Source: Phormidium tenue FACHB-1052
GTDB taxonomy: Bacteria > Cyanobacteriota > Cyanobacteriia > Phormidesmidales > Phormidesmidaceae
Reading direction: 5' to 3'
DNA: 64,000 bases
Assembly (NCBI RefSeq): GCF_014696675.1
Contig: NZ_JACJQN010000004.1
Location: forward strand, 1 to 64,000
Position numbers and translations under genes: made by a program. Below, piece after piece: positions 1 to 64,000 of this stretch; position 1 is the stretch's first letter, and each line of letters opens with the position of its first letter. The notes beneath the pieces are model-generated. The model made no database searches. It was not told where the DNA came from and worked only from the letters and a program-made list of their open reading frames with translations.

Positions 1-83
1 CGGTATCCCCACTAGCGGCCACATCATCAACCCTCATCCTGACGAATCCCTCAATACTGGATCCGATTCTCAGTGATGTCACA

Positions 84-410
84 TTAACCTTCCAAGTCGT
101 GTCCTTCACTGCTTTCCTGGCGTTGCAAACCATAAAACCGGAGCATCACTGTAAGCGATCGCCGTAGATTTTGACGTAGTATCGAGTCGTTTTGAAAGGC
201 TTGGATGACCGCATCACTGACAATGGGCGCATCGGTGTTAAATGCACTTCTCTCTGGCAAAGGAAATAGCCACTGGATAAAATCATGGGTGCACTCTAGT
301 TCCTCAAAATTCCAAGTCCACATCTCTTGAATCATGCGACCTTGAGAATCTTGCTGCTCCCCCAAGTAAAACGGCACAATTCTCTGAGTATGTTGTTTTT
401 TCTGAATCAT
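84..410 (-). CDS. OGFr (opioid growth factor receptor) conserved-domain protein
   Basis: The 108-residue product carries the hallmark of the OGFr N-terminal domain. There is an N-terminal FY pair, then a block at residues 37-55 reading ELECTHDFIQWLFPLPERS, then an FNxxAP segment and an MLRFYGL segment near residue 90. In animals the family includes the opioid growth factor receptor; scattered bacterial members are of unknown function and no enzymatic role is known. The product ends shortly after MLRFYGL, so it is at the short end for the family and may be slightly truncated. It stands alone at the left edge, upstream of no obvious partner. The family call is firm, the function unknown. Confidence 0.8.
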   Translation of the reverse strand: MIQKKQHTQRIVPFYLGEQQDSQGRMIQEMWTWNFEELECTHDFIQWLFPLPERSAFNTDAPIVSDAVIQAFQNDSILRQNLRRSLTVMLRFYGLQRQESSEGHDLEG

Positions 411-591
411 TGCTAAACCACTTTCAAAACTAGATAGACTGGTCTAGGATGCGACTATTCCAATGCGACCCGCAAACTAAATTACACTTAAGTATTTACA
501 GATAATTTCATTTACATCATTACCAATTATTTCGCAGCCTAACAATAGGTTCATAGATCTCCGCGTAGAGCATAGAGCTGCTGATAGCCGC

Positions 592-623
592 AAAAAAGCC
601 CGGCTGAGAAAATTCAGCCGGGC
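592..623 (-). terminator. Rho-independent terminator of the 656-1540 gene
   Basis: A perfect 10-bp stem (598-607 with 614-623) with a six-base loop is followed, on the minus strand, by a run of six T residues (complement of 592-597). It lies 33 bases beyond the stop codon of the minus-strand gene ending at 656, the expected position for its intrinsic terminator. Confidence 0.85.
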
Positions 624-655
624 ATCAGGAGCAAGACTATAGCTACGCTAGGGGG

Positions 656-1540
656 CTAGATCTCCGCCACGGCGCGCTCGATCAACCGGCGGGCCAGGGT
701 TTGGGTACCAGTGTGCTCGTAGTACTTCACCGACATGTCGAGGAATGCGCCCAGGTAGTCGAGCTTGCCCTTAGAGCCCTCGATAAAGCCGCCCAGGTTA
801 TCGACCAGTTTGCTCTGGGTGATGTTGTGGTCGGTCACAAGGCGATCCATCCAGCCCTTAGTCGATTCAAAGCTCTCGGTCATAAAGGAGAGCTTGGCCT
901 TGTCGTTACCGCCAGGAATTTCGTCTTTGATGCCCTTGAAGGTTTGGTTGCTTTCCAGGTCGCTGGCCCCCATGCCCTTAATGGCAGTGAGCGCCTTGGT
1001 CGAAAAGTCGGCCCCCAGGGGAATGATGCCGTCGAAGCTGACCAGGGCAGCCATGCGCACCAGCGATTCGCTGCTGTAGTCGCCTAGAGCAGTCAGAAAA
1101 TCGCCCAGGCTGTCGCCGGGGATGCCGCTAATTTTGCAGAAGGCGACCACCTCGGCCACCAGCTTCACCACCAGGTCAATGGTTTGCGCTTTTTCGGGCT
1201 TAGGGGTGAGGTTTTTGAGAAAGCCCAAGAAGGTGTCTTGGCCAATGCGGTTGGCTAGCGCCGCGGCTCCTAGCAGCCCGGAGGCTGAGTCAACAGTTTC
1301 GTAGAGCCAGAGGGCGCTCTGGTAGCCCTGCTTTTTGTCGTTGAAGAGAGCGATCGCCCGTTCGCCGATCGCCTGCACCATGGCCTCATCGGTCTCGCCC
1401 GTGACGGTTTTGATGGTGTTGTCAAAGCCCACCAGGTTATTCCACTGACCGGGCACAAAGGTATCAAGGGTCTTCAGCGCCCGCACAGTCAAGCCCCCGG
1501 TGGGAAGCTTATCGACAATCTCGTAGATTTTTTTGCTCAC
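656..1540 (-). CDS. Conserved hypothetical protein, 294 aa
   Basis: I do not recognise this family. The product is soluble and mostly helical, begins MSKKIYEIVDK, and has no signal peptide or clear membrane segment. Codon use and HIP1 content match the core genome. The start is supported by an AAGGAGTAAGTT ribosome-binding region just upstream on the minus strand. It is the last of three minus-strand genes (2548-3027, 1606-2247, 656-1540), which may be co-expressed, and it ends at a strong intrinsic terminator. The middle gene is a lipoprotein and the other two are cytoplasmic-looking unknowns. No function can be proposed. Confidence 0.75.
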   Translation of the reverse strand: MSKKIYEIVDKLPTGGLTVRALKTLDTFVPGQWNNLVGFDNTIKTVTGETDEAMVQAIGERAIALFNDKKQGYQSALWLYETVDSASGLLGAAALANRIGQDTFLGFLKNLTPKPEKAQTIDLVVKLVAEVVAFCKISGIPGDSLGDFLTALGDYSSESLVRMAALVSFDGIIPLGADFSTKALTAIKGMGASDLESNQTFKGIKDEIPGGNDKAKLSFMTESFESTKGWMDRLVTDHNITQSKLVDNLGGFIEGSKGKLDYLGAFLDMSVKYYEHTGTQTLARRLIERAVAEI

Positions 1541-1605
1541 AACTTACTCCTTAGGTCTGCCCTAGTTTCTGGATCGTCGTCATCGCCGTTTGCATTGCTG
1601 ACTCC

Positions 1606-2247
1606 CTAAGAGGCAGGCTGAAGACTGGGAGACAGGCTCGGCAGTTTCACCCGGGGCAGTTTAAAGCCATCCTTGGGTCGAGCAGCGGTAGGAGCCTGGG
1701 GCAGCGCCGCAGCGGGTTTGGCGACGGGGTTAATCGCCCCCTTGAGCTGAGCTAGACCTTGGAGGTCAAACTTTTGTAGCCAGGCCACCCGGTCTTCTTT
1801 AGTAAAGGAAGAGTCGCGAGAGAGCACTTTGACCTGGTAGCGATCGTTCACCAGCACCCCAGTGGCGGTGCTGCCCTGCTCTACGGTCGGAAAGCCGCCG
1901 ATCGACTGGGTGGCGGTGCTATATTTCTCGGCTGAGCCAGGCACGCTAGTGGTGTCGCTGATGGTAAGCATGGCCACGGTCTTGCCATCCTGCTCGAGCT
2001 TATATTCGGCAAACCCTTTCTTCTCTTGGTAGGGAATGACGTTGTAGCCGCTCTGATTGTCCGGGAAAAAAGCGTTGAAGGTGCCGCCCTTTTCGGCTTT
2101 TTTATCGACCGCCGCAGGAGAGCCAAAACCAGTGGTGTCTTCTTGCACCTGGTCGTATTTAGATGGGGCTGACGTGCAGGCGCTAACCAGCAGCACTAAA
2201 CACACCATCAGGGGCGCTAGCCGCCGCAACCAGCGGGTAAAACTCAT
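1606..2247 (-). CDS. Putative lipoprotein, 213 aa
   Basis: Starting at the ATG at 2247, preceded by TTAAGGAGAACGTT, the product has a basic N-terminus, a hydrophobic stretch and a lipobox LVSAC near residue 24, the signature of signal peptidase II processing. A longer in-frame start exists at 2268, but the ribosome-binding site favours 2247. The mature part is about 190 residues; the last 40 are rich in Pro, Ala and Lys. The middle segment looks like the photosystem II PsbP-like lumenal fold (FFPDNQ, YKLEQDGKTVAML, a DRVAWLQKFDLQ-like end), but I cannot confirm this from sequence alone. Flanked by two unknown genes on the same strand. Confidence 0.7.
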   Translation of the reverse strand: MSFTRWLRRLAPLMVCLVLLVSACTSAPSKYDQVQEDTTGFGSPAAVDKKAEKGGTFNAFFPDNQSGYNVIPYQEKKGFAEYKLEQDGKTVAMLTISDTTSVPGSAEKYSTATQSIGGFPTVEQGSTATGVLVNDRYQVKVLSRDSSFTKEDRVAWLQKFDLQGLAQLKGAINPVAKPAAALPQAPTAARPKDGFKLPRVKLPSLSPSLQPAS

Positions 2248-2277
2248 AACGTTCTCCTTAACAGGCAAAGGGTTAAA

Positions 2278-2297
2278 GCCCTAGAACGCTCTAGGGC
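2278..2297 (-). terminator. Perfect 8-bp hairpin with tetraloop
   Basis: GCCCTAGA (2278-2285) pairs exactly with TCTAGGGC (2290-2297) around a four-base loop. On the minus strand the stem is followed by TTTAA. It lies downstream of the 2548-3027 gene and just upstream of the lipoprotein start, so it may be a weak terminator or an attenuating leader element. Confidence 0.45.
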
Positions 2298-2547
2298 CAC
2301 TTGGGGATTATCGTTGACCCTGGCACAGAAACATAAAGCTGGCGTCAGCAAAAATTATCTTTTAACAAAAAGGATGGGGGCGTTTGGTCTAGCTGGCAAA
2401 ATCAAGCCCACATTCGACCACAGTCCCCAGTGCTGATCGAGCACCCTTGCTCCAGTGCGATTTTGGCCGGGCATTCACTCCGAGGCAGTTCCCGGTTTTG
2501 GGCTGCCCCAGACTAGACGCTTCACTCACCGCACCCCTCTCCTCATA

Positions 2548-3027
2548 TTAAAGGCCCAGAGGCACCTTAAACTTGGCCAAAGCGGCGGCTTCGGCAGGGC
2601 TGACCTTGTTGCTGCCAGTGCCAAACAGTCCTTCACCAGCCGCCGCAGCGACAGCGGCTCCGCAGTCGTAGATAAACTGCTTGTATTCAGCGACTTCCTC
2701 AGCGGAGGCTTTGCCTTCAACCAGGGTGAGGGCGGCGCTAATGTCGGCGATCGCGCTATCGATCATCGCCCCAGACTTGACATCCTCGGGCTTGATATCA
2801 GGCTTATCGAGCTTGATATCACCCCTTTTCATGGTTTCTTCTGAGAAGGCCGCCTGAATGATGGAATTGTCAGGATATTTTTGGGCAGCCCCGGCAATTT
2901 GCTTTGACATCGCCGCCGCTTCAATGGCCGTGGAGACAATGCCCATATCAACCATGGCCACCGAAAGCCCAGTCATCATTGGGGCCTTGACCAGGGTTTG
3001 CAGCTCTGCGGTTGTGTAATTGCTCAT
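2548..3027 (-). CDS. Conserved hypothetical protein, 159 aa
   Basis: The product starts MSNYTTAELQ and is soluble, helical and rich in Ala and Lys, with no membrane segment or signal peptide. It contains a charged central part (DIKLDKPDIKPEDVK) and ends in an Ala-rich helix (SPAEAAALAKF). A CACGAGGTAGAACC region upstream supports the start. I do not recognise the family. It is the first gene of a possible three-gene minus-strand unit running to 656. A role cannot be inferred. Confidence 0.7.
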   Translation of the reverse strand: MSNYTTAELQTLVKAPMMTGLSVAMVDMGIVSTAIEAAAMSKQIAGAAQKYPDNSIIQAAFSEETMKRGDIKLDKPDIKPEDVKSGAMIDSAIADISAALTLVEGKASAEEVAEYKQFIYDCGAAVAAAAGEGLFGTGSNKVSPAEAAALAKFKVPLGL

Positions 3028-3365
3028 GGTTCTACCTCGTGGAGGACGGTCTTGGCATAGATACTAAACTACTCAGCCTGCTTCGAGGGTAAGCAAAAAC
3101 GATAAGGAACCCATAAGGAATCATCCGGTGAAATTAGCCCAGGGGATCAACCCCATTCCCAAACGTCGGTCTGTAGTGGGCCATGCTGAAAATCATTCCT
3201 AGCCAGGGCAGTCTTAAATTGGCAGCGTTAAGATTAAAGCGCTACAGCCCGTGTGCCTAATTTTGGGGCTGTTGATACCGCGATGGTTCTACGAGGGCGG
3301 TCTCATACCTGTGCTTGCTGAAGAGGCTGCGCCATGACTATCGCACTGACGCTTGAGGAACATCT
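3028..3365. other. Divergent intergenic region, 338 bases
   Basis: This stretch separates the minus-strand unknown at 2548-3027 from the plus-strand TerB/Mo-nitro_C gene at 3366 and must hold both promoters. I see no convincing ORF, hairpin or repeat. A GAGGAACATCT ribosome-binding region lies directly before the ATG at 3366. Confidence 0.5.
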
Positions 3366-4049
3366 ATGCCCACAGTTACTCAGTCTCCCTACACCCAGGA
3401 GCAGATCAAGGTTTGGCTTCGGGGGCTGCTCACCCTGGCCTGGGCCGACGGCAACTTTGACGACGACGAAAAGGCGCTAATCGCCACCATGACCGCAGAC
3501 GAACTGGCCCCCGAGCTTGATTTTGAGCACTTTGACCCTGTTGCCCCTGCCGAAGTAGCCCGCGTGCTTGGCGCTGACCCCAAAGTGGCCGAAAACTTTT
3601 TGCGCATGGCGGTCATGGTCGCCCTGGCCGACGGCGTGTATTCCGTAGAAGAAGACTTGCAGCTCCAGGCGCTGTGCCAGGCACTGAACCTGCAAGACAC
3701 CGTGCTTACCTCGGTGCGATCGACCCTCTACAGCCTTAAACCTGAGAATGACGAGGTTGCCGCCGGGCTACGCCCCCCAACGGTAGGCAAGATCGACCCC
3801 CTCAAACCCGCCCGCGAATGGCTCGACCAGCTCGAAGTACACGATCCGCGCCTGGCCCGGTTTGTGTGCAAGCTGATTCCCTCCCAGTGCCCCTTTGAGC
3901 GCGATGTAGTGCTGTTTAACAAAAAGCTGGTGCACATACCGCCCATGTGCAAAATCAACCCGCTGTATGAGCAGCTAGTGGGGCTGCGGTTTCGCGCCCT
4001 GTCTTATCTGGCTGACGACTGCGGCGAAGACGTGACGCCGCTACTGTAG
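3366..4049 (+). CDS. TerB-like / Mo-dependent nitrogenase C-terminal-domain protein
   Basis: Residues about 10-125 look like a TerB-type helical domain, with two acidic repeats (LAWADGNFDDDEKALI and MVALADGVYSVEEDLQL). Residues 173-227 match the Mo-nitrogenase C-terminal family: CPFERDVVLFNKKLVHIPP, then MCKINPLYEQLVGLRFRAL and a YLADDCGED end. Despite its name, this domain occurs in cyanobacteria in stand-alone proteins unrelated to NifDK, and its role is not known. The gene has a good GAGGAA ribosome-binding site and runs convergent to prfC, with a strong hairpin between them. No nif genes are visible nearby. Confidence 0.85.
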   Translation: MPTVTQSPYTQEQIKVWLRGLLTLAWADGNFDDDEKALIATMTADELAPELDFEHFDPVAPAEVARVLGADPKVAENFLRMAVMVALADGVYSVEEDLQLQALCQALNLQDTVLTSVRSTLYSLKPENDEVAAGLRPPTVGKIDPLKPAREWLDQLEVHDPRLARFVCKLIPSQCPFERDVVLFNKKLVHIPPMCKINPLYEQLVGLRFRALSYLADDCGEDVTPLL

Positions 4050-4060
4050 ACGGTTTGTTG

Positions 4061-4099
4061 GTCTGCTGCCCTCTAAATCAAGTCGAAGGGGCAGCAGAC
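4061..4099. terminator. Bidirectional terminator-like hairpin
   Basis: An 11-bp perfect inverted repeat (4061-4071, GTCTGCTGCCC, with 4089-4099) lies in the 61-base gap between the convergent stop codons of the Mo-nitro_C gene and prfC. There is no long T-tract on either side, so efficiency is uncertain, but position and stem stability fit a shared transcription end. Confidence 0.6.
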
Positions 4100-4110
4100 G
4101 CAACTGAGAT

Positions 4111-5757
4111 CTACAGACTTTCGGGTTCTTTGCCGGAGACCACCGGGGCGATCGCACTGAGCTTGAGTTCGGGGTGGTCAGACTGAATCTGCTGACAGTT
4201 CCACTCGTTGCGAAACAGGAGCACTGGGCGATCCCAACTGTCTTTGACGGTGACGGTATTAAACAGTCGGCCCACTTTTTCGAGAGCTTCCCAGCCGCCA
4301 TCGACCCAGCGGGCCACAGCGTAGGGCAGCGGCTCAATGCGGGTTTCGACGTTGTACTCGTTTTGCAGGCGGTACTGCACCACCTCAAGCTGAAGCTGAC
4401 CCACTGCCGCCAGAATGGGGTCGCGCTTCGACTCGTCGGCGGAGAACATGATCTGCACCGCCCCCTCTTCGCGCAGTTCTGAGACACCCTTTTGGAACTG
4501 CTTGTACTTAGAGGGGTTGGGGTTCTTGAGGTAGGCAAAGATCTCCGGCGAAAAGCAGGGGATGCCGTCGTATTCCAGCCGCTTGCCCTGGTAGATGGTG
4601 TCGCCGATCGCAAACACACCCGGATTATTCAGACCAATCACATCGCCGGGGTAGGCTTCTTCGAGGGATTCTCTGCCCTGACCAAACAGCTTTTGGGGGT
4701 GCGACAGACGCACCGACTTGCCGCTGCGGGCGTGACTCACCACCATATCTTTCTCAAACTTGCCGGAGCACACCCGCACAAAGGCGATGCGATCGCGGTG
4801 TTTGGGGTCCATATTCGCCTGGAGCTTAAACACAAACCCCGAGAAGTCTTCATTGGTGGGGGAAATTTCACCCAGGGTGCTGCTGTGGGCCGAGGGTTTG
4901 AGGGCGTAGTCCAAAAACGCGTCGAGAAACAGCTGCACGCCAAAGTTGGTCATGGCGCTGCCGAAAAATACTGGAGTCTGCTGCCCGGCGTGGACAGCGT
5001 CGAGATCTAGCTCTGGGCCGACTTCTTCGATTACCTCCAGCTCTTCCTTGAATTGGTAGTAGAGGTCTTGGTCGAGCAAATCTTCGATGCGCGGGTCGCC
5101 AATATCGAGCACCGTGTTTTTGGCCGCTTTTTTGCCGTGGATGCTGCGCTCAAACAGGTGAATCTGCTGGTGGCGACGGTCATATACGCCTTTGAAGCGA
5201 TCGCCCATGCCGATCGGCCAGTTGACCGCGTAGGTTTGCAGCCCCAGCCGCTGCTCAATCTCATCCAGCAGCTCTAGGGGTTCGCGGGCGGGGCGATCCA
5301 TTTTGTTGAAGAAGGTGAAGATGGGCAGCGATCGCATGCGGCACACTTCAAACAGCTTCAGGGTTTGCGGCTCTAGACCCTTAGCGGCGTCTTCGAGCAT
5401 CACCGCGTTATCAGCGGCGGCCAGCGTCCGATAGGTGTCTTCGCTAAAGTCTTGGTGGCCCGGCGTATCGAGCAGGTTGATGGTGTAGCCGCCGTAGGCA
5501 AACTGCAACACCGTGGAGGTGATCGAAATCCCCCGCTGCTGCTCCAGCTCCATCCAGTCGGAGGTGGCGCTGCGCTGGGCTCGCTTGGCCTTCACCGCCC
5601 CAGCCTCTTGAATAGCGCCTCCGTAGAGCAGCAGCTTTTCGGTCAGCGTCGTTTTACCGGCGTCGGGGTGAGAAATAATGGCAAAGTTGCGCCGTTGCTC
5701 TACCGCTGCGGCAATATCGGCGGAGGTGGCGGCAGTAGAAACGGCGGCGTCAGTCAT
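4111..5757 (-). CDS. prfC: Peptide chain release factor 3
   Basis: A 548-residue translational GTPase that recycles RF1/RF2 from the ribosome after termination. The G domain is complete: P-loop SHPDAGKT at residues 29-36, G3 DTPGH at 96-100, G4 NKMD at 150-153. EF-Tu-like domain II and the RF3-specific C-terminal domain ([18 protein letters not shown]) follow. Length is close to the usual ~530-550; the extra residues are an Ala-rich N-terminus before [16 protein letters not shown]. The RF3 motif [13 protein letters not shown] distinguishes it from EF-G and BipA. Transcribed alone, convergent with the gene at 3366. Confidence 0.97.
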
Positions 5758-5881
5758 GAACTAGCGGTACTCGTGCGAGAAAATGGATACGTCTTCTAAT
5801 TGTACGGGCTGGCCTGGGTTTTGATAGGCGGCGATGCTGAGCGGCCAGCCTAAACTCGGTTTCTGAACATGAGGCAGTGTC

Positions 5882-6145
5882 TCAGCCAAAGAAGCGTTCG
5901 TAGTCGTCGTGACTACCGATCCAGAACCAAGTCACCGTATCACCATCCAGAATGCCGATCGCCCTGTAGCCCCGAGTGACTCTGACAGACCAAATGCTTT
6001 CCTGGCTATTGATGCACTTGAAATGTAGCGATGGATGAAATGGATTTTCAGCCCACAGTCGATAAGCTTTTCTAGCGCTTTGCCTAATATTGGGGTTTAA
6101 GCGCCGATATTCAACCCAAAATGAAGGCAACGCCTCGGATTTCAC
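5882..6145 (-). CDS. RelE/ParE-superfamily toxin
   Basis: An 87-residue basic protein with the RelE/ParE/HigB fold signature: an N-terminal helix pair with SARKAYRLWAENPFHPSLHF, then SIWSVRVTRGYRAIG and the end WFWIGSHDDYERFFG, typical of plasmid-stabilisation or ribosome-dependent mRNA-interferase toxins. It starts with GTG whose last bases overlap the TGA stop of the upstream antitoxin gene (GTGA at 6145-6142), a translationally coupled pair. The exact subfamily (RelE, HigB or ParE) cannot be settled by eye. Confidence 0.85.
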   Translation of the reverse strand: MKSEALPSFWVEYRRLNPNIRQSARKAYRLWAENPFHPSLHFKCINSQESIWSVRVTRGYRAIGILDGDTVTWFWIGSHDDYERFFG

Positions 6146-6387
6146 AACTGCTCAAAGTCAAGAGGGGCAGCTTGACCATCAGCGATTTCTTGCTTTGCCC
6201 GTTGGGCAGCGGCAATCAACCTACTCTGAGAATTTTGAAACGATGCCTCCCAGCGTTGCTCATCTTGCAGGTCTGCGATGTATTCGCGCAGATGAGCAGC
6301 GACCTGTTCTTGCAGGGCCGCAGGCAAGAACTCCATCATAGTCACAACCGTTGTAATGGCAGACGAAGACATGGCTGGAGAAGGCAT
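6142..6387 (-). CDS. Antitoxin partner of the RelE-type toxin
   Basis: An 81-residue acidic protein rich in Glu and Gln, encoded directly upstream of the toxin and overlapping it by four bases. Such small, helical, acidic proteins in this position are the cognate antitoxins: they normally neutralise the toxin and repress the operon. A segment EQVAAHLREYIADLQDEQRWE around residues 27-47 resembles the dimerising part of bacterial antitoxins of the XRE/RHH-independent kind. No clear DNA-binding motif is visible. The first MPSPAMSSSAIT residues may be untranslated if an internal ATG (MEFLPAALQ) is used. Confidence 0.75.
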   Translation of the reverse strand: MPSPAMSSSAITTVVTMMEFLPAALQEQVAAHLREYIADLQDEQRWEASFQNSQSRLIAAAQRAKQEIADGQAAPLDFEQL

Positions 6388-6539
6388 AGATCTATAGCGC
6401 TAAGTTAGCTTACTTTGCCTGAAGTGTGATTTTGACCTCCCAAGGCAGAGTCAAATGACCAGGCGCGATCGCCCAGAACACCTCACTCAAGTCAAAATCA
6501 TATTGCTATACCGTTAAGTAATGAATTAGGGATTGAGCC

Positions 6540-6962
6540 ATGCTCATGGAATGGTGGTATGGGCTGTTTGGTGGCATCCTCATTGGCCTCAGCGCTACAC
6601 TGCTGCTGGCCTTCAACGGGCGCATTGTGGGCATTAGCGGCATGGTCAACGGGGCCATTACCTTTGCCGTTGCTGAAAGCTGGCGCTGGCTGTTTCTGCT
6701 GGGCCTAGTAGCGGGCGGCCTGCTCTACGAATACGCCCTGGCCCCTCAGCCCACGCCGACCTATCCCTTCGCCCCCGCCACCATGGTTGTGGCTGGCCTG
6801 CTAGTGGGCTTTGGCACTCGCATGGGCAACGGCTGCACTAGCGGTCACGGGGTCTGTGGGCTGGGGCGACTGTCGGGGCGATCGCTGGTTGCCGTGCTCA
6901 CCTTTATGGCCGCTGGCATTGTCACCGTATTCATCACCCGCCACCTGCTGAGCTGGGTTTAG
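6540..6962 (+). CDS. YeeE/YedE-family sulfur transporter half, first subunit
   Basis: A 140-residue inner-membrane protein with about four membrane spans. The family motif is present as GNGCTSGHGVCG, with Cys99 and Cys106. YeeE/YedE (TsuA-like) proteins pass thiosulfate or related sulfur species through cysteine relays. Here the transporter is split: the second half follows at 6982-7437, as in many proteobacterial and cyanobacterial pairs. It starts at the first ATG (MLMEWWYG), though the second ATG two codons later is possible. The two genes are 19 bases apart and surely co-transcribed. No rhodanese or TusA gene is adjacent. Confidence 0.9.
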   Translation: MLMEWWYGLFGGILIGLSATLLLAFNGRIVGISGMVNGAITFAVAESWRWLFLLGLVAGGLLYEYALAPQPTPTYPFAPATMVVAGLLVGFGTRMGNGCTSGHGVCGLGRLSGRSLVAVLTFMAAGIVTVFITRHLLSWV

Positions 6963-6981
6963 AGATATTGAGGAACTAGCT

Positions 6982-7437
6982 ATGACAACCCAAGACGCAT
7001 CCCCCCCCAACACCCTGACCCAAAACCTAGTGACCCTCGTCGCCGGGCTCCTGTTTGGCCTGGGCCTGGGCTTTTCGCAAATGATCGACCCCCAGCGGGT
7101 GATTGGCTTTCTAGACCTTTTTGGTAGCTGGGATCCTACCTTAGCCTTTGTCATGGGCGGCGCGGTGCTGGTGACACTGATTAGCTTTCGCGTTATTCTG
7201 CGGCGGCCCCATCCGCTGTTGGGCAACAAATTCTTTGTGCCCACCCGCAGCGATATCGATCGCCCTCTGGTGCTGGGCGCGGCCCTATTTGGCATCGGCT
7301 GGGGGCTGGGCGGGTATTGTCCGGGGCCTGCGATCGCCGCCCTGAGCTTAGGGTCGGCCAACCCAGTTCTGTTCGTAGTAGCGATGATCGCAGGCTCCCT
7401 AGCCCACAAAGCCCTCAGCCGTCCGCCGCAGCCCTAG
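6982..7437 (+). CDS. YeeE/YedE-family (DUF6691-type) sulfur transporter half, second subunit
   Basis: A 151-residue membrane protein beginning MTTQDASPPN, with four hydrophobic segments and the family signature GWGLGGYCPGPA, where Cys113-Pro114 is the conserved sulfur-relay cysteine. An exemplary GAGGAA ribosome-binding site precedes the ATG by seven bases. Together with the 6540-6962 product it would make a complete pseudo-symmetric pore for thiosulfate or sulfide-type cargo. The cargo here is inferred from the family only. Confidence 0.9.
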   Translation: MTTQDASPPNTLTQNLVTLVAGLLFGLGLGFSQMIDPQRVIGFLDLFGSWDPTLAFVMGGAVLVTLISFRVILRRPHPLLGNKFFVPTRSDIDRPLVLGAALFGIGWGLGGYCPGPAIAALSLGSANPVLFVVAMIAGSLAHKALSRPPQP

Positions 7438-7514
7438 GACAGATTGGTGCCGCGACCGGCAAAAAATTCGCTACCCTAAACGGTCGTGTAGCGTAAGCAA
7501 CAAGGATGGCAGCT

Positions 7515-8051
7515 ATGGGGACTGTGGGCAAGATTGCGGTGGGTTTAGCCCTTGGGGCAACCCTAGTGGTTGGCGGGCTAGGGCCAGCCTTGGCAGAGAC
7601 ACCAACAGTAACGGCATCGGGCTTGGATAGCCGCCTCAAACAGACGCGATCGCAGTCCTACCGCTATGCCATGCTGGCCGGCTACTCCGCCGCTGAGCTG
7701 GGAGACTACCACACGGCACTGATCAACTTTCGCCGGGCGCTGACGTTTCGACCGGGCGATCGCTACGCCACCGCTGGCATTCGCAATATGCAAACCTACA
7801 TCGCCCAAGAGCGGGCCGAGGCCGCCAAACAGGCCGAAATCGTGCAGCGCCAAGCCACCCTAGCCGCTGCGGTGGAAGCTAGCGACTGGGCCTGTGCCGC
7901 CGCCTCGGTCGATCGCCTGGTGGTGCTGGTGCCGCCCACCTCCGCCGATCGCGCTCGGCTGATTGCCTACCGGGGCGAGCTGGCCGGGTTCATTGAGGCC
8001 AGGGCCAACCTAGACCAATGGTCTACGGTATGTCCGGGGGGGCAGGTTTAG
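7515..8051 (+). CDS. Exported TPR-like protein
   Basis: A secreted or periplasmic protein of 178 residues. An N-terminal signal peptide (KIAVGLALGATLVVGG... ending PALAE) is followed by a single TPR-like hairpin (YSAAELGDYHTALINFRRAL) and an Ala-rich helical part. The ATG at 7515 is chosen because AAGGA lies eight bases before it; an in-frame ATG at 7506 sits on top of that AAGGA. There are two Cys residues in the C-terminal third (WACAAAS and the CPGG near the end). Function unknown. It stands alone between the YeeE pair and a glycine-zipper membrane protein. Confidence 0.75.
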   Translation: MGTVGKIAVGLALGATLVVGGLGPALAETPTVTASGLDSRLKQTRSQSYRYAMLAGYSAAELGDYHTALINFRRALTFRPGDRYATAGIRNMQTYIAQERAEAAKQAEIVQRQATLAAAVEASDWACAAASVDRLVVLVPPTSADRARLIAYRGELAGFIEARANLDQWSTVCPGGQV

Positions 8052-8148
8052 CCGGGGTGTTGGCCAAGCCCCTAAGGGATGAACGCCAACGCGGCATAAT
8101 AACTATTGGGTTCACACCCCACTGTCTTTGCCCCATTGCCTTCTGGAA

Positions 8149-8652
8149 ATGAACTACCTGGTCGCTGTTTTAGACAATCGCATCAAAGCCGAAGAAGCCT
8201 ACAACGCCCTTGAGGAAGCCAGTCTGCCCAGGGACAACTTTGACATCTTGGGCAAAGGCTTTAAAAGCGCCGACGAGTATGGGCTGATCGACCCCGCCGA
8301 CCAGGCCTGGAAACAGATTCGCCTGATGATGGTGTGGCTAGTGCCCTTTGGTTTTGCCGCCGGGTTTATGTTCAACATCATTACTGGGCTAGATACCTTT
8401 GCCTTTACGGGGCGGTTGGGCAACCAGATCATCGGCGGTTTGCTGGGAGCGATCGGCGGGTCGATGGGGGCCTACTTTATTGGCGGCGGCATGGGCATTC
8501 TCGGCAGTGGCGATGCCCTCTCGTACCGCAACCGGCTTGACGACGGCAAATTTTTGGTGGTAGTGCGCGGCTCCGAGGCGGTAGTGCGCCAGGCGACCCC
8601 CATTCTGCGCAAGTTTCGCCCCGAGAATATCCAGGGCTACACCGGGAGCTAG
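8149..8652 (+). CDS. Small integral membrane protein, conserved in cyanobacteria
   Basis: From the ATG at 8149 (MNYLVAVLDN), 167 residues. Residues 1-45 resemble the ferredoxin-like N-terminal fold of proteins once called general stress protein 17M (alternating VAVLDNRIKAEEAYNALE then DNFDILGKG). A central Gly-rich pair of membrane helices follows (QIIGGLLGAIGGSMGAYFIG), and the C-terminal part (FLVVVRGSEAVVRQAT) repeats the alpha/beta fold, as expected for a sensory or structural membrane protein. A TTG start 21 bases upstream is possible but less likely. It overlaps no other gene; the CrtISO-like gene follows after five bases, so the two are probably co-transcribed. Confidence 0.75.
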   Translation: MNYLVAVLDNRIKAEEAYNALEEASLPRDNFDILGKGFKSADEYGLIDPADQAWKQIRLMMVWLVPFGFAAGFMFNIITGLDTFAFTGRLGNQIIGGLLGAIGGSMGAYFIGGGMGILGSGDALSYRNRLDDGKFLVVVRGSEAVVRQATPILRKFRPENIQGYTGS

Positions 8653-8657
8653 GGGCA

Positions 8658-10208
8658 ATGCCCTCCATCAAAAACACCGATGTCATTGTGATCGGCAGCG
8701 GCATTGGTGGCCTCTGCTGCGGGGCGCTGCTGGCCCGCTATGGCTATCGCGTCACTGTCTGCGAAAGCCATTCCATTGCAGGTGGGGCGGCCCACGGCTT
8801 TGAGCGCCAGGGGTTTATTTTCGACTCGGGGCCATCGCTTTACTCGGGCCTGTCGTACCGGGCTTCTACCAACCCGCTGCGCCACGTGCTCGATGCGGTG
8901 GGCGAAGGCGACAGCATTACCTGGGCCAATTACAACACCTGGGGCGTACGCATTCCCGAGGGCGACTTTGACACCACCGTGGGCAACGATCAGTTCGCCG
9001 ACGTGCTGCGTAGACTGCGGGGCGAAACCGCTGTCAAAGAATGGCGGAGCCTGCAAAAAGTGATGGTGCCCCTGGGCAAAGCGGCCACAGCCCTACCCCC
9101 CGCCGCTCTCAGGTTAGATCTGGGTGCAGTGCAAACCGTCGCTCCCTACGCTTGGGAACTGCTGCGAAATGCTCCAGCGTTTACCCAGTCCAGCAAACCC
9201 TTCAGCACCGTGCTCGATCGCACCATCCGCGACCCCTTCATTCGCCACTGGATGAACATGCTGTGCTTTTTGCTCTCAGGCCTGCCCGCCGAGGGCACCA
9301 GCACCGCCGAAATGGCCTTTATGTTTGCCGAGTGGTATCGTCCGGGCGTAACGCTCGACTATTCTATCGGCGGCAGCGCGGCTCTAGTCAATGCCCTGGT
9401 GCGCGGTCTAGAGAAGTATGGCGGCACCCTGCGGCTGGGCGCTCACGTCAAGGAAATTTTGGTGGAGGGCGATCGCGCTTCAGGAGTTACTCTCCGCTCT
9501 GGAGAAGTTCTCAGTGCCGGCACCGTCATCTCCAACGCCTCCATTTGGGACACGCTGAAGCTAGTACCCGATGGAGCCTTGCCAAAGACATTCGTAGAAG
9601 CACGCCAGGCCACCCCCGAGTGCCCCAGCTTTCTGCATCTACACCTGGGCATTGACGGTGAAGGACTACCCCCCGATTTAGCTTGCCACTACATCACTGT
9701 GGAAGATTGGGAACGGGGCATTGACGCTCCGCAAAATCTCATTGTCATGTCGATTCCCACGGTGCTCGACCCGTCCCTGGCTCCGCCGGGCAAGCACACC
9801 ATCCACGTTTACACCCCCGCCACTGAGCCCTATGAAATTTGGCAGGGGTGCGATCGCCGCACCCCCGCCTATACCCAGCTCAAAGCAGAACGGGCAAAGC
9901 CCCTCTGGCAGGCTCTGGAGCGCATCATCCCCGATGTGCGCCACCGGGTAGAGGTAGAACTGGTCGGCACTCCCCTCACCCACGAACGCTTTTTGCGCTG
10001 CCACCGGGGCAGCTACGGCCCCGCGATCTCGGTTGAGAATGGCCTTTTTCCAGGGCCAAAGACTCCGCTGGAGGGGCTGCTCTGTGTGGGCGGTTCTACT
10101 TTCCCCGGCATCGGTCTACCAGCAGTAGCCGCCTGTGGATTGATGACCGCCAACACTCTGACCTCTGTCAGCCAGCACCGCCAACTGCTGCGAGATGTCT
10201 TGGGCTGA
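8658..10208 (+). CDS. CrtISO-like FAD-dependent oxidoreductase
   Basis: A 516-residue member of the phytoene desaturase/carotene isomerase superfamily. The Rossmann FAD motif is GSGIGGL (residues 13-19), followed by CESHSIAGGAAHGF and FDSGPSLYSGLS, wording close to cyanobacterial CrtISO (CrtH). The C-terminal FAD contact GLLCVGGSTFPGIGLPAV is intact. CrtISO converts poly-cis lycopene to the all-trans form in thylakoid membranes, but the differences from typical CrtISO suggest a paralogue with its own substrate. It follows the 8149 membrane protein by five bases. The window holds a second CrtI-family enzyme at 24551. Confidence 0.85.
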   Translation: MPSIKNTDVIVIGSGIGGLCCGALLARYGYRVTVCESHSIAGGAAHGFERQGFIFDSGPSLYSGLSYRASTNPLRHVLDAVGEGDSITWANYNTWGVRIPEGDFDTTVGNDQFADVLRRLRGETAVKEWRSLQKVMVPLGKAATALPPAALRLDLGAVQTVAPYAWELLRNAPAFTQSSKPFSTVLDRTIRDPFIRHWMNMLCFLLSGLPAEGTSTAEMAFMFAEWYRPGVTLDYSIGGSAALVNALVRGLEKYGGTLRLGAHVKEILVEGDRASGVTLRSGEVLSAGTVISNASIWDTLKLVPDGALPKTFVEARQATPECPSFLHLHLGIDGEGLPPDLACHYITVEDWERGIDAPQNLIVMSIPTVLDPSLAPPGKHTIHVYTPATEPYEIWQGCDRRTPAYTQLKAERAKPLWQALERIIPDVRHRVEVELVGTPLTHERFLRCHRGSYGPAISVENGLFPGPKTPLEGLLCVGGSTFPGIGLPAVAACGLMTANTLTSVSQHRQLLRDVLG

Positions 10209-10227
10209 GGGATGGCAGCTACTGTTT

Positions 10228-10566
10228 TCAAAACGGTAGTCTGCGGGTCGTCAACATTTGGTAGCCATAGCCCATGCATAGTAGCGATACTAGAAACTGC
10301 CACAGGCTGGTGGGGTTGAGAATGGCGCGGCTGCTGGCAAAGACACAGATAATGCCGAAGGCGATCGCCACCCAGCCCACCGCCTTTGCCCCAGAGGGCA
10401 AGCACACCAGCATAAATACCCCAACCGCTAGCGACAGCACCGATAAATCAGCCGCAATACTGCGCCACCAGGGATAGGCTGACGTCGTAAAGAAAATATT
10501 CTTACCCAAAAAGTAAATCCCCAAAATCATTAGCGCAAACCCAAGCAGGGGCGTTAGCAGCCGCAT
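10228..10566 (-). CDS. Small membrane protein, 112 aa
   Basis: Starting at the ATG at 10566 (MRLLTPLLGF), the product has about four hydrophobic segments over 112 residues and no catalytic motif. A longer reading from 10695 is open but would overlap the 10605-11198 gene and lacks coding character. Hypothetical integral membrane protein with no recognisable family. It is convergent with the CrtISO-like gene (19-base gap) and 38 bases downstream of the YdjM-like gene on the same strand, so the two may form a unit. Confidence 0.65.
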   Translation of the reverse strand: MRLLTPLLGFALMILGIYFLGKNIFFTTSAYPWWRSIAADLSVLSLAVGVFMLVCLPSGAKAVGWVAIAFGIICVFASSRAILNPTSLWQFLVSLLCMGYGYQMLTTRRLPF

Positions 10567-10604
10567 AGTTAACCTCGTCAGTACAGTTAAAATGTCAAAC
10601 TTCG

Positions 10605-11198
10605 CTAGTCTGCGATCGGTCTCCCCGATTGCCCTAGCCCCCAGGCTATGACCAGGGGCACCCCCAGGCCAATCACCAGGTTGAGCAGTAGCCACCCGTA
10701 GGACGCTGGCCCGCTAAACCCGTGGATGTAGAAACCCCGGCGGGTGGAGGACAACAGAGCATCCCAAATTAAATGGGCACTGATGCCCACCGAAAGCCCC
10801 ATCGCCCCATCGCGCAGTAGATTGGCCACCGTTTTTTGCCAGGTTGATAGGGCCAGCCGCGAGGCCAACCATAGCCAGCCGCCCAGCCCGGCCACAGGTA
10901 TCAGCACCGAATGGAACAGCCAGCTGCGGTGGATGAGAAATCGCAGCCCGGTGGCCTTGTAGAGGGGAATATCCCAATCGGGAAAGGCCATGTAAAAGAA
11001 GGTACCGCTGAGCAGCGGCACCCCCAGCTTGCGAAAGAAAAACAGGCCGCTGGCCCCCCAGACCACCATGACTAGAAAGCAGATGGGGTTGATCGTTGCC
11101 GCTGCGTTCCGGTGATTGCGCTCTAGTACCCACCAAAAAACAACGCCGGTAGCAATGCCCACGGCAAAATGAAGCAGCTTATCCAACAGTGCAGGCAT
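10605..11198 (-). CDS. YdjM-like membrane-bound metal-dependent hydrolase family protein
   Basis: A 197-residue polytopic membrane protein. It carries the family's landmarks: an early LLHFAVGIATG, then FFYMAFPDWDIPL, the histidine-bearing HRSWLFHS segment and a C-terminal SAHLIWDALL with the conserved His and Asp. The family is called metal-dependent hydrolase by analogy, with no proven substrate; the E. coli founder YdjM is LexA-regulated. The start at 11198 (MPALLDK) is preferred over the open frame extending to 11390, which has no hydrophobic or conserved content. Confidence 0.75.
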   Translation of the reverse strand: MPALLDKLLHFAVGIATGVVFWWVLERNHRNAAATINPICFLVMVVWGASGLFFFRKLGVPLLSGTFFYMAFPDWDIPLYKATGLRFLIHRSWLFHSVLIPVAGLGGWLWLASRLALSTWQKTVANLLRDGAMGLSVGISAHLIWDALLSSTRRGFYIHGFSGPASYGWLLLNLVIGLGVPLVIAWGLGQSGRPIAD

Positions 11199-11400
11199 TT
11201 GGTAGCGAAGGAATCCGATAGTGACTACAAGGTCAAACCCAGGATTCCCGAAACGTTCTAGCCTGCAAGCAATCGTCACCAATCCCCATCGGGATTCTTT
11301 TTCTCGCTTTTGGGAACGTGGGGCTGGGAATGGGTGGCCAGGTCTGAAGCTTTGGCACTGACCCACGCTACTTTGCCCCCGCCCCATCACCCATGCCGAC

Positions 11401-13056
11401 TCAGCTCGGCTCTCGCCAAAAGGTCAGATTTTCACCGATTGGCTGCAACGTGGTGCCGGGGTAGTAGAACTGAAGAATGCGAGGATAGGCCCAGCCCAGG
11501 TTGCCCAGTCGATAGGAGCCTGCCTGGCTCAGGCCCACGGCGTGACCCCAGCCGCCGCCGACAAAGCGATAGCCGCTGAGTTGTCCAGCAGCGCCATCGG
11601 CTCCGGCGGTGTACATCGGCTCCAGGTAAAAGAGCAGGCTGCGGGGGGGGCTGAGCACTCGCACAATTTCGTCTTTTTTGAGCTGCACCACGCCCAGGTC
11701 GGTTTCGATGTCGATCGCTTGCACCCGGCCCGAGTTGGCTCGTTCGGAGACCCGCAGCGATCGCACCTGGGTAAACCCCGCCAGCGGATGCTGCCGCCGC
11801 CCTAGATAGCTCTTGAGATCTGCCGTAATCTCGCTGAGGGTGCCCTCGTTGCGCCAGCGAAATAGTTGCCAGGTGTCTTCGTTAAAGCCTTTGTCAATGG
11901 CGATAAAGGCGCGAATCGCTTCCTCGGAGCTGAGGGGATACCGGTTGATATCCCACAGGCCATTGACAGTATCGACCACAGGGCGCAGGTAGGGGCGATC
12001 GGGGCCTTCCCACACGTCGCTAAAGGCAGCGGTGACTCCGCCCGAGGTAGAAGAATACAGCGCATCCACCAGCTCGTTTTGGTAGGTGAGCACTTGCCCC
12101 TGGGTGGAGGTGATGGCCTGGTCGGTCACCTGCGCGGTGCCGGTCAGGCCCCGATAGACCTGGCATTGGGTATCGGCACAGAGTTCGTAGTCATCGATCG
12201 CAAAGCGGCGCAGGTTGCGCAGGGCATAGGTGCGAGCCAGCACCGCCTGGGCCTGAATGGCGGGCACCGGGGCACCGGCCCCAATCTCGTGGGGCACCAC
12301 GCCGCGCAGGTAGGTTTCGATCGGCACGCTGTTGACCAGGGTGTAGGTGCCGTAGGTGTTGGGCTGCACTCGCAGGGTGCCGCCGTAGACGCGGGTGACG
12401 GGGGGCTCGCCGGGCTGGGTCACCCGCACCCGCCCACCGCTGGCGCGAATGTCGAGGGCATCGCGACCGTAGCGATAGCCGTTGGCTTCAAAGTAGGTGC
12501 GGGGAATTTGGCCTACCACTTCGCTGTCGAGAAAGACCTCGGTAAACCCCTGGGCTTGCAGGTTTTTGACCAGCAGGCGGCGCACCAGGGGGCTGTCGTA
12601 GGTTTCGCGGTTGGCCCACACTTCCCAACTGCCAGGCTGGGCGATCTCGGGCTCAATGCCGCGATCGCGCCACTGCTGAGCACTGTATTCGGCGGTCTCA
12701 AAGCTGCGGTGGTTGCTGAGCACGACGCGCTCGCCCAGGGTGGCTTCGGGCAGTTGCTCGGGGGTCAGGCCGATCACAACCCGGCTGGTGGTGACGGTTT
12801 GGGGCTGGCCCTGGGTGTCAAAGCTGAGGGTGAGCTGCTCGCCAGGCAGGGCTTCGAGGGTGATGCGGTCCTGCAGATTTTCGCCAAAGCGCTGCACAAT
12901 GCCAACCTGAATCACCGGGTTTTGGGCGGCGGGGGCGGGGGCGGCGATGGCGGTGGTGAGGGCGATCGCAACTCCACCTACGGCCCCTAGCAACCGCCGC
13001 GATCGCCGATAGCCCAGGGGCCGAAACTGAAATCGGGGTAGGGAGAGCGTAGCCAT
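11401..13056 (-). CDS. SpoIID/LytB domain-containing exported protein
   Basis: A 551-residue secreted protein. An N-terminal Arg-rich signal (residues 1-45) is followed by a long Pro/Arg-rich region, then the SpoIID core with YLRGVVPHEIG and QAVLARTYALR (about 245-285), a downstream TSGGVTAAFSDVWEG block and the GGWGHAVGLSQAG end near 505. SpoIID is a peptidoglycan lytic transglycosylase in spore formers; in cyanobacteria such proteins are presumed to act on septal or peripheral murein. The gene is alone and divergent from nothing obvious. It shows the high HIP1 density of the core genome. A large open frame on the opposite strand is only its shadow. Confidence 0.9.
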   Translation of the reverse strand: MATLSLPRFQFRPLGYRRSRRLLGAVGGVAIALTTAIAAPAPAAQNPVIQVGIVQRFGENLQDRITLEALPGEQLTLSFDTQGQPQTVTTSRVVIGLTPEQLPEATLGERVVLSNHRSFETAEYSAQQWRDRGIEPEIAQPGSWEVWANRETYDSPLVRRLLVKNLQAQGFTEVFLDSEVVGQIPRTYFEANGYRYGRDALDIRASGGRVRVTQPGEPPVTRVYGGTLRVQPNTYGTYTLVNSVPIETYLRGVVPHEIGAGAPVPAIQAQAVLARTYALRNLRRFAIDDYELCADTQCQVYRGLTGTAQVTDQAITSTQGQVLTYQNELVDALYSSTSGGVTAAFSDVWEGPDRPYLRPVVDTVNGLWDINRYPLSSEEAIRAFIAIDKGFNEDTWQLFRWRNEGTLSEITADLKSYLGRRQHPLAGFTQVRSLRVSERANSGRVQAIDIETDLGVVQLKKDEIVRVLSPPRSLLFYLEPMYTAGADGAAGQLSGYRFVGGGWGHAVGLSQAGSYRLGNLGWAYPRILQFYYPGTTLQPIGENLTFWREPS

Positions 13057-13122
13057 AGTGCTCTAACAAAGTAGGGTGCTGACCGCTGTTTGCGCAGTCG
13101 GGTCAAGGAAATTCTAGCGGCT

Positions 13123-13371
13123 TCAGACGTTTGTTGCTTTCATGTCTGCATCTCGCCCATGAAGCGAATTTGCGAAAAGGTCGCTCAAGCGATTTGGCAA
13201 TTTGGGCGATAGGTTTTCATCAAAAAGTAATTTCATGACGATAAAGGTGCGGTCATAAACCAACGCTCGCGATCGGCGACATAGGCAATGCAGGCCTTTA
13301 ATGCCTTCTGGCGTCAGGTCGGAAAAGTTATCGAGAATTTCGGCTTTGGTCATCTCGGAGGTGAGGTACTT
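13123..13371 (-). pseudogene. Decayed DUF433/DUF5615 toxin-antitoxin fusion (copy 1)
   Basis: On the minus strand, residues MTKAEILDNFSDLTPEGIK are the C-terminal half of a DUF433 antitoxin, close to the intact copy at 14826-15056. A one-base length difference in the stretch around 13290-13320 throws the frame, so the expected end (like AYAADRERRF) reads as LHCLCRRSRAL. This fuses it to MKLLFDENLSPKLPN, the start of a DUF5615 (PIN-like) toxin, which stops early after DMKATNV. Antitoxin N-terminus and toxin C-terminus are both missing. Non-functional remnant. Confidence 0.8.
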
Positions 13372-13406
13372 AGGGCAGGTGGTTGGGCAAGAAAACTATT
13401 AGGGGA

Positions 13407-13434
13407 GTTGGGTTTCGCTTGCGCTTCACCCAAC
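13407..13434. repeat. Palindromic dispersed repeat, copy 1
   Basis: GTTGGGTT at the left and AACCCAAC-type sequence at the right enclose a short loop rich in TTCGCTTGCGC. It has the same arms as the copies at 13801, 15801 and 16405 but a different centre and no conserved right flank. Confidence 0.6.
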
Positions 13435-13574
13435 CGACAAGCTCAACAAAGAACTTTACAATTGAGAGTTCTGCTCATTGTCGATATCTTGAAAGGATAG
13501 TAGAATCTGCTTGAAGCCTGTAATGGTTTCCCTTTTTAACAGATAAGCAGCCAATAAGAATAGGAATTTTAAAC

Positions 13575-13790
13575 ATGGCTTTAGATCAGCTTGAGGCATT
13601 TTTAAAGAAAATGAAGTCTGAACCTGCACTTAAAAACGAGGTGCTCGCAGCATCTACTGCAGATGATGTTGCACGAATAGCACTAAAACTTGGTTTTGAA
13701 TTTTCAGGTGATGAATTACTGAGAATGTCAGGAAAGAATTTTGGCGGAGTTACCGTTGTAAAAACCGTTCTTCCTGGGGAATATAATTAA
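13575..13790 (+). CDS. Nif11-type leader peptide protein (RiPP precursor-like)
   Basis: A 71-residue protein, first residues MALDQLEAFLKKMKSEPALK. Residues 1-55 match the Nif11 domain: a short helix bundle ending in VARIALKLGFEFSGDELLRM. Nif11-type sequences serve as leader peptides of ribosomally made natural products, with cleavage after a double glycine. Here FGG is followed by only 13 residues (VTVVKTVLPGEYN) with no Cys, so a lanthipeptide core is unlikely. No modification enzyme, protease or transporter gene is close. The ATG is preceded by AGGAATTTT. The gene is clearly AT-richer than the core genome, as is the whole island. Confidence 0.8.
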   Translation: MALDQLEAFLKKMKSEPALKNEVLAASTADDVARIALKLGFEFSGDELLRMSGKNFGGVTVVKTVLPGEYN

Positions 13791-13800
13791 ATTCTTTTTA

Positions 13801-13854
13801 GGATTGTTGGGTTTCCTTCGTCAACCCAACCTACAAGAGATCTGCGATCGCACT
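13801..13854. repeat. Palindromic dispersed repeat, copy 2
   Basis: A 54-bp element: GGATTGTTGGGTTTCCTTCG, then TCAACCCAAC (inverse of the arm), then CTACAAGAGAT, then a HIP1 GCGATCGCACT. It begins 10 bases after the Nif11 gene's stop codon, so it may also act as its transcript end. Nearly identical copies lie at 15801-15855 and 16405-16459. Confidence 0.8.
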
Positions 13855-13864
13855 TTTAATAGCT

Positions 13865-14734
13865 TTACCTACGATCGCTTGATTGCACCACCTGCGAGAG
13901 ATAATTATGCAGTGAGGTTGGCCCCCGTTCGACAGAGTCTACATCTGGGAATGTCTCATCGAGGGTTGCTGCTGTCATGTTAGCGAAAGATTCGGCGGCT
14001 TCGTTTGAGAAGCCGATATTTTTGAACATCACTAACCATTGGTCGCGAGGAATCGATTCAGCAGCAACGGGACGACCCAGTGCTGTCGCAAATGCAGTGG
14101 CTACATCTTGAGACGAGTAGCGATCGGGGCCTTCAACATAATGCAGCCCTGTCTGCTCGATCGGTTCAGTCATGAGACGAGCTGCGACCTCACCGATATC
14201 TGATGGAGCAACCATCGGCAATTTGAAATCTGCTGGAAAAAGCGTTTGTATGATTCCCTGTTCGCGCGCTGATTGTAGCGATGCGCACCAGTTGCTCATG
14301 TAGTAAGCGGCTCGAATAATCGTTGTGGGAACAAGTTGGGCGGCTAGTGCCTGCTCCATTTCATAAAGCACGCCTAAGTCGCCTATGCGCTCTCCAGGTT
14401 GGGCTCCGTAGGTTGATTCGGCTACGATTTTCTGCAAATCTGCGCCATCGATCGCGCTCAAAATGGCGGCTAAACTGCGTCGCTCTTCAGCAGCCATATC
14501 AAGGGAAGGAGCAGCGGGTGGGTTGAGTAAAAACAACCGCTGACCTTGGCGAAAGATACCCCGCAGCGTTTCTATATCGTGCACGTCGGCCACTGCAACG
14601 TTGGCTCCGTCTCGGCGCAATTCCTCGGCTTTTAAGGGATTGCGAGTGACGACAAGAACTGGTTCACGGCGGTTGAGTAGTGCCCGTGCTACGGCTGAAC
14701 CAACGTTGCCGGTGCCGCCAAGGATTATGTGCAT
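13865..14734 (-). CDS. NmrA-like NAD(P)-binding protein (atypical SDR)
   Basis: A 289-residue atypical short-chain dehydrogenase. GGTGNVGSAVARALL at the N-terminus is the nucleotide-binding GxxGxxG motif. VVTRNPLKAEELRRDG follows, as in NmrA/TrkA-type sensors and quinone-reductase-like (azoreductase, YtfG) proteins that modify or sense small substrates. The usual SDR YxxxK pair is not clearly present. It is bracketed by the two decayed toxin-antitoxin copies and lies immediately after a palindromic repeat; GC content and context suggest it moved with the island. Exact substrate unknown. Confidence 0.85.
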   Translation of the reverse strand: MHIILGGTGNVGSAVARALLNRREPVLVVTRNPLKAEELRRDGANVAVADVHDIETLRGIFRQGQRLFLLNPPAAPSLDMAAEERRSLAAILSAIDGADLQKIVAESTYGAQPGERIGDLGVLYEMEQALAAQLVPTTIIRAAYYMSNWCASLQSAREQGIIQTLFPADFKLPMVAPSDIGEVAARLMTEPIEQTGLHYVEGPDRYSSQDVATAFATALGRPVAAESIPRDQWLVMFKNIGFSNEAAESFANMTAATLDETFPDVDSVERGPTSLHNYLSQVVQSSDRR

Positions 14735-14778
14735 TCAGTACCTTGAGGATGGTGTGCATCTCCTAGATCTAGGATAAA

Positions 14779-14829
14779 CAATTGATTTGGTAGTTTGGGC
14801 GATAGGTTTTCATCAAAAAGTAATTTCAT
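14779..14829 (-). pseudogene. DUF5615 toxin remnant (copy 2)
   Basis: On the minus strand, directly after the DUF433 stop, an ATG opens MKLLFDENLSPKLPNQL, the first 17 residues of a DUF5615 PIN-like toxin, and homology then ends (FILDLGD...). It matches copy 1 at 13191-13236. The toxin is therefore lost in both copies, although copy 2 keeps its antitoxin. Confidence 0.75.
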
Positions 14830-15056
14830 GCCGGTAGGGGAGCGGTCATAAACCGCCGCTCGCGGTCAGCAGCGTAGGCAATGCAGGCTTTTAGAGCTTC
14901 TCGCGTTAGGTCGGGAAAGTCATCGAGAATTTCGGCTTCGGTCATCTCGGAAGCTAAGTATTCAAGCACTTCATAGACGGTGATACGTAAGCCGCGTACA
15001 CAGGGTTTGTCGCCGCGCTTATTGGGCTCAATGGTGATGTAGTTTCGGTAGTCCAT
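14826..15056 (-). CDS. DUF433 antitoxin
   Basis: An intact 76-residue DUF433 protein: MDYRNYITIEPNKRGDKPCV, then RGLRITVYEVLEYLA and DFPDLTREALKACIAYAADRER. DUF433 proteins are helix-turn-helix antitoxins usually encoded with a DUF5615 PIN-like toxin. Here the toxin gene that should start at 14829 is cut after about 17 codons, leaving an orphan antitoxin. A second, frameshifted copy lies at 13123-13371. It may still bind DNA; whether it serves any purpose is unclear. Confidence 0.9.
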   Translation of the reverse strand: MDYRNYITIEPNKRGDKPCVRGLRITVYEVLEYLASEMTEAEILDDFPDLTREALKACIAYAADRERRFMTAPLPA

Positions 15057-15117
15057 AGTTGAAATTATTGAGGTGGAATATTCAACATTGAGGCTGTATT
15101 TTCAACTTTTTTTGAGA

Positions 15118-15423
15118 CTAATGTGAGGTACTGCCTCGTGCTGCTAGCCAGCGTTCAAAAGACTGATGGCTTTCGCCACTCTGTCTACCGGCTAACAGAC
15201 CTTCAATGCCAATATGTTCGTCTAAATCGACCCATTCAATGGCGTAACCATCGCCTAAAAGTTGCCAGTTTTGCCGTTCTTCCTGAGAAGCATGGAGTAA
15301 ACGGGGATACCAAGATAGAGGAACTACTAAGCTTCGTCCATCTACTAAATCTACAATTAATCTTTCGTCTGTTATTCTGATCTGTGCTGCGAGGGGCTCT
15401 GTCTCAAGTACCAAAGTAGTCAT
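15118..15423 (-). CDS. DUF2442 protein
   Basis: A 101-residue protein. The signature IRITDERLIVDLVDGRSLVVPL and WYPRLLHASQEERQNWQL, then IEWVDLDEHIGIEGLL, is that of DUF2442. Family members are commonly encoded with DUF4160, and this one overlaps its DUF4160 neighbour (15404-15640) by 20 bases. Such pairs are treated as toxin-antitoxin-like, with the mechanism unproven. It lies in the accessory island. Confidence 0.88.
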   Translation of the reverse strand: MTTLVLETEPLAAQIRITDERLIVDLVDGRSLVVPLSWYPRLLHASQEERQNWQLLGDGYAIEWVDLDEHIGIEGLLAGRQSGESHQSFERWLAARGSTSH

Positions 15424-15640
15424 GCCATGCCTCCAATAATGTTTGTTGGTGCTCCTCTACAAGCTGAGAAATATCGTTTAGTTCGTGATCTTTGAATCCT
15501 CGGTTTTTAGTTAAAGAAACAGGATTCAGCCAAAACTTAACCAACTGCCGATCGCGCTTAACGTGAATGTGAGCGGGTTCACCTCTGTCAGAGCTGAAGA
15601 AGATGAAGCTGTAGGGGCCGACTTGGAGAACCGTAGGCAT
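15404..15640 (-). CDS. DUF4160 protein
   Basis: A 78-residue protein: MPTVLQVGPYSFIFFSSDRG, then EPAHIHVKRDRQLVKFWLNP and an acidic-helical end KDHELNDISQLVEEHQQ. The PAHIHVxR motif identifies DUF4160. It precedes DUF2442 with a 20-base overlap, so translation is coupled. The pair is widespread in cyanobacteria and occurs near mobile regions. A toxin-antitoxin role is proposed from this arrangement only. Confidence 0.9.
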   Translation of the reverse strand: MPTVLQVGPYSFIFFSSDRGEPAHIHVKRDRQLVKFWLNPVSLTKNRGFKDHELNDISQLVEEHQQTLLEAWHDYFGT

Positions 15641-15800
15641 TGATGAGGATACTACTTGTCTACGCTCAGTTTAACCTGTAAGCAAGCAAAAGGTAGTTTG
15701 GGTGGAACGCAGTATTCGCGTAGCATCTCCAGGGGAGAAAATCTAACACTAAACTAAGTTTCTTCGGGTTCTGCTAGCGGGCTAGCCAATCTATGGTACT

Positions 15801-15855
15801 AGGATTGTTGGGTTTCTTTCGTCAATTCAACTTACAGGAGGGGTGCGATCGCACT
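15801..15855. repeat. Palindromic dispersed repeat, copy 3
   Basis: Same organisation as 13801-13854: GGATTGTTGGGTTTCTTTCG, a degenerate right arm TCAATTCAAC, a TTACAGGAG segment and a terminal HIP1-containing GCGATCGCACT. It abuts the stop codon of the DUF6438 gene at 15854. Confidence 0.75.
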
Positions 15856-16276
15856 ATAGTTCTTTATCGCTGTTACGGCCAATGTAGAAAGCTGTTTCAA
15901 TTAACTTATCAAGTTTATTTTCTAAACGTCTCAATGCTTCTGGTGCCGAAAAATCACCATGGTAATGATGCACTGATTTAACAAAGCCATCTTGATACTC
16001 CACTTGAAGATCACAGGAAGCCTGGCACGTCATCCCATATTCACTGTAAGAATCATTAAGAGCTTGAAAGCTAGCGTGATTTAGAGCCTTTTCAATCTCA
16101 ATTATTCGAGAAATTGGTATAGACCATGAAGCAAAACCAACGACTTCTACAAAATCCTCGCCAAGCCACTCAACACTACCGTCTTCAAAAACAGTCACAT
16201 CATAAACAGGGCAACTGCCAAAACACATGCCACGACTCAAGACTAGCTTACGAATTTTGGGAAATTCTTTATTCAT
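15854..16276 (-). CDS. DUF6438 protein
   Basis: A 140-residue protein beginning MNKEFPKIRKLVLSRGMCFG. The motif GMCFGSCPVYDVTVFEDGSV, with the CFGSCP cysteine pair, followed by a glycine-rich turn and a C-terminal helix, is that of DUF6438, a small domain of unknown function. No signal peptide is seen. It is isolated and AT-rich, flanked by palindromic repeats on both sides. Confidence 0.8.
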   Translation of the reverse strand: MNKEFPKIRKLVLSRGMCFGSCPVYDVTVFEDGSVEWLGEDFVEVVGFASWSIPISRIIEIEKALNHASFQALNDSYSEYGMTCQASCDLQVEYQDGFVKSVHHYHGDFSAPEALRRLENKLDKLIETAFYIGRNSDKEL

Positions 16277-16321
16277 TTTCTAACTAAGAATAAATAAGAA
16301 GCCATACAAAAAGTTAGTAGA

Positions 16322-16346
16322 TTGGGTTGAGCTAGCTTAACCCAAC
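16322..16346. repeat. Palindromic element, variant
   Basis: TTGGGTT and AACCCAA arms around GAGCTAGCTT. It shares the arm sequence of the dispersed repeat family but lacks its flanks, so it may be a degenerate relative. Confidence 0.45.
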
Positions 16347-16404
16347 AGCCACCGTTAATCTAGCACTATGCAATACCACAGTGGGTTGAGAGCAAAATCT
16401 TTCT

Positions 16405-16459
16405 GGGATTGTTAGGTTTCCTTCGTCAACCCAACCTACACGAGATTTGCGATCGCACT
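16405..16459. repeat. Palindromic dispersed repeat, copy 4
   Basis: GGGATTGTTAGGTTTCCTTCG, right arm TCAACCCAAC, CTACACGAGAT, then GCGATCGCACT. Nearly identical to the element at 13801-13854 over its whole length. It lies between the DUF6438 and HTH genes. Confidence 0.8.
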
Positions 16460-16572
16460 GCCACCACCTCCTAAATCTGGCGTAACGACAATCGTCCAGC
16501 TAATAGGCTTATTGACTTCCTTCCACAGGCTTCGCAAGTGGAAGCTCAAAATGAATTTAGCTGTAGCAAGGA

Positions 16573-17274
16573 TTAGCCTCCTCCTAAATCCATTAAAGTT
16601 TGAACGGGTAACCTAATAAATTTAGCTGCCATAACACATTCTTCATGGGTCATTAAATGTCCTGTAATAATTTCTTTTGCCCTAACAGGGGGCACACTTA
16701 ATCTTTGAGCTAACTCATCTAGACTCATATCATTAGTTTGCATGAATCCGATAATCATATGGGTCAAAGGATTAGGTTCCGGTGCAGGATCATGATCATT
16801 GCTGCTTGATAATGCCTTAGCCGAGGCTAGTTGCCCCAGACGCTCAACAATACGGCTTGCAATTTGTACTAGTTCCACAGGAGTCAGACTTTCCAGATTG
16901 CAATCTACTCCTTCTCTTTGAAGAGGGAGAAGGGATAAGGTGGTTGGGTTTACATCTGCGAATTCTTGATTACTACGCCCTTCAAGCCACTCTCTAGCAA
17001 GCCATTCAGCCTCTTCAGGGTCTTTGGATAACCCTCGCAACAGCCCAAATCGCCTCAAAGTGTGAGGTTTGATCTCTTGAGTGACCTCCCCTCTGATCCA
17101 TCTCGATATTTGAGCACCTGTGAATCCCCTAAGGCCATATTGACTGAGTTTGAGATGTGTTTCCCGCCCAAATGCATTAACTCCGTCTCCTGTACCTTCT
17201 TTTTCAGCGCACCTCTTAGCCTCAGCCTTAATCCAAGCCTGCAATCGCTGAATATAACTCGTGCTTACTGTCAT
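16573..17274 (-). CDS. Predicted HTH-containing regulatory protein, 233 aa
   Basis: Residues 1-75 contain YIQRLQAWIKAEAKRC and FTGAQISRWIRGEVTQ followed by KPHTLRRF, which reads as a helix-turn-helix that recognises DNA. The middle is low complexity. Residues about 175-233 carry a second such segment (MSLDELAQRLSVPPVRAKE), so the protein may have two DNA-binding ends. The closest general resemblance is to Xre-type regulators. A 7-bp perfect inverted repeat lies 33 bases before the start and may be its own operator. I do not recognise a named family. Confidence 0.65.
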   Translation of the reverse strand: MTVSTSYIQRLQAWIKAEAKRCAEKEGTGDGVNAFGRETHLKLSQYGLRGFTGAQISRWIRGEVTQEIKPHTLRRFGLLRGLSKDPEEAEWLAREWLEGRSNQEFADVNPTTLSLLPLQREGVDCNLESLTPVELVQIASRIVERLGQLASAKALSSSNDHDPAPEPNPLTHMIIGFMQTNDMSLDELAQRLSVPPVRAKEIITGHLMTHEECVMAAKFIRLPVQTLMDLGGG

Positions 17275-17306
17275 ACCCCAAGACCTTATTTCGGATCAAG
17301 ACAACT

Positions 17307-17322
17307 ATATCTTACAAGATAT
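17307..17322. promoter_or_regulatory. Candidate operator of the HTH gene
   Basis: ATATCTT (17307-17313) and AAGATAT (17316-17322) form a perfect 7-bp inverted repeat with a 2-base spacer, 33-48 bases upstream of the HTH gene's start at 17274. Compact symmetry at this distance fits autoregulation by a dimeric regulator. Inference only. Confidence 0.45.
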
Positions 17323-17735
17323 GAAAACACCCTGCAAGTCTATCGTATCTCTTGCGGAATAATGGCTCAAGCTTTGATGGACGAGTTTGTGCAAATGCTC
17401 TAGATTTCAGGAATTTGTAGCTAATCTTGCTGTTCTCTATCTGTGACTTACGCAAGCCTGAATCCCAATTTGCCTGGAATGATAAATTAGTTCTTGCCTG
17501 CATCGAGCTTGTGTATCGAGCAGGAGACCCGCTTGAGTGGTGGTTCGTTTGTTCTGATGAGTTAATGCCAGGGTTAAGCGAGATCATCTGTTTTCAACTG
17601 GCAGAATGCAATCTTTCACCTTCACCTTCGCTAGCCAACTCTACTCTACGGTTGACGAGGAGCGGTTGTATCAGTATTCTCTTTCGTTAAGCCGTTCAGC
17701 AGAGCGGTGCTTACGCAGAACTCGAAAATCTTGGC

Positions 17736-17864
17736 GCTGTCTGAAGGTGCTGGTAACACCAACAGACAGCTAACCCCGCAAATCTAGACGGCAGATTGCG
17801 AGGCTAGGCTCATCGTACCCTAGCCCCCACAGTTTGCACTTCAGCTGCGGGTGGCTGGGGTTTT
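17736..17864 (+). ncRNA. Structured 5' leader RNA with possible attenuator
   Basis: Three consecutive hairpins can be drawn. HP1: 17736-17743 (GCTGTCTG) with 17763-17770, with an inner GGTG/CACC stem. HP2: 17777-17785 with 17793-17800, one bulged A. HP3: 17802-17808 (GGCTAGG) with 17819-17825. The 3' arm of HP3 (17818-17825, CCCTAGCC) can pair instead with GGCTGGGG at 17853-17860, which is followed by TTTT. That gives mutually exclusive anti-terminator and terminator forms, the layout of a transcription attenuator. The small gene at 17908 begins 44 bases later. I do not recognise the fold as a known riboswitch class. Confidence 0.55.
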
Positions 17865-17907
17865 CGCGTTCTGTTTCTTCCGTACCCAATACAAGGAAAC
17901 AGAACCG

Positions 17908-18180
17908 ATGTTTGAATATCTCGAACCCGATGCCAGCGGCGCATCCAATCTTCCGCCGTCTTCATCCAGCACCCCCCAAATTCGCCCAGAGCGGGTGCGC
18001 CACATGCTCTACGGCAGCCTCGCAGGCATCGATCGCACCATCAAAATCCTCCACGCTCTCGGCTACACCGACCCCAACGACTGGAGCGACCCCATCCCCG
18101 TGCCGCCCACCAGCGGTGCAAGCTCCCCAACAGGAACAGTCTGGATGGCGATCGCCACCAAAACCGTGCTGATTGAGTAA
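17908..18180 (+). CDS. Small hypothetical protein, 90 aa
   Basis: The product starts MFEYLEPDASGAS, has a Ser/Pro-rich segment, and a helical part with RHMLYGSLAGIDRTIKILHA and LGYTDPNDWSDPIP, ending GTVWMAIATKTVLIE. The start is set by AAGGAAACAG just upstream; a longer frame from 17851 lacks a good site. I recall similar short proteins (YGSxxAIDRTIxxLHxLGY...WS) in other cyanobacteria, but know no function for them. Its structured leader (17736-17864) and the 42-bp tandem array starting 91 bases after its stop make this locus unusual. Confidence 0.65.
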   Translation: MFEYLEPDASGASNLPPSSSSTPQIRPERVRHMLYGSLAGIDRTIKILHALGYTDPNDWSDPIPVPPTSGASSPTGTVWMAIATKTVLIE

Positions 18181-18270
18181 ACCCCCTGCCTCCGATGGCT
18201 TACCCATTGCCGTCGGGGGCTGCGATCGCAACTTGACACATCGAGCAGCCCGTTTAACAAACAGCGATCG

Positions 18271-18587
18271 ATGCAAAGCAAAGTGGCACAGCTGTTTAGC
18301 TTACACAAGCCGATGCAAAGCAAAGTGGCACAGCTGTTTAGCTTACACAAGCCGATGCAAAGCAAAGTGGCACAGCTGTTTAGCTTACACAAGCCGATGC
18401 AAAGCAAAGTGGCACAGCTGTTTAGCTTACACAAGCCGATGCAAAGCAAAGTGGCACAGCTGTTTAGCTTACACAAGCCGATGCAAAGCAAAGTGGCACA
18501 GCTGTTTAGCTTACACAGGCCGATGTAAAGCAAAGTGGCACAGCTGTTTAGCTTACACAGGCCGATGCAAAGCAAAGTGGCACAACT
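18271..18587. repeat. 42-bp tandem direct repeat, about 7.5 copies
   Basis: Unit boundaries fall at 18271, 18313, 18355, 18397, 18439, 18481, 18523 and 18565 (last copy partial). Each unit begins ATGCAAAGCAAAGTGGCACA and contains GCTGTTTAGCTTACACAAGC. The first five units are identical; units 6 and 7 carry ACAGG in place of ACAAG, and unit 7 starts ATGTAAAG. There are no unique spacers, so this is not a CRISPR array. Because 42 is divisible by three, open frames run through it on both strands, repeating 14 codons (MQSKVAQLFSLHKP on one frame); I regard these as shadows of the repeat. Confidence 0.95.
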
Positions 18588-18663
18588 GTGTGATGGTTTC
18601 AAAGGGCAAATTGCCAATTGCACACCGTGTTAAGTCAGGTTGACTCAGCAGTATTGATGGGCG

Positions 18664-19332
18664 CTAACCGTCCTTACGCTTGTGCAGTCGGGTGAGCGAA
18701 ATTCGCGCCGACTCAGCCACCTGAAACTGAGAGTCTTTTTCGAGATAGCGCAGGGCTGGCTCAGTTTTTGGCGTAGGCAGATAGCCCAGCGCCTCAGCCA
18801 AGCGCTGGCGCACCAGCCAGTCTTCCGACTGGGCAAACTTGAGGATTTCGTCGACCGCTTCTAGGTCGCCAATCTCGCCGACAGCTGCGATCGCCGCCTG
18901 CTGCATCACAACCTCGTCACTCTGCAACGCCTGCATCAGCACATCGTGGGCACGAGGATCTTTGAGGTTGCCGAGAGAAACCGCCGCACTAAAGCGCACC
19001 AGCCAGTCAGTGTCTTCGTAAAACGCCCGCACCAGCGTCTCAAACGCTCGGGGATCTTCCAAATATCCCAGCGCCCCCGCCGCGTCAGCGCGAATGCCAT
19101 AGTCAGGGTCAGAAGTGAGCAGATTGATCAAAATGTCGTACGACTCTTCATCGGGCTTAATGCCCAGGGCAAACACCGCCATCGAGCGAATTTGCAGGTT
19201 TTTGTCGTGCAGCGCCTGCCGAATCAGCGGTGCCGCCTGGGCTGCGGGCACATCGCGCAGCGAGGCCAGAGCCAGCATGCGGTCTTTCGAGTCTTCGCTT
19301 TTAAGCTGGGCAGAAATCTGCTCTAAATCCAT
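18664..19332 (-). CDS. HEAT-repeat protein
   Basis: A 222-residue protein made of about six tandem HEAT repeats. The repeating unit is visible as DYGIRADAAGALGYLEDPRA, DWLVRFSAAVSLGNLKDPRA, VVMQQAAIAAVGEIGDLEAV and DWLVRQRLAEALGYLPTPKT. Such proteins in cyanobacteria include phycobilisome-related lyases (CpcE/F, NblB); this one lacks enough special features to assign to those and is best called a HEAT scaffold or NblB-like protein. There is no signal peptide. Convergent region on the right is the 42-bp array; on the left is the G-rich repeat. Confidence 0.88.
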   Translation of the reverse strand: MDLEQISAQLKSEDSKDRMLALASLRDVPAAQAAPLIRQALHDKNLQIRSMAVFALGIKPDEESYDILINLLTSDPDYGIRADAAGALGYLEDPRAFETLVRAFYEDTDWLVRFSAAVSLGNLKDPRAHDVLMQALQSDEVVMQQAAIAAVGEIGDLEAVDEILKFAQSEDWLVRQRLAEALGYLPTPKTEPALRYLEKDSQFQVAESARISLTRLHKRKDG

Positions 19333-19380
19333 GGGGAAGGTTCGGGGTGAACGGTCTTCTTCAGTATAAGGAGGTGGAGG

Positions 19381-19467
19381 GAGGGAGGGGTGAGGGGTGA
19401 GGGGTGAGGGGTGATGGGTGAGGGGTGATGGGTGAGGGGTGATGGGTGAGGGGTGAGGGGTGAGGGA
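19381..19467. repeat. Heptanucleotide STRR-type array, G-rich on + strand
   Basis: About a dozen tandem units of GGGGTGA, several changed to TGGGTGA, fill this stretch. Short tandemly repeated repetitive (STRR) heptamers are known from cyanobacteria. The G-runs could form a quadruplex on the plus strand. It lies in the transcript tail between the methyltransferase (minus strand) and HEAT genes. Confidence 0.85.
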
Positions 19468-19490
19468 GTGGGGAGAGTTTTGAGTGCTTA

Positions 19491-19533
19491 GTTTTGAGTG
19501 TTGAGTTCAAGCTGTGAATTCAACACTCAAAAC
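19491..19533. repeat. Inverted repeat (hairpin) next to the heptamer array
   Basis: GTTTTGAGTGTTGAGTTCA at 19491-19509 pairs with 19515-19533 (one mismatch) around a short loop. A related partial copy of TTTTGAGTGCT lies just upstream at about 19478-19488. This may be a terminator for the minus-strand methyltransferase, or a small dispersed element. Confidence 0.65.
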
Positions 19534-19583
19534 TCAAAATTAAAAACTTCAAGACCCACTCTCCATTGCATCACCCCCATCCC

Positions 19584-20213
19584 TTAAATTCCTCGCTTCC
19601 GCAGTCGCCCAAAATGCTCCTCTCCCTGCCGCGAGGGTATGGAGTTTGTCACCGGCTCTAGGGTCAATATTTCAAAGTGGGGTTCAAACAACTCGCGCAC
19701 TTCAGCGGCGGTCGTGCCAAAGGGCGGGCCGCCAGAGCGCTGGTGGGTGAAAAATACGGCCAGCAGTTCGCCATCGGGAACCAGCAGCTCGGCCACCAAC
19801 GCTACGTAAGCAGGGCGCAGGGCGGGAGCGATCGCGCAAAAGCAGGTGTGTTCGATCGCATAGTCAAACTGGCCCGCCAGCTCGGGGGTCAGCTCAAAGA
19901 TGTCCTTTTGCAGCAGAGTCAAGGAAAGCTGCTGCGCCTGGGCTTGCTCTCTCAGCGACTGAATCGGCGAAGGGGCGAAGTCCACAGCGGTGACCTCAAA
20001 CCCCCGCTGGGCAAAGAAGAGAGCATCGTGGCCACGTCCGGCACCGAGGGCAATCGCGCGACCCGGCTGCGGCGCATCCACCCCATGCAGCAGCGTTTGA
20101 AAGGCGGGGGCGGGATGGCCCAGATCCCAACGGGGGGTGCCCTCTTGGTAGCGCTGTTCCCAATCTTCGGGGCCAAGGGGCGGCAGGGAAGAGGACGAAG
20201 GTTGTGCAGTCAC
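19584..20213 (-). CDS. Class I SAM-dependent methyltransferase (TPMT-like)
   Basis: A 209-residue methyltransferase. DWEQRYQEGTPRWDLGHPAP is the N-terminal block typical of thiopurine methyltransferase-related proteins; motif I is ALGAGRGHDALFFAQRGFEV with the acidic VDFAPS after it, and a CFCAIAPALRPAYV block follows. Family members methylate thiols, halides, selenium or arsenic compounds, so the substrate here is open. It is divergently arranged with the LD-carboxypeptidase gene; the two starts are 56 bases apart and may share a promoter region. Confidence 0.88.
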   Translation of the reverse strand: MTAQPSSSSLPPLGPEDWEQRYQEGTPRWDLGHPAPAFQTLLHGVDAPQPGRAIALGAGRGHDALFFAQRGFEVTAVDFAPSPIQSLREQAQAQQLSLTLLQKDIFELTPELAGQFDYAIEHTCFCAIAPALRPAYVALVAELLVPDGELLAVFFTHQRSGGPPFGTTAAEVRELFEPHFEILTLEPVTNSIPSRQGEEHFGRLRKRGI

Positions 20214-20269
20214 GAGGGGACTCCGGTGTATGCTCGGCAGTGGTGTTGCAAAATTTTAGGGTAGCGCGT

Positions 20270-21310
20270 ATGCGGCGGCGACAGCTATTGGGCGGGCTGG
20301 GGGTAGCAGCGGCAGGGGTGGCGCTGGGGCAGCGGGCGGTGCAGGCCCAAGGGCGTCCTATCCTGCTGCCGCCGCGCCTGCGGGCAGGGGATACGGTGGG
20401 GATTATCAGCCCGGCGGGGGCGACCTTTGAGCGCGATCGCCTCGATCTGGTGATTGACGCTGTCAAAGCCCTGGGTTTTGTGCCCCGCGTGGCTCCCCAT
20501 GCCCTGGCGCGCTACGGCTATCTGGCGGGCACCGACGCCGAGCGAGCCGCCGATGTGAATGCTATGTTTGCTGACCCCGCAGTCAAAGCCTTGTTACCGA
20601 TCCGGGGCGACTGGGGCAGCGCCCGCATTCTGCCCTACCTCAACTACGACCTGATTCGCGCCAACCCCAAAGTGGTTATCGGCTTTAGCGACATCTCGGC
20701 CCTGCTGCTCGGCCTCTATGCCCAAACGGGGCTGGTCACCTTCCACGGCCCCCACGGTCTGACTGCCTGGCGCGACGACCAAGTAGAGCCGCTGCGTCGC
20801 ATTTTGATCAACGGTGAAATGCTCACCTACACCAACCCACTGCTGGGGGGCGACCAAGATCGCCTGATGCGCGACCAGGGCCGCATTCAGACCATGACAC
20901 CGGGTCGCGCCACCGGGCCACTGCTGGGAGGAAATCTCTCGGTGATTTCGGGCATTGTGGGGTCACCCTATATGCCCGACACCACTGGGGCAATTTTGTT
21001 TTTAGAAGACGTGGGCGAAGCTCCTTACAGCATCGATCGCATGCTGACCCAGCTCAAACTGGCGGGGGTGCTCGACGGTCTGGCGGGGTTTGTGTTTGGC
21101 CAATGCACCGGCTGCGGCCCCGGCGAAGGCTACGGCTCGCTCACCCTAAGTGACATTCTGCAAGACCACATTAAACCCCTGGGCATCCCCGCCTACGCGG
21201 GTGCCTGGATCGGTCATATAGAACCGCTGTGGACGTTGCCCATCGGCGGATCAGTAACGATGGATGCCACCGTTGGCAGTCTGCAAATGCAGGCTCCAGC
21301 CGTGAGCTAG
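20270..21310 (+). CDS. LD-carboxypeptidase, peptidase family S66
   Basis: Starts at the ATG at 20270 (MRRRQLLGGL), giving a twin-arginine-like signal ending about AVQAQ, so the enzyme is probably exported. S66 enzymes trim the terminal D-alanine from murein tetrapeptides (LdcA) or detoxify microcin C (MccF). The nucleophile Ser140 sits in VVIGFSD (GxSD elbow), preceded by IRGDWGSARILP. Glu in FLEDVGEAPYSIDR and His in WIGHIEPLWTLP would complete the Ser-Glu-His set. The remaining 346-residue length is near that of family members plus signal. Ends three bases from the convergent GT39 gene. Confidence 0.92.
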   Translation: MRRRQLLGGLGVAAAGVALGQRAVQAQGRPILLPPRLRAGDTVGIISPAGATFERDRLDLVIDAVKALGFVPRVAPHALARYGYLAGTDAERAADVNAMFADPAVKALLPIRGDWGSARILPYLNYDLIRANPKVVIGFSDISALLLGLYAQTGLVTFHGPHGLTAWRDDQVEPLRRILINGEMLTYTNPLLGGDQDRLMRDQGRIQTMTPGRATGPLLGGNLSVISGIVGSPYMPDTTGAILFLEDVGEAPYSIDRMLTQLKLAGVLDGLAGFVFGQCTGCGPGEGYGSLTLSDILQDHIKPLGIPAYAGAWIGHIEPLWTLPIGGSVTMDATVGSLQMQAPAVS

Positions 21311-21313
21311 TTC

Positions 21314-22894
21314 TCAAGACTCCTGGATTGGAATCAGCCGCACCAGGTCATTGGGAGCAAACTCGGTGGCATCGGTGGCGGGGGCTATCTGCCAACCCGG
21401 CGGCACCGTGTCGAGCAGGGTTGACGGCGGCTCAAACAAAAACAGCCTGGGCTGGTCTTGGGCCACAGTTTGCAGGGTGGCCACCGGGGGCAAGGTTCTC
21501 TCGGGCAGCAGCCATAGAGCAGTGTCGGGGTTGAGGTAGTGGCTGAGGGAAATGGCTTCTCCCAGGGTGATACCGCTCTCACCAAAGATCACCACCGGAG
21601 CGCTCTGCTGGTTGAGGTAGGTAGCGATCGCCAGGTTCGAATAGCTCAGGGATTTATTCCACCAGGTGAAGGCGCGGGTGTTGGCAGCCCCAGAGGCGAC
21701 ACCCAGGGTGAGCAGCAGGGCTAGAAGCGCCGCCGCCATTGCTCTAGACCGCTGCGAAGCGGCAGCGAGACCAGCGTTGATCAGAGGGGCGATCGCCAGG
21801 GGCACCAGCAGCAGCGACGGCAGAAAGTAGCGGGTGTTAGTCGAAATCTGCCCGCTGCGCACCAGGTCGCCAACAATCAGCACCAGGGGTGGCACCAGCA
21901 GCCCACAGCCCAAAAACACCGCCGTTGAGCGGGGATAGTGCCGCCCAATCTGAACCAGGCTGATGACCACCAGTCCCAGCACCAAGACCGGGCCAACCAC
22001 CGTAAAGACATGGTCGAGGGGCAGATTAAAATCAACTATGGTGGCGCTGTAGTGCAGCCCCCAAAGCTTCGCCAAAAAGTCTAAAGACTGAGGGTCATCT
22101 GTCCAAGCCGTGACCTCTCTCAGCCGCTCCCACCGCCGCACAATCGTCCAAATCCAGGGAATGAATAGCCCCATGCCTAGGCCGTGGGCCAGCCCAAACC
22201 CCAGCCAGGGCCGTCGCTGCCGCTGGGTCAGCACCATAAAAGCCAGGTGGCTCAACCCCAGCAGTCCAGTCATCAGCGATCCGTACCAGCTGAGCCCTAG
22301 GGCCAAGCCGTAGGCCAACCAGGCCAGCGGCTGGTTGAGCCGCAGCGCCCGCACCAGAGCCCCGTGGGTCAGCAGCAGCCCCACCGCCCACAGGCTATAC
22401 TCGCGGGCCTCCTGGCTGTAGATGATTTGCACAGGCGACACCGCCATCAGGGCCGTGGCCAGCCAGGCTACTGGCGGGTTGAGCGGAAATAGCTGCCGCC
22501 CCAGCCAAAACATGGCCGCTAGAGCGATCGCCCCAAAAATCGCCGCGATCGCCCGGTAGCCCCCCACCGATGCTCCAAAAATCCGCCCCCAGCCGTGGGC
22601 CGCCAGGTAATACAGCGGCGGATGCTCCGGGTGGTTAGCCAGGGCATCCCAGCAGTCTGCTAGGGAGGGAGATGGCGGCATCTGCTGGTACTGCAACAGG
22701 TCGGCAGCGGTTAGATCAGGGCGGTCTAAGACGGCATCCTGCACCGCTGGCCCCATGTAGCCTGCCACCCGCAGGCTGGTATAGACTTCATCGTGCCAGT
22801 AGACCTTGCGGTCTAAGTTAGAGAAACGCAGTACTAGGCCTACGGCTATGGCTGCGATCGCCACTCCTTTAACCCAAACCCAGCCCTTTGCCAA
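21314..22894 (-). CDS. GT39/PMT-type membrane glycosyltransferase
   Basis: A 526-residue polytopic membrane protein. The N-terminal loop after helix 1 contains YWHDEVYT, with Asp35-Glu36 being the acidic pair typical of GT-C enzymes. About eleven to twelve hydrophobic segments follow, the YYLAAHGWGRIFG block being characteristic of the family. Such enzymes use polyprenyl-phosphate sugars to glycosylate lipids or proteins at the cytoplasmic membrane, with an undetermined acceptor here. A lone gene, tail to tail with the S66 peptidase. Confidence 0.85.
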   Translation of the reverse strand: MAKGWVWVKGVAIAAIAVGLVLRFSNLDRKVYWHDEVYTSLRVAGYMGPAVQDAVLDRPDLTAADLLQYQQMPPSPSLADCWDALANHPEHPPLYYLAAHGWGRIFGASVGGYRAIAAIFGAIALAAMFWLGRQLFPLNPPVAWLATALMAVSPVQIIYSQEAREYSLWAVGLLLTHGALVRALRLNQPLAWLAYGLALGLSWYGSLMTGLLGLSHLAFMVLTQRQRRPWLGFGLAHGLGMGLFIPWIWTIVRRWERLREVTAWTDDPQSLDFLAKLWGLHYSATIVDFNLPLDHVFTVVGPVLVLGLVVISLVQIGRHYPRSTAVFLGCGLLVPPLVLIVGDLVRSGQISTNTRYFLPSLLLVPLAIAPLINAGLAAASQRSRAMAAALLALLLTLGVASGAANTRAFTWWNKSLSYSNLAIATYLNQQSAPVVIFGESGITLGEAISLSHYLNPDTALWLLPERTLPPVATLQTVAQDQPRLFLFEPPSTLLDTVPPGWQIAPATDATEFAPNDLVRLIPIQES

Positions 22895-23015
22895 TCCCCT
22901 TCTCCTTCAATTAGGCCAGCCATGCCATACTCAAGCTCTACCTACCCCCGACAGAGGCCGGGAGCCTGTTTTGTCCTAGGGAAAAAGCCATGGCCCGGCT
23001 CATTCCAATAACGAT

Positions 23016-24278
23016 CTAAAACTGGTAACCCACGTCGTTAAAATTAGTGATCAGCGCCACGTTGGCGTGTTCTAGGCTGGTGACTAGCCAGGGCACTTCT
23101 TTGCAGGTGCGGCGCTCGTGCAAATTAAACAGCACCGAAAAGCAGCGCTCTAGCCAGGGCTTGGCCGCCGAGCAAAACAGCACCAGCCGCAGCAGCAGCC
23201 CCATGGTTAAGGTGTGCCCCACATCGTTAACCAGGTGGCGAAAGTTGCGAAACACGGGGCGGTGGGGGCTATCGACTACCAAAAAGTTGAGCAGACGACG
23301 ACAGGTTTCAACCAAAATAAAGCTGTTCAACGGCTGGTTGTCAAACTCCGCCAGGGTTTCGCGCAGGTATTGGCGCAAATTGCGGGTGAAGTGGTTGCCG
23401 CTGTATTTGGGTTCTGCCGCTGCGATCGGGCTAATTAGGTAATCGACAAACTCATCTTTAAAGTCGCGGAACGATCGCACCGTTTTGCTATAGGTGGCAA
23501 ACCAGCGCGCCTGGTCGCGATGGGTGCGGCCATCAATTTTGCCGCTGTAAAAGCTCAGCGCCTGGTCTAAACCATCGGCATCGAGCAGCGTGGGGTTGAC
23601 CGCTTGCCCAGCCCGACCGGGAGCCTGATGCTGAGCATGATAGCGGGCCAGGCGAATGCCCAGGTCGGTCTCAGCGCGACGGCGCAAATCATTAATGTTT
23701 TGCTTTTGCTCTTGGCCACTGTCTTTGGTCAGCAGACTGTTGTCGTACAGAAACGGGTAGTGGCGAATGCGGTGGGCCAGGGGTTGCTCTTCAACCACCG
23801 CTGCCGCCGAGACATCGACCTCCCGAGCCGGAGCCATAATCTGCTGAAGCCGCACTAGCGACGCATACTGCTCAGTCTGGGGAAATTCTTTAACCAGACT
23901 GTAGACCTTGTGGGCCTTGGGGTTGGTGCTATTGGCGGGGGGCAGATCCTCAAATAGTCGCACCAATTCTGGAATTGCCCAGTGGTCACGGGGCTGGGTG
24001 TACCAGAGGTTAATCAGGGTATAGCAACAGCGGTTGAGCACATATTTAAACTCGCGGTTAGCCGTCTCTTGTTCAGAGAGACTTAAAAGGGCGCTGGCCA
24101 CCGAGCTGTCGGAGTAGTTGGCCACGTCCAAAAACAGGCTGCGAAACCGCGCAATCAGCTCATGGGGGGCCTCCTGCTTACGCCAGTACTGCCAGTGCTG
24201 GTAGAGCAAGTCCTCTAGGTTAGCGGGGGGCCGACTAGAGTAGTTTGACCACGAATCTAAGGAATCCCAGGGACTCAT
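23016..24278 (-). CDS. Conserved cyanobacterial hypothetical protein, 420 aa
   Basis: The product begins MSPWDSLDSWSNYSSRPP and has no recognised domain. It reads as a helical cytoplasmic protein with many Trp/Arg-rich short motifs (FRSLFLDVANYSDSSVASAL, FYSGKIDGRTHRDQARWF, LEHANVALITNFNDVGYQF at the end). Long helices in the C-terminal half (NFLVVDSPHRPVFRNFRHLV) suggest a structural or scaffold role, but no function can be given. Length and codon use support a real gene. It is alone, followed by crtD on the same strand 272 bases upstream. Confidence 0.75.
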   Translation of the reverse strand: MSPWDSLDSWSNYSSRPPANLEDLLYQHWQYWRKQEAPHELIARFRSLFLDVANYSDSSVASALLSLSEQETANREFKYVLNRCCYTLINLWYTQPRDHWAIPELVRLFEDLPPANSTNPKAHKVYSLVKEFPQTEQYASLVRLQQIMAPAREVDVSAAAVVEEQPLAHRIRHYPFLYDNSLLTKDSGQEQKQNINDLRRRAETDLGIRLARYHAQHQAPGRAGQAVNPTLLDADGLDQALSFYSGKIDGRTHRDQARWFATYSKTVRSFRDFKDEFVDYLISPIAAAEPKYSGNHFTRNLRQYLRETLAEFDNQPLNSFILVETCRRLLNFLVVDSPHRPVFRNFRHLVNDVGHTLTMGLLLRLVLFCSAAKPWLERCFSVLFNLHERRTCKEVPWLVTSLEHANVALITNFNDVGYQF

Positions 24279-24550
24279 GCTGCTGACCTGATTAGAAGGG
24301 CGGTAGATGACGAAGGCACCCCATCAAAACCGACGGCGGCGGAGATAAGCTGCACTTCCAGGAACAGGGATGACTTAGCCAAAGTGAGTTTGTGGGTAGG
24401 CTAAGTAGCGAGTTTTACTTAGATCAGCCCAGATCACGGGCATAGTTTAGACAATAATACCCAGGACAGGGGCAGTTTTCCCCGCTAAGCAGGATGCATT
24501 TTTTTAAAGTTTTCTTGAGGATTTGCCACACACTGGCTTCTAAGGCGTCT

Positions 24551-26059
24551 TTAGTGGGCCACAATTTGGCTCACCACGGTTTGGGCCGAGTAGCTCACCC
24601 CTGCCGTTCCTTCACCCGGATGGGTGCAGTCACCCACCAGCCAAAGGCCGTCTACTGGCGTGCGGTTAGCAAACCCAAAGGGGCCGAAGGTGCTTACCCG
24701 CATGCCCAACCCGCCAACGCTGCCCTGGTCGCGGGCGGTGAAGTGGGCAAAGGTGCGAGGGGTAGCCGCCTCGACGTGAATCAGATGCTCGGCCCGCAGG
24801 TCAAAATAACTAGATAGCCGCTGTAGAGCGCCGTCGGTATAAGACTGCTTCATAGCCTCGTAGTCGCTGACCTGCCACCACGGAGCAAGATCAGTGAACG
24901 ATGAGGCCACAATGGTGGCTCGGCCCTCAGGAGCGCGCCCGTCGCCGGGGCGGCTGACCGACACAAACAAAGTATTGTTTTCGGCAATAGGGTCGTCGTA
25001 GCGGTAGAGAAACTGTAGATGGGGCGGGCAGTTGACCGGAATCGCCGCTTCATCGACTCCTAAATACAGTACAAAAGCGCCGTTGCCCTCAGGCAGCGCC
25101 TCAACCCGCCGTTGGTAGCCTCGGGGAGCGCGATCGCCCAACAGCTGCACCAAATTTTGTACCGTTACGTTGGCTACCACGTGGTCAGCAGGTTCCACCC
25201 AGGTTTTGCCGGTGTTTTGGTCTGCCACCGTCACACCGCTGACTTGGCCCTGGGCGGTGTGAATATGGCGGACACCGTGGTTGAGCTGAAGCAGGCCACC
25301 ATCGCGCCCCAGCGCTTTTTCTAAACTGTCGCTGAGCACCTGCATGCTGCCCTTTAAGTGCCACAAACCCTGAGGCGATTGGGACATACTTAGGGCGGTA
25401 GCGGCGTAGAGCACCGCCGTCTCATCGGCGCTCACCTGGGAGTAAAGCTTGAGCTGGAGGTCGAGGAAGGTCTTGAGGCGGCGATCGCCCGCCAGTCCCA
25501 TCTGCCTCAGCACCTGGCCCACCGTACTAAAGGTGTAGGGCACCGTCACCAGGGTATCGGGACGCAGGGCCTGGGTTAGCTGCCACAGATCCCACGGGCT
25601 GCGGGGGGGCAACACCGGCTGTCGAGCCTGAAACCGCCAGCTGGGCTGAAACAAAGACTGCATCAGCTGCCAAAAAGGCTCACTGCCCGGAAACTGCCGC
25701 TGGCGCTCGGCCTGCCATGCTCCGGGGTCGCGCCATACCTGAATGGGCTCGGTTTCACCGGGCAAAAACACCGCACAGGCCGGGTCACAGGGGGTCGCCT
25801 CCGGCAGCGGCAGATCGAGTTCGCCGAAAATTTGGTGGTGAATGCCTCCCGGCTCTAGCCCCGCCACCTGGGTTGCCCCGACATCAAAGGTAAAGCCTCG
25901 CCGCTTAAAGGTTGAGGCACAGCCCCCGGCCACACGGGCCTGGTCAAACACCCGTACCGCATAGCCTTGACGAGCCAGCAGTGCCGCTGCAGTCAGTCCG
26001 CCAATGCCAGCACCAATTACCACTACCCTACGGCCAGAGGATAACAAGGCGCGGCTCAT
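24551..26059 (-). CDS. crtD: C-3',4' desaturase of myxoxanthophyll synthesis (CrtD)
   Basis: A 502-residue CrtI-superfamily flavoprotein. FAD motif GAGIGG near residue 16; CASTFKRRGFTFDVGATQ is the cyanobacterial CrtD signature, and the C-terminal binding motif is LVGDCTHPGEGTAGVSYS. CrtD adds the 3,4-double bond to monocyclic carotenoids on the way to myxoxanthophyll, membrane associated. Similar to CrtISO-like enzymes but the FDVGATQVAG pattern favours CrtD. No other carotenoid gene lies next to it; the CrtISO-like gene is 14 kb away. Confidence 0.85.
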   Translation of the reverse strand: MSRALLSSGRRVVVIGAGIGGLTAAALLARQGYAVRVFDQARVAGGCASTFKRRGFTFDVGATQVAGLEPGGIHHQIFGELDLPLPEATPCDPACAVFLPGETEPIQVWRDPGAWQAERQRQFPGSEPFWQLMQSLFQPSWRFQARQPVLPPRSPWDLWQLTQALRPDTLVTVPYTFSTVGQVLRQMGLAGDRRLKTFLDLQLKLYSQVSADETAVLYAATALSMSQSPQGLWHLKGSMQVLSDSLEKALGRDGGLLQLNHGVRHIHTAQGQVSGVTVADQNTGKTWVEPADHVVANVTVQNLVQLLGDRAPRGYQRRVEALPEGNGAFVLYLGVDEAAIPVNCPPHLQFLYRYDDPIAENNTLFVSVSRPGDGRAPEGRATIVASSFTDLAPWWQVSDYEAMKQSYTDGALQRLSSYFDLRAEHLIHVEAATPRTFAHFTARDQGSVGGLGMRVSTFGPFGFANRTPVDGLWLVGDCTHPGEGTAGVSYSAQTVVSQIVAH

Positions 26060-26281
26060 ACTGTTACATTTCTTTACGATAATCTCAGCTTAACTCACCT
26101 TGAGGCTGGGATTGGTCGAATTTGTAGGGCGAACGACCGAGTTATATAGGGTAATAAGGCTGGCAGGTGAACAGGTTTAGTGTTCAGATTGCTGGTTGTG
26201 TGCCTGGCTGGCTCACCCTTGCGTTGGATCCCCCACTTCGACCGTTGCCGCTGGATTGCGACCTAGATTGCGACTATCTCT

Positions 26282-27211
26282 CTAGTCATGTTCACGGCGG
26301 CCTGCGGCGAACTGAAGCACCATGGGCAGGCCACCGTCCTGGTGATACTTATCGGCCCAGGCACGCAGCATGGCGTCGAGTTCTTCAAGAGCGACTTTGC
26401 GGTCTTGGGGGGCGACATCGAACACCTCTACCCCCCGCAGCACGCCCTCATCTTCTCGCACCCAGGCTTGTAGCAAGCTGAAGAACCTGGCCACATCGTC
26501 GATCATGGCGAAGACTCGCTCCTGCTCCCCCTTGGGCGAGTAGGACTCACTAGCCAGGGCATACAGCGGAATATCCACTAGGGGAGAGTCAATTTGAATC
26601 ACGGTGCCAGAGTGCAGCAGCCGAAATTTAATGTGCAACATCAGGGCATCGCTAAAGGGCATGCGCTGGCTTGAGGGCAGTTCCTCCTGCGACATTTGAT
26701 GGAGCAGCTCCATCAGCTCGGCAAACTCGACTTGATCTAAAATGCGGGCCTTGGGGGCGCTGGATGGCAGGCTCTCTTCAATGGTCTTGCGCTCGCCGGG
26801 GGTCAGCCCCTGTAGCCGCACTCGCGCTGCGCCTGGGGCACAGGGAAAGTGCTCTTGCCAGAGAAACGGCAGGGCAATGAGATAGTAAGGTTCCTTAGAA
26901 TTGAGTACCTTGAGGCTTTGCCCTTCCGCCAGGGCAACCTGAATCTCTTGGACAATAGCTTTGACCCGTTTGGGTTCAACGTGGTACAAAAACCCCGTCT
27001 TGCGAATATTGTTGCCCTGTTCGACGAAGGTGCTATAGATTGCCAGCTTGGCAGCGGTGGTGGCGGCGTCTAAAAAAGCTCCGTAGCGGTGCCCGCCCAT
27101 TTTCATGGTGCTGAGGGCTAGGTTTAACAAAATCCAGTCTGCGGGGCTACTGTCTACAGCTCGCAGCAAATCATTTTTCAAATCGGGCGGAACTTGGGAC
27201 AGGTGGGTCAC
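26282..27211 (-). CDS. Conserved hypothetical protein, 309 aa
   Basis: The product begins MTHLSQVPPDLKNDLLRAVD. There is no transmembrane segment or signal peptide. The order of blocks is a helical N-terminal half (TMKMGGHRYGAFLDAATTA), a middle segment (FVEQGNNIRKTGFLYHVEPK) and a C-terminal part ending in DAMLRAWADKYHQDGGLPMV. I do not recognise a family. The gene is isolated, with long non-coding DNA on the right. Confidence 0.7.
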   Translation of the reverse strand: MTHLSQVPPDLKNDLLRAVDSSPADWILLNLALSTMKMGGHRYGAFLDAATTAAKLAIYSTFVEQGNNIRKTGFLYHVEPKRVKAIVQEIQVALAEGQSLKVLNSKEPYYLIALPFLWQEHFPCAPGAARVRLQGLTPGERKTIEESLPSSAPKARILDQVEFAELMELLHQMSQEELPSSQRMPFSDALMLHIKFRLLHSGTVIQIDSPLVDIPLYALASESYSPKGEQERVFAMIDDVARFFSLLQAWVREDEGVLRGVEVFDVAPQDRKVALEELDAMLRAWADKYHQDGGLPMVLQFAAGRREHD

Positions 27212-27849
27212 AGGATAAAAATGACTCAGACTAGGTAAATTACAAGATTTTTAGCCTCAACAACTTACCGCTAACACTAAAGTGACGATGATGGCTACTT
27301 AGGACAAAACAACCGTTCTTGAGCTGCTTAAAATTGCCCTACTTAGTAATTTAGAAGCTCACTGCAAACATAGGCAAGTAAGCCTTGGGCACTAAGTATT
27401 GGGCATTGTTACCCCATTCGCCATTGCGGCGATGACCTAATTGGTATAAGCAGCAAGGCCTACTCTACAGCCATAGCCCTGGTCTGTAGAGCGCTACGTA
27501 TGCCCCTAACATAGCCCAAGCTCACAATTTTTGCGGCTTTCTATGCTGAGAGGTTTAAGCAGAGTTCAAAGTATAGGGTTAGTTGAAGAAAATGCTTCAT
27601 ATTGGGGAGCAAAATGCTCAGAAGTTGCTTGTCTGCAGCCAGAAAAATGGAGTCAGACTAGATTTAGCCTGACTTGGTCGTGAACTTAAAGACCGGGACA
27701 TCTGAGCGATCGCTGAGTCCTCAAGCCTAAACAACAATCCCCAGCTCTAGGCGGCTCGACGCTGGGGTAGGGCAATTCTGGGATAGCTACTGGTTGCAGG
27801 GCGGTTCTCGCCTCAAAGAGGCCGCAGACACAGGCTTCGCAAATCAGTG
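27212..27849. other. Non-coding stretch, 638 bases
   Basis: No ORF worth calling was found. CTCTACAG (27463-27470) and CTGTAGAG (27484-27491) form a perfect 8-bp hairpin with a 13-base loop. A palindromic HIP1-like core (AGCGATCGCT) lies near 27706. No T-tract follows either. Confidence 0.4.
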
Positions 27850-28407
27850 CTACGACCCAGTGTCGGTGGGTTGGGCGGCACCGCAGTAGCCATTGACCTC
27901 AGTAATGAGCTGAGATTCAGTTTGGGAGAGGGTCTCAATGGAAGAGACCGCTGTCATGGTCTGCTGCTGGGATTCTTCGATTTTGGCGGGCAGCTCAGCC
28001 TCTGACTCGACCTGCACGACGAGATCCATGGCCTCTCGAGCATCGGTGAGGGCGGTGCTAAAGCCCTGCACAACCCCAACATAGTCGTCCCTAAACTTGC
28101 TGAGGTCTTCGTCCCGCAGGGTGGTGGACTGGAGATCGCCGACCAGCCCGTCGAGGTTGGTGACGACTTTATCGACGGCAGTGGTGTACTGGCTGGCGGC
28201 TAGCTTGATGTCGTCTAGGTTTTTGACTTGGGCAGCGCTTTCGCTAAAGGTTTGAATCTCGGCCTCAAACTCCTGCATAAAGCCCTGGGTTTGGTTGACT
28301 ACTTCGGCGAGCTGGTTGCACTGGGCGACCTTAGATGACCCACAGCCGACCAGCAGCAGCGGTAGCACCAGCACTACCCGGCCCATGCCCCGTCGCCATT
28401 TACCCAT
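27850..28407 (-). CDS. Putative lipoprotein, 185 aa
   Basis: Begins MGKWRRGMGRVVLVLPLLLV with lipobox LLVGC, so it should be lipidated and anchored outside the cytoplasmic membrane. The mature part is almost entirely helical, with conserved Cys near both ends (VAQCNQLAEV and NGYCGAAQ) that could form a disulfide. Long amphipathic helices suggest a coiled-coil or helical bundle. A longer start at 28431 is possible. Function unknown. Confidence 0.7.
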   Translation of the reverse strand: MGKWRRGMGRVVLVLPLLLVGCGSSKVAQCNQLAEVVNQTQGFMQEFEAEIQTFSESAAQVKNLDDIKLAASQYTTAVDKVVTNLDGLVGDLQSTTLRDEDLSKFRDDYVGVVQGFSTALTDAREAMDLVVQVESEAELPAKIEESQQQTMTAVSSIETLSQTESQLITEVNGYCGAAQPTDTGS

Positions 28408-28431
28408 GCCCGTCGCTGCTACCTGTGTCAT

Positions 28432-28849
28432 CGCTGCCGCCGTTGTTTATTGCTACGGCTTCAAGTTTTACCCTGTCTTGGTTAGGTTTACAACCTAATT
28501 TATTGAGTTTTGATGGTGAGGTGCAGCGGAATGTAGGAGTGTTTAGGGAGGGGGTTTGCGGCTCTGGTGGAGCCTCGTTGGAACAGCGGTGATGGCGATC
28601 GCGATTCTCCTCCGGAGAGGCTGCGCCACTGCTTTTAGTTCTAGCCCTGCTCTGCAAAGACTGGAAAACTGCTGATAGGATCGAATATTAGAGGGTATTG
28701 CTAGATACCAGGGCCGTGGTTCTGGGATAGTTCTGAATCTAGGCAGCATCACCGCCAACGCTGTTCCCGATTGGGCCAGGGCTTCTGCGATATCTTGGAT
28801 ACTCTGGTGAATACTTTGGCCGTCTCAGTTTATAGGATGCGATCGCACC
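28432..28849. other. Divergent intergenic region, 418 bases
   Basis: Lies between the lipoprotein gene and ycf51. No convincing ORF, repeat or hairpin. It must hold the promoters of both genes; a HIP1-like GCGATCGC-type core sits just before the ycf51 start. Confidence 0.4.
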
Positions 28850-29362
28850 ATGCTCAGCCCCGCCGATTTTTTAACTGCCACCCAGTGGGCTGGCATTGGC
28901 ACCCTGGTTCTGGCCGCGCTCACAGCGCTGGCCTTCGGACTAAAGTGGGGTCTACGTTTTCGGCTGGTAGGGGCCACGGGGTTTGCCGCTGTGCTCACCG
29001 TCGGTCTGCTAGGCCTGAGCTTTGAACCCTTTAGTCGTATCGCCGTGCCGGGTTCTATTCCCTACACCACGGTTTACGACTCCGGGGCCAGCCAGATTGT
29101 GATTACGGTGCCCCCCGCTATCACCCCTGAGACACTAGATGCCACCCTGCATCAGGCCGCCAGCAATCTGTTTAAGCCCTACCGCCTAGGCCTACCGGGG
29201 CAGGTCGCGACCATTCGCGCCCGCACCGTTGTCCATGACCCCGATGGCATCTCTCGGCTGCTTTACCTAGGCCAAATTCAGCCCAATCCTAAGGGCTCAG
29301 AGGAACCGTTTCAGGTGCAGCTCAACCGAGATTCCTGGGCCAAACTCCCGACTCAAAGCTAA
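28850..29362 (+). CDS. ycf51: Ycf51-family protein
   Basis: A 170-residue membrane protein with two N-terminal hydrophobic segments and a soluble C-terminal domain. The Ycf51 (DUF2518) blocks are clear: AFGLKWGLRFRLVGATGF, VLTVGLLGLSF, IPYTTVYDSGASQIVITVPP and a RTVVHDPDGISRLLYLGQI segment. The gene also occurs in red-algal plastid genomes, and its role is unknown, though a thylakoid location is presumed. Followed by the ADH/aminotransferase pair on the same strand after 49 bases. Confidence 0.9.
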   Translation: MLSPADFLTATQWAGIGTLVLAALTALAFGLKWGLRFRLVGATGFAAVLTVGLLGLSFEPFSRIAVPGSIPYTTVYDSGASQIVITVPPAITPETLDATLHQAASNLFKPYRLGLPGQVATIRARTVVHDPDGISRLLYLGQIQPNPKGSEEPFQVQLNRDSWAKLPTQS

Positions 29363-29411
29363 GCCCACCTACTCCTAACTATCCACCTACTCATCCACTC
29401 TCTCCCCGCCT

Positions 29412-30596
29412 ATGACCACCGCTCAACTACCCATCCTTGCCATCTCCCCGGCCCAGGTTGTTCGGGGAGACGGCATTCTGACAGCCCAGGCAGCAATGCC
29501 TGGAGGGATCGCTGCACAAATCGCCCGGCTGGGGCAGAGTCCTCTCATTGTCGGCGGCAGCCACAGTCTGAAGCTGGCCACTCCCCTGGTCGAGGCTCTC
29601 GGCGCTGCGGGTCTGGCAACTCAGACGGTAGCCTACGGCCCAGACTGTAGCGAAGCCGCCCTGGCCCACCTGCGCTCCGCCGCCACCGATCACCAGGCCG
29701 ACGTGGTGATTGGCATGGGCGGTGGCAAAGCGCTCGACGCCGCTAAGCTGCTGGCCCACCAGCTCAATCGGCCCGTGGTGACGGTGCCCACCTCGGGGGC
29801 GACCTGTGCCGCCTGGACCGCGCTGTCGAACGTATACTCTGACCAAGGAGCCTTTCGCTACGACGTGGCCCTAGCCACCTGCCCCAATCTGCTGATTCTG
29901 GACTACGCCCTGATTCGCACTGCACCCCGACGCACTTTGGTAGCAGGCATCGGTGATGGCTTGGCCAAGTGGTATGAGGCGGCGATCAGCAGCGGCACCA
30001 GCCAGCAGACCCTGATGGTGGCGGCGGTGCAGCAGGCGCGGGTGCTGCGCGATATTTTGCTGCAAAAGACCCCGGCGGCCCTGGCGCAGTGGGGTGGCCC
30101 CGACTGGCAAGAGGTGGTAGATGCCACGGTGCTGCTGGCCGGGGTTGTGGGCGGCATTGGCGGGGCCCAGTGCCGTACTGTGGCGGCCCACGCCGTGCAC
30201 AACGGCCTGACTCAGCTACCCGCCAGCCACGGCATTCTCCACGGTGAGAAGGTGGCCTACGGCATTTTGGTGCAGCTACGCCTCGAAGAAATGGGTGGCA
30301 ACGCGGCCCTGGCGCGGGCCGCGCGGCAGCAGCTATTGCCCTTTTATCAAGCGGCAGGATTGCCCCAAACCCTGGCTGACTTGGGTCTGGAGGACATGAC
30401 CCTGAGCCAGCTACAGCAGGCGGCGGAATTTGCCTGCCGCGAGGGGTCTGATATTCACCACCTGCCGTTTACTGTCACCCCCGAGGCGGTGATGGCAGCC
30501 ATGGTGTCGCCCCTGTGTCCCGAATTGCGCGAAAAGCCCCGCGACTCTGCCTCTGCCCGTTCGTCCTCTAGTGTTGCCCCGGAGGTGCAGCCATGA
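29412..30596 (+). CDS. Iron-containing alcohol/glycerol dehydrogenase family protein
   Basis: A 394-residue member of the GldA-like branch of iron-dependent alcohol dehydrogenases. VVIGMGGGKALDAAKLLA is the NAD-binding motif; metal ligands are in IGDGLAKWYEA, AAHAVHNGLTQL and HGILHGEKVAYG, matching glycerol dehydrogenases. The reaction would be reversible oxidation of a polyol or alcohol with NAD. Its ATGA overlap (30593-30596) with the aminotransferase indicates translational coupling, so the two probably act in one small pathway. Confidence 0.9.
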   Translation: MTTAQLPILAISPAQVVRGDGILTAQAAMPGGIAAQIARLGQSPLIVGGSHSLKLATPLVEALGAAGLATQTVAYGPDCSEAALAHLRSAATDHQADVVIGMGGGKALDAAKLLAHQLNRPVVTVPTSGATCAAWTALSNVYSDQGAFRYDVALATCPNLLILDYALIRTAPRRTLVAGIGDGLAKWYEAAISSGTSQQTLMVAAVQQARVLRDILLQKTPAALAQWGGPDWQEVVDATVLLAGVVGGIGGAQCRTVAAHAVHNGLTQLPASHGILHGEKVAYGILVQLRLEEMGGNAALARAARQQLLPFYQAAGLPQTLADLGLEDMTLSQLQQAAEFACREGSDIHHLPFTVTPEAVMAAMVSPLCPELREKPRDSASARSSSSVAPEVQP

Positions 30597-31795
30597 CCCT
30601 TGACTGGATGCCCACCGCTCACCGTCTTAGCGCCCTACCCCCCTACGTGTTTGCCCGCCTGGATGAACTCAAGGCTCGCGCCCGTGAGCAGGGACTTGAT
30701 CTGATCGACCTAGGCATGGGCAACCCCGACGGCCCCACCCCGGCCCCCGTGGTGGAGGCCGCCCGCGCGGCGATCGGCGATGCCACGACCCACGGCTACC
30801 CCCCCTTTGAGGGCACCGCCAGCTTCCGCACCGCGATCACCGACTGGTATAGTCGCCGCTACGGAGTGGCCCTCGACCCCACTGCCGAGGCTCTGCCTCT
30901 GCTGGGCAGCAAGGAGGGCATTACCCACCTGGCGATGGCGTTTATCAACCCCGGCGATCTGGTGCTGGTGCCGACGCCGGCCTACCCGGCTCACTTTCGC
31001 GGCCCGGCGATCGCTGGTGCCGAGATCTACAACCTGCACCTCACCGCCGCCAACAACTGGCTAATTGATTTTGACGCCATTCCGGTGGAGGTGGCTCAGC
31101 GGGCCAAGGCGCTGTTCTTTAACTACCCCAACAACCCCACCGCCGCCACCGCCCCACGTGAGTTTTTTGAGGCTGCGGTGGAGTTTGCCCACCGCTACCA
31201 GATTTTGCTGGTGCATGATCTCTGCTATGCCGAGTTGGCCTTCGACGGCTACCAGCCCACCAGCCTGCTGGAGATTCCCGGCGGCAAGGAGGTTGGTGTT
31301 GAGTTTCACACCCTATCGAAGACCTACAACATGGCGGGCTGGCGGGTGGGCTTTGTGGTGGGCAACTCCCACATTATTCAGGGACTGCGCACCCTCAAGA
31401 CTAACCTCGACTACGGCATTTTTGCGGCCCTGCAGCGGGCGGCAGAAACAGCCCTATCACTGCCCGACCATTACCTAGAAGAGGTGCAGCAGCGCTACTC
31501 TAGTCGCCGCGACTTTTTGATCGACGAGTTTGCTTCCCTGGGTTGGACGGTGGAAAAACCCCAGGCCACGATGTACCTGTGGGTGCCCTGCCCCCCCGAC
31601 AGCACCTCGACAGACTTTGCCCTCTCGGTGCTGCAAGAAACTGGGGTGGTAGTCACCCCCGGCAACGCCTTCGGCCCCGGCGGCGAGGGCTACATTCGCG
31701 TCAGTTTGATTGCTGAGTGCGATCGCCTCGCCGTCGCCATGGATCGCATTCGCCAGGCGGGCTTCCGCTTCGCCCCTGAAACGGCAGCGGTCTAG
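30593..31795 (+). CDS. Class I/II aminotransferase (AlaC/LL-DAP aminotransferase-like)
   Basis: A 400-residue PLP enzyme. N-terminal LGMGNPDGPTPAPVV, then NYPNNPTAATAPREF and the PLP-lysine site EFHTLSKTYNMAGWRVGF. Such enzymes in cyanobacteria include LL-diaminopimelate aminotransferase and AlaC-type alanine/aspartate aminotransferases; residues seen cannot settle the substrate. The gene overlaps the preceding dehydrogenase by four bases. A stable hairpin just after the stop (31801-31836) probably ends the transcript. Confidence 0.9.
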   Translation: MTLDWMPTAHRLSALPPYVFARLDELKARAREQGLDLIDLGMGNPDGPTPAPVVEAARAAIGDATTHGYPPFEGTASFRTAITDWYSRRYGVALDPTAEALPLLGSKEGITHLAMAFINPGDLVLVPTPAYPAHFRGPAIAGAEIYNLHLTAANNWLIDFDAIPVEVAQRAKALFFNYPNNPTAATAPREFFEAAVEFAHRYQILLVHDLCYAELAFDGYQPTSLLEIPGGKEVGVEFHTLSKTYNMAGWRVGFVVGNSHIIQGLRTLKTNLDYGIFAALQRAAETALSLPDHYLEEVQQRYSSRRDFLIDEFASLGWTVEKPQATMYLWVPCPPDSTSTDFALSVLQETGVVVTPGNAFGPGGEGYIRVSLIAECDRLAVAMDRIRQAGFRFAPETAAV

Positions 31796-31800
31796 GGCCA

Positions 31801-31836
31801 GGGGCCGGGACGGTTCACTGCCTCTAGCCCGGCCCC
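31801..31836 (+). terminator. Stable GC-rich hairpin after the aminotransferase
   Basis: GGGGCCGGG (31801-31809) pairs with CCCGGCCCC (31828-31836) with an 18-base loop, just five bases past the stop codon. There is no T-tract, so it may act as a processing or mRNA-stabilising stem rather than as an intrinsic terminator. tatA starts 46 bases on. Confidence 0.45.
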
Positions 31837-31881
31837 TAGCCCCAGGCTGTATAGTTAGACAACCACCACCACCCTAGCGCC

Positions 31882-32079
31882 ATGTTTAACCTCGGCTGGA
31901 CTGAAGTCGTTCTCGTCATCGGAGTGGCCGTACTGATCTTCGGCCCCAAGAAAATTCCTGAACTGGGCAGCGCCCTGGGCAAAACCCTGCGCGGCTTTAA
32001 AGAAGAGATGAGCCAGACTCCTGACGAAACGGCCATCGACACCTACGAAGACGCTGAAGACGCTGACGTATATCGATAG
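31882..32079 (+). CDS. tatA: Twin-arginine translocase subunit TatA/E
   Basis: A 65-residue protein with the TatA plan: one N-terminal membrane helix (TEVVLVIGVAVLIFG), the FGPKKIPELG hinge and an amphipathic helix (LGKTLRGFKEEM), then an acidic tail. TatA forms the channel for folded proteins at the cytoplasmic or thylakoid membrane. Short but complete; cyanobacterial TatA forms of 57-90 residues are usual. It may assist secretion of the Tat-like S66 peptidase. Followed by sppA 31 bases later on the same strand. Confidence 0.93.
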   Translation: MFNLGWTEVVLVIGVAVLIFGPKKIPELGSALGKTLRGFKEEMSQTPDETAIDTYEDAEDADVYR

Positions 32080-32110
32080 TTTGCCTTTTTAACCCCCTAG
32101 CGTTATCCCC

Positions 32111-33946
32111 ATGCGGCAATTTTTGAAGTACACCCTGGCCAGCCTGACCGGGTCGATTTTGTTCTGTTTGCTGCTGGGATTTTTGCTCACCCTGGGGGCG
32201 GTAGGGCTAGTGGGCGTGCTCGTGGCGGGCCTGGGCAAAGAGGGCGAGGCCCCTACCGTCGAGAAAGACACGGTGCTGGTCTACGACCTCGCCACGGTGA
32301 TCCCTGACTCGCCCGAGGCCATCGACCCCAGCGCCTTGGTGTTTGGCACCCAGATCCCCAGCGAGCTGACCCTGCGCCAGGCGGTGCTGGCCCTCGAAGA
32401 GGCGGCCACCGACGATCGCATCACCGCCCTTTACCTGAAGGGTAGCACTGCTCTGGGTGCCGGGCTGGCCAGCCAAAGCGAAATTCAGCCTGCGATCGCG
32501 GCCTTTCAGGCGGCGGGCAAGCCGATTTTGGCCTACGACATTTCCTGGAGCGAACGGGAGTACGCGGTGGCCGCCTTGGCCGACACGATCTACCTCAACC
32601 CCTTTGGGGAGATCGAGATGAACGGCCTCTACGCCGAAACCATGTACCAGGCCGATGCCCTGGAAAAACTGGGGGTAGGGGTGCAGGTCACCCGCGTGGG
32701 CCGCTACAAGTCGGCGGTCGAGCCGCTGATTCGCGACACCATGAGCCCGGAGGAGCGAGAGCAGACCCAGCGTCTGCTGGGGGATGTGTGGCAAAACCTG
32801 CTGACCACCGCCGCCGCGCCCCGTGACCTGTCGCCCCAGCAGCTGCAAACCATTGCCAACACTAAAGGATTTTTGTTTGGGGCCGAGGCTGAAACGCAGA
32901 AGCTTGCCGATGCGATCGCCTACGAAGACGAAGTGATCACCGCCCTGCGAGAACTGACCGGCGAGGGAGATGAAGAGGTAAAAGACAGCGACCTCGACTT
33001 TCGCCAGATTAGCCTGGCGCGCTATGCCGCTACCGTTGCAGACCCCCTCACCAGCCGCCGCTCCGGTAACCAGGTGGCCCTGGTCTACGCCGAAGGCCCG
33101 ATCATCGACGGCGGCGATGGCGACTTCAACCAGAGTGGCATCATTGAGGGCAATGTTTTAGCTCGGCAGCTGCGGCAGCTGCGCCAGGACGATGAGGTCA
33201 AAGCCATCGTGCTGCGGGTCAACAGCCCCGGCGGCAGCGCCACCGCCTCGGAAGTCATTTTGCGTGAAGTTCAGCTATTGCGCGAGGCGGGTAAGCCCGT
33301 GGTGGTGTCAATGGGCAACGTGGCGGCCTCCGGCGGCTACTGGATTGCCTCCCAGGCCGATGCCATTTTGGCCCAGCCTACGACGATCACAGGCTCCATC
33401 GGGGTCTACGGCATCTTTCTCAACCTCGAAGATCTGGGCACCAAGGTGGGGGTTAACTGGGACGGGGTCAAAACCTCGGAACTGGCCGACATTTTCTCCA
33501 GCACCCGACCCAAAACCGAGGCTGAGCTAGCAATTTTGCAGCGCTCCGTCGACACCATCTACGACAGCTTTCTCGACCGGGTAGCAGAGGGGCGCGACCT
33601 GACGCGGCCAGCAGTGGCTGAGCTGGCCCAGGGGCGAGTATGGTCAGGCCAAGCGGCGCTCGATCTGGGTCTGGTAGACAAGCTGGGGGGGGTGAATGAG
33701 GCGATCGCCACCGCCGCCGACCTGGCCGAGCTAGGCGACGACTGGCGCTTACAAGAGTATCCTGAACCCAGCGAGTTGCAGCAATTCTTGCGCGGCTTTT
33801 TCAGCGCCGAAGTCGCTCAGATCCAGGCCCACGACCCGCTGACAACCCAAGTACTCCAGTTCGTTGACGATGCCCAAATTCTGCGCACCCTCAACGACCG
33901 CCGTGGCATTTATCTGCTGATGCCCTATCAGTTTGTGGTGAAGTAG
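32111..33946 (+). CDS. sppA: Signal peptide peptidase SppA, 67K type
   Basis: A 611-residue membrane-anchored serine protease with an N-terminal hydrophobic anchor and two tandem SppA (S49) domains. The Lys of the Ser-Lys dyad is Lys200 in RVGRYKSAVEP; the Ser is Ser407 in GNVAASGGYW, both canonical. It removes leftover signal peptides from the membrane; plant and cyanobacterial SppA is light-linked in some species. Same strand as and near tatA, fitting a protein-secretion pair. Confidence 0.95.
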   Translation: MRQFLKYTLASLTGSILFCLLLGFLLTLGAVGLVGVLVAGLGKEGEAPTVEKDTVLVYDLATVIPDSPEAIDPSALVFGTQIPSELTLRQAVLALEEAATDDRITALYLKGSTALGAGLASQSEIQPAIAAFQAAGKPILAYDISWSEREYAVAALADTIYLNPFGEIEMNGLYAETMYQADALEKLGVGVQVTRVGRYKSAVEPLIRDTMSPEEREQTQRLLGDVWQNLLTTAAAPRDLSPQQLQTIANTKGFLFGAEAETQKLADAIAYEDEVITALRELTGEGDEEVKDSDLDFRQISLARYAATVADPLTSRRSGNQVALVYAEGPIIDGGDGDFNQSGIIEGNVLARQLRQLRQDDEVKAIVLRVNSPGGSATASEVILREVQLLREAGKPVVVSMGNVAASGGYWIASQADAILAQPTTITGSIGVYGIFLNLEDLGTKVGVNWDGVKTSELADIFSSTRPKTEAELAILQRSVDTIYDSFLDRVAEGRDLTRPAVAELAQGRVWSGQAALDLGLVDKLGGVNEAIATAADLAELGDDWRLQEYPEPSELQQFLRGFFSAEVAQIQAHDPLTTQVLQFVDDAQILRTLNDRRGIYLLMPYQFVVK

Positions 33947-34058
33947 AGCTGTAGAGCGATAAGGAAGATGGGGAATGGCGGCATGAGGAGATGGGGAAGC
34001 TGAGGGGAAAAAACTCAGTTTGCGAACTTCTCCACCTGCCTCATCGTCCCTAGACGCC

Positions 34059-35084
34059 TCACTCCCTAATCTTCTTCCGTCGCTTCACCCCAGGCAAACC
34101 GTGCACCCGCATCAGATCGGCCAGGGTCGAGCAGTAGGGTTCCATGCCAAAGCTGGCGGGGCTGACGGCACCAGCGTAGACGAAGTGACGGTAATGCAGA
34201 CAGAAATAGTCCCAGGGGGCCATCTGCACTCGAAATAGCTTAATTAGCACATCGGTCAGCCACATCGAGAGGGGAATGCGAAACCAGATGCGCTGGCCAA
34301 AGTAGTCGCAGATTTGCTCGACGGCCTGGTTTACCGTCAGCGGTGGGTTGCCCAGCACGTACTCACGGTAGCCCTCGGTGGAAGGGTGCTCGACGAGATA
34401 GTTGACCACCGTGGCAATGTCTTGGGCATGGGCAAAGTGAAACCCGGCATCGGCCCGAAAAAAGCGCGCCAGGCCAATCCAGCGGGTGACATCCTGAAGC
34501 CCGGCGGAGATAAAGGAGTAGGGCTTTTCTTTGTCGCCGCCAAACACCAGGGTGGGAAACACCGTCGTAATTTTGTCGTAGACGGGCAGCTCACCCAGGC
34601 GATGGTGGCATTCGTACTTAGTGCGAATGTAGTCGGTGCCAATTTCCCCAGCTTCGGGGAGGGGTTCGCTGCGCTGGCTCAAAATACTGGCGGTGGAAAA
34701 ATAGATCACCTGCTGGCAGCGATCGCGATCGAGGCGGGCCAGTAGCCCTAGGTTGGCCTCAACATTGATCGCTTCTACGTAGGCAGGGTCGCCGCCCCAG
34801 GCCGCAGCAGTCAGAATGGCGATGTCGATGGTGGGCAGCAGGTCGGCAAAGGGCTCAATATTTTCGAGGCCACCCTGGAGAATGTGTACCCTGGGGTTGC
34901 CTTGCACCGGCAGCTGTAGCTTCTCGGGGTGGCGCAGCAGCAAAAATAGCTCGTAGCGATCGCTCTCCAGCAGCAGCTCCAAAATATAGTGGCCAATGCA
35001 ACCGCTGGCCCCCGTCATAAACACACGCAGGTAGTCAGGGCTTGGGCCGGTAGAGGAAAAAGTGTCCAAATCGCTCAGGTTCAA
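34059..35084 (-). CDS. NAD-dependent epimerase/dehydratase family protein
   Basis: A 341-residue extended SDR. The GASGCIGHYILELLLES segment is the nucleotide-binding motif (GxxGxxG), and YIRTK near residue 150 gives the catalytic Tyr and Lys. Typical substrates are nucleotide sugars or similar; this one lacks features that name the substrate. The C-terminal half contains WFRIPLSMWLTDVLIKLF, unusual for sugar epimerases and consistent with membrane association. Divergent from a pilin gene. Confidence 0.85.
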   Translation of the reverse strand: MNLSDLDTFSSTGPSPDYLRVFMTGASGCIGHYILELLLESDRYELFLLLRHPEKLQLPVQGNPRVHILQGGLENIEPFADLLPTIDIAILTAAAWGGDPAYVEAINVEANLGLLARLDRDRCQQVIYFSTASILSQRSEPLPEAGEIGTDYIRTKYECHHRLGELPVYDKITTVFPTLVFGGDKEKPYSFISAGLQDVTRWIGLARFFRADAGFHFAHAQDIATVVNYLVEHPSTEGYREYVLGNPPLTVNQAVEQICDYFGQRIWFRIPLSMWLTDVLIKLFRVQMAPWDYFCLHYRHFVYAGAVSPASFGMEPYCSTLADLMRVHGLPGVKRRKKIRE

Positions 35085-35296
35085 CAGCTATAGTCAGACA
35101 GTTTAGACGGTTTTGGTAGAGCTAAGCGTTTGTTTGAGGCTGAAGGGCTTACCAAAGCCCAATTTCTGCCTTTAGGTTCCGCCTTGCAGTGGCCCACCGC
35201 TGCTTTAAAGATTAGATAAAACCCGGCAAAGTTTCCCGGTTTTCTCCGAAAAATTGCGTAGACGGCACTGCAATTTCTATCCTGATTTTCGTTGCT

Positions 35297-35821
35297 ATGG
35301 TTGACCTTAGCGGCTACAAGTTTACCCGTCGCCCATTCTTTGTCCCGGTTCAGAGGGAGCGGGGCTTTACCCTCATTGAGCTCATGGTTGTAGTTGTGAT
35401 CCTCGGGGTCTTAGCAACGGTAGCCCTGCCCAGCTTTCTCAATCAAGCGGCCCGCGCTAAACAGGCCAGAGCGCTGAAATATATTGGCATGGTCAACCGG
35501 GCTCAACAGGCGTTTTTTGTGGAAAATTCTCGCTTTGCCACCTCCACTACCGAGCTGGGTTTTACTAATGAGAATGCTCCCCTTGACTACACCTATACGA
35601 TAACTGCCGGAGTAAGCGGATTAGAGATTACCAGCACCCAGGCCACGCCTACCAACCCAGCACTGCGAGGCTACGCTGGGGTCGTCTTTGCCACCGTTGC
35701 TCCCAGCGGCTTGGCCCGACTGGGCACGGCCATCTGCCAGGGCAGTACCGCAGACGTCCCGACTCCAACGCCGATCACAGTGGCAGGGCAAGTGCAGATT
35801 GCCAACTGCACGCTGCGCTGA
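35297..35821 (+). CDS. Type IV pilin-like protein
   Basis: A 174-residue prepilin with a long leader. Cleavage by the prepilin peptidase is expected at ERG|FTLIELMV, between Gly23 and Phe24, with Glu28 at position +5 of the mature protein. The 30-residue hydrophobic N-terminal helix VVVVILGVLATVALPSFL is complete and a globular C-terminal domain follows with the TTELGFT and CTLR end. It belongs to the general pilin/pseudopilin class. Its role, major or minor pilin, is uncertain; the genomic neighbourhood has no other pil gene. Confidence 0.9.
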   Translation: MVDLSGYKFTRRPFFVPVQRERGFTLIELMVVVVILGVLATVALPSFLNQAARAKQARALKYIGMVNRAQQAFFVENSRFATSTTELGFTNENAPLDYTYTITAGVSGLEITSTQATPTNPALRGYAGVVFATVAPSGLARLGTAICQGSTADVPTPTPITVAGQVQIANCTLR

Positions 35822-35965
35822 GGGGCGGTGGGCAGGGTATTAGGTTAGGCCTGCGAGTTCCCTCTGTAAGGCAGAACCCCGCATCCTAAACCCTAAACCT
35901 TGCACCCCAACCTGCCAGAGCAGACCCGATCGCGATCGCACATGTAACAAACACTACGAACTACC

Positions 35966-36796
35966 GTGGCTGTGGGCCAGGGGCAGCGCTACAGTAAAGG
36001 TTACTCTTCTATTGCACTCACCGTGGGATTTGCCCAGCCACCCCCAACTGCCCCACCAACCGCCGCCCCAACTGCTGCGGATATTCAAGGCCTGTTCGAT
36101 CGCATTGCCCCGGTATACGACCGTCTGAACGAACGCCTCAGCTTTGGGCTGCACCGGGTGTGGAAACGCATGGCCGTGCGCTGGAGCAGGGCCGCCCCAG
36201 GCCAGCAGGTGCTGGATGTCTGCTGCGGCAGCGGCGATCTAGCGCTATTGCTGGCCCACCAAGTGGGAGCCACGGGTATGGTATATGGACTTGATTTCTC
36301 GGCAGAGCTGCTAGCGGTGGCGGACGGGCGTTGGCAAAGCCTCTCCGGAGCAGAATTTCGCCGGGCCTACCTGCCTGCTGCGCTGCACTGGGTGCAGGGC
36401 GATGCCCTGGCCCTGCCCTTTGAGGCCCACACCTTCGATGCTGCCACCATGGGCTACGGCCTGCGCAACCTCACCGACATTCCCCAGGGGCTAGCCGAGC
36501 TGCGACGGGTGCTTAAGCCCGGTGCCAGCGCCGCCATCCTCGACTTTCACCGGCCCCAGGGCTGGGTGGCTGAGCAGTTTCAGCGCTGCTACCTGGAGAC
36601 GCTGGTAATACCCACCGCTGATCGGATGGGCCTGACTGACGAATATGCCTACATCGGCCCCAGCGTCGATCGCTTCCCCACCGGGCCAGAACAGGTAAAG
36701 CTGGCTCGTCAGGCGGGGTTTGAGCGGGCGGTTCACTACCCCATTGCCGGGGGGCTGATGGGGGTACTGGTGGTGAGTTGCCATGACCGGGTCTGA
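35966..36796 (+). CDS. menG: Demethylnaphthoquinone/2-phytyl-1,4-naphthoquinone methyltransferase
   Basis: A UbiE/COQ5-family methyltransferase of 276 residues (GTG start at 35966). Motif [21 protein letters not shown] and the motif [16 protein letters not shown] are diagnostic; [19 protein letters not shown] follows. In cyanobacteria it makes phylloquinone for photosystem I. The N-terminus has about 35 residues before the conserved [16 protein letters not shown], with a Pro/Ala-rich part, so an in-frame GTG at 36023 could be the real start. Its end overlaps the DUF445 start by 14 bases. Confidence 0.88.
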
Positions 36797-38027
36797 GCTG
36801 TGGCTACTGCTGGCACCGCCCCTGGTGGGCGGCATCATTGGCTATTTCACCAATGACATCGCCATCAAAATGCTGTTTCGCCCCTACCGCCCCATCTACC
36901 TAGGCAAGCGGCGGCTACCCTTTACCCCAGGGCTGATCCCCAGCAACCAGGAGCGGCTGGCCAAGCGCATCTCTGACACGATCATGGGATCGCTGCTCAC
37001 CCCCGAAGAGCTGCAAAACCTGGCCCGGCGACTGTTGCAGACCGATCGCACCCAGGCGGCCATCAAATGGCTGTTGCAGCTCGCCCTCGACCAGGTGCAG
37101 AGCCGCGCCCAGGAGCGCACCGCCAAAATTGCCGGAGCCATACTGCAAGACCTGTTCGGCAAATCGCTGCCCCGCCTGATTCGCGTCTGGGCGCGGCGCG
37201 AAGACTTTTTAGAGCCCCAGCTCAACCAGCTATTTGACCAGGTGCTGCTCGACTTTAAGCTCACGGCTGACCAGGCTGACCAGATCGCCACCTGGTTGCT
37301 CAGCGGCGTGTTTCCCCCCGACAAACTGCGCCAGCTGACCATCGACTTTCTCACCGATCGCAACATTCAGGTGATCGACACCATCTTTCGGGAGCGCACC
37401 AGCGGCACCTACTGGGTGGTGGCCAACCTGTTTGGCGTGCGCAACGCCCTGGGCCGTCTGCGGGCTTTTTGCCTTGACGAACGAGAGGTGAGCAACGCCC
37501 GCATTGCCGAGCTGGTGATCGCCCTTCAGCTCAAAAAGCGCCTGCAAGAGTCACTCCAGCGGGTGTCGCTGCAAAATCTGCCCGTGTCAACGGTGCGCCA
37601 GGTGCGCCGCAACCTGCGCGAGTCATTGCAGGGCTACATCCGCACCTTGGGGCCAGAGTTCGTCAGAAACCTGGGCAACTCGGTCAACTGGGAAACCCTA
37701 GCCACCCAGTTGCTCAACCGGCTGCAAAATTCTGAGGTGATTACCCAGTCGCTAGACCCGGTGAGTGAAGAGCTGGCGCTGATTTTAGAACGCTACCTAG
37801 AGCGCGATCTAGAATCGCTGGTGGCGCAAATCATCCCGATTTTAAACATTGACCAGGTGATCATCGACCGGGTGCGGGGCACCTCGGCTAAGGATCTAGA
37901 GCTGGCGATCCAGGGCATTGTGCGCAGTGAGCTGCAGGCGATTGTGAATCTGGGCGGCATTCTGGGGTTTGCGATCGGGCTACTGCAATCCGGATTTTTC
38001 TACTTTCAGCGCTCCGGTGGCGTTTAG
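36783..38027 (+). CDS. DUF445 family membrane protein
   Basis: A 414-residue protein with DUF445 features: an N-terminal membrane segment with [20 protein letters not shown] and [13 protein letters not shown], then [18 protein letters not shown], a long helical middle, and a C-terminal hydrophobic helix. In other bacteria such proteins are unexplained inner membrane proteins. The start ATG lies inside the end of menG, with an overlap that implies translational coupling. Confidence 0.85.
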
Positions 38028-38485
38028 CGGTAACAGCCTGGTTTGTAAGCAGAGAACCGATTGAGTCTTTACTGTCCCAAAAACTCGGCCCAGCTTGCGG
38101 TAGGGCATTACCCCTAAAGCAAAGGCGGCTCGGGCAGCGGTGAAAGCTGTTCACTTTGGTTTGGTGAATGCTTTATCTCTCTTCAGACAGATTCTTGCTG
38201 CTAATCTTAAAATGAGAATAAATAAGCCCTTTGAGGAATTATAGTTCCTCTTTTAGGCTCCCCTGAGTGGCCTGCATACAGCAAGTCAGTCTCTCTTTAA
38301 TACTCATTTTTAAGCCAATACTTAAACCACTATTGACAGGTTGATTGAGGACGGGCAGCTAGAGACAACCGAGCGCTAAGCGAGCCTCGATCGCTTTTAT
38401 TGCCCCAGTTGACTAGAGGCTAATGATCCGATTGTCCCTCGCTCCTTTGAGTGCGGGCGGGTTTAAGTATTAGAGAGAACTGTAG
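38028..38485. other. Non-coding stretch with weak hairpin, 458 bases
   Basis: GAGGAA (38233-38238) and TTCCTC (38245-38250) form a short stem followed by TTTT, a possible weak terminator for the menG/DUF445 transcript. Nothing else stands out. The region also contains the promoter of the large kinase at 38486. Confidence 0.45.
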
Positions 38486-41400
38486 ATGGCTCAGTATCAG
38501 CAGGCGGCTGATCATTTGTTTGGGGGCGGGGGTGAGATGGGGGCGCTGATGCGTTCCTACGACTGGTCAAAAACGCCGTTTGGCCCGGTGGAGCAGTGGC
38601 CGCAGAGTCTGCGATCGACCCTGAGCATTTGCCTAAACTCCCGCTTTCCCATGGCGATTTATTGGGGGCCAGACTGCTGGTTGCTCTACAACGACGCCTG
38701 GCGACCCATCGTGGGAGATAAGCACCCCGGGTCACTCGGTCGCCCCGCCGATGAGGTCTGGCCCGAGATTTGGGACGATATCAGCCCCGATTTTGCCAGG
38801 GTGTTTGCCACGGGCGAGGGCGTCTTTCACAGCGACACGCTGCTGGTGATGCATCGATTTGGCTACGACGAAGAATGCTTTTTTGACTATACGTTCAACC
38901 CGATTCAGGGAGAGGGCGGCAAAATTGACGGCATTCTCAACGTGGTCAGTGAGACTACCTATCGGGTGTTAAACGATCGCCGCGCCCAATTGCTGCGCGA
39001 GCTGGCCTCTCGCACCGGCAGTGCCAAGACCGTTGACGATGCCTGTGTCCTGATGGCCGAAGCGCTCAAATCTAGCCCGGCAGACGTGCCGCTGGCGCTG
39101 CTGTATATCGTCAACGCCGACGGCAAAATAGCCTGCCTCAGCGGCAGTACCAAGTCTGCCCTAGGGCTGCCAACAATCCCCGACTGGGTTGACCTGACGG
39201 TTGAGGATGAGGATGACGTCGGGGGCTGGCCGATCGCCTCCGTGGCGCAGAGCGGCCAATCTCGCACCCTCACTGATCTGGTCAGCCGCTTTGGGCACCT
39301 GCCGGGCAGCCCCTGGCCCGAGCCACCCCAGGAGGCCATGGTCTTGCCCATTCTGGTGCCGGGGCAGGCCCAAGCCGTGGGGGTGTTGGTGGCGGTGGCC
39401 AACCCCCGTCGCCGGGTAGACGGGGTCTATCGCGATTTTTTTGAGCAGATGGCGGGGCAGATGGCGGCGGCGATCGCCAATGCCCGCTCCCACGAAGCCG
39501 ATCGGCGGCGAGCCGACCAACTAGCCGAACTCGATCGCGCCAAGACGGTCTTTTTCTCAAACGTGAGCCATGAGTTTCGCACGCCGCTGACCCTGATGTT
39601 GGGGCCGGTGGAAGAGGCTCTGCAAGCCACCGACGATGCTGCCCAGCGCCAGCGATTGGAGCTGGTCTATCGCAACGCGCTGCGCCTGCAAAAGCTGGTC
39701 AACACCCTGCTCGATTTTTCTCGAATTGAGGCGGGGCGGATTGAAGCCAGCTATGAGCCCACCGACCTGGCCCTGCTGACGACGGATCTGGCGGCGGTCT
39801 TTCAGTCGGCAGTGGAGCAGGCCGGGCTGCGATTGAGCGTAGACTGCCCGCCTCAGGCGACCCCCGCCTACGTAGACCGCGACATGTGGGAAAAGATCGT
39901 ACTGAACCTGCTTTCTAACGCCTTAAAGTTCACCTTTGAGGGCGAAATTGCGGTGGCCCTGCACGGCGATCCAGACCAGATTCAGCTAGAGGTACGAGAC
40001 ACCGGCACCGGCATTCCGCCCGAGGATCTGCCCCGTATCTTTGAGCGCTTTCACCGCGTACAGGGGGCCAGGGGCCGCACCCACGAGGGCTCAGGCATCG
40101 GTCTGTCGCTGGTGCAAGAACTGGTGGGCCTGCACGGCGGCACCATTGAAGTCACCAGCCAAGTCGACCAGGGCACCTGCTTTACCATCACCATTCCAAC
40201 CGGGTCTGACCATTTGCCCAGCGAACACATCCATGGCCCCCGCACCCGCCTCTCTACCGCCACCGGAGCTACCCCCTACCTAGAAGAAGCCCTACGCTGG
40301 CACCCCACCGAGTCTGAAAATCCCTCCCCCGACTCCCCCACCCTCCCCAACTCCCCTACCCCCCGCATCCTCCTCGCCGACGACAACGCCGACATGCTCG
40401 ACTACGTCAGGCGGCTGCTGAGCCCGCACTACACCGTCGAGGCGGTCAGGGATGGCCGAGCCGCGATCGCCGCCATTGGCCAGCAGCATCCCGACCTGGT
40501 GCTGAGCGACGTGATGATGCCTGAAATCGATGGCTTCGAGCTGCTGCGGCAGTTGCGCACCAACAGCCAGACCCAGGATTTGCCCATTATTTTGCTGTCG
40601 GCCCGCGCGGGGGAAGAGTCTCGCATTGAGGGCTTAGCCGCCGGGGCCGACGACTATTTAATCAAGCCCTTTTCGGCTCGGGAGCTGTTGGCCAAGGTTG
40701 AGGCGACCCTCAAGCTGGCGCAGCTCAGGCAAGAGACCAAAGCTAGCCTGCAACGGAGCGAGGAGCGATCGCGTCTGGCGGTGCGGGTGGCGCAGTTGGG
40801 CACCTGGCGCTACGACCTGCGCACCGAGCTAGTCGATTTAGACGATCGCATGCGGGAAATTTGGGGCGAGTCGGCAACGCCGCTGCCGATTCTCCAGGTC
40901 AGAAGACGGATTCATCCCGACGATCGCGATCGGGTGATTAGCGCCGTCAACGCCGCCCTAGAGTTGTCCTCGGCGGGCACCTACGAGATTGACTACCGCA
41001 TTGTGTGGGACGACGGCACCGAGCGCTGGATTATGGTCAGCGGCCAGGTTCTCTTTGTGGGGGAGGGCGCATCACGGCAGGCGGTGGAGCTATTGGGCAC
41101 CGCCATTGACATCACCGATCGCAAACGCATGGAAGCGAATCTGCGGGAGAGCGAAGAGCGCTTTCGCAGCATGGCCGACAACGCGCCGGTCATGATCTGG
41201 GTAACGGATGCGACTGGCTACTGCACCTACCTGAGCCAAAGCTGGTACGACGTTACTGGGCAAACCGCAGCAACCGGGCTGGGACGAGGGTGGCTAGAGG
41301 CTGTGCATCCAGACGACCAGGCGATCGCTGGTCAGACGTTTCTCGATGCCAATGAGCGCCAGACAGGGTTTCAGCTAGAGTATCGCCTACGGGCCAAGGA

Positions 41401-43441
41401 CGGCACCTATCACTGGGCGATCGATGCGGCTAGCCCCTGGTTTGGAGCGGACGGCCAGTTTAAGGGCTACATTGGCTCGGTGCTCGATATCAGCGATCGC
41501 AAGCAGGTTGAAGAAAGCCTGCGGCAGCGCGAAACCGAGCTGCGGCTGGTGACCAACTCCGTGCCGGCCCTGATTGCCTTTGTCGATGCTGACCAGCGCT
41601 ATCGCTTTAACAATCAAGGCTACGAAGACTGGTTTAATCAGTCGGCCAGCGACCTCTACGGCAAGCACATTCGCGAGGTCGTGGGGGATGTCGCCTACGA
41701 AAGCGTGCGCCCCTACATCGAGCAGGTGCTAGCGGGGCAGCAGGTCACCTTTGAGCGATCGATTCCCTTTAAAGATGGCAGCCTGCGCTACGTGAGCGCC
41801 ACCTACGTGCCCCGCGTCAATGACCAGGGTGTCGTAGAAGGGTTTGTGGCGCTGATCAACGATCTCAGCGATCGCCGCCAGGCCGAAGAAGCCCTGATTC
41901 AAAGCGAAGCCCGCTATCGCTACCTGGTCGAGTCGATTCCGCAACTGGTGTGGACGGCCAACGCCGACGGTGTGCTGATCGACGCCAACCAGCGCTGGTG
42001 CGACTATACCGGACTCAGCCTAGAGCAGATCGAAACGGCGGGTTGGCAAGCCGTCGTCCACGCCGACGATATTCCTGTACTTGGCCAAAACTGGGCGATC
42101 GCCCAGCAGCAGGGCAGCAACTACCAGGCCGAGGGCCGCATGCGCCGCGCCGATGGCGTCTATCGCTGGCACCTGCACCAGGCGGTGCCGCTCAAGACGA
42201 AAAGGGGGCAAATTCTCAAGTGGTTTGGCACCGCCACCGATATCGAAGACCAAAAGCAGCTAGAACAGCAGCGCAGTCAGCTACTCCAGCAGGAGCAGGC
42301 CGCCCGTGCCGCCGCCGAAGCCGCCAGCCGCACCAAAGACGAGTTTCTAGCAGTGGTTTCCCACGAGCTGAGGTCGCCCCTCAACCCCATTCTCGGCTGG
42401 GCCACCCTGCTCCAAAACGGCACCCTAGACGAAACCAAGACCCAGCAGGCCCTGGCAGTAATTGAGCGCAACGCCAAGCTGCAAACCGAACTGATCGACG
42501 ACCTGCTCGACGTGTCGCGCATGCTGCGGGGCAAGCTCCAGATCTCGGCCAGCCCGGTCAATTTGGCCACCACCATCCGGGCGGCCATTGAAACCGTGCG
42601 TCTAGCGGCAGACGCCAAATCCATTCGCATTGAGGCCCACTTGGAGACTGACGTGGGCCTGGTCTCAGGCGATGCCACCCGGCTCCAGCAGGTGGTGTGG
42701 AATCTGCTGTCTAACGCCGTCAAGTTTACCCCCGCCGCCGGGCAGATCGAGGTGCGTCTGGGGCGGGGCGACGCCAACCAGGCCCAAATTGTTGTTAAAG
42801 ACAGCGGCAAGGGCATCGTGCCTGAGTTTTTACCGCTGATTTTTGACTACTTTCGCCAGGCCGACAGTGCTACAACCCGCCAGTTCGGCGGGCTGGGGCT
42901 AGGGTTGGCGATCGTGCGTCACCTAGTCGAGCTGCACGGCGGCACCATTCAGGCGTCCAGCCCTGGCGAAAACATGGGCGCGACGTTCACCGTCAGTCTA
43001 CCGGCCCTGGCCCACCAGGCTCTGGCCCAGCCAGACGTTCCCTACCAGCAGCCCTCGCCAAACCTGCCGGGTACCCAAATTCTGGTGGTGGATGATGATG
43101 TCGATACACGCACCTTCATCACCTTTTTGCTAGAACAGGCCGGGGCCAACGTCGTCGCCGCCGCCTCGGCCCAGGAAGGCTTAGCCGCCCTCAAGCAGGC
43201 TCAACCCCAGGTTTTAGTCAGCGACATCGGCATGCCCGACATGGATGGCTACATGCTGATGCAGCAGATTAGAGCGTTGCCGGTCGAGCAGGGCGGCCAA
43301 GTGCCAGCGATCGCCCTGACCGCCTACGTCAGAGAGACTGACCAAGAGCAATCCCTTGCCGCCGGGTTTCAGCGACACATTTCTAAACCAGTAGAACCTG
43401 CGACCCTACTGCGGGCGATCGCCGAATTGCTCCAGCCCTAA
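38486..43441 (+). CDS. Hybrid histidine kinase with two kinase cores and two receivers, 1651 aa
   Basis: Order: N-terminal PAS-like domain (about 25-160), GAF-like domain (about 165-335), kinase core 1 with phospho-acceptor His362 in VSHEFRTPL and ATPase boxes DTGTGI and GSGIGLSL, receiver 1 with Asp675 in VLSDVMMPE, four PAS/PAC repeats (about 755-1260), kinase core 2 with His1293 in VSHELRSPL and GLGLGLAIV, and C-terminal receiver with Asp1580 in VSDIGMPDMDG. No membrane span is seen, so it is probably soluble, sensing internal cues. The two kinase cores suggest a multistep phosphorelay inside one polypeptide. The 5' non-coding DNA is long and no output regulator is adjacent. Confidence 0.95.
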   Translation: MAQYQQAADHLFGGGGEMGALMRSYDWSKTPFGPVEQWPQSLRSTLSICLNSRFPMAIYWGPDCWLLYNDAWRPIVGDKHPGSLGRPADEVWPEIWDDISPDFARVFATGEGVFHSDTLLVMHRFGYDEECFFDYTFNPIQGEGGKIDGILNVVSETTYRVLNDRRAQLLRELASRTGSAKTVDDACVLMAEALKSSPADVPLALLYIVNADGKIACLSGSTKSALGLPTIPDWVDLTVEDEDDVGGWPIASVAQSGQSRTLTDLVSRFGHLPGSPWPEPPQEAMVLPILVPGQAQAVGVLVAVANPRRRVDGVYRDFFEQMAGQMAAAIANARSHEADRRRADQLAELDRAKTVFFSNVSHEFRTPLTLMLGPVEEALQATDDAAQRQRLELVYRNALRLQKLVNTLLDFSRIEAGRIEASYEPTDLALLTTDLAAVFQSAVEQAGLRLSVDCPPQATPAYVDRDMWEKIVLNLLSNALKFTFEGEIAVALHGDPDQIQLEVRDTGTGIPPEDLPRIFERFHRVQGARGRTHEGSGIGLSLVQELVGLHGGTIEVTSQVDQGTCFTITIPTGSDHLPSEHIHGPRTRLSTATGATPYLEEALRWHPTESENPSPDSPTLPNSPTPRILLADDNADMLDYVRRLLSPHYTVEAVRDGRAAIAAIGQQHPDLVLSDVMMPEIDGFELLRQLRTNSQTQDLPIILLSARAGEESRIEGLAAGADDYLIKPFSARELLAKVEATLKLAQLRQETKASLQRSEERSRLAVRVAQLGTWRYDLRTELVDLDDRMREIWGESATPLPILQVRRRIHPDDRDRVISAVNAALELSSAGTYEIDYRIVWDDGTERWIMVSGQVLFVGEGASRQAVELLGTAIDITDRKRMEANLRESEERFRSMADNAPVMIWVTDATGYCTYLSQSWYDVTGQTAATGLGRGWLEAVHPDDQAIAGQTFLDANERQTGFQLEYRLRAKDGTYHWAIDAASPWFGADGQFKGYIGSVLDISDRKQVEESLRQRETELRLVTNSVPALIAFVDADQRYRFNNQGYEDWFNQSASDLYGKHIREVVGDVAYESVRPYIEQVLAGQQVTFERSIPFKDGSLRYVSATYVPRVNDQGVVEGFVALINDLSDRRQAEEALIQSEARYRYLVESIPQLVWTANADGVLIDANQRWCDYTGLSLEQIETAGWQAVVHADDIPVLGQNWAIAQQQGSNYQAEGRMRRADGVYRWHLHQAVPLKTKRGQILKWFGTATDIEDQKQLEQQRSQLLQQEQAARAAAEAASRTKDEFLAVVSHELRSPLNPILGWATLLQNGTLDETKTQQALAVIERNAKLQTELIDDLLDVSRMLRGKLQISASPVNLATTIRAAIETVRLAADAKSIRIEAHLETDVGLVSGDATRLQQVVWNLLSNAVKFTPAAGQIEVRLGRGDANQAQIVVKDSGKGIVPEFLPLIFDYFRQADSATTRQFGGLGLGLAIVRHLVELHGGTIQASSPGENMGATFTVSLPALAHQALAQPDVPYQQPSPNLPGTQILVVDDDVDTRTFITFLLEQAGANVVAAASAQEGLAALKQAQPQVLVSDIGMPDMDGYMLMQQIRALPVEQGGQVPAIALTAYVRETDQEQSLAAGFQRHISKPVEPATLLRAIAELLQP

Positions 43442-43459
43442 CTTCCTCCCGTCCTGCCG

Positions 43460-44197
43460 CTAAATCGCGTCTTCCACCCGTTTCAGAGCCACAATCACCG
43501 TCGTCAGCCACAGCACACCAATAATGGCCCCCCCGATCACATCGCTGGGCCAATGGGCCCCCAGTACCAGGCGTGAGCCAGCAATCATACCCATCCAAAA
43601 CACCACGCCTAGAATGACCAGCAGCCTCTCAACCCAGCTGCGAGAGGCTTGGCACCACAGATAAGCCAGCAGCCCATAGACCGTAATCACCACCACCGCG
43701 TGCCCCGATGGAAACGAATGCAGACCCGGAGCCGCGATGCCACCGACCACCAAATCGGGCCGGTCTCGGTTCCAATAGCCCCAGCCAATCCACACCAGCG
43801 CAAATTGCAGCCCGTAGGCGGCCATCATAGTGGCGGCTAAGAGAGGACGCGATCGCGCCACCATCACCCCCACAAATACCCCCACTACAGGCACCGCACC
43901 GAGCAAATTACCCGGCGATTCCCAGGCGATCGCTCCCGAAAAACTCAGCGGCACAGCCTCAGCCAACACCGGCAGCAGCCGCACATCCCAATCCTGTAAG
44001 CCCTGGTCGACATGCCCCTTAGCCCAGACGGTGAGTGCTAGAGTAACCAACGCACACAGCCCCAGACCAATGGCTAGCGTACCTGCCCAGCGCCGCCATA
44101 CTGATTGAGGCACTTTGCGGCAGTCCTGCCAAAACTGATACCAACCCTGTCTGAAAGTTTGAGCTGCTACCCAACGTGCCATGCCGTGTTTAACCAC
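43460..44197 (-). CDS. PAP2-family membrane phosphatase
   Basis: A 245-residue membrane protein with about six spans. The PAP2 motifs are seen as a NRDRPD block, FPSGHAVVVI and SRLVLGAHWPSDVIGG, matching the lipid phosphatase three-part signature. It may remove phosphate from phosphatidate or undecaprenyl diphosphate, the exact lipid not inferable. Tail to tail with the kinase gene (18-base gap) and head to tail with the DUF1206 gene to its right. Confidence 0.9.
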   Translation of the reverse strand: MVKHGMARWVAAQTFRQGWYQFWQDCRKVPQSVWRRWAGTLAIGLGLCALVTLALTVWAKGHVDQGLQDWDVRLLPVLAEAVPLSFSGAIAWESPGNLLGAVPVVGVFVGVMVARSRPLLAATMMAAYGLQFALVWIGWGYWNRDRPDLVVGGIAAPGLHSFPSGHAVVVITVYGLLAYLWCQASRSWVERLLVILGVVFWMGMIAGSRLVLGAHWPSDVIGGAIIGVLWLTTVIVALKRVEDAI

Positions 44198-44270
44198 TCA
44201 TCGCCACTACCAGAAGAGGTGTATGGTAGCACCTCCATTCGCCGGCCATGGATCTAGATGCAGCGAGTCG

Positions 44271-45095
44271 CTAAGGAGAAATGCGGCGATAGCGGGCCTG
44301 AACCTCAAGATGAATGCCGTAGGCAACCAGGCCAAGGGCAACAATCCCCATCAGCCAGGCTCCGTGGGGCTGTTGCTGAATGGCCTGTAGAGCGCTTTCA
44401 GTGGTGCCAGCCTGACTGGCATCGGCTGCCCGAGCCGCTTGAATAAAGAAATAGCCGATAATGACGGCGACAACTCCCTTGGCAGCATAGCCAAATCGGC
44501 CAATACGCATGATCCACTTCTCGGTGTTAGCGCTCACTTGAGACAGCTTAAGCTTGCGGCGAAACTCCGATGAGTAGGCTCGGTAGAACGAATAAAACCC
44601 GTAGGCCACACTGGCCACGCCAACGGCGGCTACCAACCACCGGCCAAAGGGTTGAGAAAGTAACGTAGCCGTCTGCTGTTCACTGCCATCTCCCCCACCA
44701 CCCGACGAACGGCCAAAGACCAGCTTGAGCGCAGAAAAGGCCAAACCACTATAGATTAGTCCGCTAGCGGCGTAGCCGAGACGTCTGCCAATAGCCGCTG
44801 CCCCGCTGTCCTGGTGCTCAGGGTCTTTAATGGCCTGCACAAACTGCCAGAGAACGTATCCCAACAGCCCTAGGGCAACTAGAAACAGCATGAGCTTGCC
44901 AAAAGGTTGAGATGCGATCGCCTGAAAAGCGCCCTCGGTGCCCGTTATTCTCCCACCCCAGTCAAAGGCAGCCATAACAGCCAGCAATCCGACAATCATA
45001 TAGACGATTCCCTTAGCCGCATAACCAAATCGCGCTAAGCGTTCAATCCACTTTTCAGGTTGTTGTCCTTGAGGAGTCAATTCTTGAATGTTCAT
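44271..45095 (-). CDS. DUF1206 membrane protein
   Basis: A 274-residue membrane protein built from three repeats of the DUF1206 pattern, each with a GYAAKGIVY-like start and a two-helix pair: FGYAAKGIVYMIVGLLAVMA, LGYAASGLIYSGLAFSALKL and FGYAAKGVVAVIIGYFFIQA. Such proteins are widespread in actinobacteria and cyanobacteria without known function. Six transmembrane helices are predicted by the eye. Stop 73 bases right of the PAP2 start, so the two may be one transcript. Confidence 0.9.
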   Translation of the reverse strand: MNIQELTPQGQQPEKWIERLARFGYAAKGIVYMIVGLLAVMAAFDWGGRITGTEGAFQAIASQPFGKLMLFLVALGLLGYVLWQFVQAIKDPEHQDSGAAAIGRRLGYAASGLIYSGLAFSALKLVFGRSSGGGGDGSEQQTATLLSQPFGRWLVAAVGVASVAYGFYSFYRAYSSEFRRKLKLSQVSANTEKWIMRIGRFGYAAKGVVAVIIGYFFIQAARAADASQAGTTESALQAIQQQPHGAWLMGIVALGLVAYGIHLEVQARYRRISP

Positions 45096-45520
45096 TGGGA
45101 CATTACCTATACGGTTTAGCTTTCTAGCTCTAAATCACATGGCCGAGGAAATATTTTTTTACAGTTTCACAAAGACTCTGCCTATCGCATCAAACACGCT
45201 CTGCTGAAGGTAATAGATTTATATCCCTTAAACCAGTCTGAACCATCCTTCCCACGTTAGAGTTCGCAGCAGTAAGTCCTCTACCTTTTGGCGTTACCAA
45301 AGTAGATTTACTCAGTAAATCCAACATTTTTTAATACAAAAAACAATAGTCCATCAGCTACAACCAAAGCCTAACGACTAACAGCCTTACGTTTGCTCAA
45401 AAATGATTACATTAAGCAATATCGCAGACAAGCCTTCCAAGCTCAAAGCAAATTCTGGCTTTTGCAGCATCCAGGTTACCAGAAGTGAGCAACCAAAAAC
45501 ATATTTAAGAAAATGGAGTC

Positions 45521-45552
45521 AAAAAAAGACCTTGCCTTCGTAAAAGCAAGGT
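45521..45552 (-). terminator. Rho-independent terminator of the Pmp3 gene
   Basis: On the minus strand ACCTTGC and GCAAGGT (45546-45552 and 45529-45535) form a stem followed by CTTTTTTT (complement of 45521-45527). It lies 34 bases past the stop of the Pmp3-like gene. Confidence 0.8.
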
Positions 45553-45585
45553 TTGATCACAGCGCAAAAAGCCGTAGGGTATTGC

Positions 45586-45744
45586 TTACCGCTTCACAAT
45601 AATCCAGACGGCATGGATGATGCCAGGAATGTAACCTAAAAGCGTAAGCAAAATATTAATCCAGAATTGGGTGCCAATCCCCTCCTGAAGAAAAACTCCA
45701 AGGGGCGGCAGAAAAATGGCCACTACAATCCTCAAGAGATCCAT
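45586..45744 (-). CDS. Pmp3/YqaE-family small membrane protein, 52 aa
   Basis: Translation from the ATG at 45744 on the minus strand gives MDLLRIVVAIFLPPLGVFLQ, then EGIGTQFWINILLTLLGYIP, ending GIIHAVWIIVKR. This is the complete Pmp3/YqaE signature (FLPPLGVF, INILLTLLGYIPG). The family consists of 50-60 residue two-helix membrane proteins, often induced by salt or low-temperature stress. It is too short for a usual ORF cut-off but has its own terminator. Confidence 0.95.
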   Translation of the reverse strand: MDLLRIVVAIFLPPLGVFLQEGIGTQFWINILLTLLGYIPGIIHAVWIIVKR

Positions 45745-46205
45745 AAAACGTTCTTAGCCTAATCTTTTCTTTCTTCAATTAAAAGAGATGGGCGTGAGCT
45801 TGCCATCTGCCTTTGGTTAGTACATTTATCTATACAAAGACATAGTCAAGCCAAGATGGTTCTTATGGAAGATGACATTTTGACTCCAATGGTCGTAGAT
45901 TTTAGGGAAGAAGGTCGGTTTTAGACCTGGCATTGGGGTTGCAACTGCTGTCAACCTAGACACATTGCTGTACACAAATTAGGGGCCTCGCAGACAAGGC
46001 ACTTTTGTTTAATCTTGAATCTACTCACCCAAATTGAGTATTCGTTTGTGCAGCATAGCCAAAATCAGGTAAAAGTATCTCAAATTTGATATATCTTATT
46101 ACCATAAATTCCCCTACATTTAAACATTGAGAATCGCAAGCCTTATAAGCATCTCAGATATTTTCAAATAATTCTCGTCATGTTTGTATTACAAGGAATC
46201 CTTAA
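45745..46205. other. Divergent, AT-rich intergenic region, 461 bases
   Basis: Separates the Pmp3 gene from the AI-2E gene. AT-rich, with no ORF or clear hairpin. The stretch holds both promoters; AAGGAATCCTTAA at its end is the ribosome-binding region of the GTG start at 46206. The similarly empty 45096-45520 stretch, to the left of the Pmp3 terminator, also shows nothing I can support. Confidence 0.45.
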
Positions 46206-47225
46206 GTGATTGTCAGCCAGTGGTTAAGCCTAGCACTTTTAGGGATTTGCCTTTATATATTTTGGCAAATCCGCAACGTATTGCTGCTGGCCCTGGCCGC
46301 GATCACCTTTGCCGTTGTGCTCAACCGCGCCGTCAGACTTCTGCAAAAACGAATTCCCGATCGCAGAATAGCCGTTTTTATTTTGACTAGCGCTGTTCTA
46401 TTAACCATGGGAATATTTGGGATAATTATTGTCCCACCCTTTATTGATCAGCTACATGATTTGATGGGTTTTGCAGGCCAAGTTGTTGATCGATCGCAAT
46501 CTTGGATTATCGCTTTAGGCAATGTTGTTCCAGGTTTTGCCATTGAAGACCTCCAAAGCCTTGAAGCTATTGTAGGTCAACTCCAAGCGTTAAACTTAGA
46601 AATCGTATTCGGTCGCTTTCTAGTATGGTTTTCTAACACTTTGGCTGTTGTGTTTAACCTGCTTTTGGTGTCCGTTATCATCATTATGGTGTTGCTGAAT
46701 CCGATGGCTTACCGAAGACTCTTTCTAAGGGTCTTCCCGTCGTCTAGAAAGCAACAGGTGAGCCGTGTGCTAGACAGCTGCGAAGAGGCGATCGCAGACT
46801 GGTTCATCGGCGTCCTTTTCAACATGACAATCGTCGCCTTACTGAGTATGATTGGCCTTCTGATTTTGGACATTCCCCTAGCCTTTGCCAATGGGCTACT
46901 GGCCGGGCTGCTGGCATTTATCCCCAACCTTGGCCCCTTTATCAGCGTGATTCCGCCCGCTGCGATCGCCCTACTCGAAGCCCCCTGGAAGGCGATCGCA
47001 GTAGTCGTGCTCTACATCGTGATTCAGCAGATCGAAAGTAATATTTTGACTCCGCTGGTTATGAAGAAGCAGGTTTCTCTGCTGCCAGCCATAACGCTAC
47101 TGTCTCAAGTTGTTTTTGCCGCATTCTTTGGCTTTTTAGGACTACTATTAGCCCTGCCTCTAACACTGATTATCCAACAATGGTTGGACGAATTTTGGGT
47201 AAGAGGTTTTCTAGACCAGCACTAG
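46206..47225 (+). CDS. AI-2E family transporter
   Basis: A 339-residue membrane protein with the AI-2E/PerM plan: about eight spans, a helical mid-loop (residues about 90-160) and the family motifs NGLLAGLLAFIPNLGPFIS and QQIESNILTPLVMKK. Family members export or flux small molecules; AI-2 transport is shown only for the founder TqsA, so substrate is open. The GTG start at 46206 follows AAGGAATCC. It ends before the 14-bp hairpin and the tRNA fragment. Confidence 0.9.
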   Translation: MIVSQWLSLALLGICLYIFWQIRNVLLLALAAITFAVVLNRAVRLLQKRIPDRRIAVFILTSAVLLTMGIFGIIIVPPFIDQLHDLMGFAGQVVDRSQSWIIALGNVVPGFAIEDLQSLEAIVGQLQALNLEIVFGRFLVWFSNTLAVVFNLLLVSVIIIMVLLNPMAYRRLFLRVFPSSRKQQVSRVLDSCEEAIADWFIGVLFNMTIVALLSMIGLLILDIPLAFANGLLAGLLAFIPNLGPFISVIPPAAIALLEAPWKAIAVVVLYIVIQQIESNILTPLVMKKQVSLLPAITLLSQVVFAAFFGFLGLLLALPLTLIIQQWLDEFWVRGFLDQH

Positions 47226-47240
47226 GATGGTCAAAGTATT

Positions 47241-47291
47241 TTTTAATAAAGCAACGCTTGCCGGGAAGCTACAAACATTGCTTTATTAAAA
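47241..47291. terminator. 14-bp perfect inverted repeat between AI-2E gene and tRNA fragment
   Basis: TTTTAATAAAGCAA (47241-47254) pairs exactly with 47278-47291. In the plus direction it follows the AI-2E stop by 15 bases; in the minus direction it lies nine bases after the tRNA 3' end. It could end transcription both ways. Confidence 0.7.
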
Positions 47292-47299
47292 CTAATGTA

Positions 47300-47346
47300 T
47301 GGGCGATACTGGTTTCGAACCAGTGACCTCTTCCGTGTGAAGGGAG
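47300..47346 (-). tRNA. tRNA-Val(CAC) 3' fragment (attachment-site remnant)
   Basis: Read on the minus strand: a CAC anticodon loop (TTCACAC) with the 3' anticodon arm GGAAG, variable loop AGGTC, a perfect T-arm (ACTGG TTCGAAA CCAGT) and acceptor 3' strand ATCGCCC plus discriminator A. The match to a cyanobacterial tRNA-Val breaks down inside the 5' anticodon arm (CTCCC where CTTCC is expected), and no D-arm or 5' acceptor strand precedes it. The gene is therefore a 3' half, as left behind by integrases that target tRNA 3' ends. Confidence 0.85.
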
Positions 47347-47404
47347 TGGACAGAGGCGCTGAAACCCTTATGTATCAGTCATTCCAAGCGTCGCCTCAAA
47401 GGCT

Positions 47405-47425
47405 TGATAGTCAACTGATAGTCAA
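47405..47425. repeat. Two tandem TGATAGTCAA decamers
   Basis: TGATAGTCAA at 47405-47414 and again at 47416-47425, one base apart, about 60 bases beyond the break in the tRNA fragment. Short direct repeats at this place are typical of arm-type binding sites for tyrosine integrases. Inference. Confidence 0.5.
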
Positions 47426-47495
47426 AACCGGTCTTTACAATTCGCAATAGAATATTCTTGACCTGAAACACCGTGTCGATGGCTAGATTAGCAGG

Positions 47496-47666
47496 TCACT
47501 GATTACCCGGATCCTTATCTGCTTCAAGCTGCTCTAGCCGTTCTCGAATGAGAACGCGGAGCTTTGCTGCGAGGGGAAGTTCTGTCCAAGCCACATCATC
47601 GCGGCAGGTCTCGACTCGTTCTCGAATATCGCTGACATCAACAGAGATGCGATCGCGCTGACTCAC
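47496..47666 (-). CDS. Small hypothetical protein, 56 aa
   Basis: GTG start at 47666, product MSQRDRISVDVSDIRERVET, then CRDDVAWTELPLAAKLRVLI and RERLEQLEADKDPGNQ. It is charged, helical and ends with a Leu-heptad-like segment, similar in feel to small DNA-binding or antitoxin proteins of mobile elements. Codon use looks coding. No strong ribosome-binding site is seen. Lies just inside the tRNA-associated island. Confidence 0.55.
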   Translation of the reverse strand: MSQRDRISVDVSDIRERVETCRDDVAWTELPLAAKLRVLIRERLEQLEADKDPGNQ

Positions 47667-47889
47667 AAAGCATCAACCCTAGTACGGCTCACACCCCATG
47701 GTATCCGTGGGCTACGACAAGAAAGCAGTTGATGCCTGTGGAATCATTTGGCATCCAATAGAAGCCAGTGTGCTATTATGGCCTACAAGGCGACCCGCCT
47801 TAACCACTGGCCCTGGGTGAGGAGAAATTAGGCCGGTTCCGGATCCTGTGTTCGTTTGTCATTCACACGTTTCCCCAGGAGGAATTCCT

Positions 47890-48090
47890 ATGTCTGGTTC
47901 TCAGCAACTCTCAACACTTTTTGTTCCCTGCAACAGTGGCATGTGCCCAGCGCTCTACAGCGACGAGTATGGCCGGATGTTTGTGCAAGGGAATCGCCTC
48001 AGTGGTGCTGCCCGAGAAAGCCTTGCTCTCGCTGGTCACGAAGATGTGGTTGAACTCACCCCAGAGCTCATCGCATTTATCCGTGGCTAA
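47890..48090 (+). CDS. Small hypothetical protein, 66 aa
   Basis: Start at 47890 (MSGSQQLSTLFVPCNSGMCP), chosen for AGGAGGAATTCCT directly upstream. The product has a CNSGMCP motif (CxxxxC) that may hold a metal or disulfide, then a YSDEYGRMFVQGNRLS segment and a helical, acidic end. Function unknown. It overlaps the 3' end of the convergent 48077-48655 gene by 14 bases. Confidence 0.65.
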   Translation: MSGSQQLSTLFVPCNSGMCPALYSDEYGRMFVQGNRLSGAARESLALAGHEDVVELTPELIAFIRG

Positions 48091-48655
48091 CGATTAAAAG
48101 TTCTTGATTACTGCTGAGTGGCTCTTCCGTACTTGGGGCAGCCACTTTTTCCTTGGCTACACTCTCATGCAGAAGTAGCTCATTTTCTACAAACTGGCGG
48201 AAGTCGTCTGAATGAACGTCACTTACCCGCGCCCAGTGCTGGCACACGGTTCGGTATCGAAAAAGCGATCGCGCATCTTGCTTGAATCCCTCAAAATAGA
48301 TTTCGCTGATAATCGCATTCTTAAAATTGACGTAGCCGATAAGCACTTGGTTGATGAGGAACTCTGAGATCTTCTCAATCTCCCATGCTTTCGTATCGAG
48401 GCCATTCGCCCGAGTAAAGCTCTCTAAGAGTGGTGGATTGTTGAGGATGCCGAAGAAAAGCTCACGATGGGCACTTATGACATCTCCTTGGGCAACACTG
48501 TAGCTAGTGGCAAACTGGTGCCGTACTTGCTCTATCAACACTTTCAAAGTGGCCCGAGTTGTAAACCACAACAGGATGTTGGCCACTGTGGCAATGAACG
48601 TGATCGCGACCATCAGTAGGTCAGCAAAGATTCCTGGTTCGATACCGCTGCTCAT
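48077..48655 (-). CDS. Hypothetical membrane-anchored protein, 192 aa
   Basis: From the ATG at 48655 (MSSGIEPGIF) the product has one strong transmembrane helix (LLMVAITFIATVANILLWF) followed by a helical cytoplasmic domain (LIEQVRHQFATSYSVAQGDV and EFLINQVLIGYVNFKNAIIS). This plan (N-terminal TM then soluble helices) recurs in many defence-island and stress proteins. No known domain. It shares its last 14 bases with the convergent small gene. Confidence 0.65.
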   Translation of the reverse strand: MSSGIEPGIFADLLMVAITFIATVANILLWFTTRATLKVLIEQVRHQFATSYSVAQGDVISAHRELFFGILNNPPLLESFTRANGLDTKAWEIEKISEFLINQVLIGYVNFKNAIISEIYFEGFKQDARSLFRYRTVCQHWARVSDVHSDDFRQFVENELLLHESVAKEKVAAPSTEEPLSSNQELLIVSHG

Positions 48656-48899
48656 AGCGCTCGTCCTAGTTGTTGAGCGTTCTGTGCCTTGAGGGTAGAG
48701 CAACGAAATGCGCCGTCAACAAAAAAACCTCTTGAGCATTGTTCTCGTGGGTTCTTATGCTTTTCCTCGAAACGAATAGCCATGGGTAGACGGTGCTTGT
48801 GCATGGGGCAGAAACCATGCAGGGCAAAGTGCCAACGGTTCTAACCAAAGGTTCTCCATGCCCTCTGTGGACGTTGTTATCTACGGAGGAAGTTTTCCC

Positions 48900-49280
48900 A
48901 TGACCCAAGGCGAAAGTGAGAATCGACTGACTGAGAGCGATCTCTATCAGTTCACCGGAACATCCCAGTGGTATCCCCATCCGCTGGGGCTTTTGTATAC
49001 GGATGGAGTGCTTTACCTAGCTGAGCGAGGCGGTGCCTTTTGGTTGCTGGATGCGATCGCATCATGGCAGTTCGACCCTCGAATCAGATTCGATCCAATG
49101 CTTCAAAGGATTCAGTTCTGGAAGCTAACGGTGAATTCCGACAGATCGGCAGTGCTGATCTGTGAGCGCGATTTAGACGATGTGGTCGTTACTCAGGAGA
49201 TTCCGTTTACGGATTTTCCCCTCGGATCGGTCACCATTTACTGCCAGAGTGGAGTGCTCTTGCTGCCATCTGAACACTAG
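48900..49280 (+). CDS. DUF6876 family protein
   Basis: A 126-residue protein from the ATG at 48900, set by GGAGGAAG eight bases upstream. It reads TESDLYQFTGTSQWYPHPLG, then LLYTDGVLYLAERGGAFWLL and DAIASWQFDPRIRFDPMLQ, which I recognise as DUF6876 (a short domain of unknown function seen with mobile DNA). No signal peptide. The upstream frame to 48858 is not needed. Confidence 0.8.
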   Translation: MTQGESENRLTESDLYQFTGTSQWYPHPLGLLYTDGVLYLAERGGAFWLLDAIASWQFDPRIRFDPMLQRIQFWKLTVNSDRSAVLICERDLDDVVVTQEIPFTDFPLGSVTIYCQSGVLLLPSEH

Positions 49281-49632
49281 ATGCCGCCTCCAGCTCAAGT
49301 AGGCCTCATGCAGGGATGTGGGCGAAAGGTTTTTGGACACTAGCCCTGCATGCTTTGTAACTTCGCATTTGGACTTGTCTAGTCTGGTAGAAGTGCGATC
49401 ACGGCTCTAGAGAATGCCGCCGCCTGTCTAATGTAAGGGGGGAGCTCAGCCTACAATCGGTAAATCGGTACTTACCCCCAGGGGGCATGTCCCTGGCCAT
49501 GTCGAGGGGCTCTCGCAAATAACCTTGCTAACCCCAATAGCAGCTTTCGCCTGTCCGCTGCCATGAAATGGTAGGTTACTGGTTATAGCACTATGTAATA
49601 TAGCGGTGTAAATTCCCGGTTCAGGTGCAAAA
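49281..49632. other. Non-coding stretch, 352 bases
   Basis: Between the DUF6876 gene and the GTG-start HEPN-like gene. It has G-runs and a CCCCCAGGGGG palindrome near 49478, but no ORF I can support. It contains the promoter of the 49633 gene, near the AT-rich end. Confidence 0.4.
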
Positions 49633-50562
49633 GTGGACGAAGAAATTGATTTAATGAAGCTCGTCATTGAAGTAGATGATGAACTCATCCGAGAGGGAGT
49701 AGAACCCTTTCAACGTCCCCTAGCTGCATGCATAAGAATTGCACAACGCCTGCAACCCAGGAGTAGTTTCAGTCTTCAAAGCGATCCACTTTTCAACGCC
49801 GTTAATCACATGTATAGCGAGCTATACCGCTCATCCGATCTTCACATACCACCTTTACATGTAGGCGCATTCATGTTTCGGGATGTGTTCTTTCCCTTGC
49901 GAATTCCAGTTATTTATGGCTCACCTGCAATCAATCCAGTCGATTTTTTAGCTGACATACCTGAGACACAAAAACGATGGCTATTTACTGACAAACAATC
50001 CGGATTGGCTTTTTTTGATCAGGTTATTGATCTCATGGATTTTGTGTACGGACTCAATGACCTTGAAAAAACAGGGCAGCTACCAGATAAAACAGTGGAG
50101 TGGTGGTATTTGGCAAAACAACAGCTTGAGGCAGCAGCAGCAACAGTATTAGGTTCATTTAACAAGCATGCTGTAATCCAGAATTGCTGTATCTCGACGG
50201 AACTGCTGCTGAAAGGTGCTCTTATAGCTAAAGGAATTGATGAGAAGACGTTGGCAAGTAAAAAACACGGCTACGGACACAATTTAGAGAAATTAGTAGA
50301 TAAAACCGCTGGACAGTTGCCCAATTTTGATACAGCAACTGTGTTGCTCGTAGTGAAACAGCTTCCAGACTACGTGAAAAGCCGCTATGTAGCCAACGAC
50401 TTTTCACGGTTGGTTCTTGGAAGCTTCTTAATGAATACCCAATTTATTGGCGGTGAAATTCTACGTCATTTTTCTGATCGCAGCTTTCGTTCAAACTTTA
50501 CAGCTGCGACAGACAATATTTGGAATTTAAGTCATAGAACATTTCCAAAACCAACAAAATGA
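49633..50562 (+). CDS. HEPN-like protein, 309 aa
   Basis: A 309-residue soluble protein with GTG start at 49633 (an ATG at 49654 is an alternative). Residues about 155-255 read as a HEPN-type helical domain: QLEAAAATVLGSF, NCCISTELLLKGALI and KKHGYGHNLEKLVDK, followed by the basic YVKSRYVANDFSRL. The N-terminal half is unrecognised. HEPN proteins are RNases or their inactive relatives in defence and toxin-antitoxin systems. The Rx4-6H pair is not clear here, so catalysis is uncertain. AT-rich, as the neighbour at 50709. Confidence 0.65.
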   Translation: MDEEIDLMKLVIEVDDELIREGVEPFQRPLAACIRIAQRLQPRSSFSLQSDPLFNAVNHMYSELYRSSDLHIPPLHVGAFMFRDVFFPLRIPVIYGSPAINPVDFLADIPETQKRWLFTDKQSGLAFFDQVIDLMDFVYGLNDLEKTGQLPDKTVEWWYLAKQQLEAAAATVLGSFNKHAVIQNCCISTELLLKGALIAKGIDEKTLASKKHGYGHNLEKLVDKTAGQLPNFDTATVLLVVKQLPDYVKSRYVANDFSRLVLGSFLMNTQFIGGEILRHFSDRSFRSNFTAATDNIWNLSHRTFPKPTK

Positions 50563-50708
50563 TGTGAGCCAACGAAAACACAACTGAAGATGGATGGCCT
50601 TGAACCATGTCTTCACTAGGCTATAAACGTAGACCAACGGTGCCTGTCATCCGCCGAAAAAGCCTTATACCTCATACTAATTAACCCTTAGCAGTTGGTG
50701 TATGGACG

Positions 50709-51572
50709 TCATGATGCACTGTTAAGCGGTGACGATGGGTCAAATCCATCTTCTATTGCTCGATCAAGTCCATCCAATAACTTCTTTGCTATTGCAAGTC
50801 CCCTAGCCCAGTCAGCATCCTGCTCTCCTGCGCGAAAATGTGCGGCATGAGCAGAACGATTACGAAGCTCACGAAAAAATTGAAATTCATGTGCTGTTTC
50901 ATGGGGGATGTATCCTTTTATCGCAAGATTGTCTATGAGATGTGGAATTTTGCGGGATAAGCTCATTAAGTTCCTACGATCAATTTCGTCGCCGGTTGTT
51001 GCCGTCAACCTCAACAATCGTTCTTCGACTAGGTTGTATGCCTGTAAAACAGCCGACTCAGGGGAAATTTGAAATAACGGATCGAGTGCATATTCGTTCT
51101 CCTCAATTTGTTGAGCGAGTCCGACAAATGCGAGTTCATCTTGCGACAAGTGCGATTTCAGCACATCTGATAAATCAACACCATATTCGGCAACGAGTAC
51201 CCTTTTAAAGAAAGAAATTATGCATTCTAGATAGTAGAAGACGCTCTCTGCATCGGGAAATCCGAACCTATGCTGAATTGTATTTCGATCGTCGATAAGC
51301 AATTCAATTATTGGACGTTCCGGCACTACAACATTATGATCGGCAAGTTTGTCAAATACTTCCCAGATGCCAAGTGTTTGAGGCTGTTTTGGTTTATAAA
51401 TACTTTCGCCTTTATCAATCAATAAGTCTTTCAAAATCAGCTCTACTGAATTAGCTAAATGCAGAATAACGAATTTGAATTTTCGAGGCTTGTTAGCACG
51501 ATAAAGCTCGACCGCGTGAGCGATCAATTCCATTGAACTGACGAAGAGGGGAGACTTATCACTCATAATCAA
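50709..51572 (-). CDS. Two-HEPN-domain protein, 287 aa
   Basis: A 287-residue protein with two helical segments, each bearing an RN-x3-H signature: DDRNTIQHRFGFPD near residue 95 and LRNRSAHAAHF near residue 242. R-x4-6-H with a polar residue after Arg is the catalytic motif of HEPN ribonucleases (as in Cas13, LsoA-type and Abi proteins). The first half begins VSSMELIAHAVELYRAN and contains LHLANSVELILKDLLIDKGE, typical of HEPN-like helices. The next gene (49633) runs toward it. A defence function is plausible but not shown. Confidence 0.7.
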   Translation of the reverse strand: MIMSDKSPLFVSSMELIAHAVELYRANKPRKFKFVILHLANSVELILKDLLIDKGESIYKPKQPQTLGIWEVFDKLADHNVVVPERPIIELLIDDRNTIQHRFGFPDAESVFYYLECIISFFKRVLVAEYGVDLSDVLKSHLSQDELAFVGLAQQIEENEYALDPLFQISPESAVLQAYNLVEERLLRLTATTGDEIDRRNLMSLSRKIPHLIDNLAIKGYIPHETAHEFQFFRELRNRSAHAAHFRAGEQDADWARGLAIAKKLLDGLDRAIEDGFDPSSPLNSAS

Positions 51573-52103
51573 TTAAGTAGGGGTATAACTGTTATTAGAG
51601 AGAAAATTTTTGTCTAATGTTCCTATAGGGGTGACTAGGTAGAATGAATCAGTATAACCAGCCCTTCAACTCCAGCCGTGAGTGCACCAATCATCTTCAA
51701 CCTTCCTTTAACCTAGGCTCCTTGCGGTTCAACGGTGCGATCGCACTCACGCCAACTGCGGCGATTTCTCTCACCCCTACACAACTAACACCGCCGCACC
51801 ACCCCGCTACTTATCCACAATCACCTGAATCGCCTGGAATGTTATAAATTTGGGCTGGTGAATTATGCGATCGCCCTTAATTTACTGACCTGAACAGCAG
51901 CCCTAGCTCACTTCCATGCTGATTGAGCAAGTCATCCTGTACCGCCCTTGAGCAAGTAAACGCCCCGCTATTTGTTGCCTGGCCTTCGCACCGTCAGCTT
52001 GCTCTCATCTGAGGGGTAGCCATCCAACGCCAGGGAGTAGCCTCCGTTCAGAAACCTCTAGGAAAATAAATGTACCAGCATGGCTGAGGCACTGACCTCG
52101 TCA
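51573..52103. other. Non-coding stretch, 531 bases
   Basis: Between the HEPN gene and the PBP gene. HIP1 cores occur at several points. A 67-residue open frame on the plus strand is Pro/Thr-rich and low in coding character, so I do not call it. No repeat or terminator seen. Confidence 0.4.
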
Positions 52104-53870
52104 TCACTGCATTTCGCGAGGGCGACTCGGAGATACTCCCTGGAGCACTAACAGCGACTCCATCACCCGTTTAACCAAAGGAGCTGCTACCGTCGAACCG
52201 TAGGCGTTCTCGCCAGTGGGCTCATCAATGATCGCTAACACTACATAGCGGGGGGCTTCTACAGGCGCAATGCCTACAAAGCTAGTGATGCGGGCAGAAC
52301 TATAACCGGTTGAGTTGTTAACTTTTTGGGCTGTGCCCGTTTTGCCAGCAACCCGGTATCCCTCAATTTGGGCAGGTTTACCGGTTCCCTCAGCGACCAC
52401 TGCTTCCATCATGGCAAGCACCTGTTGGGTGGTTTGTGGGGAGAAGACGGCTTTCGGATCGGCATGTTCGGTCTGCCACAGATAGGTACCATCATCTGCC
52501 ACCATACCCTCGACAATGTGAGGAGTTACGAGGTTGCCACCATTGGCTAAGGTGGCCAGCAGTTGCAGCATTTTTACCGGTGTCAGCGCAAACCCTTGAC
52601 CAAATGAAGTAGTAGCCGTTTCAACCTGACTGTTGATGAATTTGTCTCGGGGTTTCATTTGCCCAGAGGCTTCCGACGGCAAGTCAATCTCCGTAGGCTC
52701 CCCTAGAGTCAGGCGTTCTAGCCAGCTGAAGTAGTCGGAGGCAGCCATCTTTTGCATGATCTGCACCATGCCCACATTGCTGGAATATTTGAGGATATCG
52801 GTAATTGAAATGGGGCCTCGGGCACCGACCTCGTTGTAGTCGCTGTTTTTAATCAACCACTTACCAAACTGTATACGTCCGCTGTCGTTGACTACGTCAT
52901 CAGGGGAAATCACTTGATCTTCTAGAGCAATCGCAACATTGATCGGCTTAAAGGTCGAGCCAGGTTCGTAGGTGTCGCTCACTGGCCAAGTGCGAAAGGC
53001 GCTGATGTCAGCTTCGTAATAGCGATTGGGGTCATAGGTGGGCACGCTGGCCAGAGTTAAGATTTCTCCAGTAGGGGCGTCCATAACCATTACGGTGCCT
53101 CGATGGGCACCATAGGCCTGAACCACCGCCTCTAGTTCTTGCTGGGCAATTCGCTGCAAGCGGCTGTCAAGAGTCAGGCGTAGACTTACTTTTGCGGATG
53201 AACCACGCGCTAACGATGACGGCACCGCGGGCTCGACAGATGGGGGCGCGGCGATCGCAAGTTGTTCGGCGTAGGCCATCTCTAACCCGGCCTGGGGTTT
53301 TCCATCGAGATTGATGAACCCTACGATCGGGGCAAAGAGTTCTTGCTGGGGGTAAAACCGCTGTTGCTGAGGCATCAACTCTAGGCCATCGATGCGTAAG
53401 GATCGAATGCGATCGCCCATCGCCTCTGGCAGTTCACCAGGAAACCGAATACCGGTGGGTTGCTGGTTAAGTAAAGTCAGAAGTTCATTCTGGGGCATGG
53501 CCACCACAGGAGACAATGCCTCGGTCACCTCGGCGACAGACTGCTTAAACAGTTTGGGATGCATGTAAAGGGCATAAGTAACCCGGTCGGTAGCCAGCAC
53601 GCCACCGAAACGATCGACGATTGGGTAACGAGCTTGGCGAACCAGCGTCGGCAGCGTTCGCTGCTGTTTAGCTAGAGCGCTCAAGGTCTCCCCTTGCAGC
53701 AGTTGTAAGTAGACCAGCCGACCGCCAATCGCGATTAAGGCTAGCACCAACAGCAGCCAGACGACAACGACACGCCTCCACGCCACCACCTGCATTTTGA
53801 CGGCCAACAGTTGACGTTGCTGAGCTAGTCTCTGGTTGCGCCGAGCAGAGGCACGAGTAGGGGTAACCAT
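52104..53870 (-). CDS. Class B penicillin-binding protein (PBP2/FtsI family)
   Basis: A 588-residue DD-transpeptidase that cross-links septal or wall murein. From the ATG at 53870: a basic N-terminus, one membrane anchor (VVVVWLLLVLALIAIGG), the PBP dimerisation module and the transpeptidase domain with Ser305 in STFK, SSN at 363-365 and KTG at 510-512, all canonical. It is the last gene of a six-gene minus-strand run headed by the metal ATPase. Whether this is the cell's main FtsI or an accessory copy cannot be told from this window; an in-frame GTG at 53933 would give 21 more residues. Confidence 0.93.
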   Translation of the reverse strand: MVTPTRASARRNQRLAQQRQLLAVKMQVVAWRRVVVVWLLLVLALIAIGGRLVYLQLLQGETLSALAKQQRTLPTLVRQARYPIVDRFGGVLATDRVTYALYMHPKLFKQSVAEVTEALSPVVAMPQNELLTLLNQQPTGIRFPGELPEAMGDRIRSLRIDGLELMPQQQRFYPQQELFAPIVGFINLDGKPQAGLEMAYAEQLAIAAPPSVEPAVPSSLARGSSAKVSLRLTLDSRLQRIAQQELEAVVQAYGAHRGTVMVMDAPTGEILTLASVPTYDPNRYYEADISAFRTWPVSDTYEPGSTFKPINVAIALEDQVISPDDVVNDSGRIQFGKWLIKNSDYNEVGARGPISITDILKYSSNVGMVQIMQKMAASDYFSWLERLTLGEPTEIDLPSEASGQMKPRDKFINSQVETATTSFGQGFALTPVKMLQLLATLANGGNLVTPHIVEGMVADDGTYLWQTEHADPKAVFSPQTTQQVLAMMEAVVAEGTGKPAQIEGYRVAGKTGTAQKVNNSTGYSSARITSFVGIAPVEAPRYVVLAIIDEPTGENAYGSTVAAPLVKRVMESLLVLQGVSPSRPREMQ

Positions 53871-53940
53871 TGCTGCAAAGGGGGAAAGGGTTTTTGGGAC
53901 ATGACAGATGCTGTAGCCAGCAAGCCAGGGCACTTGCTAG

Positions 53941-55170
53941 CTAGCTGGCGTTTGGCTGAGCCGGGCGGAAAGGATAGTCGGCAGGAGCCGCCACTGCGCC
54001 ACTGGCTTCACCAGCGGTACCCGTTCCCAATGCCTGCAAGGGGTTGTTGATAACATTGAGCAGGTCAGCAATGCCGCCATCTAAAATATCTTTGGCATCT
54101 GCTGCTATCCAGCCCTGACTAGTTAGCTGGCGGATTTCAAAGTGCAGATTTGGGCCAGTCGCCGTGCCGGTGCTGCCCACCAGACCAATAACCTCCCCCT
54201 GCTCAACCCATTCCCCAGCCTGCACGGCCAGCTTGGACAAATGAGCATAGCGAGACTCCAAATTCCCATCATCGTGGCGCAGAATTACTGTTAAGCCATA
54301 GCCGCCAAGGTGATCAGCCACCGCAACCTTACCTGAGCGGGTTGCTAAAACCGGGGTGCCAGCAGGAGACCCCAAGTCGGTGCCAGAGTGAAACCGCCAG
54401 TTTTGATGGACGGGATGCATCCGCCAGCCGAACAGCGAGGTAATCGGGGCTGGAAGAGACAGGGGGAAAACATATTCCTCATTGCCGCGACGAAGGATGT
54501 TTAAGGGGCGCAGCTTTTCATTTAACTGAGCTCGGCTAATGATGGTAGTGTCCCCTAAGCTGACACCGCGCGAGCTGATAGTAATAGGCCCCACTTGAAT
54601 ACCATCGCCACTATCCGTAGGTGGGCTGGTAGAGTTGGGGGCGGTTGATTGACAGGAAGCCTGGGGAGGGGTTTGCGATCCTGCTACGGTGATTTGACAG
54701 CCCGTTGCTCGTTCTGCAAACACGAGATTAGGAGAAGCCCCACCACCTCCTGGAGTCGCTGTCGCTCCAAGGCTGTAGTCGGTTGGGTCGATAAAGACGC
54801 TGTTGTACCCAGCCGGAACAGGGGCACGGGGAGGCAGATGCCTAGGTACAGCCTGTTCGGAGATTGGAGCAGGTGCGCTAACACTCGCACCGGGCAACAC
54901 GTCTACCGAACCCCGTATTGAAGCAGGGGCTGGAGATTGGGGTACGCTTTCGACTTCGGGCGGACTGGCTGTTGCCGGAAGCAACGTCTCTGCTGAAATG
55001 GGGAGTGATGAGTCTATGTCGGTCGTGGCCAGGGCCGGTACAACCGCTAACCCGCTGCTGCTTAACCCACCCACAAGCAGGAAGACACGCCCTAGTCCTA
55101 CTAGCCGCCTAGAGTAGTAGCTGTACCCCAAGAACGGGTTAAATTCTCTTCTACTACTATCAGTCGCCAT
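53941..55170 (-). CDS. LytM/M23-domain protein, probably degenerate active site
   Basis: A 409-residue exported protein: N-terminal signal-like hydrophobic segment, long Pro/Ser-rich linker, and C-terminal LytM domain. FHSGTDLG gives His261 and Asp265, and YAHLS gives His310. The HxH motif that normally reads HLH is NLHFE here, so the first His is Asn341 while His343 remains. The change removes a catalytic His while the zinc ligands persist. LytM proteins like this (EnvC, NlpD) act as activators of amidases rather than as hydrolases. Located 70 bases from the PBP gene. Confidence 0.85.
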   Translation of the reverse strand: MATDSSRREFNPFLGYSYYSRRLVGLGRVFLLVGGLSSSGLAVVPALATTDIDSSLPISAETLLPATASPPEVESVPQSPAPASIRGSVDVLPGASVSAPAPISEQAVPRHLPPRAPVPAGYNSVFIDPTDYSLGATATPGGGGASPNLVFAERATGCQITVAGSQTPPQASCQSTAPNSTSPPTDSGDGIQVGPITISSRGVSLGDTTIISRAQLNEKLRPLNILRRGNEEYVFPLSLPAPITSLFGWRMHPVHQNWRFHSGTDLGSPAGTPVLATRSGKVAVADHLGGYGLTVILRHDDGNLESRYAHLSKLAVQAGEWVEQGEVIGLVGSTGTATGPNLHFEIRQLTSQGWIAADAKDILDGGIADLLNVINNPLQALGTGTAGEASGAVAAPADYPFRPAQPNAS

Positions 55171-55254
55171 GGTTGTTCAACGTTCCGTAGTTCAGCAATG
55201 TCGGTATCGGCAGAGTTTGTGGAAAGTGCAGTCTGTCTGTTTAGCTTGGGCAGG

Positions 55255-56367
55255 CTATGACGATTGGAGGTTTTGCAGCAGCTCATCAACAATCTGGGCG
55301 TCTTCACTGTTTTCTTGCTCCAGGAGTAACGTCTTTGCCCGTTGCAGCGCCTCGATCGCCTCTGCTCGGCGGCCCCGTGCCTCTAGCGCAACGCCTAGAT
55401 GGTAGTAACCAGGGGCATGGTCGGGGGCTAGTTCGAGCACCTCGCGATGGGCGACGATGGTCATTAGTACCTCTTGCTGCTCGAAGTAGAGATCGGCGAT
55501 CGCATCGTGGGCAATCACCGAGTCGGGCTGAAGCCGGGCCGCCTGCTGATAGCTTTCTAAGGCGGCGTCTAGATTGCCCTGTTGCCAAAGCAGGTAGCCA
55601 ATCTGCATGCGAATATCGGCGTTGCGGGGCTCTTCTGCCGCTGCCGCTCTAAACGCGGTTAGCGCCGAGGCCATATCCCCTGCTTTGAGGTGGGCAATGC
55701 CCAGGTTCAGCTGAATTTGGCTGGCTTGGGGGGACAGGGCAGCGGCCCGTTCTAAGGCGGCAATTGCCGCATCGGTATTGCCCTGCTGGAGCAAAATCAG
55801 GCCGATAGATTCGGCGGCTTGTAGGTTGTTGGGGTCTTGCTGCAAAAGCTTGGTGTAGATCGCCAGGGCCTCTTCAAAGGCTGCGGTTTGAAACAGCGCC
55901 GCGCCTAGCCCCAGTTGAGCTGCCTGGTTATCGGGCTGCAATCGCAGGATTTGCCGGTAGGCATTGCCCGCCGCTTCATACTCCCCCAAGTTGCTATGAG
56001 CATGGGCCAGGCCAAAGTAAACAGCCAGATTGTTAGGCTCTAGCCCAATGGCAGTTTGAAAGGCGGCGATCGCGGCTTGAAAATTGGCCTGGCGAGCCTG
56101 GAGATAACCAATAGCCGAGAAGATTTTGGCGTTGTCTTCAGCTAGGCCAGCCGCGTGCTGATAGCGAGCGAGCGCCTCAGCCAGATCACCGGCTTCGACT
56201 AGCTCTGCCCCCGACTCTAGCAAGTCGACCAATTCATCGCGTTGGGCCTGCTCGCTCAACGCCTCCTCCTGGCCGGGGCTGTGGGCACCCGCCGGAAAGG
56301 CCACTGTCAGCAGCAGCCCTCCCATTGCCATACCCGCCAGGCCCAATAGTTTACCTGTACCTCTCAA
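55255..56367 (-). CDS. Exported TPR-repeat protein, 370 aa
   Basis: An N-terminal signal peptide (GLAGMAMGGLLLTVAFPAGA) is followed by about nine tetratricopeptide repeats. The pattern is plain in GDLAEALARYQHAAGL, GNTDAAIAALERAAAL and GNLDAALESYQQAARL. TPRs act as protein-protein scaffolds. Sitting between the VKOR gene (15 bases) and the LytM gene (84 bases) on one strand, it may gather envelope enzymes on the outer face of the membrane. Signal type I, no lipobox. Confidence 0.88.
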   Translation of the reverse strand: MRGTGKLLGLAGMAMGGLLLTVAFPAGAHSPGQEEALSEQAQRDELVDLLESGAELVEAGDLAEALARYQHAAGLAEDNAKIFSAIGYLQARQANFQAAIAAFQTAIGLEPNNLAVYFGLAHAHSNLGEYEAAGNAYRQILRLQPDNQAAQLGLGAALFQTAAFEEALAIYTKLLQQDPNNLQAAESIGLILLQQGNTDAAIAALERAAALSPQASQIQLNLGIAHLKAGDMASALTAFRAAAAEEPRNADIRMQIGYLLWQQGNLDAALESYQQAARLQPDSVIAHDAIADLYFEQQEVLMTIVAHREVLELAPDHAPGYYHLGVALEARGRRAEAIEALQRAKTLLLEQENSEDAQIVDELLQNLQSS

Positions 56368-56382
56368 GAGATTCTCCTCGCG

Positions 56383-57306
56383 CTAAATTGAATTTTGAAA
56401 TGTGGTGGGGCCGGTATAGCCTGAGAGCTGGGCAAGTTCCTCCAACGTTCGCGTCCCCGACAGACGTTCACTGTTAATTTCCCAAGTCGGATAGCCGGTA
56501 ATGCCAGCTTCCTGGCACTCGGGGGTTTGCTCTTGCCCCTCGGGGGTGGCGCACTCTACGTAGGGTATAACCTGGCTGGCTTCCTGACCAAAAAGCTGCT
56601 TTTGCTCTTGGCAGTGGGGGCACCACCAGGCTCCGTAGAAAATAGCACCAGTGTCGGCCAGGTGCTGAGCCAAGGCCATTTCAGCCGGGCCAGATTGGGT
56701 GGTGATGGCAGGCCCCAGCTGATCGCCCGAGCCGCCCTCAGCGACTGGGTTGTTGACATTGGCGTAGACGCCGAGGGTGCCCACCACCACCAGAAATGCT
56801 GTGATGCTGCCAATAAAGAAGGGTTGAGATAGCTCAGACCAATTTTGGCCGACGAGGGCAAGCAGAAACAGGCTGGTGGAGAGGAGCGCTGAGCCGATGC
56901 AATAGAGACAGGCCGCCTGAATTTCTGCGCTGAGCAGATACATCAGGTAGGCGCTAAAGACCATCATGGCGGTACCGCCGATGAGCAGCAGGGGTTGGGT
57001 CAATCGGGTGAGTTTGTCTCTGAGGTCTTTTTGCTCAGCCCCATTGACCAGCAGCGGGGCGATCGCCATCACCGCCATGCCCACGTAGGCCAGAAACCCA
57101 AACAGCGCCAGCGGCTGGCCAAACACTGTGGCATAGGGGCTAGAGAGCACGATATCACAGCCCTTAGTAGGGCAGGCCGTGGCGCTACCCGTGAGCTTGT
57201 TGATCGTTAAGTAGGCGGTGACGACAGCGCCAACCGCCGCTAACCCCGCCATCAAAGGTCGGGCATAGCGATGAATCCAGGGAGTTGATTGTTGTTTACG
57301 CGGCAT
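56383..57306 (-). CDS. VKOR-thioredoxin fusion protein
   Basis: A 307-residue bacterial vitamin K epoxide reductase homologue that makes protein disulfides with quinone as acceptor. Cys45 and Cys50 (ACPTKGC) form the loop cysteines, Cys133 and Cys136 (CLYC) the quinone-side CxxC, and the C-terminal thioredoxin-like domain has Cys229 and Cys232 (WWCPHC). Five hydrophobic spans occur before residue 180. This is the usual cyanobacterial arrangement. Its gene follows the NicO-like transporter after only two bases, an unexpected partner for a metal operon. Confidence 0.95.
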   Translation of the reverse strand: MPRKQQSTPWIHRYARPLMAGLAAVGAVVTAYLTINKLTGSATACPTKGCDIVLSSPYATVFGQPLALFGFLAYVGMAVMAIAPLLVNGAEQKDLRDKLTRLTQPLLLIGGTAMMVFSAYLMYLLSAEIQAACLYCIGSALLSTSLFLLALVGQNWSELSQPFFIGSITAFLVVVGTLGVYANVNNPVAEGGSGDQLGPAITTQSGPAEMALAQHLADTGAIFYGAWWCPHCQEQKQLFGQEASQVIPYVECATPEGQEQTPECQEAGITGYPTWEINSERLSGTRTLEELAQLSGYTGPTTFQNSI

Positions 57307-57308
57307 GA

Positions 57309-57971
57309 CTACATATCAATAAAAAACGTCAAAAAACCCAAAACCACGAGGACTAGGCCTGTTGAGGCATGGCCACTGAGATTCCAGGCAGGGATTGCAG
57401 CAGAAAACGATTTTGCCCGTTGCCAGCTCCAATTCACGACCAACACCATGCCCAGCACTGTAACAATGGGGTACACCCCCGAGACCAGGGCAATGCCTCG
57501 CCATCCGAGCGCCCCTGCGGAAAGGTAGAAGGCACCAATTTCCAGGCACGGCGAGAAAAACATAGCGCTGGCAATGGCCACGATCGCTGTTACCTTACTG
57601 CGGCCAGAGGGGCTAACTGTGGCCGCAACAGGGTGAGATTCGTCCGGAGAGCAGCATGGGACGCAGCGTTGACGCAGCGGTTTACTCAGGTAAACCAAGC
57701 CCAACCCAATCAGCACCGCCGGAGCGACCAGGTGCGTCACGATCTCGTAGTAGTCGGCAAACTGGTAGCCCAATAGCCCTACAGCTACCCCAATCAAGAG
57801 AGTGCTAACGGTGTGAGCCGATCCGGTCAGGGCTGTAATCCATAGGGTTTCTTGCCGTGACCACCCTTCGGCCTTGCCCAATGCTACGAACGGTAGCCAG
57901 TGGCTGGGAATTAGCGGATGAATCAGGCTCAGGGCCAAGGTGCCCAGCACGATTTGAAGGGAGGCAGACAT
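57309..57971 (-). CDS. NicO/RcnA-like integral membrane protein, putative metal exporter
   Basis: From the ATG at 57971 the product is 220 residues with about six spans and the family-like motif HPLIPSHWLPFVALG. A Cys/Pro-rich loop (CVPCCSPDES) follows, the kind seen in metal transporters, and SPCLEIGAFYLSAG further on. Related NicO/HupE-type proteins move Ni or Co; here the neighbours suggest Zn, Cd or Co efflux. The frame upstream to 58085 has no good start. Two bases from the VKOR gene and 32 bases from the ATPase gene. Confidence 0.7.
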   Translation of the reverse strand: MSASLQIVLGTLALSLIHPLIPSHWLPFVALGKAEGWSRQETLWITALTGSAHTVSTLLIGVAVGLLGYQFADYYEIVTHLVAPAVLIGLGLVYLSKPLRQRCVPCCSPDESHPVAATVSPSGRSKVTAIVAIASAMFFSPCLEIGAFYLSAGALGWRGIALVSGVYPIVTVLGMVLVVNWSWQRAKSFSAAIPAWNLSGHASTGLVLVVLGFLTFFIDM

Positions 57972-58003
57972 GACTAGAGATGGGTCTCGGTCAGAACATG
58001 AAC

Positions 58004-60001
58004 TTATTGAGGGTTCCGAATGATTCGACCCGCATTTAAGATGGCGAGCAGCGCCACGCCTACATCGGCAAATACGGCTTCCCAAAGCGTCGCGATGCCC
58101 AACGTGCCTAGCACAATAAAAACAGCCTTTGCCACCATGGCAAAACTGATGTTCTGCCAGACAACCCGCCGAGTTTTGTGGGCGATTTGAATTGCTTCAG
58201 CTACCTTTGAGGGCGCATCGGTCATAATCACCACGTCAGCGGTTTCGATCGCCGCATCCGACCCCAGCCCACCCATGGCGATGCCCACATCGGCCCGAGC
58301 AATGACCGGGGCATCGTTAATGCCGTCGCCGACAAAAGCGACTTTACCTTTGATTTGCTTGGCTTGATGTAGAAACCCCTCTAATGCCTCTACTTTGTCT
58401 TCGGGCAGCAGCTCGGCTCGATACTGATCGAGGCCCAGTTTTTTGGCGATGCTGTCGGCCACCGATTGACTATCGCCCGTTAGCATCGCTGTCTGAATAC
58501 CCTGGGCATGCAGCGCCCTGATAGCTTCACCAGCATCCTCTTTCAGCTCATCGGCAATGACGATGCGGCCACTGTATTCGCCATCCACGGCCAGGTGGGC
58601 CACGGTGCCGTCTACCACACAGACATCGTGGGGAATGGCTTCGCGGTGCAGGAGCCGATCATTTCCCGCCAAGACAGCACGACCGTTCACCGTGGCGCGA
58701 ATGCCGTGACCGGCAATTTCTTCGTAGTCTTGCACGCTGGAGGTATCGATGGTCTGCCCGTAGGCTTGACGAATCGACTGCGCCACCGGATGGTTGGACT
58801 GCGACTCAACCTGGGCGGCTAACTCCAGCAGTTGGTGCTTCTTCAGGCCGTTGTGAGTCACCACATCCGTCACGCGAAAGTTGCCTTGGGTGAGGGTGCC
58901 GGTTTTGTCGAACACAACCGTTTTCACCTGGGCCAGGGTGTCTAAATAGGTTGAACCTTTGACCAAAATGCCGCGTTTGGCGGCACCACCCACCCCGCCA
59001 AAGTAGCCGAGGGGAATGCTAATCACTAACCCACAGGGGCAGGAGATTACCAGCAGCACCAGGGCGCGATAGGTCCACTGGGCTTGGGTTGCCCCCTCAA
59101 TGAACAAGGGCGGCAAAATCGCCACCGCCAGGGACAGAAACACCACCACCGGGGTGTAATACCGCGCAAAGCGGGTAATGAATTTTTCGGTATCAGCTTT
59201 TTTGCTGCTGGCGTTTTCGACCAGTTCCAAAATTCTGGCGATCGAGGACTCGCCAAAAAGTTTGGTCACCCGTACCGTGAGCAGCCCAGACTGGTTGATC
59301 ATCCCGGCCAGCACGACTTCGCCAGGGGCAACAGTGCGGGGCACCGATTCACCCGTTAAGGCGGAGGTATCGACCAGGGATTTGCCCTCCAGAATGTCAC
59401 CATCTAGGGGCACTTTTTCGCCGGGGCGCACCACAATCACATCCCCAACCCGCACGGTCTCGGGGGCAACCGCGCGAATGTCGCCGTCGACGCTAAGGTT
59501 AGCGGTGTCGGGCCGTATCTCTAGCAGGGCTTTGATCGAGCGGCGCGATCGCCCCACCGAGTAGCCCTGAAATAGTTCTCCCACCTGAAAGAACAGCATT
59601 ACCGCCACGGCTTCAGGAATTTCGTGGATGGCGATCGCACCCAGAGTTGCGATCGTCATCAGAAAGTTTTCGTCAAAGATGCGCCCCCGCAAAATGTTGC
59701 GCCCCGCCGTGGTCAACACGCTCCAGCCGCTGATTAGATAAGCCGGAATCAGCACCGCATATTCGGCGATGGCATAGGGGGTGTTGTGCAGCCGCTCATT
59801 GAAAATTAGCCCGGTGAGGAAGAGAACGGCAGCGACGGCGATCGGCGTTAGCTCTTGCCGCAGGTTGAAGTCTGCCGAGTCATGACTATGGCCATGATCA
59901 GACCCACAGCAGTCATCATGGTCGCTCACCTGAGCTTCAGAAAGCGGTTTAGTCGGCGGCTCATGACCATCGCAACAAGCATGAGAATGAGAATCTGCCA
60001 T
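58004..60001 (-). CDS. Heavy-metal P1B-type ATPase (Zn/Cd class)
   Basis: A 665-residue P1B ATPase. No HMA domain; instead an N-terminal His/Cys-rich segment (residues 1-44: SHSHACC, DDCCGSDHGHSH). Landmarks: TGES at 216-219, CPC at 321-323 in SCPCGLVI, phosphorylated Asp365 in VFDKTGTL, SNHPVAQS as the HP locus and VGDGINDAPV. The CPC motif and the His tail suit Zn2+/Cd2+ (ZntA/ZiaA-like) export. A SmtB-like inverted repeat lies just upstream (60027-60057). First of a six-gene minus-strand run. Confidence 0.95.
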   Translation of the reverse strand: MADSHSHACCDGHEPPTKPLSEAQVSDHDDCCGSDHGHSHDSADFNLRQELTPIAVAAVLFLTGLIFNERLHNTPYAIAEYAVLIPAYLISGWSVLTTAGRNILRGRIFDENFLMTIATLGAIAIHEIPEAVAVMLFFQVGELFQGYSVGRSRRSIKALLEIRPDTANLSVDGDIRAVAPETVRVGDVIVVRPGEKVPLDGDILEGKSLVDTSALTGESVPRTVAPGEVVLAGMINQSGLLTVRVTKLFGESSIARILELVENASSKKADTEKFITRFARYYTPVVVFLSLAVAILPPLFIEGATQAQWTYRALVLLVISCPCGLVISIPLGYFGGVGGAAKRGILVKGSTYLDTLAQVKTVVFDKTGTLTQGNFRVTDVVTHNGLKKHQLLELAAQVESQSNHPVAQSIRQAYGQTIDTSSVQDYEEIAGHGIRATVNGRAVLAGNDRLLHREAIPHDVCVVDGTVAHLAVDGEYSGRIVIADELKEDAGEAIRALHAQGIQTAMLTGDSQSVADSIAKKLGLDQYRAELLPEDKVEALEGFLHQAKQIKGKVAFVGDGINDAPVIARADVGIAMGGLGSDAAIETADVVIMTDAPSKVAEAIQIAHKTRRVVWQNISFAMVAKAVFIVLGTLGIATLWEAVFADVGVALLAILNAGRIIRNPQ

Positions 60002-60026
60002 AGGAGTACCTGGCGAGGACTACTTA

Positions 60027-60057
60027 CTGAACATCTGAGGCATCATTCAGATGATAC
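60027..60057. promoter_or_regulatory. SmtB/ArsR-type operator-like site upstream of the ATPase
   Basis: CATCTGA (60032-60038) and TCAGATG (60047-60053) form an inverted repeat with an 8-base spacer, embedded in TGAACATCTGAGGCATCATTC. TGAACA and ATTCA halves match the pattern of SmtB/ZiaR operators in cyanobacteria. A sensor with the right metal-site residues is encoded at 61697-62092. It could control both the ATPase run and the divergent M23 gene. Confidence 0.6.
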
Positions 60058-60183
60058 ACGATAGAACCTCCCATGCTTAATTCTTTTGCAGCAGTCGAAG
60101 GAGCTGAGGCAGCGACTCATCTTGATGCATAATTGGGCGGTGAATAGGCCGCTAGCTGCACCTGTGCAGAGGAGATGTGTCGC

Positions 60184-60798
60184 GTGACAGTATTGAGCAA
60201 ACTGAGGCATCTCTGCCGTCGTACGAGGTTTTTACGGATAGCATTTTGCCTAGGGCTGGGGCTCTTTCTCACCCTGCACTGGCCTGGTTCATCGGCTCCT
60301 ACCCTCGCTCAAGATACGGTTGCGTTTTGGCGGCAGGCGTCCTTCCCAGTCGAAAATTTTCAGGCTTACACCTCCGCATTTGGCTATAGAACCTCTCCCA
60401 CTGGCGGCGGGGGATCTCAGTTTCACTACGGGCTAGACCTGGCCGCGCCGCAGGGCAGCTTTGTGCGCAACTGGTGGAGCGGCCAAGTGATCGAGGTGTC
60501 AGACCAGACCACCTGTGGCACCTCTGCCGTCATTCGGTCGGGCCAGTGGGAGCACCGTTACTGTCACATGAGCGGTCGGGTCGAAGTCTCAAACGGCAAG
60601 CGCTATTTGATTGATCCAGATGGCGGCATTCGCTATGAGCAGGGGCAAGACTTGCCCACTGGGACACGATTGGGCCGTGTCGGCATGACGGGGCGCACGA
60701 CTGGCCCTCACCTCCACTGGATGCTGAAATACGACGGCAACTGGGTTGACCCTGGGTTGGTGCTAAGGGCTATGTATGACGCTCAGCGTGCGGGTTAA
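60184..60798 (+). CDS. M23-family metallopeptidase, intact site
   Basis: From the GTG at 60184 (spaced nine bases after AGAGGAG; an ATG at 60175 lies too close) a 204-residue exported protein. A signal anchor spans residues 15-40. The LytM site is complete: His81 and Asp85 (FHYGLDLA), His128 (RYCHMS) and HLH at 176-178 (GPHLHW). It should cleave murein peptide bridges. Divergent from the ATPase, it may share the operator-like repeat at 60027-60057. Confidence 0.9.
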   Translation: MTVLSKLRHLCRRTRFLRIAFCLGLGLFLTLHWPGSSAPTLAQDTVAFWRQASFPVENFQAYTSAFGYRTSPTGGGGSQFHYGLDLAAPQGSFVRNWWSGQVIEVSDQTTCGTSAVIRSGQWEHRYCHMSGRVEVSNGKRYLIDPDGGIRYEQGQDLPTGTRLGRVGMTGRTTGPHLHWMLKYDGNWVDPGLVLRAMYDAQRAG

Positions 60799-60813
60799 AC
60801 TGGCACCTTTGAC

Positions 60814-61653
60814 ATGATTCAACTGCATAAGCTGGTTCGTTATCCTGCCCCAGTAAGGATTTTTTGCTTTCTGCTATTGCTTGCGCTGGTTTGGGTGCCC
60901 ATCGCCCTACCTCTTTACGCGTGGCTAGGCACCGATGGCTCCCTCAGCGTTATTCCCTTAGTTTTGCTCTACGTCTTGTTTATCGTTTGGCTAGTGCCGT
61001 GGGGTCGCCGCGTGCATGGGCAAGCTCAACCGCTGCGCACTCACGGGCTGGGGGCATCGGCTCGCCACGGGCGAGAGCTAGCAATTGGGGTAGTTGTGGG
61101 TCTGGTGAGCTTGGCGCTGCTGTTTACCTTGGAAGGCGGGTTGGGTTGGCTCACCTGGCAACCAGCACCACCAACAAACCTAGGGCAAATTGTCCTGGAG
61201 GGGTTGCTTGTGGGCCTGGGTGTTGGCCTGGCCGAGGAACTGCTCTTTCGTGGCTGGCTGCTGGATGAACTGCGCTACGACTGGGGCTTTACCCCGGCAC
61301 TGTGGGCCAGCAGCACGATCTACGGGGCGCTGCACTTTATCAAACCCTGGGAGGCCATTGTAAAAGAGCTGCCTAGCTTTCCAGGCCTGCTGCTGCTGGG
61401 GCTGACCCTGGGCTGGGCACGCCAGCGTACTGCCGGACGCCTGGGGTTGGCCATTGGGCTGCATGGGGGGCTGGTGGCGGGCTATTACCTGATCGATGTG
61501 GGCGATTTGGCAATCTACACCGAGCGAGTGCCGGAATGGGTGACGGGTCTGAACCAAAACCCGCTAGCCGGAGCCATGGGAGTCCTGTTTTTGTCCCTCA
61601 TTGTCATAGGTCTACGGTACTACTGGCCTAAGTCGCTTGATAAGGGCACATAG
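60814..61653 (+). CDS. CPBP-family intramembrane metalloprotease
   Basis: A 279-residue membrane protein with about eight spans and the CPBP/Abi signature: Glu141-Glu142 and Arg146 (AEELLFRGW), a His in GALHFI and another in GLHGG, all on the membrane face. Family members cut prenylated proteins in eukaryotes; in bacteria, roles include bacteriocin immunity and stress signalling. It follows the M23 gene by 15 bases and so is probably co-transcribed with it. Confidence 0.9.
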   Translation: MIQLHKLVRYPAPVRIFCFLLLLALVWVPIALPLYAWLGTDGSLSVIPLVLLYVLFIVWLVPWGRRVHGQAQPLRTHGLGASARHGRELAIGVVVGLVSLALLFTLEGGLGWLTWQPAPPTNLGQIVLEGLLVGLGVGLAEELLFRGWLLDELRYDWGFTPALWASSTIYGALHFIKPWEAIVKELPSFPGLLLLGLTLGWARQRTAGRLGLAIGLHGGLVAGYYLIDVGDLAIYTERVPEWVTGLNQNPLAGAMGVLFLSLIVIGLRYYWPKSLDKGT

Positions 61654-61696
61654 TTACTCATGAAAAAATCTGGTTGCTGAACCGCAAGGGATTACG

Positions 61697-62092
61697 TTAC
61701 TCGTCCAGGTGTTCGGCCACTTCCCGGTAGAGGGACATGATGTGGTCGTCAGCGAGGCCATAGTAGACGTTGCGGCCTTGGCGACGGTAGGTGACTAGAC
61801 GCTGCGAGCGCAGCACCCGCAGCTGATGGGACACCGCCGATTCACCCATTTTCACCGCAGCAGCCAGATCACACACACAAAGTTCTTGCTGAGCCAGGGC
61901 CGACAGTAACTTGAGCCGATGGGGATCGGAAAGTGCGCTGAAAAACTCTGCCATCCGCTGAGCCTTTGCAGTGCTCAGCACCTCAGGTTGCACCTGGCGC
62001 ACATTGTCTAAATGCACGAGCGATGCGTCACAGCTGGGAGCGTCGTCAGTCGCTTCAATGGGGGAAGTCTCTGTAGAACGAGAATTAGCCAT
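61697..62092 (-). CDS. smtB: ArsR/SmtB-family metal-sensing repressor (SmtB/ZiaR-type)
   Basis: A 131-residue winged-helix repressor. The recognition segment includes [15 protein letters not shown]. The alpha5 metal ligands keep the exact SmtB spacing: Asp115, His117, His128 and Glu131 (D-x-H-x10-H-x2-E). The alpha3N site has Cys72 and Cys74 (ELCVCDL), and an N-terminal Cys21 is present. This is the ziaR/SmtB pattern for Zn or Cd sensing: metal binding releases DNA. The protein would control the ATPase run and perhaps itself. Confidence 0.95.
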
Positions 62093-62125
62093 CGATTGGG
62101 TTCCCTGGCTTTTTCTCTATGATAC

Positions 62126-62156
62126 TGAGAATCGTTACCACTGAAAACCTGTTCAG
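62126..62156. promoter_or_regulatory. Zur-like box next to a SmtB-like repeat upstream of smtB
   Basis: TGAGAATCGTTACCA (62126-62140) matches the cyanobacterial Zur/Fur-type pattern TGAnAATnnTTAnCA. Directly next to it, CTGAA (62141-62145) and TTCAG (62152-62156) form an inverted repeat with a 6-base spacer, like a SmtB half-site pair. Both lie 34-64 bases upstream of the smtB start, so self-repression plus zinc-starvation control is possible. Inference. Confidence 0.5.
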
Positions 62157-62175
62157 AGGATTGAGGACGTTGGCC

Positions 62176-62985
62176 TTATGGGGCTTGCTCGCTTCCCTCC
62201 TGCTGCACCTGCTGCATGAAGTACAGGGTTTGCTGATAGCCTTGGCTATCGCCCTGGGCCTGAAACAGAGCCGCCGCCTGGCGCAAATCGGCCAGGGCGG
62301 CTTGAGAATCGCCGAGCTGGTGCTGCAAAATACCGCGATTACCATAAGCTTCAGCTAGCTCAGGATTGAGGCGGAGTGCGGTATTGAAGTCTGAGAGGGC
62401 AGCTTCAGGATTGCCCATTTCGGTGTAAATTTTGCCTCGGTTGTAGTGGGCATCGGCGTTGTCTGGAGCCAGGGCAATTACGGAGTCTAGATCGCTCAAG
62501 GCCTGGGGTAAGTTGCCGGTGGCGGCCAGGACAAGGCCGCGATCCAAATAGGGCTGGACAACATCAGGGGCGAGCTCAATGGCCTGGGTCAGATCGGCTA
62601 TCGCCGCCTCGGCATTGGTCATGTGAGCGTGAGCCTCTCCCCGGTTGTACAAGGTTTCTGAATGGTCGGGGCGAAGCTGAAGCGCTCTGGAAAAGTCAGC
62701 GATGGCGAGCTGATAATCGCCCAGGTCGTGGTAGGCAATGCCGCGATGGAAATAGGCCTCAGCACTGGTGGCATCGGCTTGAATGGCCTGGCTGTAAGTT
62801 GCGATCGCTGCCTCTAGCTCCCCCTGCTCCGCTTGCTGTCGGCCCTGATTCAGAAGGCTGTTTGCGGCCGCCGCCGCCTGTTGTTCTACCGCGCGGGCAG
62901 GCTGCATCCCCGCTGCCATACTCCCAAGAGGGGCAATAACGACAGCCATTCCTAGCGCTATCGCTACCATTCTTTGCATTGGCAT
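62176..62985 (-). CDS. Exported TPR-repeat protein, 269 aa
   Basis: Start at 62985 (MPMQRMVAIALG), chosen for GGAGAGAAGCC upstream. A signal peptide ending near GMQPARA, then about six TPR units of the pattern GELEAAIATYSQAIQADATS, GDYQLAIADFSRALQL, GNPEAALSDFNTALRL. A Gln/Tyr-rich end. The TPRs suggest scaffold use in the periplasm. Head to tail with the smtB gene, same strand. Confidence 0.88.
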   Translation of the reverse strand: MPMQRMVAIALGMAVVIAPLGSMAAGMQPARAVEQQAAAAANSLLNQGRQQAEQGELEAAIATYSQAIQADATSAEAYFHRGIAYHDLGDYQLAIADFSRALQLRPDHSETLYNRGEAHAHMTNAEAAIADLTQAIELAPDVVQPYLDRGLVLAATGNLPQALSDLDSVIALAPDNADAHYNRGKIYTEMGNPEAALSDFNTALRLNPELAEAYGNRGILQHQLGDSQAALADLRQAAALFQAQGDSQGYQQTLYFMQQVQQEGSEQAP

Positions 62986-63297
62986 GGCTTCTCTCCTAAC
63001 CGCACGACTTAAGCAATGGGTGGTCTTCACCGTGAGCCTGTACCGTAAGGCTCAGGCACAATTCCAAACCAGCGCCTTGTGACGCTTTACAAGCTGACTG
63101 AGCTACCCCCAGCAATCTCCAAGGCCGTGGCGTTTCTCTGACGCGGGCCTCAAACGCTTAGAGCCCATTCCTCTCCACTCCAGTGTAGCGACCGTTCTGG
63201 GGATTAGATTTTCTCTGAAACAAGATGAAAAGGGCGATCTCGATGCCGTAAAATCAAGCAAAATCAAAGGCTTACCCAGTGCACTGTGAGATGCTGC

Positions 63298-64000
63298 ATG
63301 AAACAATACCGACCTTTGGTGAGCCTAATCGGCATGGCAGGTGGGCTACTGCTGGCGCTTCCAGTCGAAGCCGCTCAGTTTAGAACTTGGCGCTTTGACC
63401 CCCAGCAAAATCGGCTAGAGTTTTCGACCGATGCCGCCGTGCAGCCCAGGGCGCAGCTTTTGTTTAACCCCACCCGCATCGTGGTGGACTTGCCCGGTAC
63501 AACCCTGGAGCAGCGAACGATTAACCAGGCTTTTGGCGGTGCTATTCAAGCCGTTCGCATCGGGCAGTTCGATGCTCAAACTACCCGACTGGTCATTGAA
63601 CTAGCCCCTGGCTACACTCTTAACCCAGACCAGGTCGTGGTACGAGGGGAAACGCCACAGCAGTGGGTGGTGCAATTGCCTCCGCCGCAGGGTGAACCAG
63701 CGCCCAGCGCCGCCGCCACCACCAATCAGGTTAATGCTACCCCAGTCGCTGGAGCCGCTACCCAAGTTGAAGGGGTGCGCACCACTCCCGATGGATTTTT
63801 CATTCGCACCTCTGGGGCAAGCCCGAACCTGACCGTGGAGCGAGTCAGCGATACCCAGGTAGTACTTGAGCTCGAAAACGCCACCGTGGCAACAGCCCTA
63901 ACCGGACAAACTCTACCCGCTAATCGCTTTGGGGTCACCGCTTGGACTATTCAGCCAGTGAGCGCGGCGGCGGTGCCAACCCTGCAAATTACCCTAACGG
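63298..64000 (+). CDS. AMIN-domain cell-wall amidase (partial, runs off the window)
   Basis: Open from the ATG at 63298 (MKQYRPLVSLIGMAGGLLLA) to the right edge, 234 codons so far. A signal peptide ends near LPVEA, followed by an AMIN domain (FRTWRFDPQQNRLEF, TRIVVDLPG, AVRIGQF), then a Pro/Ala-rich linker and a second AMIN domain (VEGVRTTPDGFFIRT). AMIN domains target amidases to the septum or outer wall in cyanobacteria (AmiC type); the catalytic domain should lie past the window. Divergent from the TPR gene, next to the metal block. Confidence 0.88.
   Translation, partial: MKQYRPLVSLIGMAGGLLLALPVEAAQFRTWRFDPQQNRLEFSTDAAVQPRAQLLFNPTRIVVDLPGTTLEQRTINQAFGGAIQAVRIGQFDAQTTRLVIELAPGYTLNPDQVVVRGETPQQWVVQLPPPQGEPAPSAAATTNQVNATPVAGAATQVEGVRTTPDGFFIRTSGASPNLTVERVSDTQVVLELENATVATALTGQTLPANRFGVTAWTIQPVSAAAVPTLQITLT

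Follow-up and report, generated by a model that had tools for sequence, protein, structure and literature searches.

HEPN proteins typically homodimerise, and Cas13 pairs two HEPN domains within one chain (PMC12165695). The same source reports twelve further AlphaFold clusters, all uncharacterised, in which two HEPN domains dimerise intramolecularly, and Csx1 and Swt1 are described as HEPN dyads in PMC3710099. According to the latter paper, DUF3644 is a HEPN family, and the EC042_2821 family overlaps with it, has the motif, is fused to a REase and occurs in R-M operons; it also describes fusions of HEPN domains to DNases, HNH included, and names an Ex3K element as a second conserved HEPN feature. 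In the HepT toxin SO_3166, the exchange R97G or H102A in the motif RNIAVH abolishes toxicity (PMC4621449). DUF3644-type HEPN domains, HEPN dyads (Csx1, Swt1, Cas13) and HEPN-DNase fusions are known already. The combination of a DUF3644-HEPN with a second HEPN domain is not among the EC042_2821/DUF3644 fusions tabulated in PMC3710099, and a search of open-licence papers on DUF3644, EC042_2821, PDC-S19 and HEPN dyads led just to PMC3710099 and PMC12165695, which is no proof that such a protein is unpublished.

A gene with this combination, here called the twin-HEPN gene, lies in the 64-kb stretch of Phormidium tenue DNA that was analysed (the window). Its product is best read, with a probability of about 55%, as a single-chain HEPN RNase effector of a mobile anti-phage defence, in which the two motifs would form one composite site within the chain.

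The gene and its two motifs

The open reading frame at 50709-51572 on the minus strand, from which the original prediction started, is real. In these earlier bounds it is TTG-initiated and has 287 codons; both close homologues begin at the position of the ATG at 51566, with MSDKSPLF, and the protein therefore probably has 285 amino acids. Residue numbers (R96, H101, R237, H242) are counted from the TTG at 51572.

50709..51566, minus strand: twin-HEPN gene, 285 aa from the ATG at 51566
51270..51287, minus strand: motif 1, RNTIQH (R96-H101), R and H invariant in 9/9 aligned domain-1 rows
50847..50864, minus strand: motif 2, RNRSAH (R237-H242), RNRAAH in the G420 orthologue (L004) and in a Planktothrix plasmid fragment, missing from each of the two copies in the L007 relative

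The two RN-x3-H motifs that had been noticed in one chain are indeed present, RNTIQH and RNRSAH being the only R-x4-H matches of the protein, with N after the R in both. A plain R-x4-H pair is common in shuffled versions of the sequence (11%), and it is thus the polar residue that is the unusual part: at least two R[NDH]x3H were obtained in 0.32% and at least two RNx3H in 0.025% of 20,000 shuffles. Among the 49 ATG-started ORFs of at least 150 aa in the window, two contain R[NDH]x3H, and only the twin-HEPN ORF contains it twice. The motif pair is beyond chance.

With a GC content of 42% vs 56% for the whole window, the gene is foreign in base composition, and its distribution is patchy. Full-length relatives were found in 2/63 genomes of its own family and in 2/386 genomes of a phylum sample (self included in both counts), and in 1/38 genomes of the family of G420; weak matches to domain 1 only (G036, G015, G447) are excluded from these numbers. 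A plasmid search for relatives gave one fragment, from Planktothrix; no relative was found in viral contigs by two scans with few peptide patterns each, nor was one found in phages. Of two scans of genome contigs, the first found none and the second, with two patterns, only L007 (L007 and L002 are one gene). Compared with the orthologue in G420, dN is 0.15 and synonymous sites are at or near saturation, as is expected from purifying selection, which is seen on domain 1 and domain 2 alike.

The two HEPN domains and their relatives

51174..51551, minus strand: HEPN domain 1, residues 8-133, DUF3644-like (Pfam PF12358 and VIA)
51429..51443, minus strand: Ex3K element ELILK (E44-K48) in domain 1, ExxxK in 8/9 aligned rows
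50745..51086, minus strand: HEPN domain 2, residues 163-276 (VIA on the predicted model of residues 145-287)

Domain 1 is matched by Pfam DUF3644 (PF12358) at residues 11-136 with 30.0 bits, which is borderline, 2.4 bits above the cut-off of 27.6; the same profile reaches 29.2 bits in L004 and 24.7 bits, below the cut-off, in L002/L007, and its six-frame search of the own genome (G000) gave no match. Nine domain-1 rows were aligned (the window protein, L004, L007, L005, L009, L010, L011, L003 and L014); L008 and L002 stand for the genes of L005 and L007 and were left out, as were L016, L017 and L018, which are broken or partial, and also L012, L013, L015 and L027, which by eye read R-x4-H. Only Y59, R96 and H101 (twin-HEPN numbering) are invariant in this alignment, so that motif 1 withstands the conservation check. 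At E <0.001 the nine-row profile matched three entries of the PDB, each bearing the name HepN-family toxin; the strongest match is the HepT toxin SO_3166 (5yep, E 1.9e-5) with its RNIAVH aligned to motif 1. The whole twin-HEPN protein, compared with solved structures by sequence, resembled none (best E 0.63).

A full-length model was predicted from two sequences (best of five: pLDDT 75.5, pTM 0.66), and its HEPN matches in VIA fall within residues 4-132. They include 1ufb (Z 9.9, 2.9 Å, 115 aligned), 1o3u (Z 9.5, 3.1 Å, 109 aligned), 5yep (Z 9.0, 3.2 Å, 115 aligned) and 6m6u (Z 8.9, 3.1 Å, 112 aligned), and in this model as in that of domain 2, Z values of 9-10 are lower than the value of about 13 that helical bundles, by the note to VIA, can reach by chance. 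In rows 5 and 11 (Z 8.8 and 8.0) stand ROQ-domain entries of Roquin, which contain a HEPN domain, and the first other row not recognised as HEPN is 9gy4_E with Z 6.6. In Foldseek, the HEPN match 1o3u ranks only 17th for the full-length model (E 2.4, probability 0.69), and neither this model nor that of domain 2 had a match at E <0.001. Helical bundles can reach the Z of domain 1 by chance, but the sequence agrees with the HEPN fold in the profile match to SO_3166. The HEPN character of domain 1 that had been claimed is thus borne out by sequence (PF12358, SO_3166) and by the predicted fold. Judged by its sequence, domain 1 is a divergent HEPN domain of the DUF3644/EC042_2821 type, looks like a real active site and is very probably an RNase site.

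Domain 2 was folded alone as residues 145-287, using three sequences (best of five: pLDDT 74.1, pTM 0.72; worst 49.2). The top 14 VIA rows of this model all belong to the HEPN superfamily, with Z values from 9.5 (2hsb; 3.2 Å, 109 aligned) over 8.7 (2q00) to 5.7, and the next, unrelated row has 5.3; the other top rows are HepT-type toxins, HI0074, TT1696 (1ufb, presumably a HEPN protein), ST0689 and MtlR. That 2hsb, 2q00, 1jog and the MtlR entry 3brj are HEPN domains is stated in PMC3710099. For the remaining top rows other than TT1696, the assignment was taken from their titles. Foldseek places 2hsb at a probability of 0.98, which is weak by its E-value of 0.68. The only Pfam match is DUF4145 (PF13643) with 17.2 bits, below the cut-off of 23.1, and the domain-2 profile showed no resemblance to solved structures, the best E of 0.17 being to a de novo protein; in the phylum sample it matched 2/386 genomes, G000 and G420. 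An origin of the two domains by duplication was considered and is not shown, since their hhalign alignment, which spans 109 columns and brings the two RN motifs into line, has a probability of only 4% (P 0.011). Domain 2 is accordingly predicted to be a HEPN fold at the level of its model, to which extent the original prediction is upheld here too, and it is less surely an active site than domain 1.

The relatives bear differently on the two motifs. The orthologue of G420 (L004), which belongs to another family of the same class, is 78% identical and has RNRAAH as motif 2. RNRAAH also occurs in a 55-residue remnant on a plasmid of Planktothrix agardhii, adjoining a Tn3 transposase gene, so that an RNx3H at motif 2 is present in three sequences: the window protein, the G420 orthologue and this fragment. 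In the relative from Nodosilinea nodulosa PCC 7104 (L007:6001-7326, 45% identical), motif 1 is kept as RNTIQH, and domain 2 is found in two copies, in which the motif-2 sites read RNVAFS and AKDNFG; its C-terminus is an HNH domain (PF01844, 34.7 bits, profile positions 1-37 of 47), which is an apparent change of effector. The conservation that had been expected of both motifs thus holds for motif 2 in L004 and Planktothrix and fails in both L007 copies, and the family therefore does not need two catalytic motifs. Motif 1 is thus the firm site, as L007 keeps it too; motif 2 persists in one branch and has disappeared from another.

A close rival explanation, doubtful and still to be taken seriously, is that domain 1 alone is the RNase, acting as a homodimer of two chains like most HEPN proteins, and that domain 2 serves as a HEPN for regulation or dimerisation, its motif being incidental or decaying. 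The L007 relative, with motif 1 kept and both domain-2 copies without motif 2, would fit this explanation, as would the higher dN of domain 2 relative to G420 (0.20 vs 0.08 in domain 1) and the statement in PMC12165695 that other HEPN proteins typically homodimerise; the RNx3H of motif 2 has, however, been kept in the window protein, in G420 and in the Planktothrix remnant despite the saturation or near-saturation of synonymous sites relative to G420.

The gene setting differs in each of G420, G008 and Planktothrix. Several DUF3644 relatives have R-M surroundings: L009 adjoins N6_N4_Mtase, L010 adjoins an Mrr_N protein, and L005/L008 (one gene) adjoins HsdM-like and HsdS-like ORFs recognised by eye; next to the twin-HEPN gene no R-M gene was recognised. 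Around the G420 orthologue (L030, 7194-10923), HigBA-like, Uma2-like and GNAT-like genes were seen by eye, together with a DUF2281-PIN pair. Two other cyanobacteria encode HEPN-like proteins that continue in Cys-rich, zinc-ribbon-like tails (L003:1447-2364 with RNSIEH and L027:702-1778 with RNDIEH), both with no Pfam match at the thresholds used.

The mobile insertion and the convergent neighbour

47296..47346, minus strand: displaced 3' half of tRNA-Val(CAC), marking where the insertion begins on the left (the site is empty in G017 and G010)
47347..52046, no strand: left end of the insertion with the twin-HEPN gene (homology of relatives resumes at 52046-52052)
49633..50562, plus strand: convergent neighbour, 309 aa, possible degenerate HEPN, outside the proposed system (Pfam, motif scan, co-occurrence)

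The displaced half of tRNA-Val adjoins an AI-2E-like gene (named by eye), and an intact tRNA-Val lies at 112703-112774 of the contig. The site is uninterrupted in G017 and G010, where this left flank runs through an intact tRNA-Val straight into the same right flank, and about 65.4 kb have therefore been inserted here, spanning 47347-112700 of the contig and thus reaching past the end of the 64-kb window. A tyrosine recombinase is encoded at 111314-112486, 0.2 kb from the intact tRNA-Val, and the cargo includes RepA, ParA, a TrwB/TraD coupling protein, a PDC-S02 protein and, at 79674-84655, a complete QatA-QatB-QatC-QatD anti-phage set; an RND-efflux-like cluster was also recognised by eye. 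The tRNA-Val site of G007 was rejected as evidence, as its two flanks are in opposite orientation and indicate a rearrangement.

The twin-HEPN gene belongs to the left 4.7 kb of the insertion, beyond which homology to relatives resumes at 52046-52052 in 5/5 loci on the FtsI side and from 52104 in a sixth (L061). The insertion is composite, as 52046-68079 is common, with gaps, to G012 and partly to G016 and G022, in another setting and at about 85-93% identity. This 16-kb block holds genes that look chromosome-like by eye (a second FtsI/PBP, an M23 peptidase, TPR and VKOR-like genes) and is closely followed by a further tyrosine recombinase (68296-69210). Rearrangement may have contributed to the origin of this block or of the arrangement as a whole. 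The left-end module at 47335-49352, made up of a DUF6876 gene and one for a membrane-like protein, has a counterpart of 86% identity in G010 (L047) and one also in G017, and in G010 it adjoins genes that look plasmid-borne by eye, which suggests a replicon form of a related element. Non-coding DNA upstream of the twin-HEPN gene (51586-51900) contains short dispersed repeats found in many places in the genus, and elsewhere in the window a 42-bp unit is repeated in tandem 7.6 times (98% match, 18269-18589) and GAGGGGT 11.7 times (19385-19466).

The setting bears on the view that the protein is a non-catalytic RNA-binding or housekeeping protein of HEPN fold with no defence role, which is improbable. 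Some HEPN domains are, according to PMC3710099, likely inactive nucleic acid binders, but here divergent homologues, several of them next to R-M genes, retain both motif 1 and Ex3K, full-length relatives are as rare as 2/63 genomes even within the family (self included), and the gene lies on a mobile island with a Qat system.

On its one side the twin-HEPN gene is followed by an FtsI/PBP gene (by eye) and on the other by the 309-aa gene, which is convergent with it, as had been noted. This neighbour had also been credited with a HEPN-like domain; its resemblance to HEPN in Pfam amounts to only 11.7 bits vs a cut-off of 22, and no R[NDH]x3-5H is present. It is very unlikely that the two genes form a toxin-antitoxin pair, and a defence pair, which had been proposed as well, is not supported. 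The genes are adjacent at the same end of the insertion and both have about 42% GC, but they are convergent and form no operon, the neighbour lacks the motif, and they do not co-occur in the other genomes checked. Among 96 genomes (own included), homologues of the neighbour were found in G000, G081 (82%), G055 (48%), G051 and weakly in G093, of which only G000 has the twin-HEPN gene, whereas G008 and G420 have the twin-HEPN gene and no neighbour; as both genes are together only in G000, the pairing was rejected. An MNT domain was sought in the neighbour and the two ORFs beyond, with no Pfam match at E up to 1. No Rfam family was found in the window at gathering scores, so that no candidate for an RNA antitoxin was seen, and a scan for promoters and terminators gave counts that differ from those of shuffled sequence by no more than about one standard deviation.

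Proposed function and comparison with known systems

Since both HEPN domains of the chain carry an intact motif, a composite site formed intramolecularly is the preferred reading. Domain 1 would be an active-type DUF3644/EC042_2821 HEPN, against which domain 2, a different HEPN, would pack, so that the two R-x4-H motifs may form one RNase site within one chain and not by homodimerisation. The protein would be silent until infection alters its conformation or partner state; once activated, it could cleave RNA (tRNA or mRNA) and thereby stop the infected cell. The proposal builds on both motifs, on the predicted HEPN fold of both domains, on the conservation of motif 1 across divergent homologues, on the purifying selection, foreign base composition and patchy distribution described above, and on the location in a tRNA-Val insertion with a Qat system; RNase activity, a face-to-face pairing of the motifs, the trigger and an abortive outcome are inferred. 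Activation by phage and RNA cleavage are suggested by the family (DUF3644, EC042_2821) and the island. What counts against the proposal is the loss of motif 2 in both copies of L007, the thin Pfam margin, the weak Foldseek result, the VIA Z values under the chance level for helical bundles and the lack of a recognised R-M gene alongside. A defence role, which had been considered before, finds support in the DUF3644 family, in a PADLOC candidate family and in the mobile island with its full Qat set; a partner, sensor or trigger of the protein was not identified.

It may be, though this is put forward tentatively, that the protein is a non-CRISPR immune RNase of about 285 residues, the active site of which is made of two unlike HEPN domains, a DUF3644-type catalytic half and one of another HEPN family. 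Since the second half is duplicated, motif-less and topped by HNH in a close relative (L007), the lineage would then have exchanged an immune effector that cuts RNA for one that cuts DNA. HEPN RNases typically need two chains per site, and Cas13 joins both halves in one chain; if the reading is true, a twin-HEPN protein of 285 residues would be a very small, testable model for the origin of intramolecular HEPN sites, with the Nodosilinea relative as a natural loss-of-motif comparison. The protein also gives a mobile element of cyanobacteria with a full Qat system one more predicted effector.

HEPN dyads such as Csx1 (MJ1666 type), Swt1 and Cas13 share with the twin-HEPN protein the two HEPN domains per chain and a possible intramolecular site, but the latter has no recognisable CARF/Rossmann, PIN or guide-RNA part, and no CRISPR array was found. 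That it could be a minimal, RNA-guided RNase of the Cas13 kind, as two RNx3H motifs per chain might suggest, is extremely unlikely: domain 1 has DUF3644 and HepT as its listed sequence matches, and no CRISPR-like array was detected in 121 kb of the contig or in the stretches fetched around two homologues (L007, L030) by a scan for identical 20-mers that occur three times, 45-110 bases apart, which is blind to degenerate repeats. Structures of type VI, AbiD/F, PrrC/RloC, KEN and Swt1 proteins are not among the 50 VIA rows listed for either model, an absence that proves nothing, and NCBIfam and PHROGs gave no match below E 0.02.

The PADLOC family PDC-S19 matches domain 1 at 26.1 bits (32.6 in L004) and whole DUF3644 relatives at up to 466 bits; the best profile is covered only at 33-142 of its 355 positions, the rest being unmatched in the twin-HEPN protein. 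With HepT SO_3166 (5yep/6m6u), the likeness lies in the aligned, essential RNx3H (profile E 1.9e-5, VIA Z 9.0), but HepT is a single HEPN domain accompanied by an MNT antitoxin, and the scan of the neighbours gave no MNT match. DUF3644/EC042_2821 proteins are alike in that domain 1 is above the PF12358 cut-off and keeps Ex3K and Rx4H. Several members of that family are found in R-M surroundings, unlike the twin-HEPN gene with its lack of a recognised R-M neighbour, and the REase-like C-terminal domain that is common, not universal, in EC042_2821 is absent, its PF18740 giving no match at E up to 1 and being present in L005 and L009; a second HEPN domain is found in its place. The Nodosilinea protein has the same order of a DUF3644-like domain 1 with RNTIQH and then domain 2, and it differs in that its domain 2 is present twice, motif-less in both copies, and is followed by a C-terminal HNH domain.
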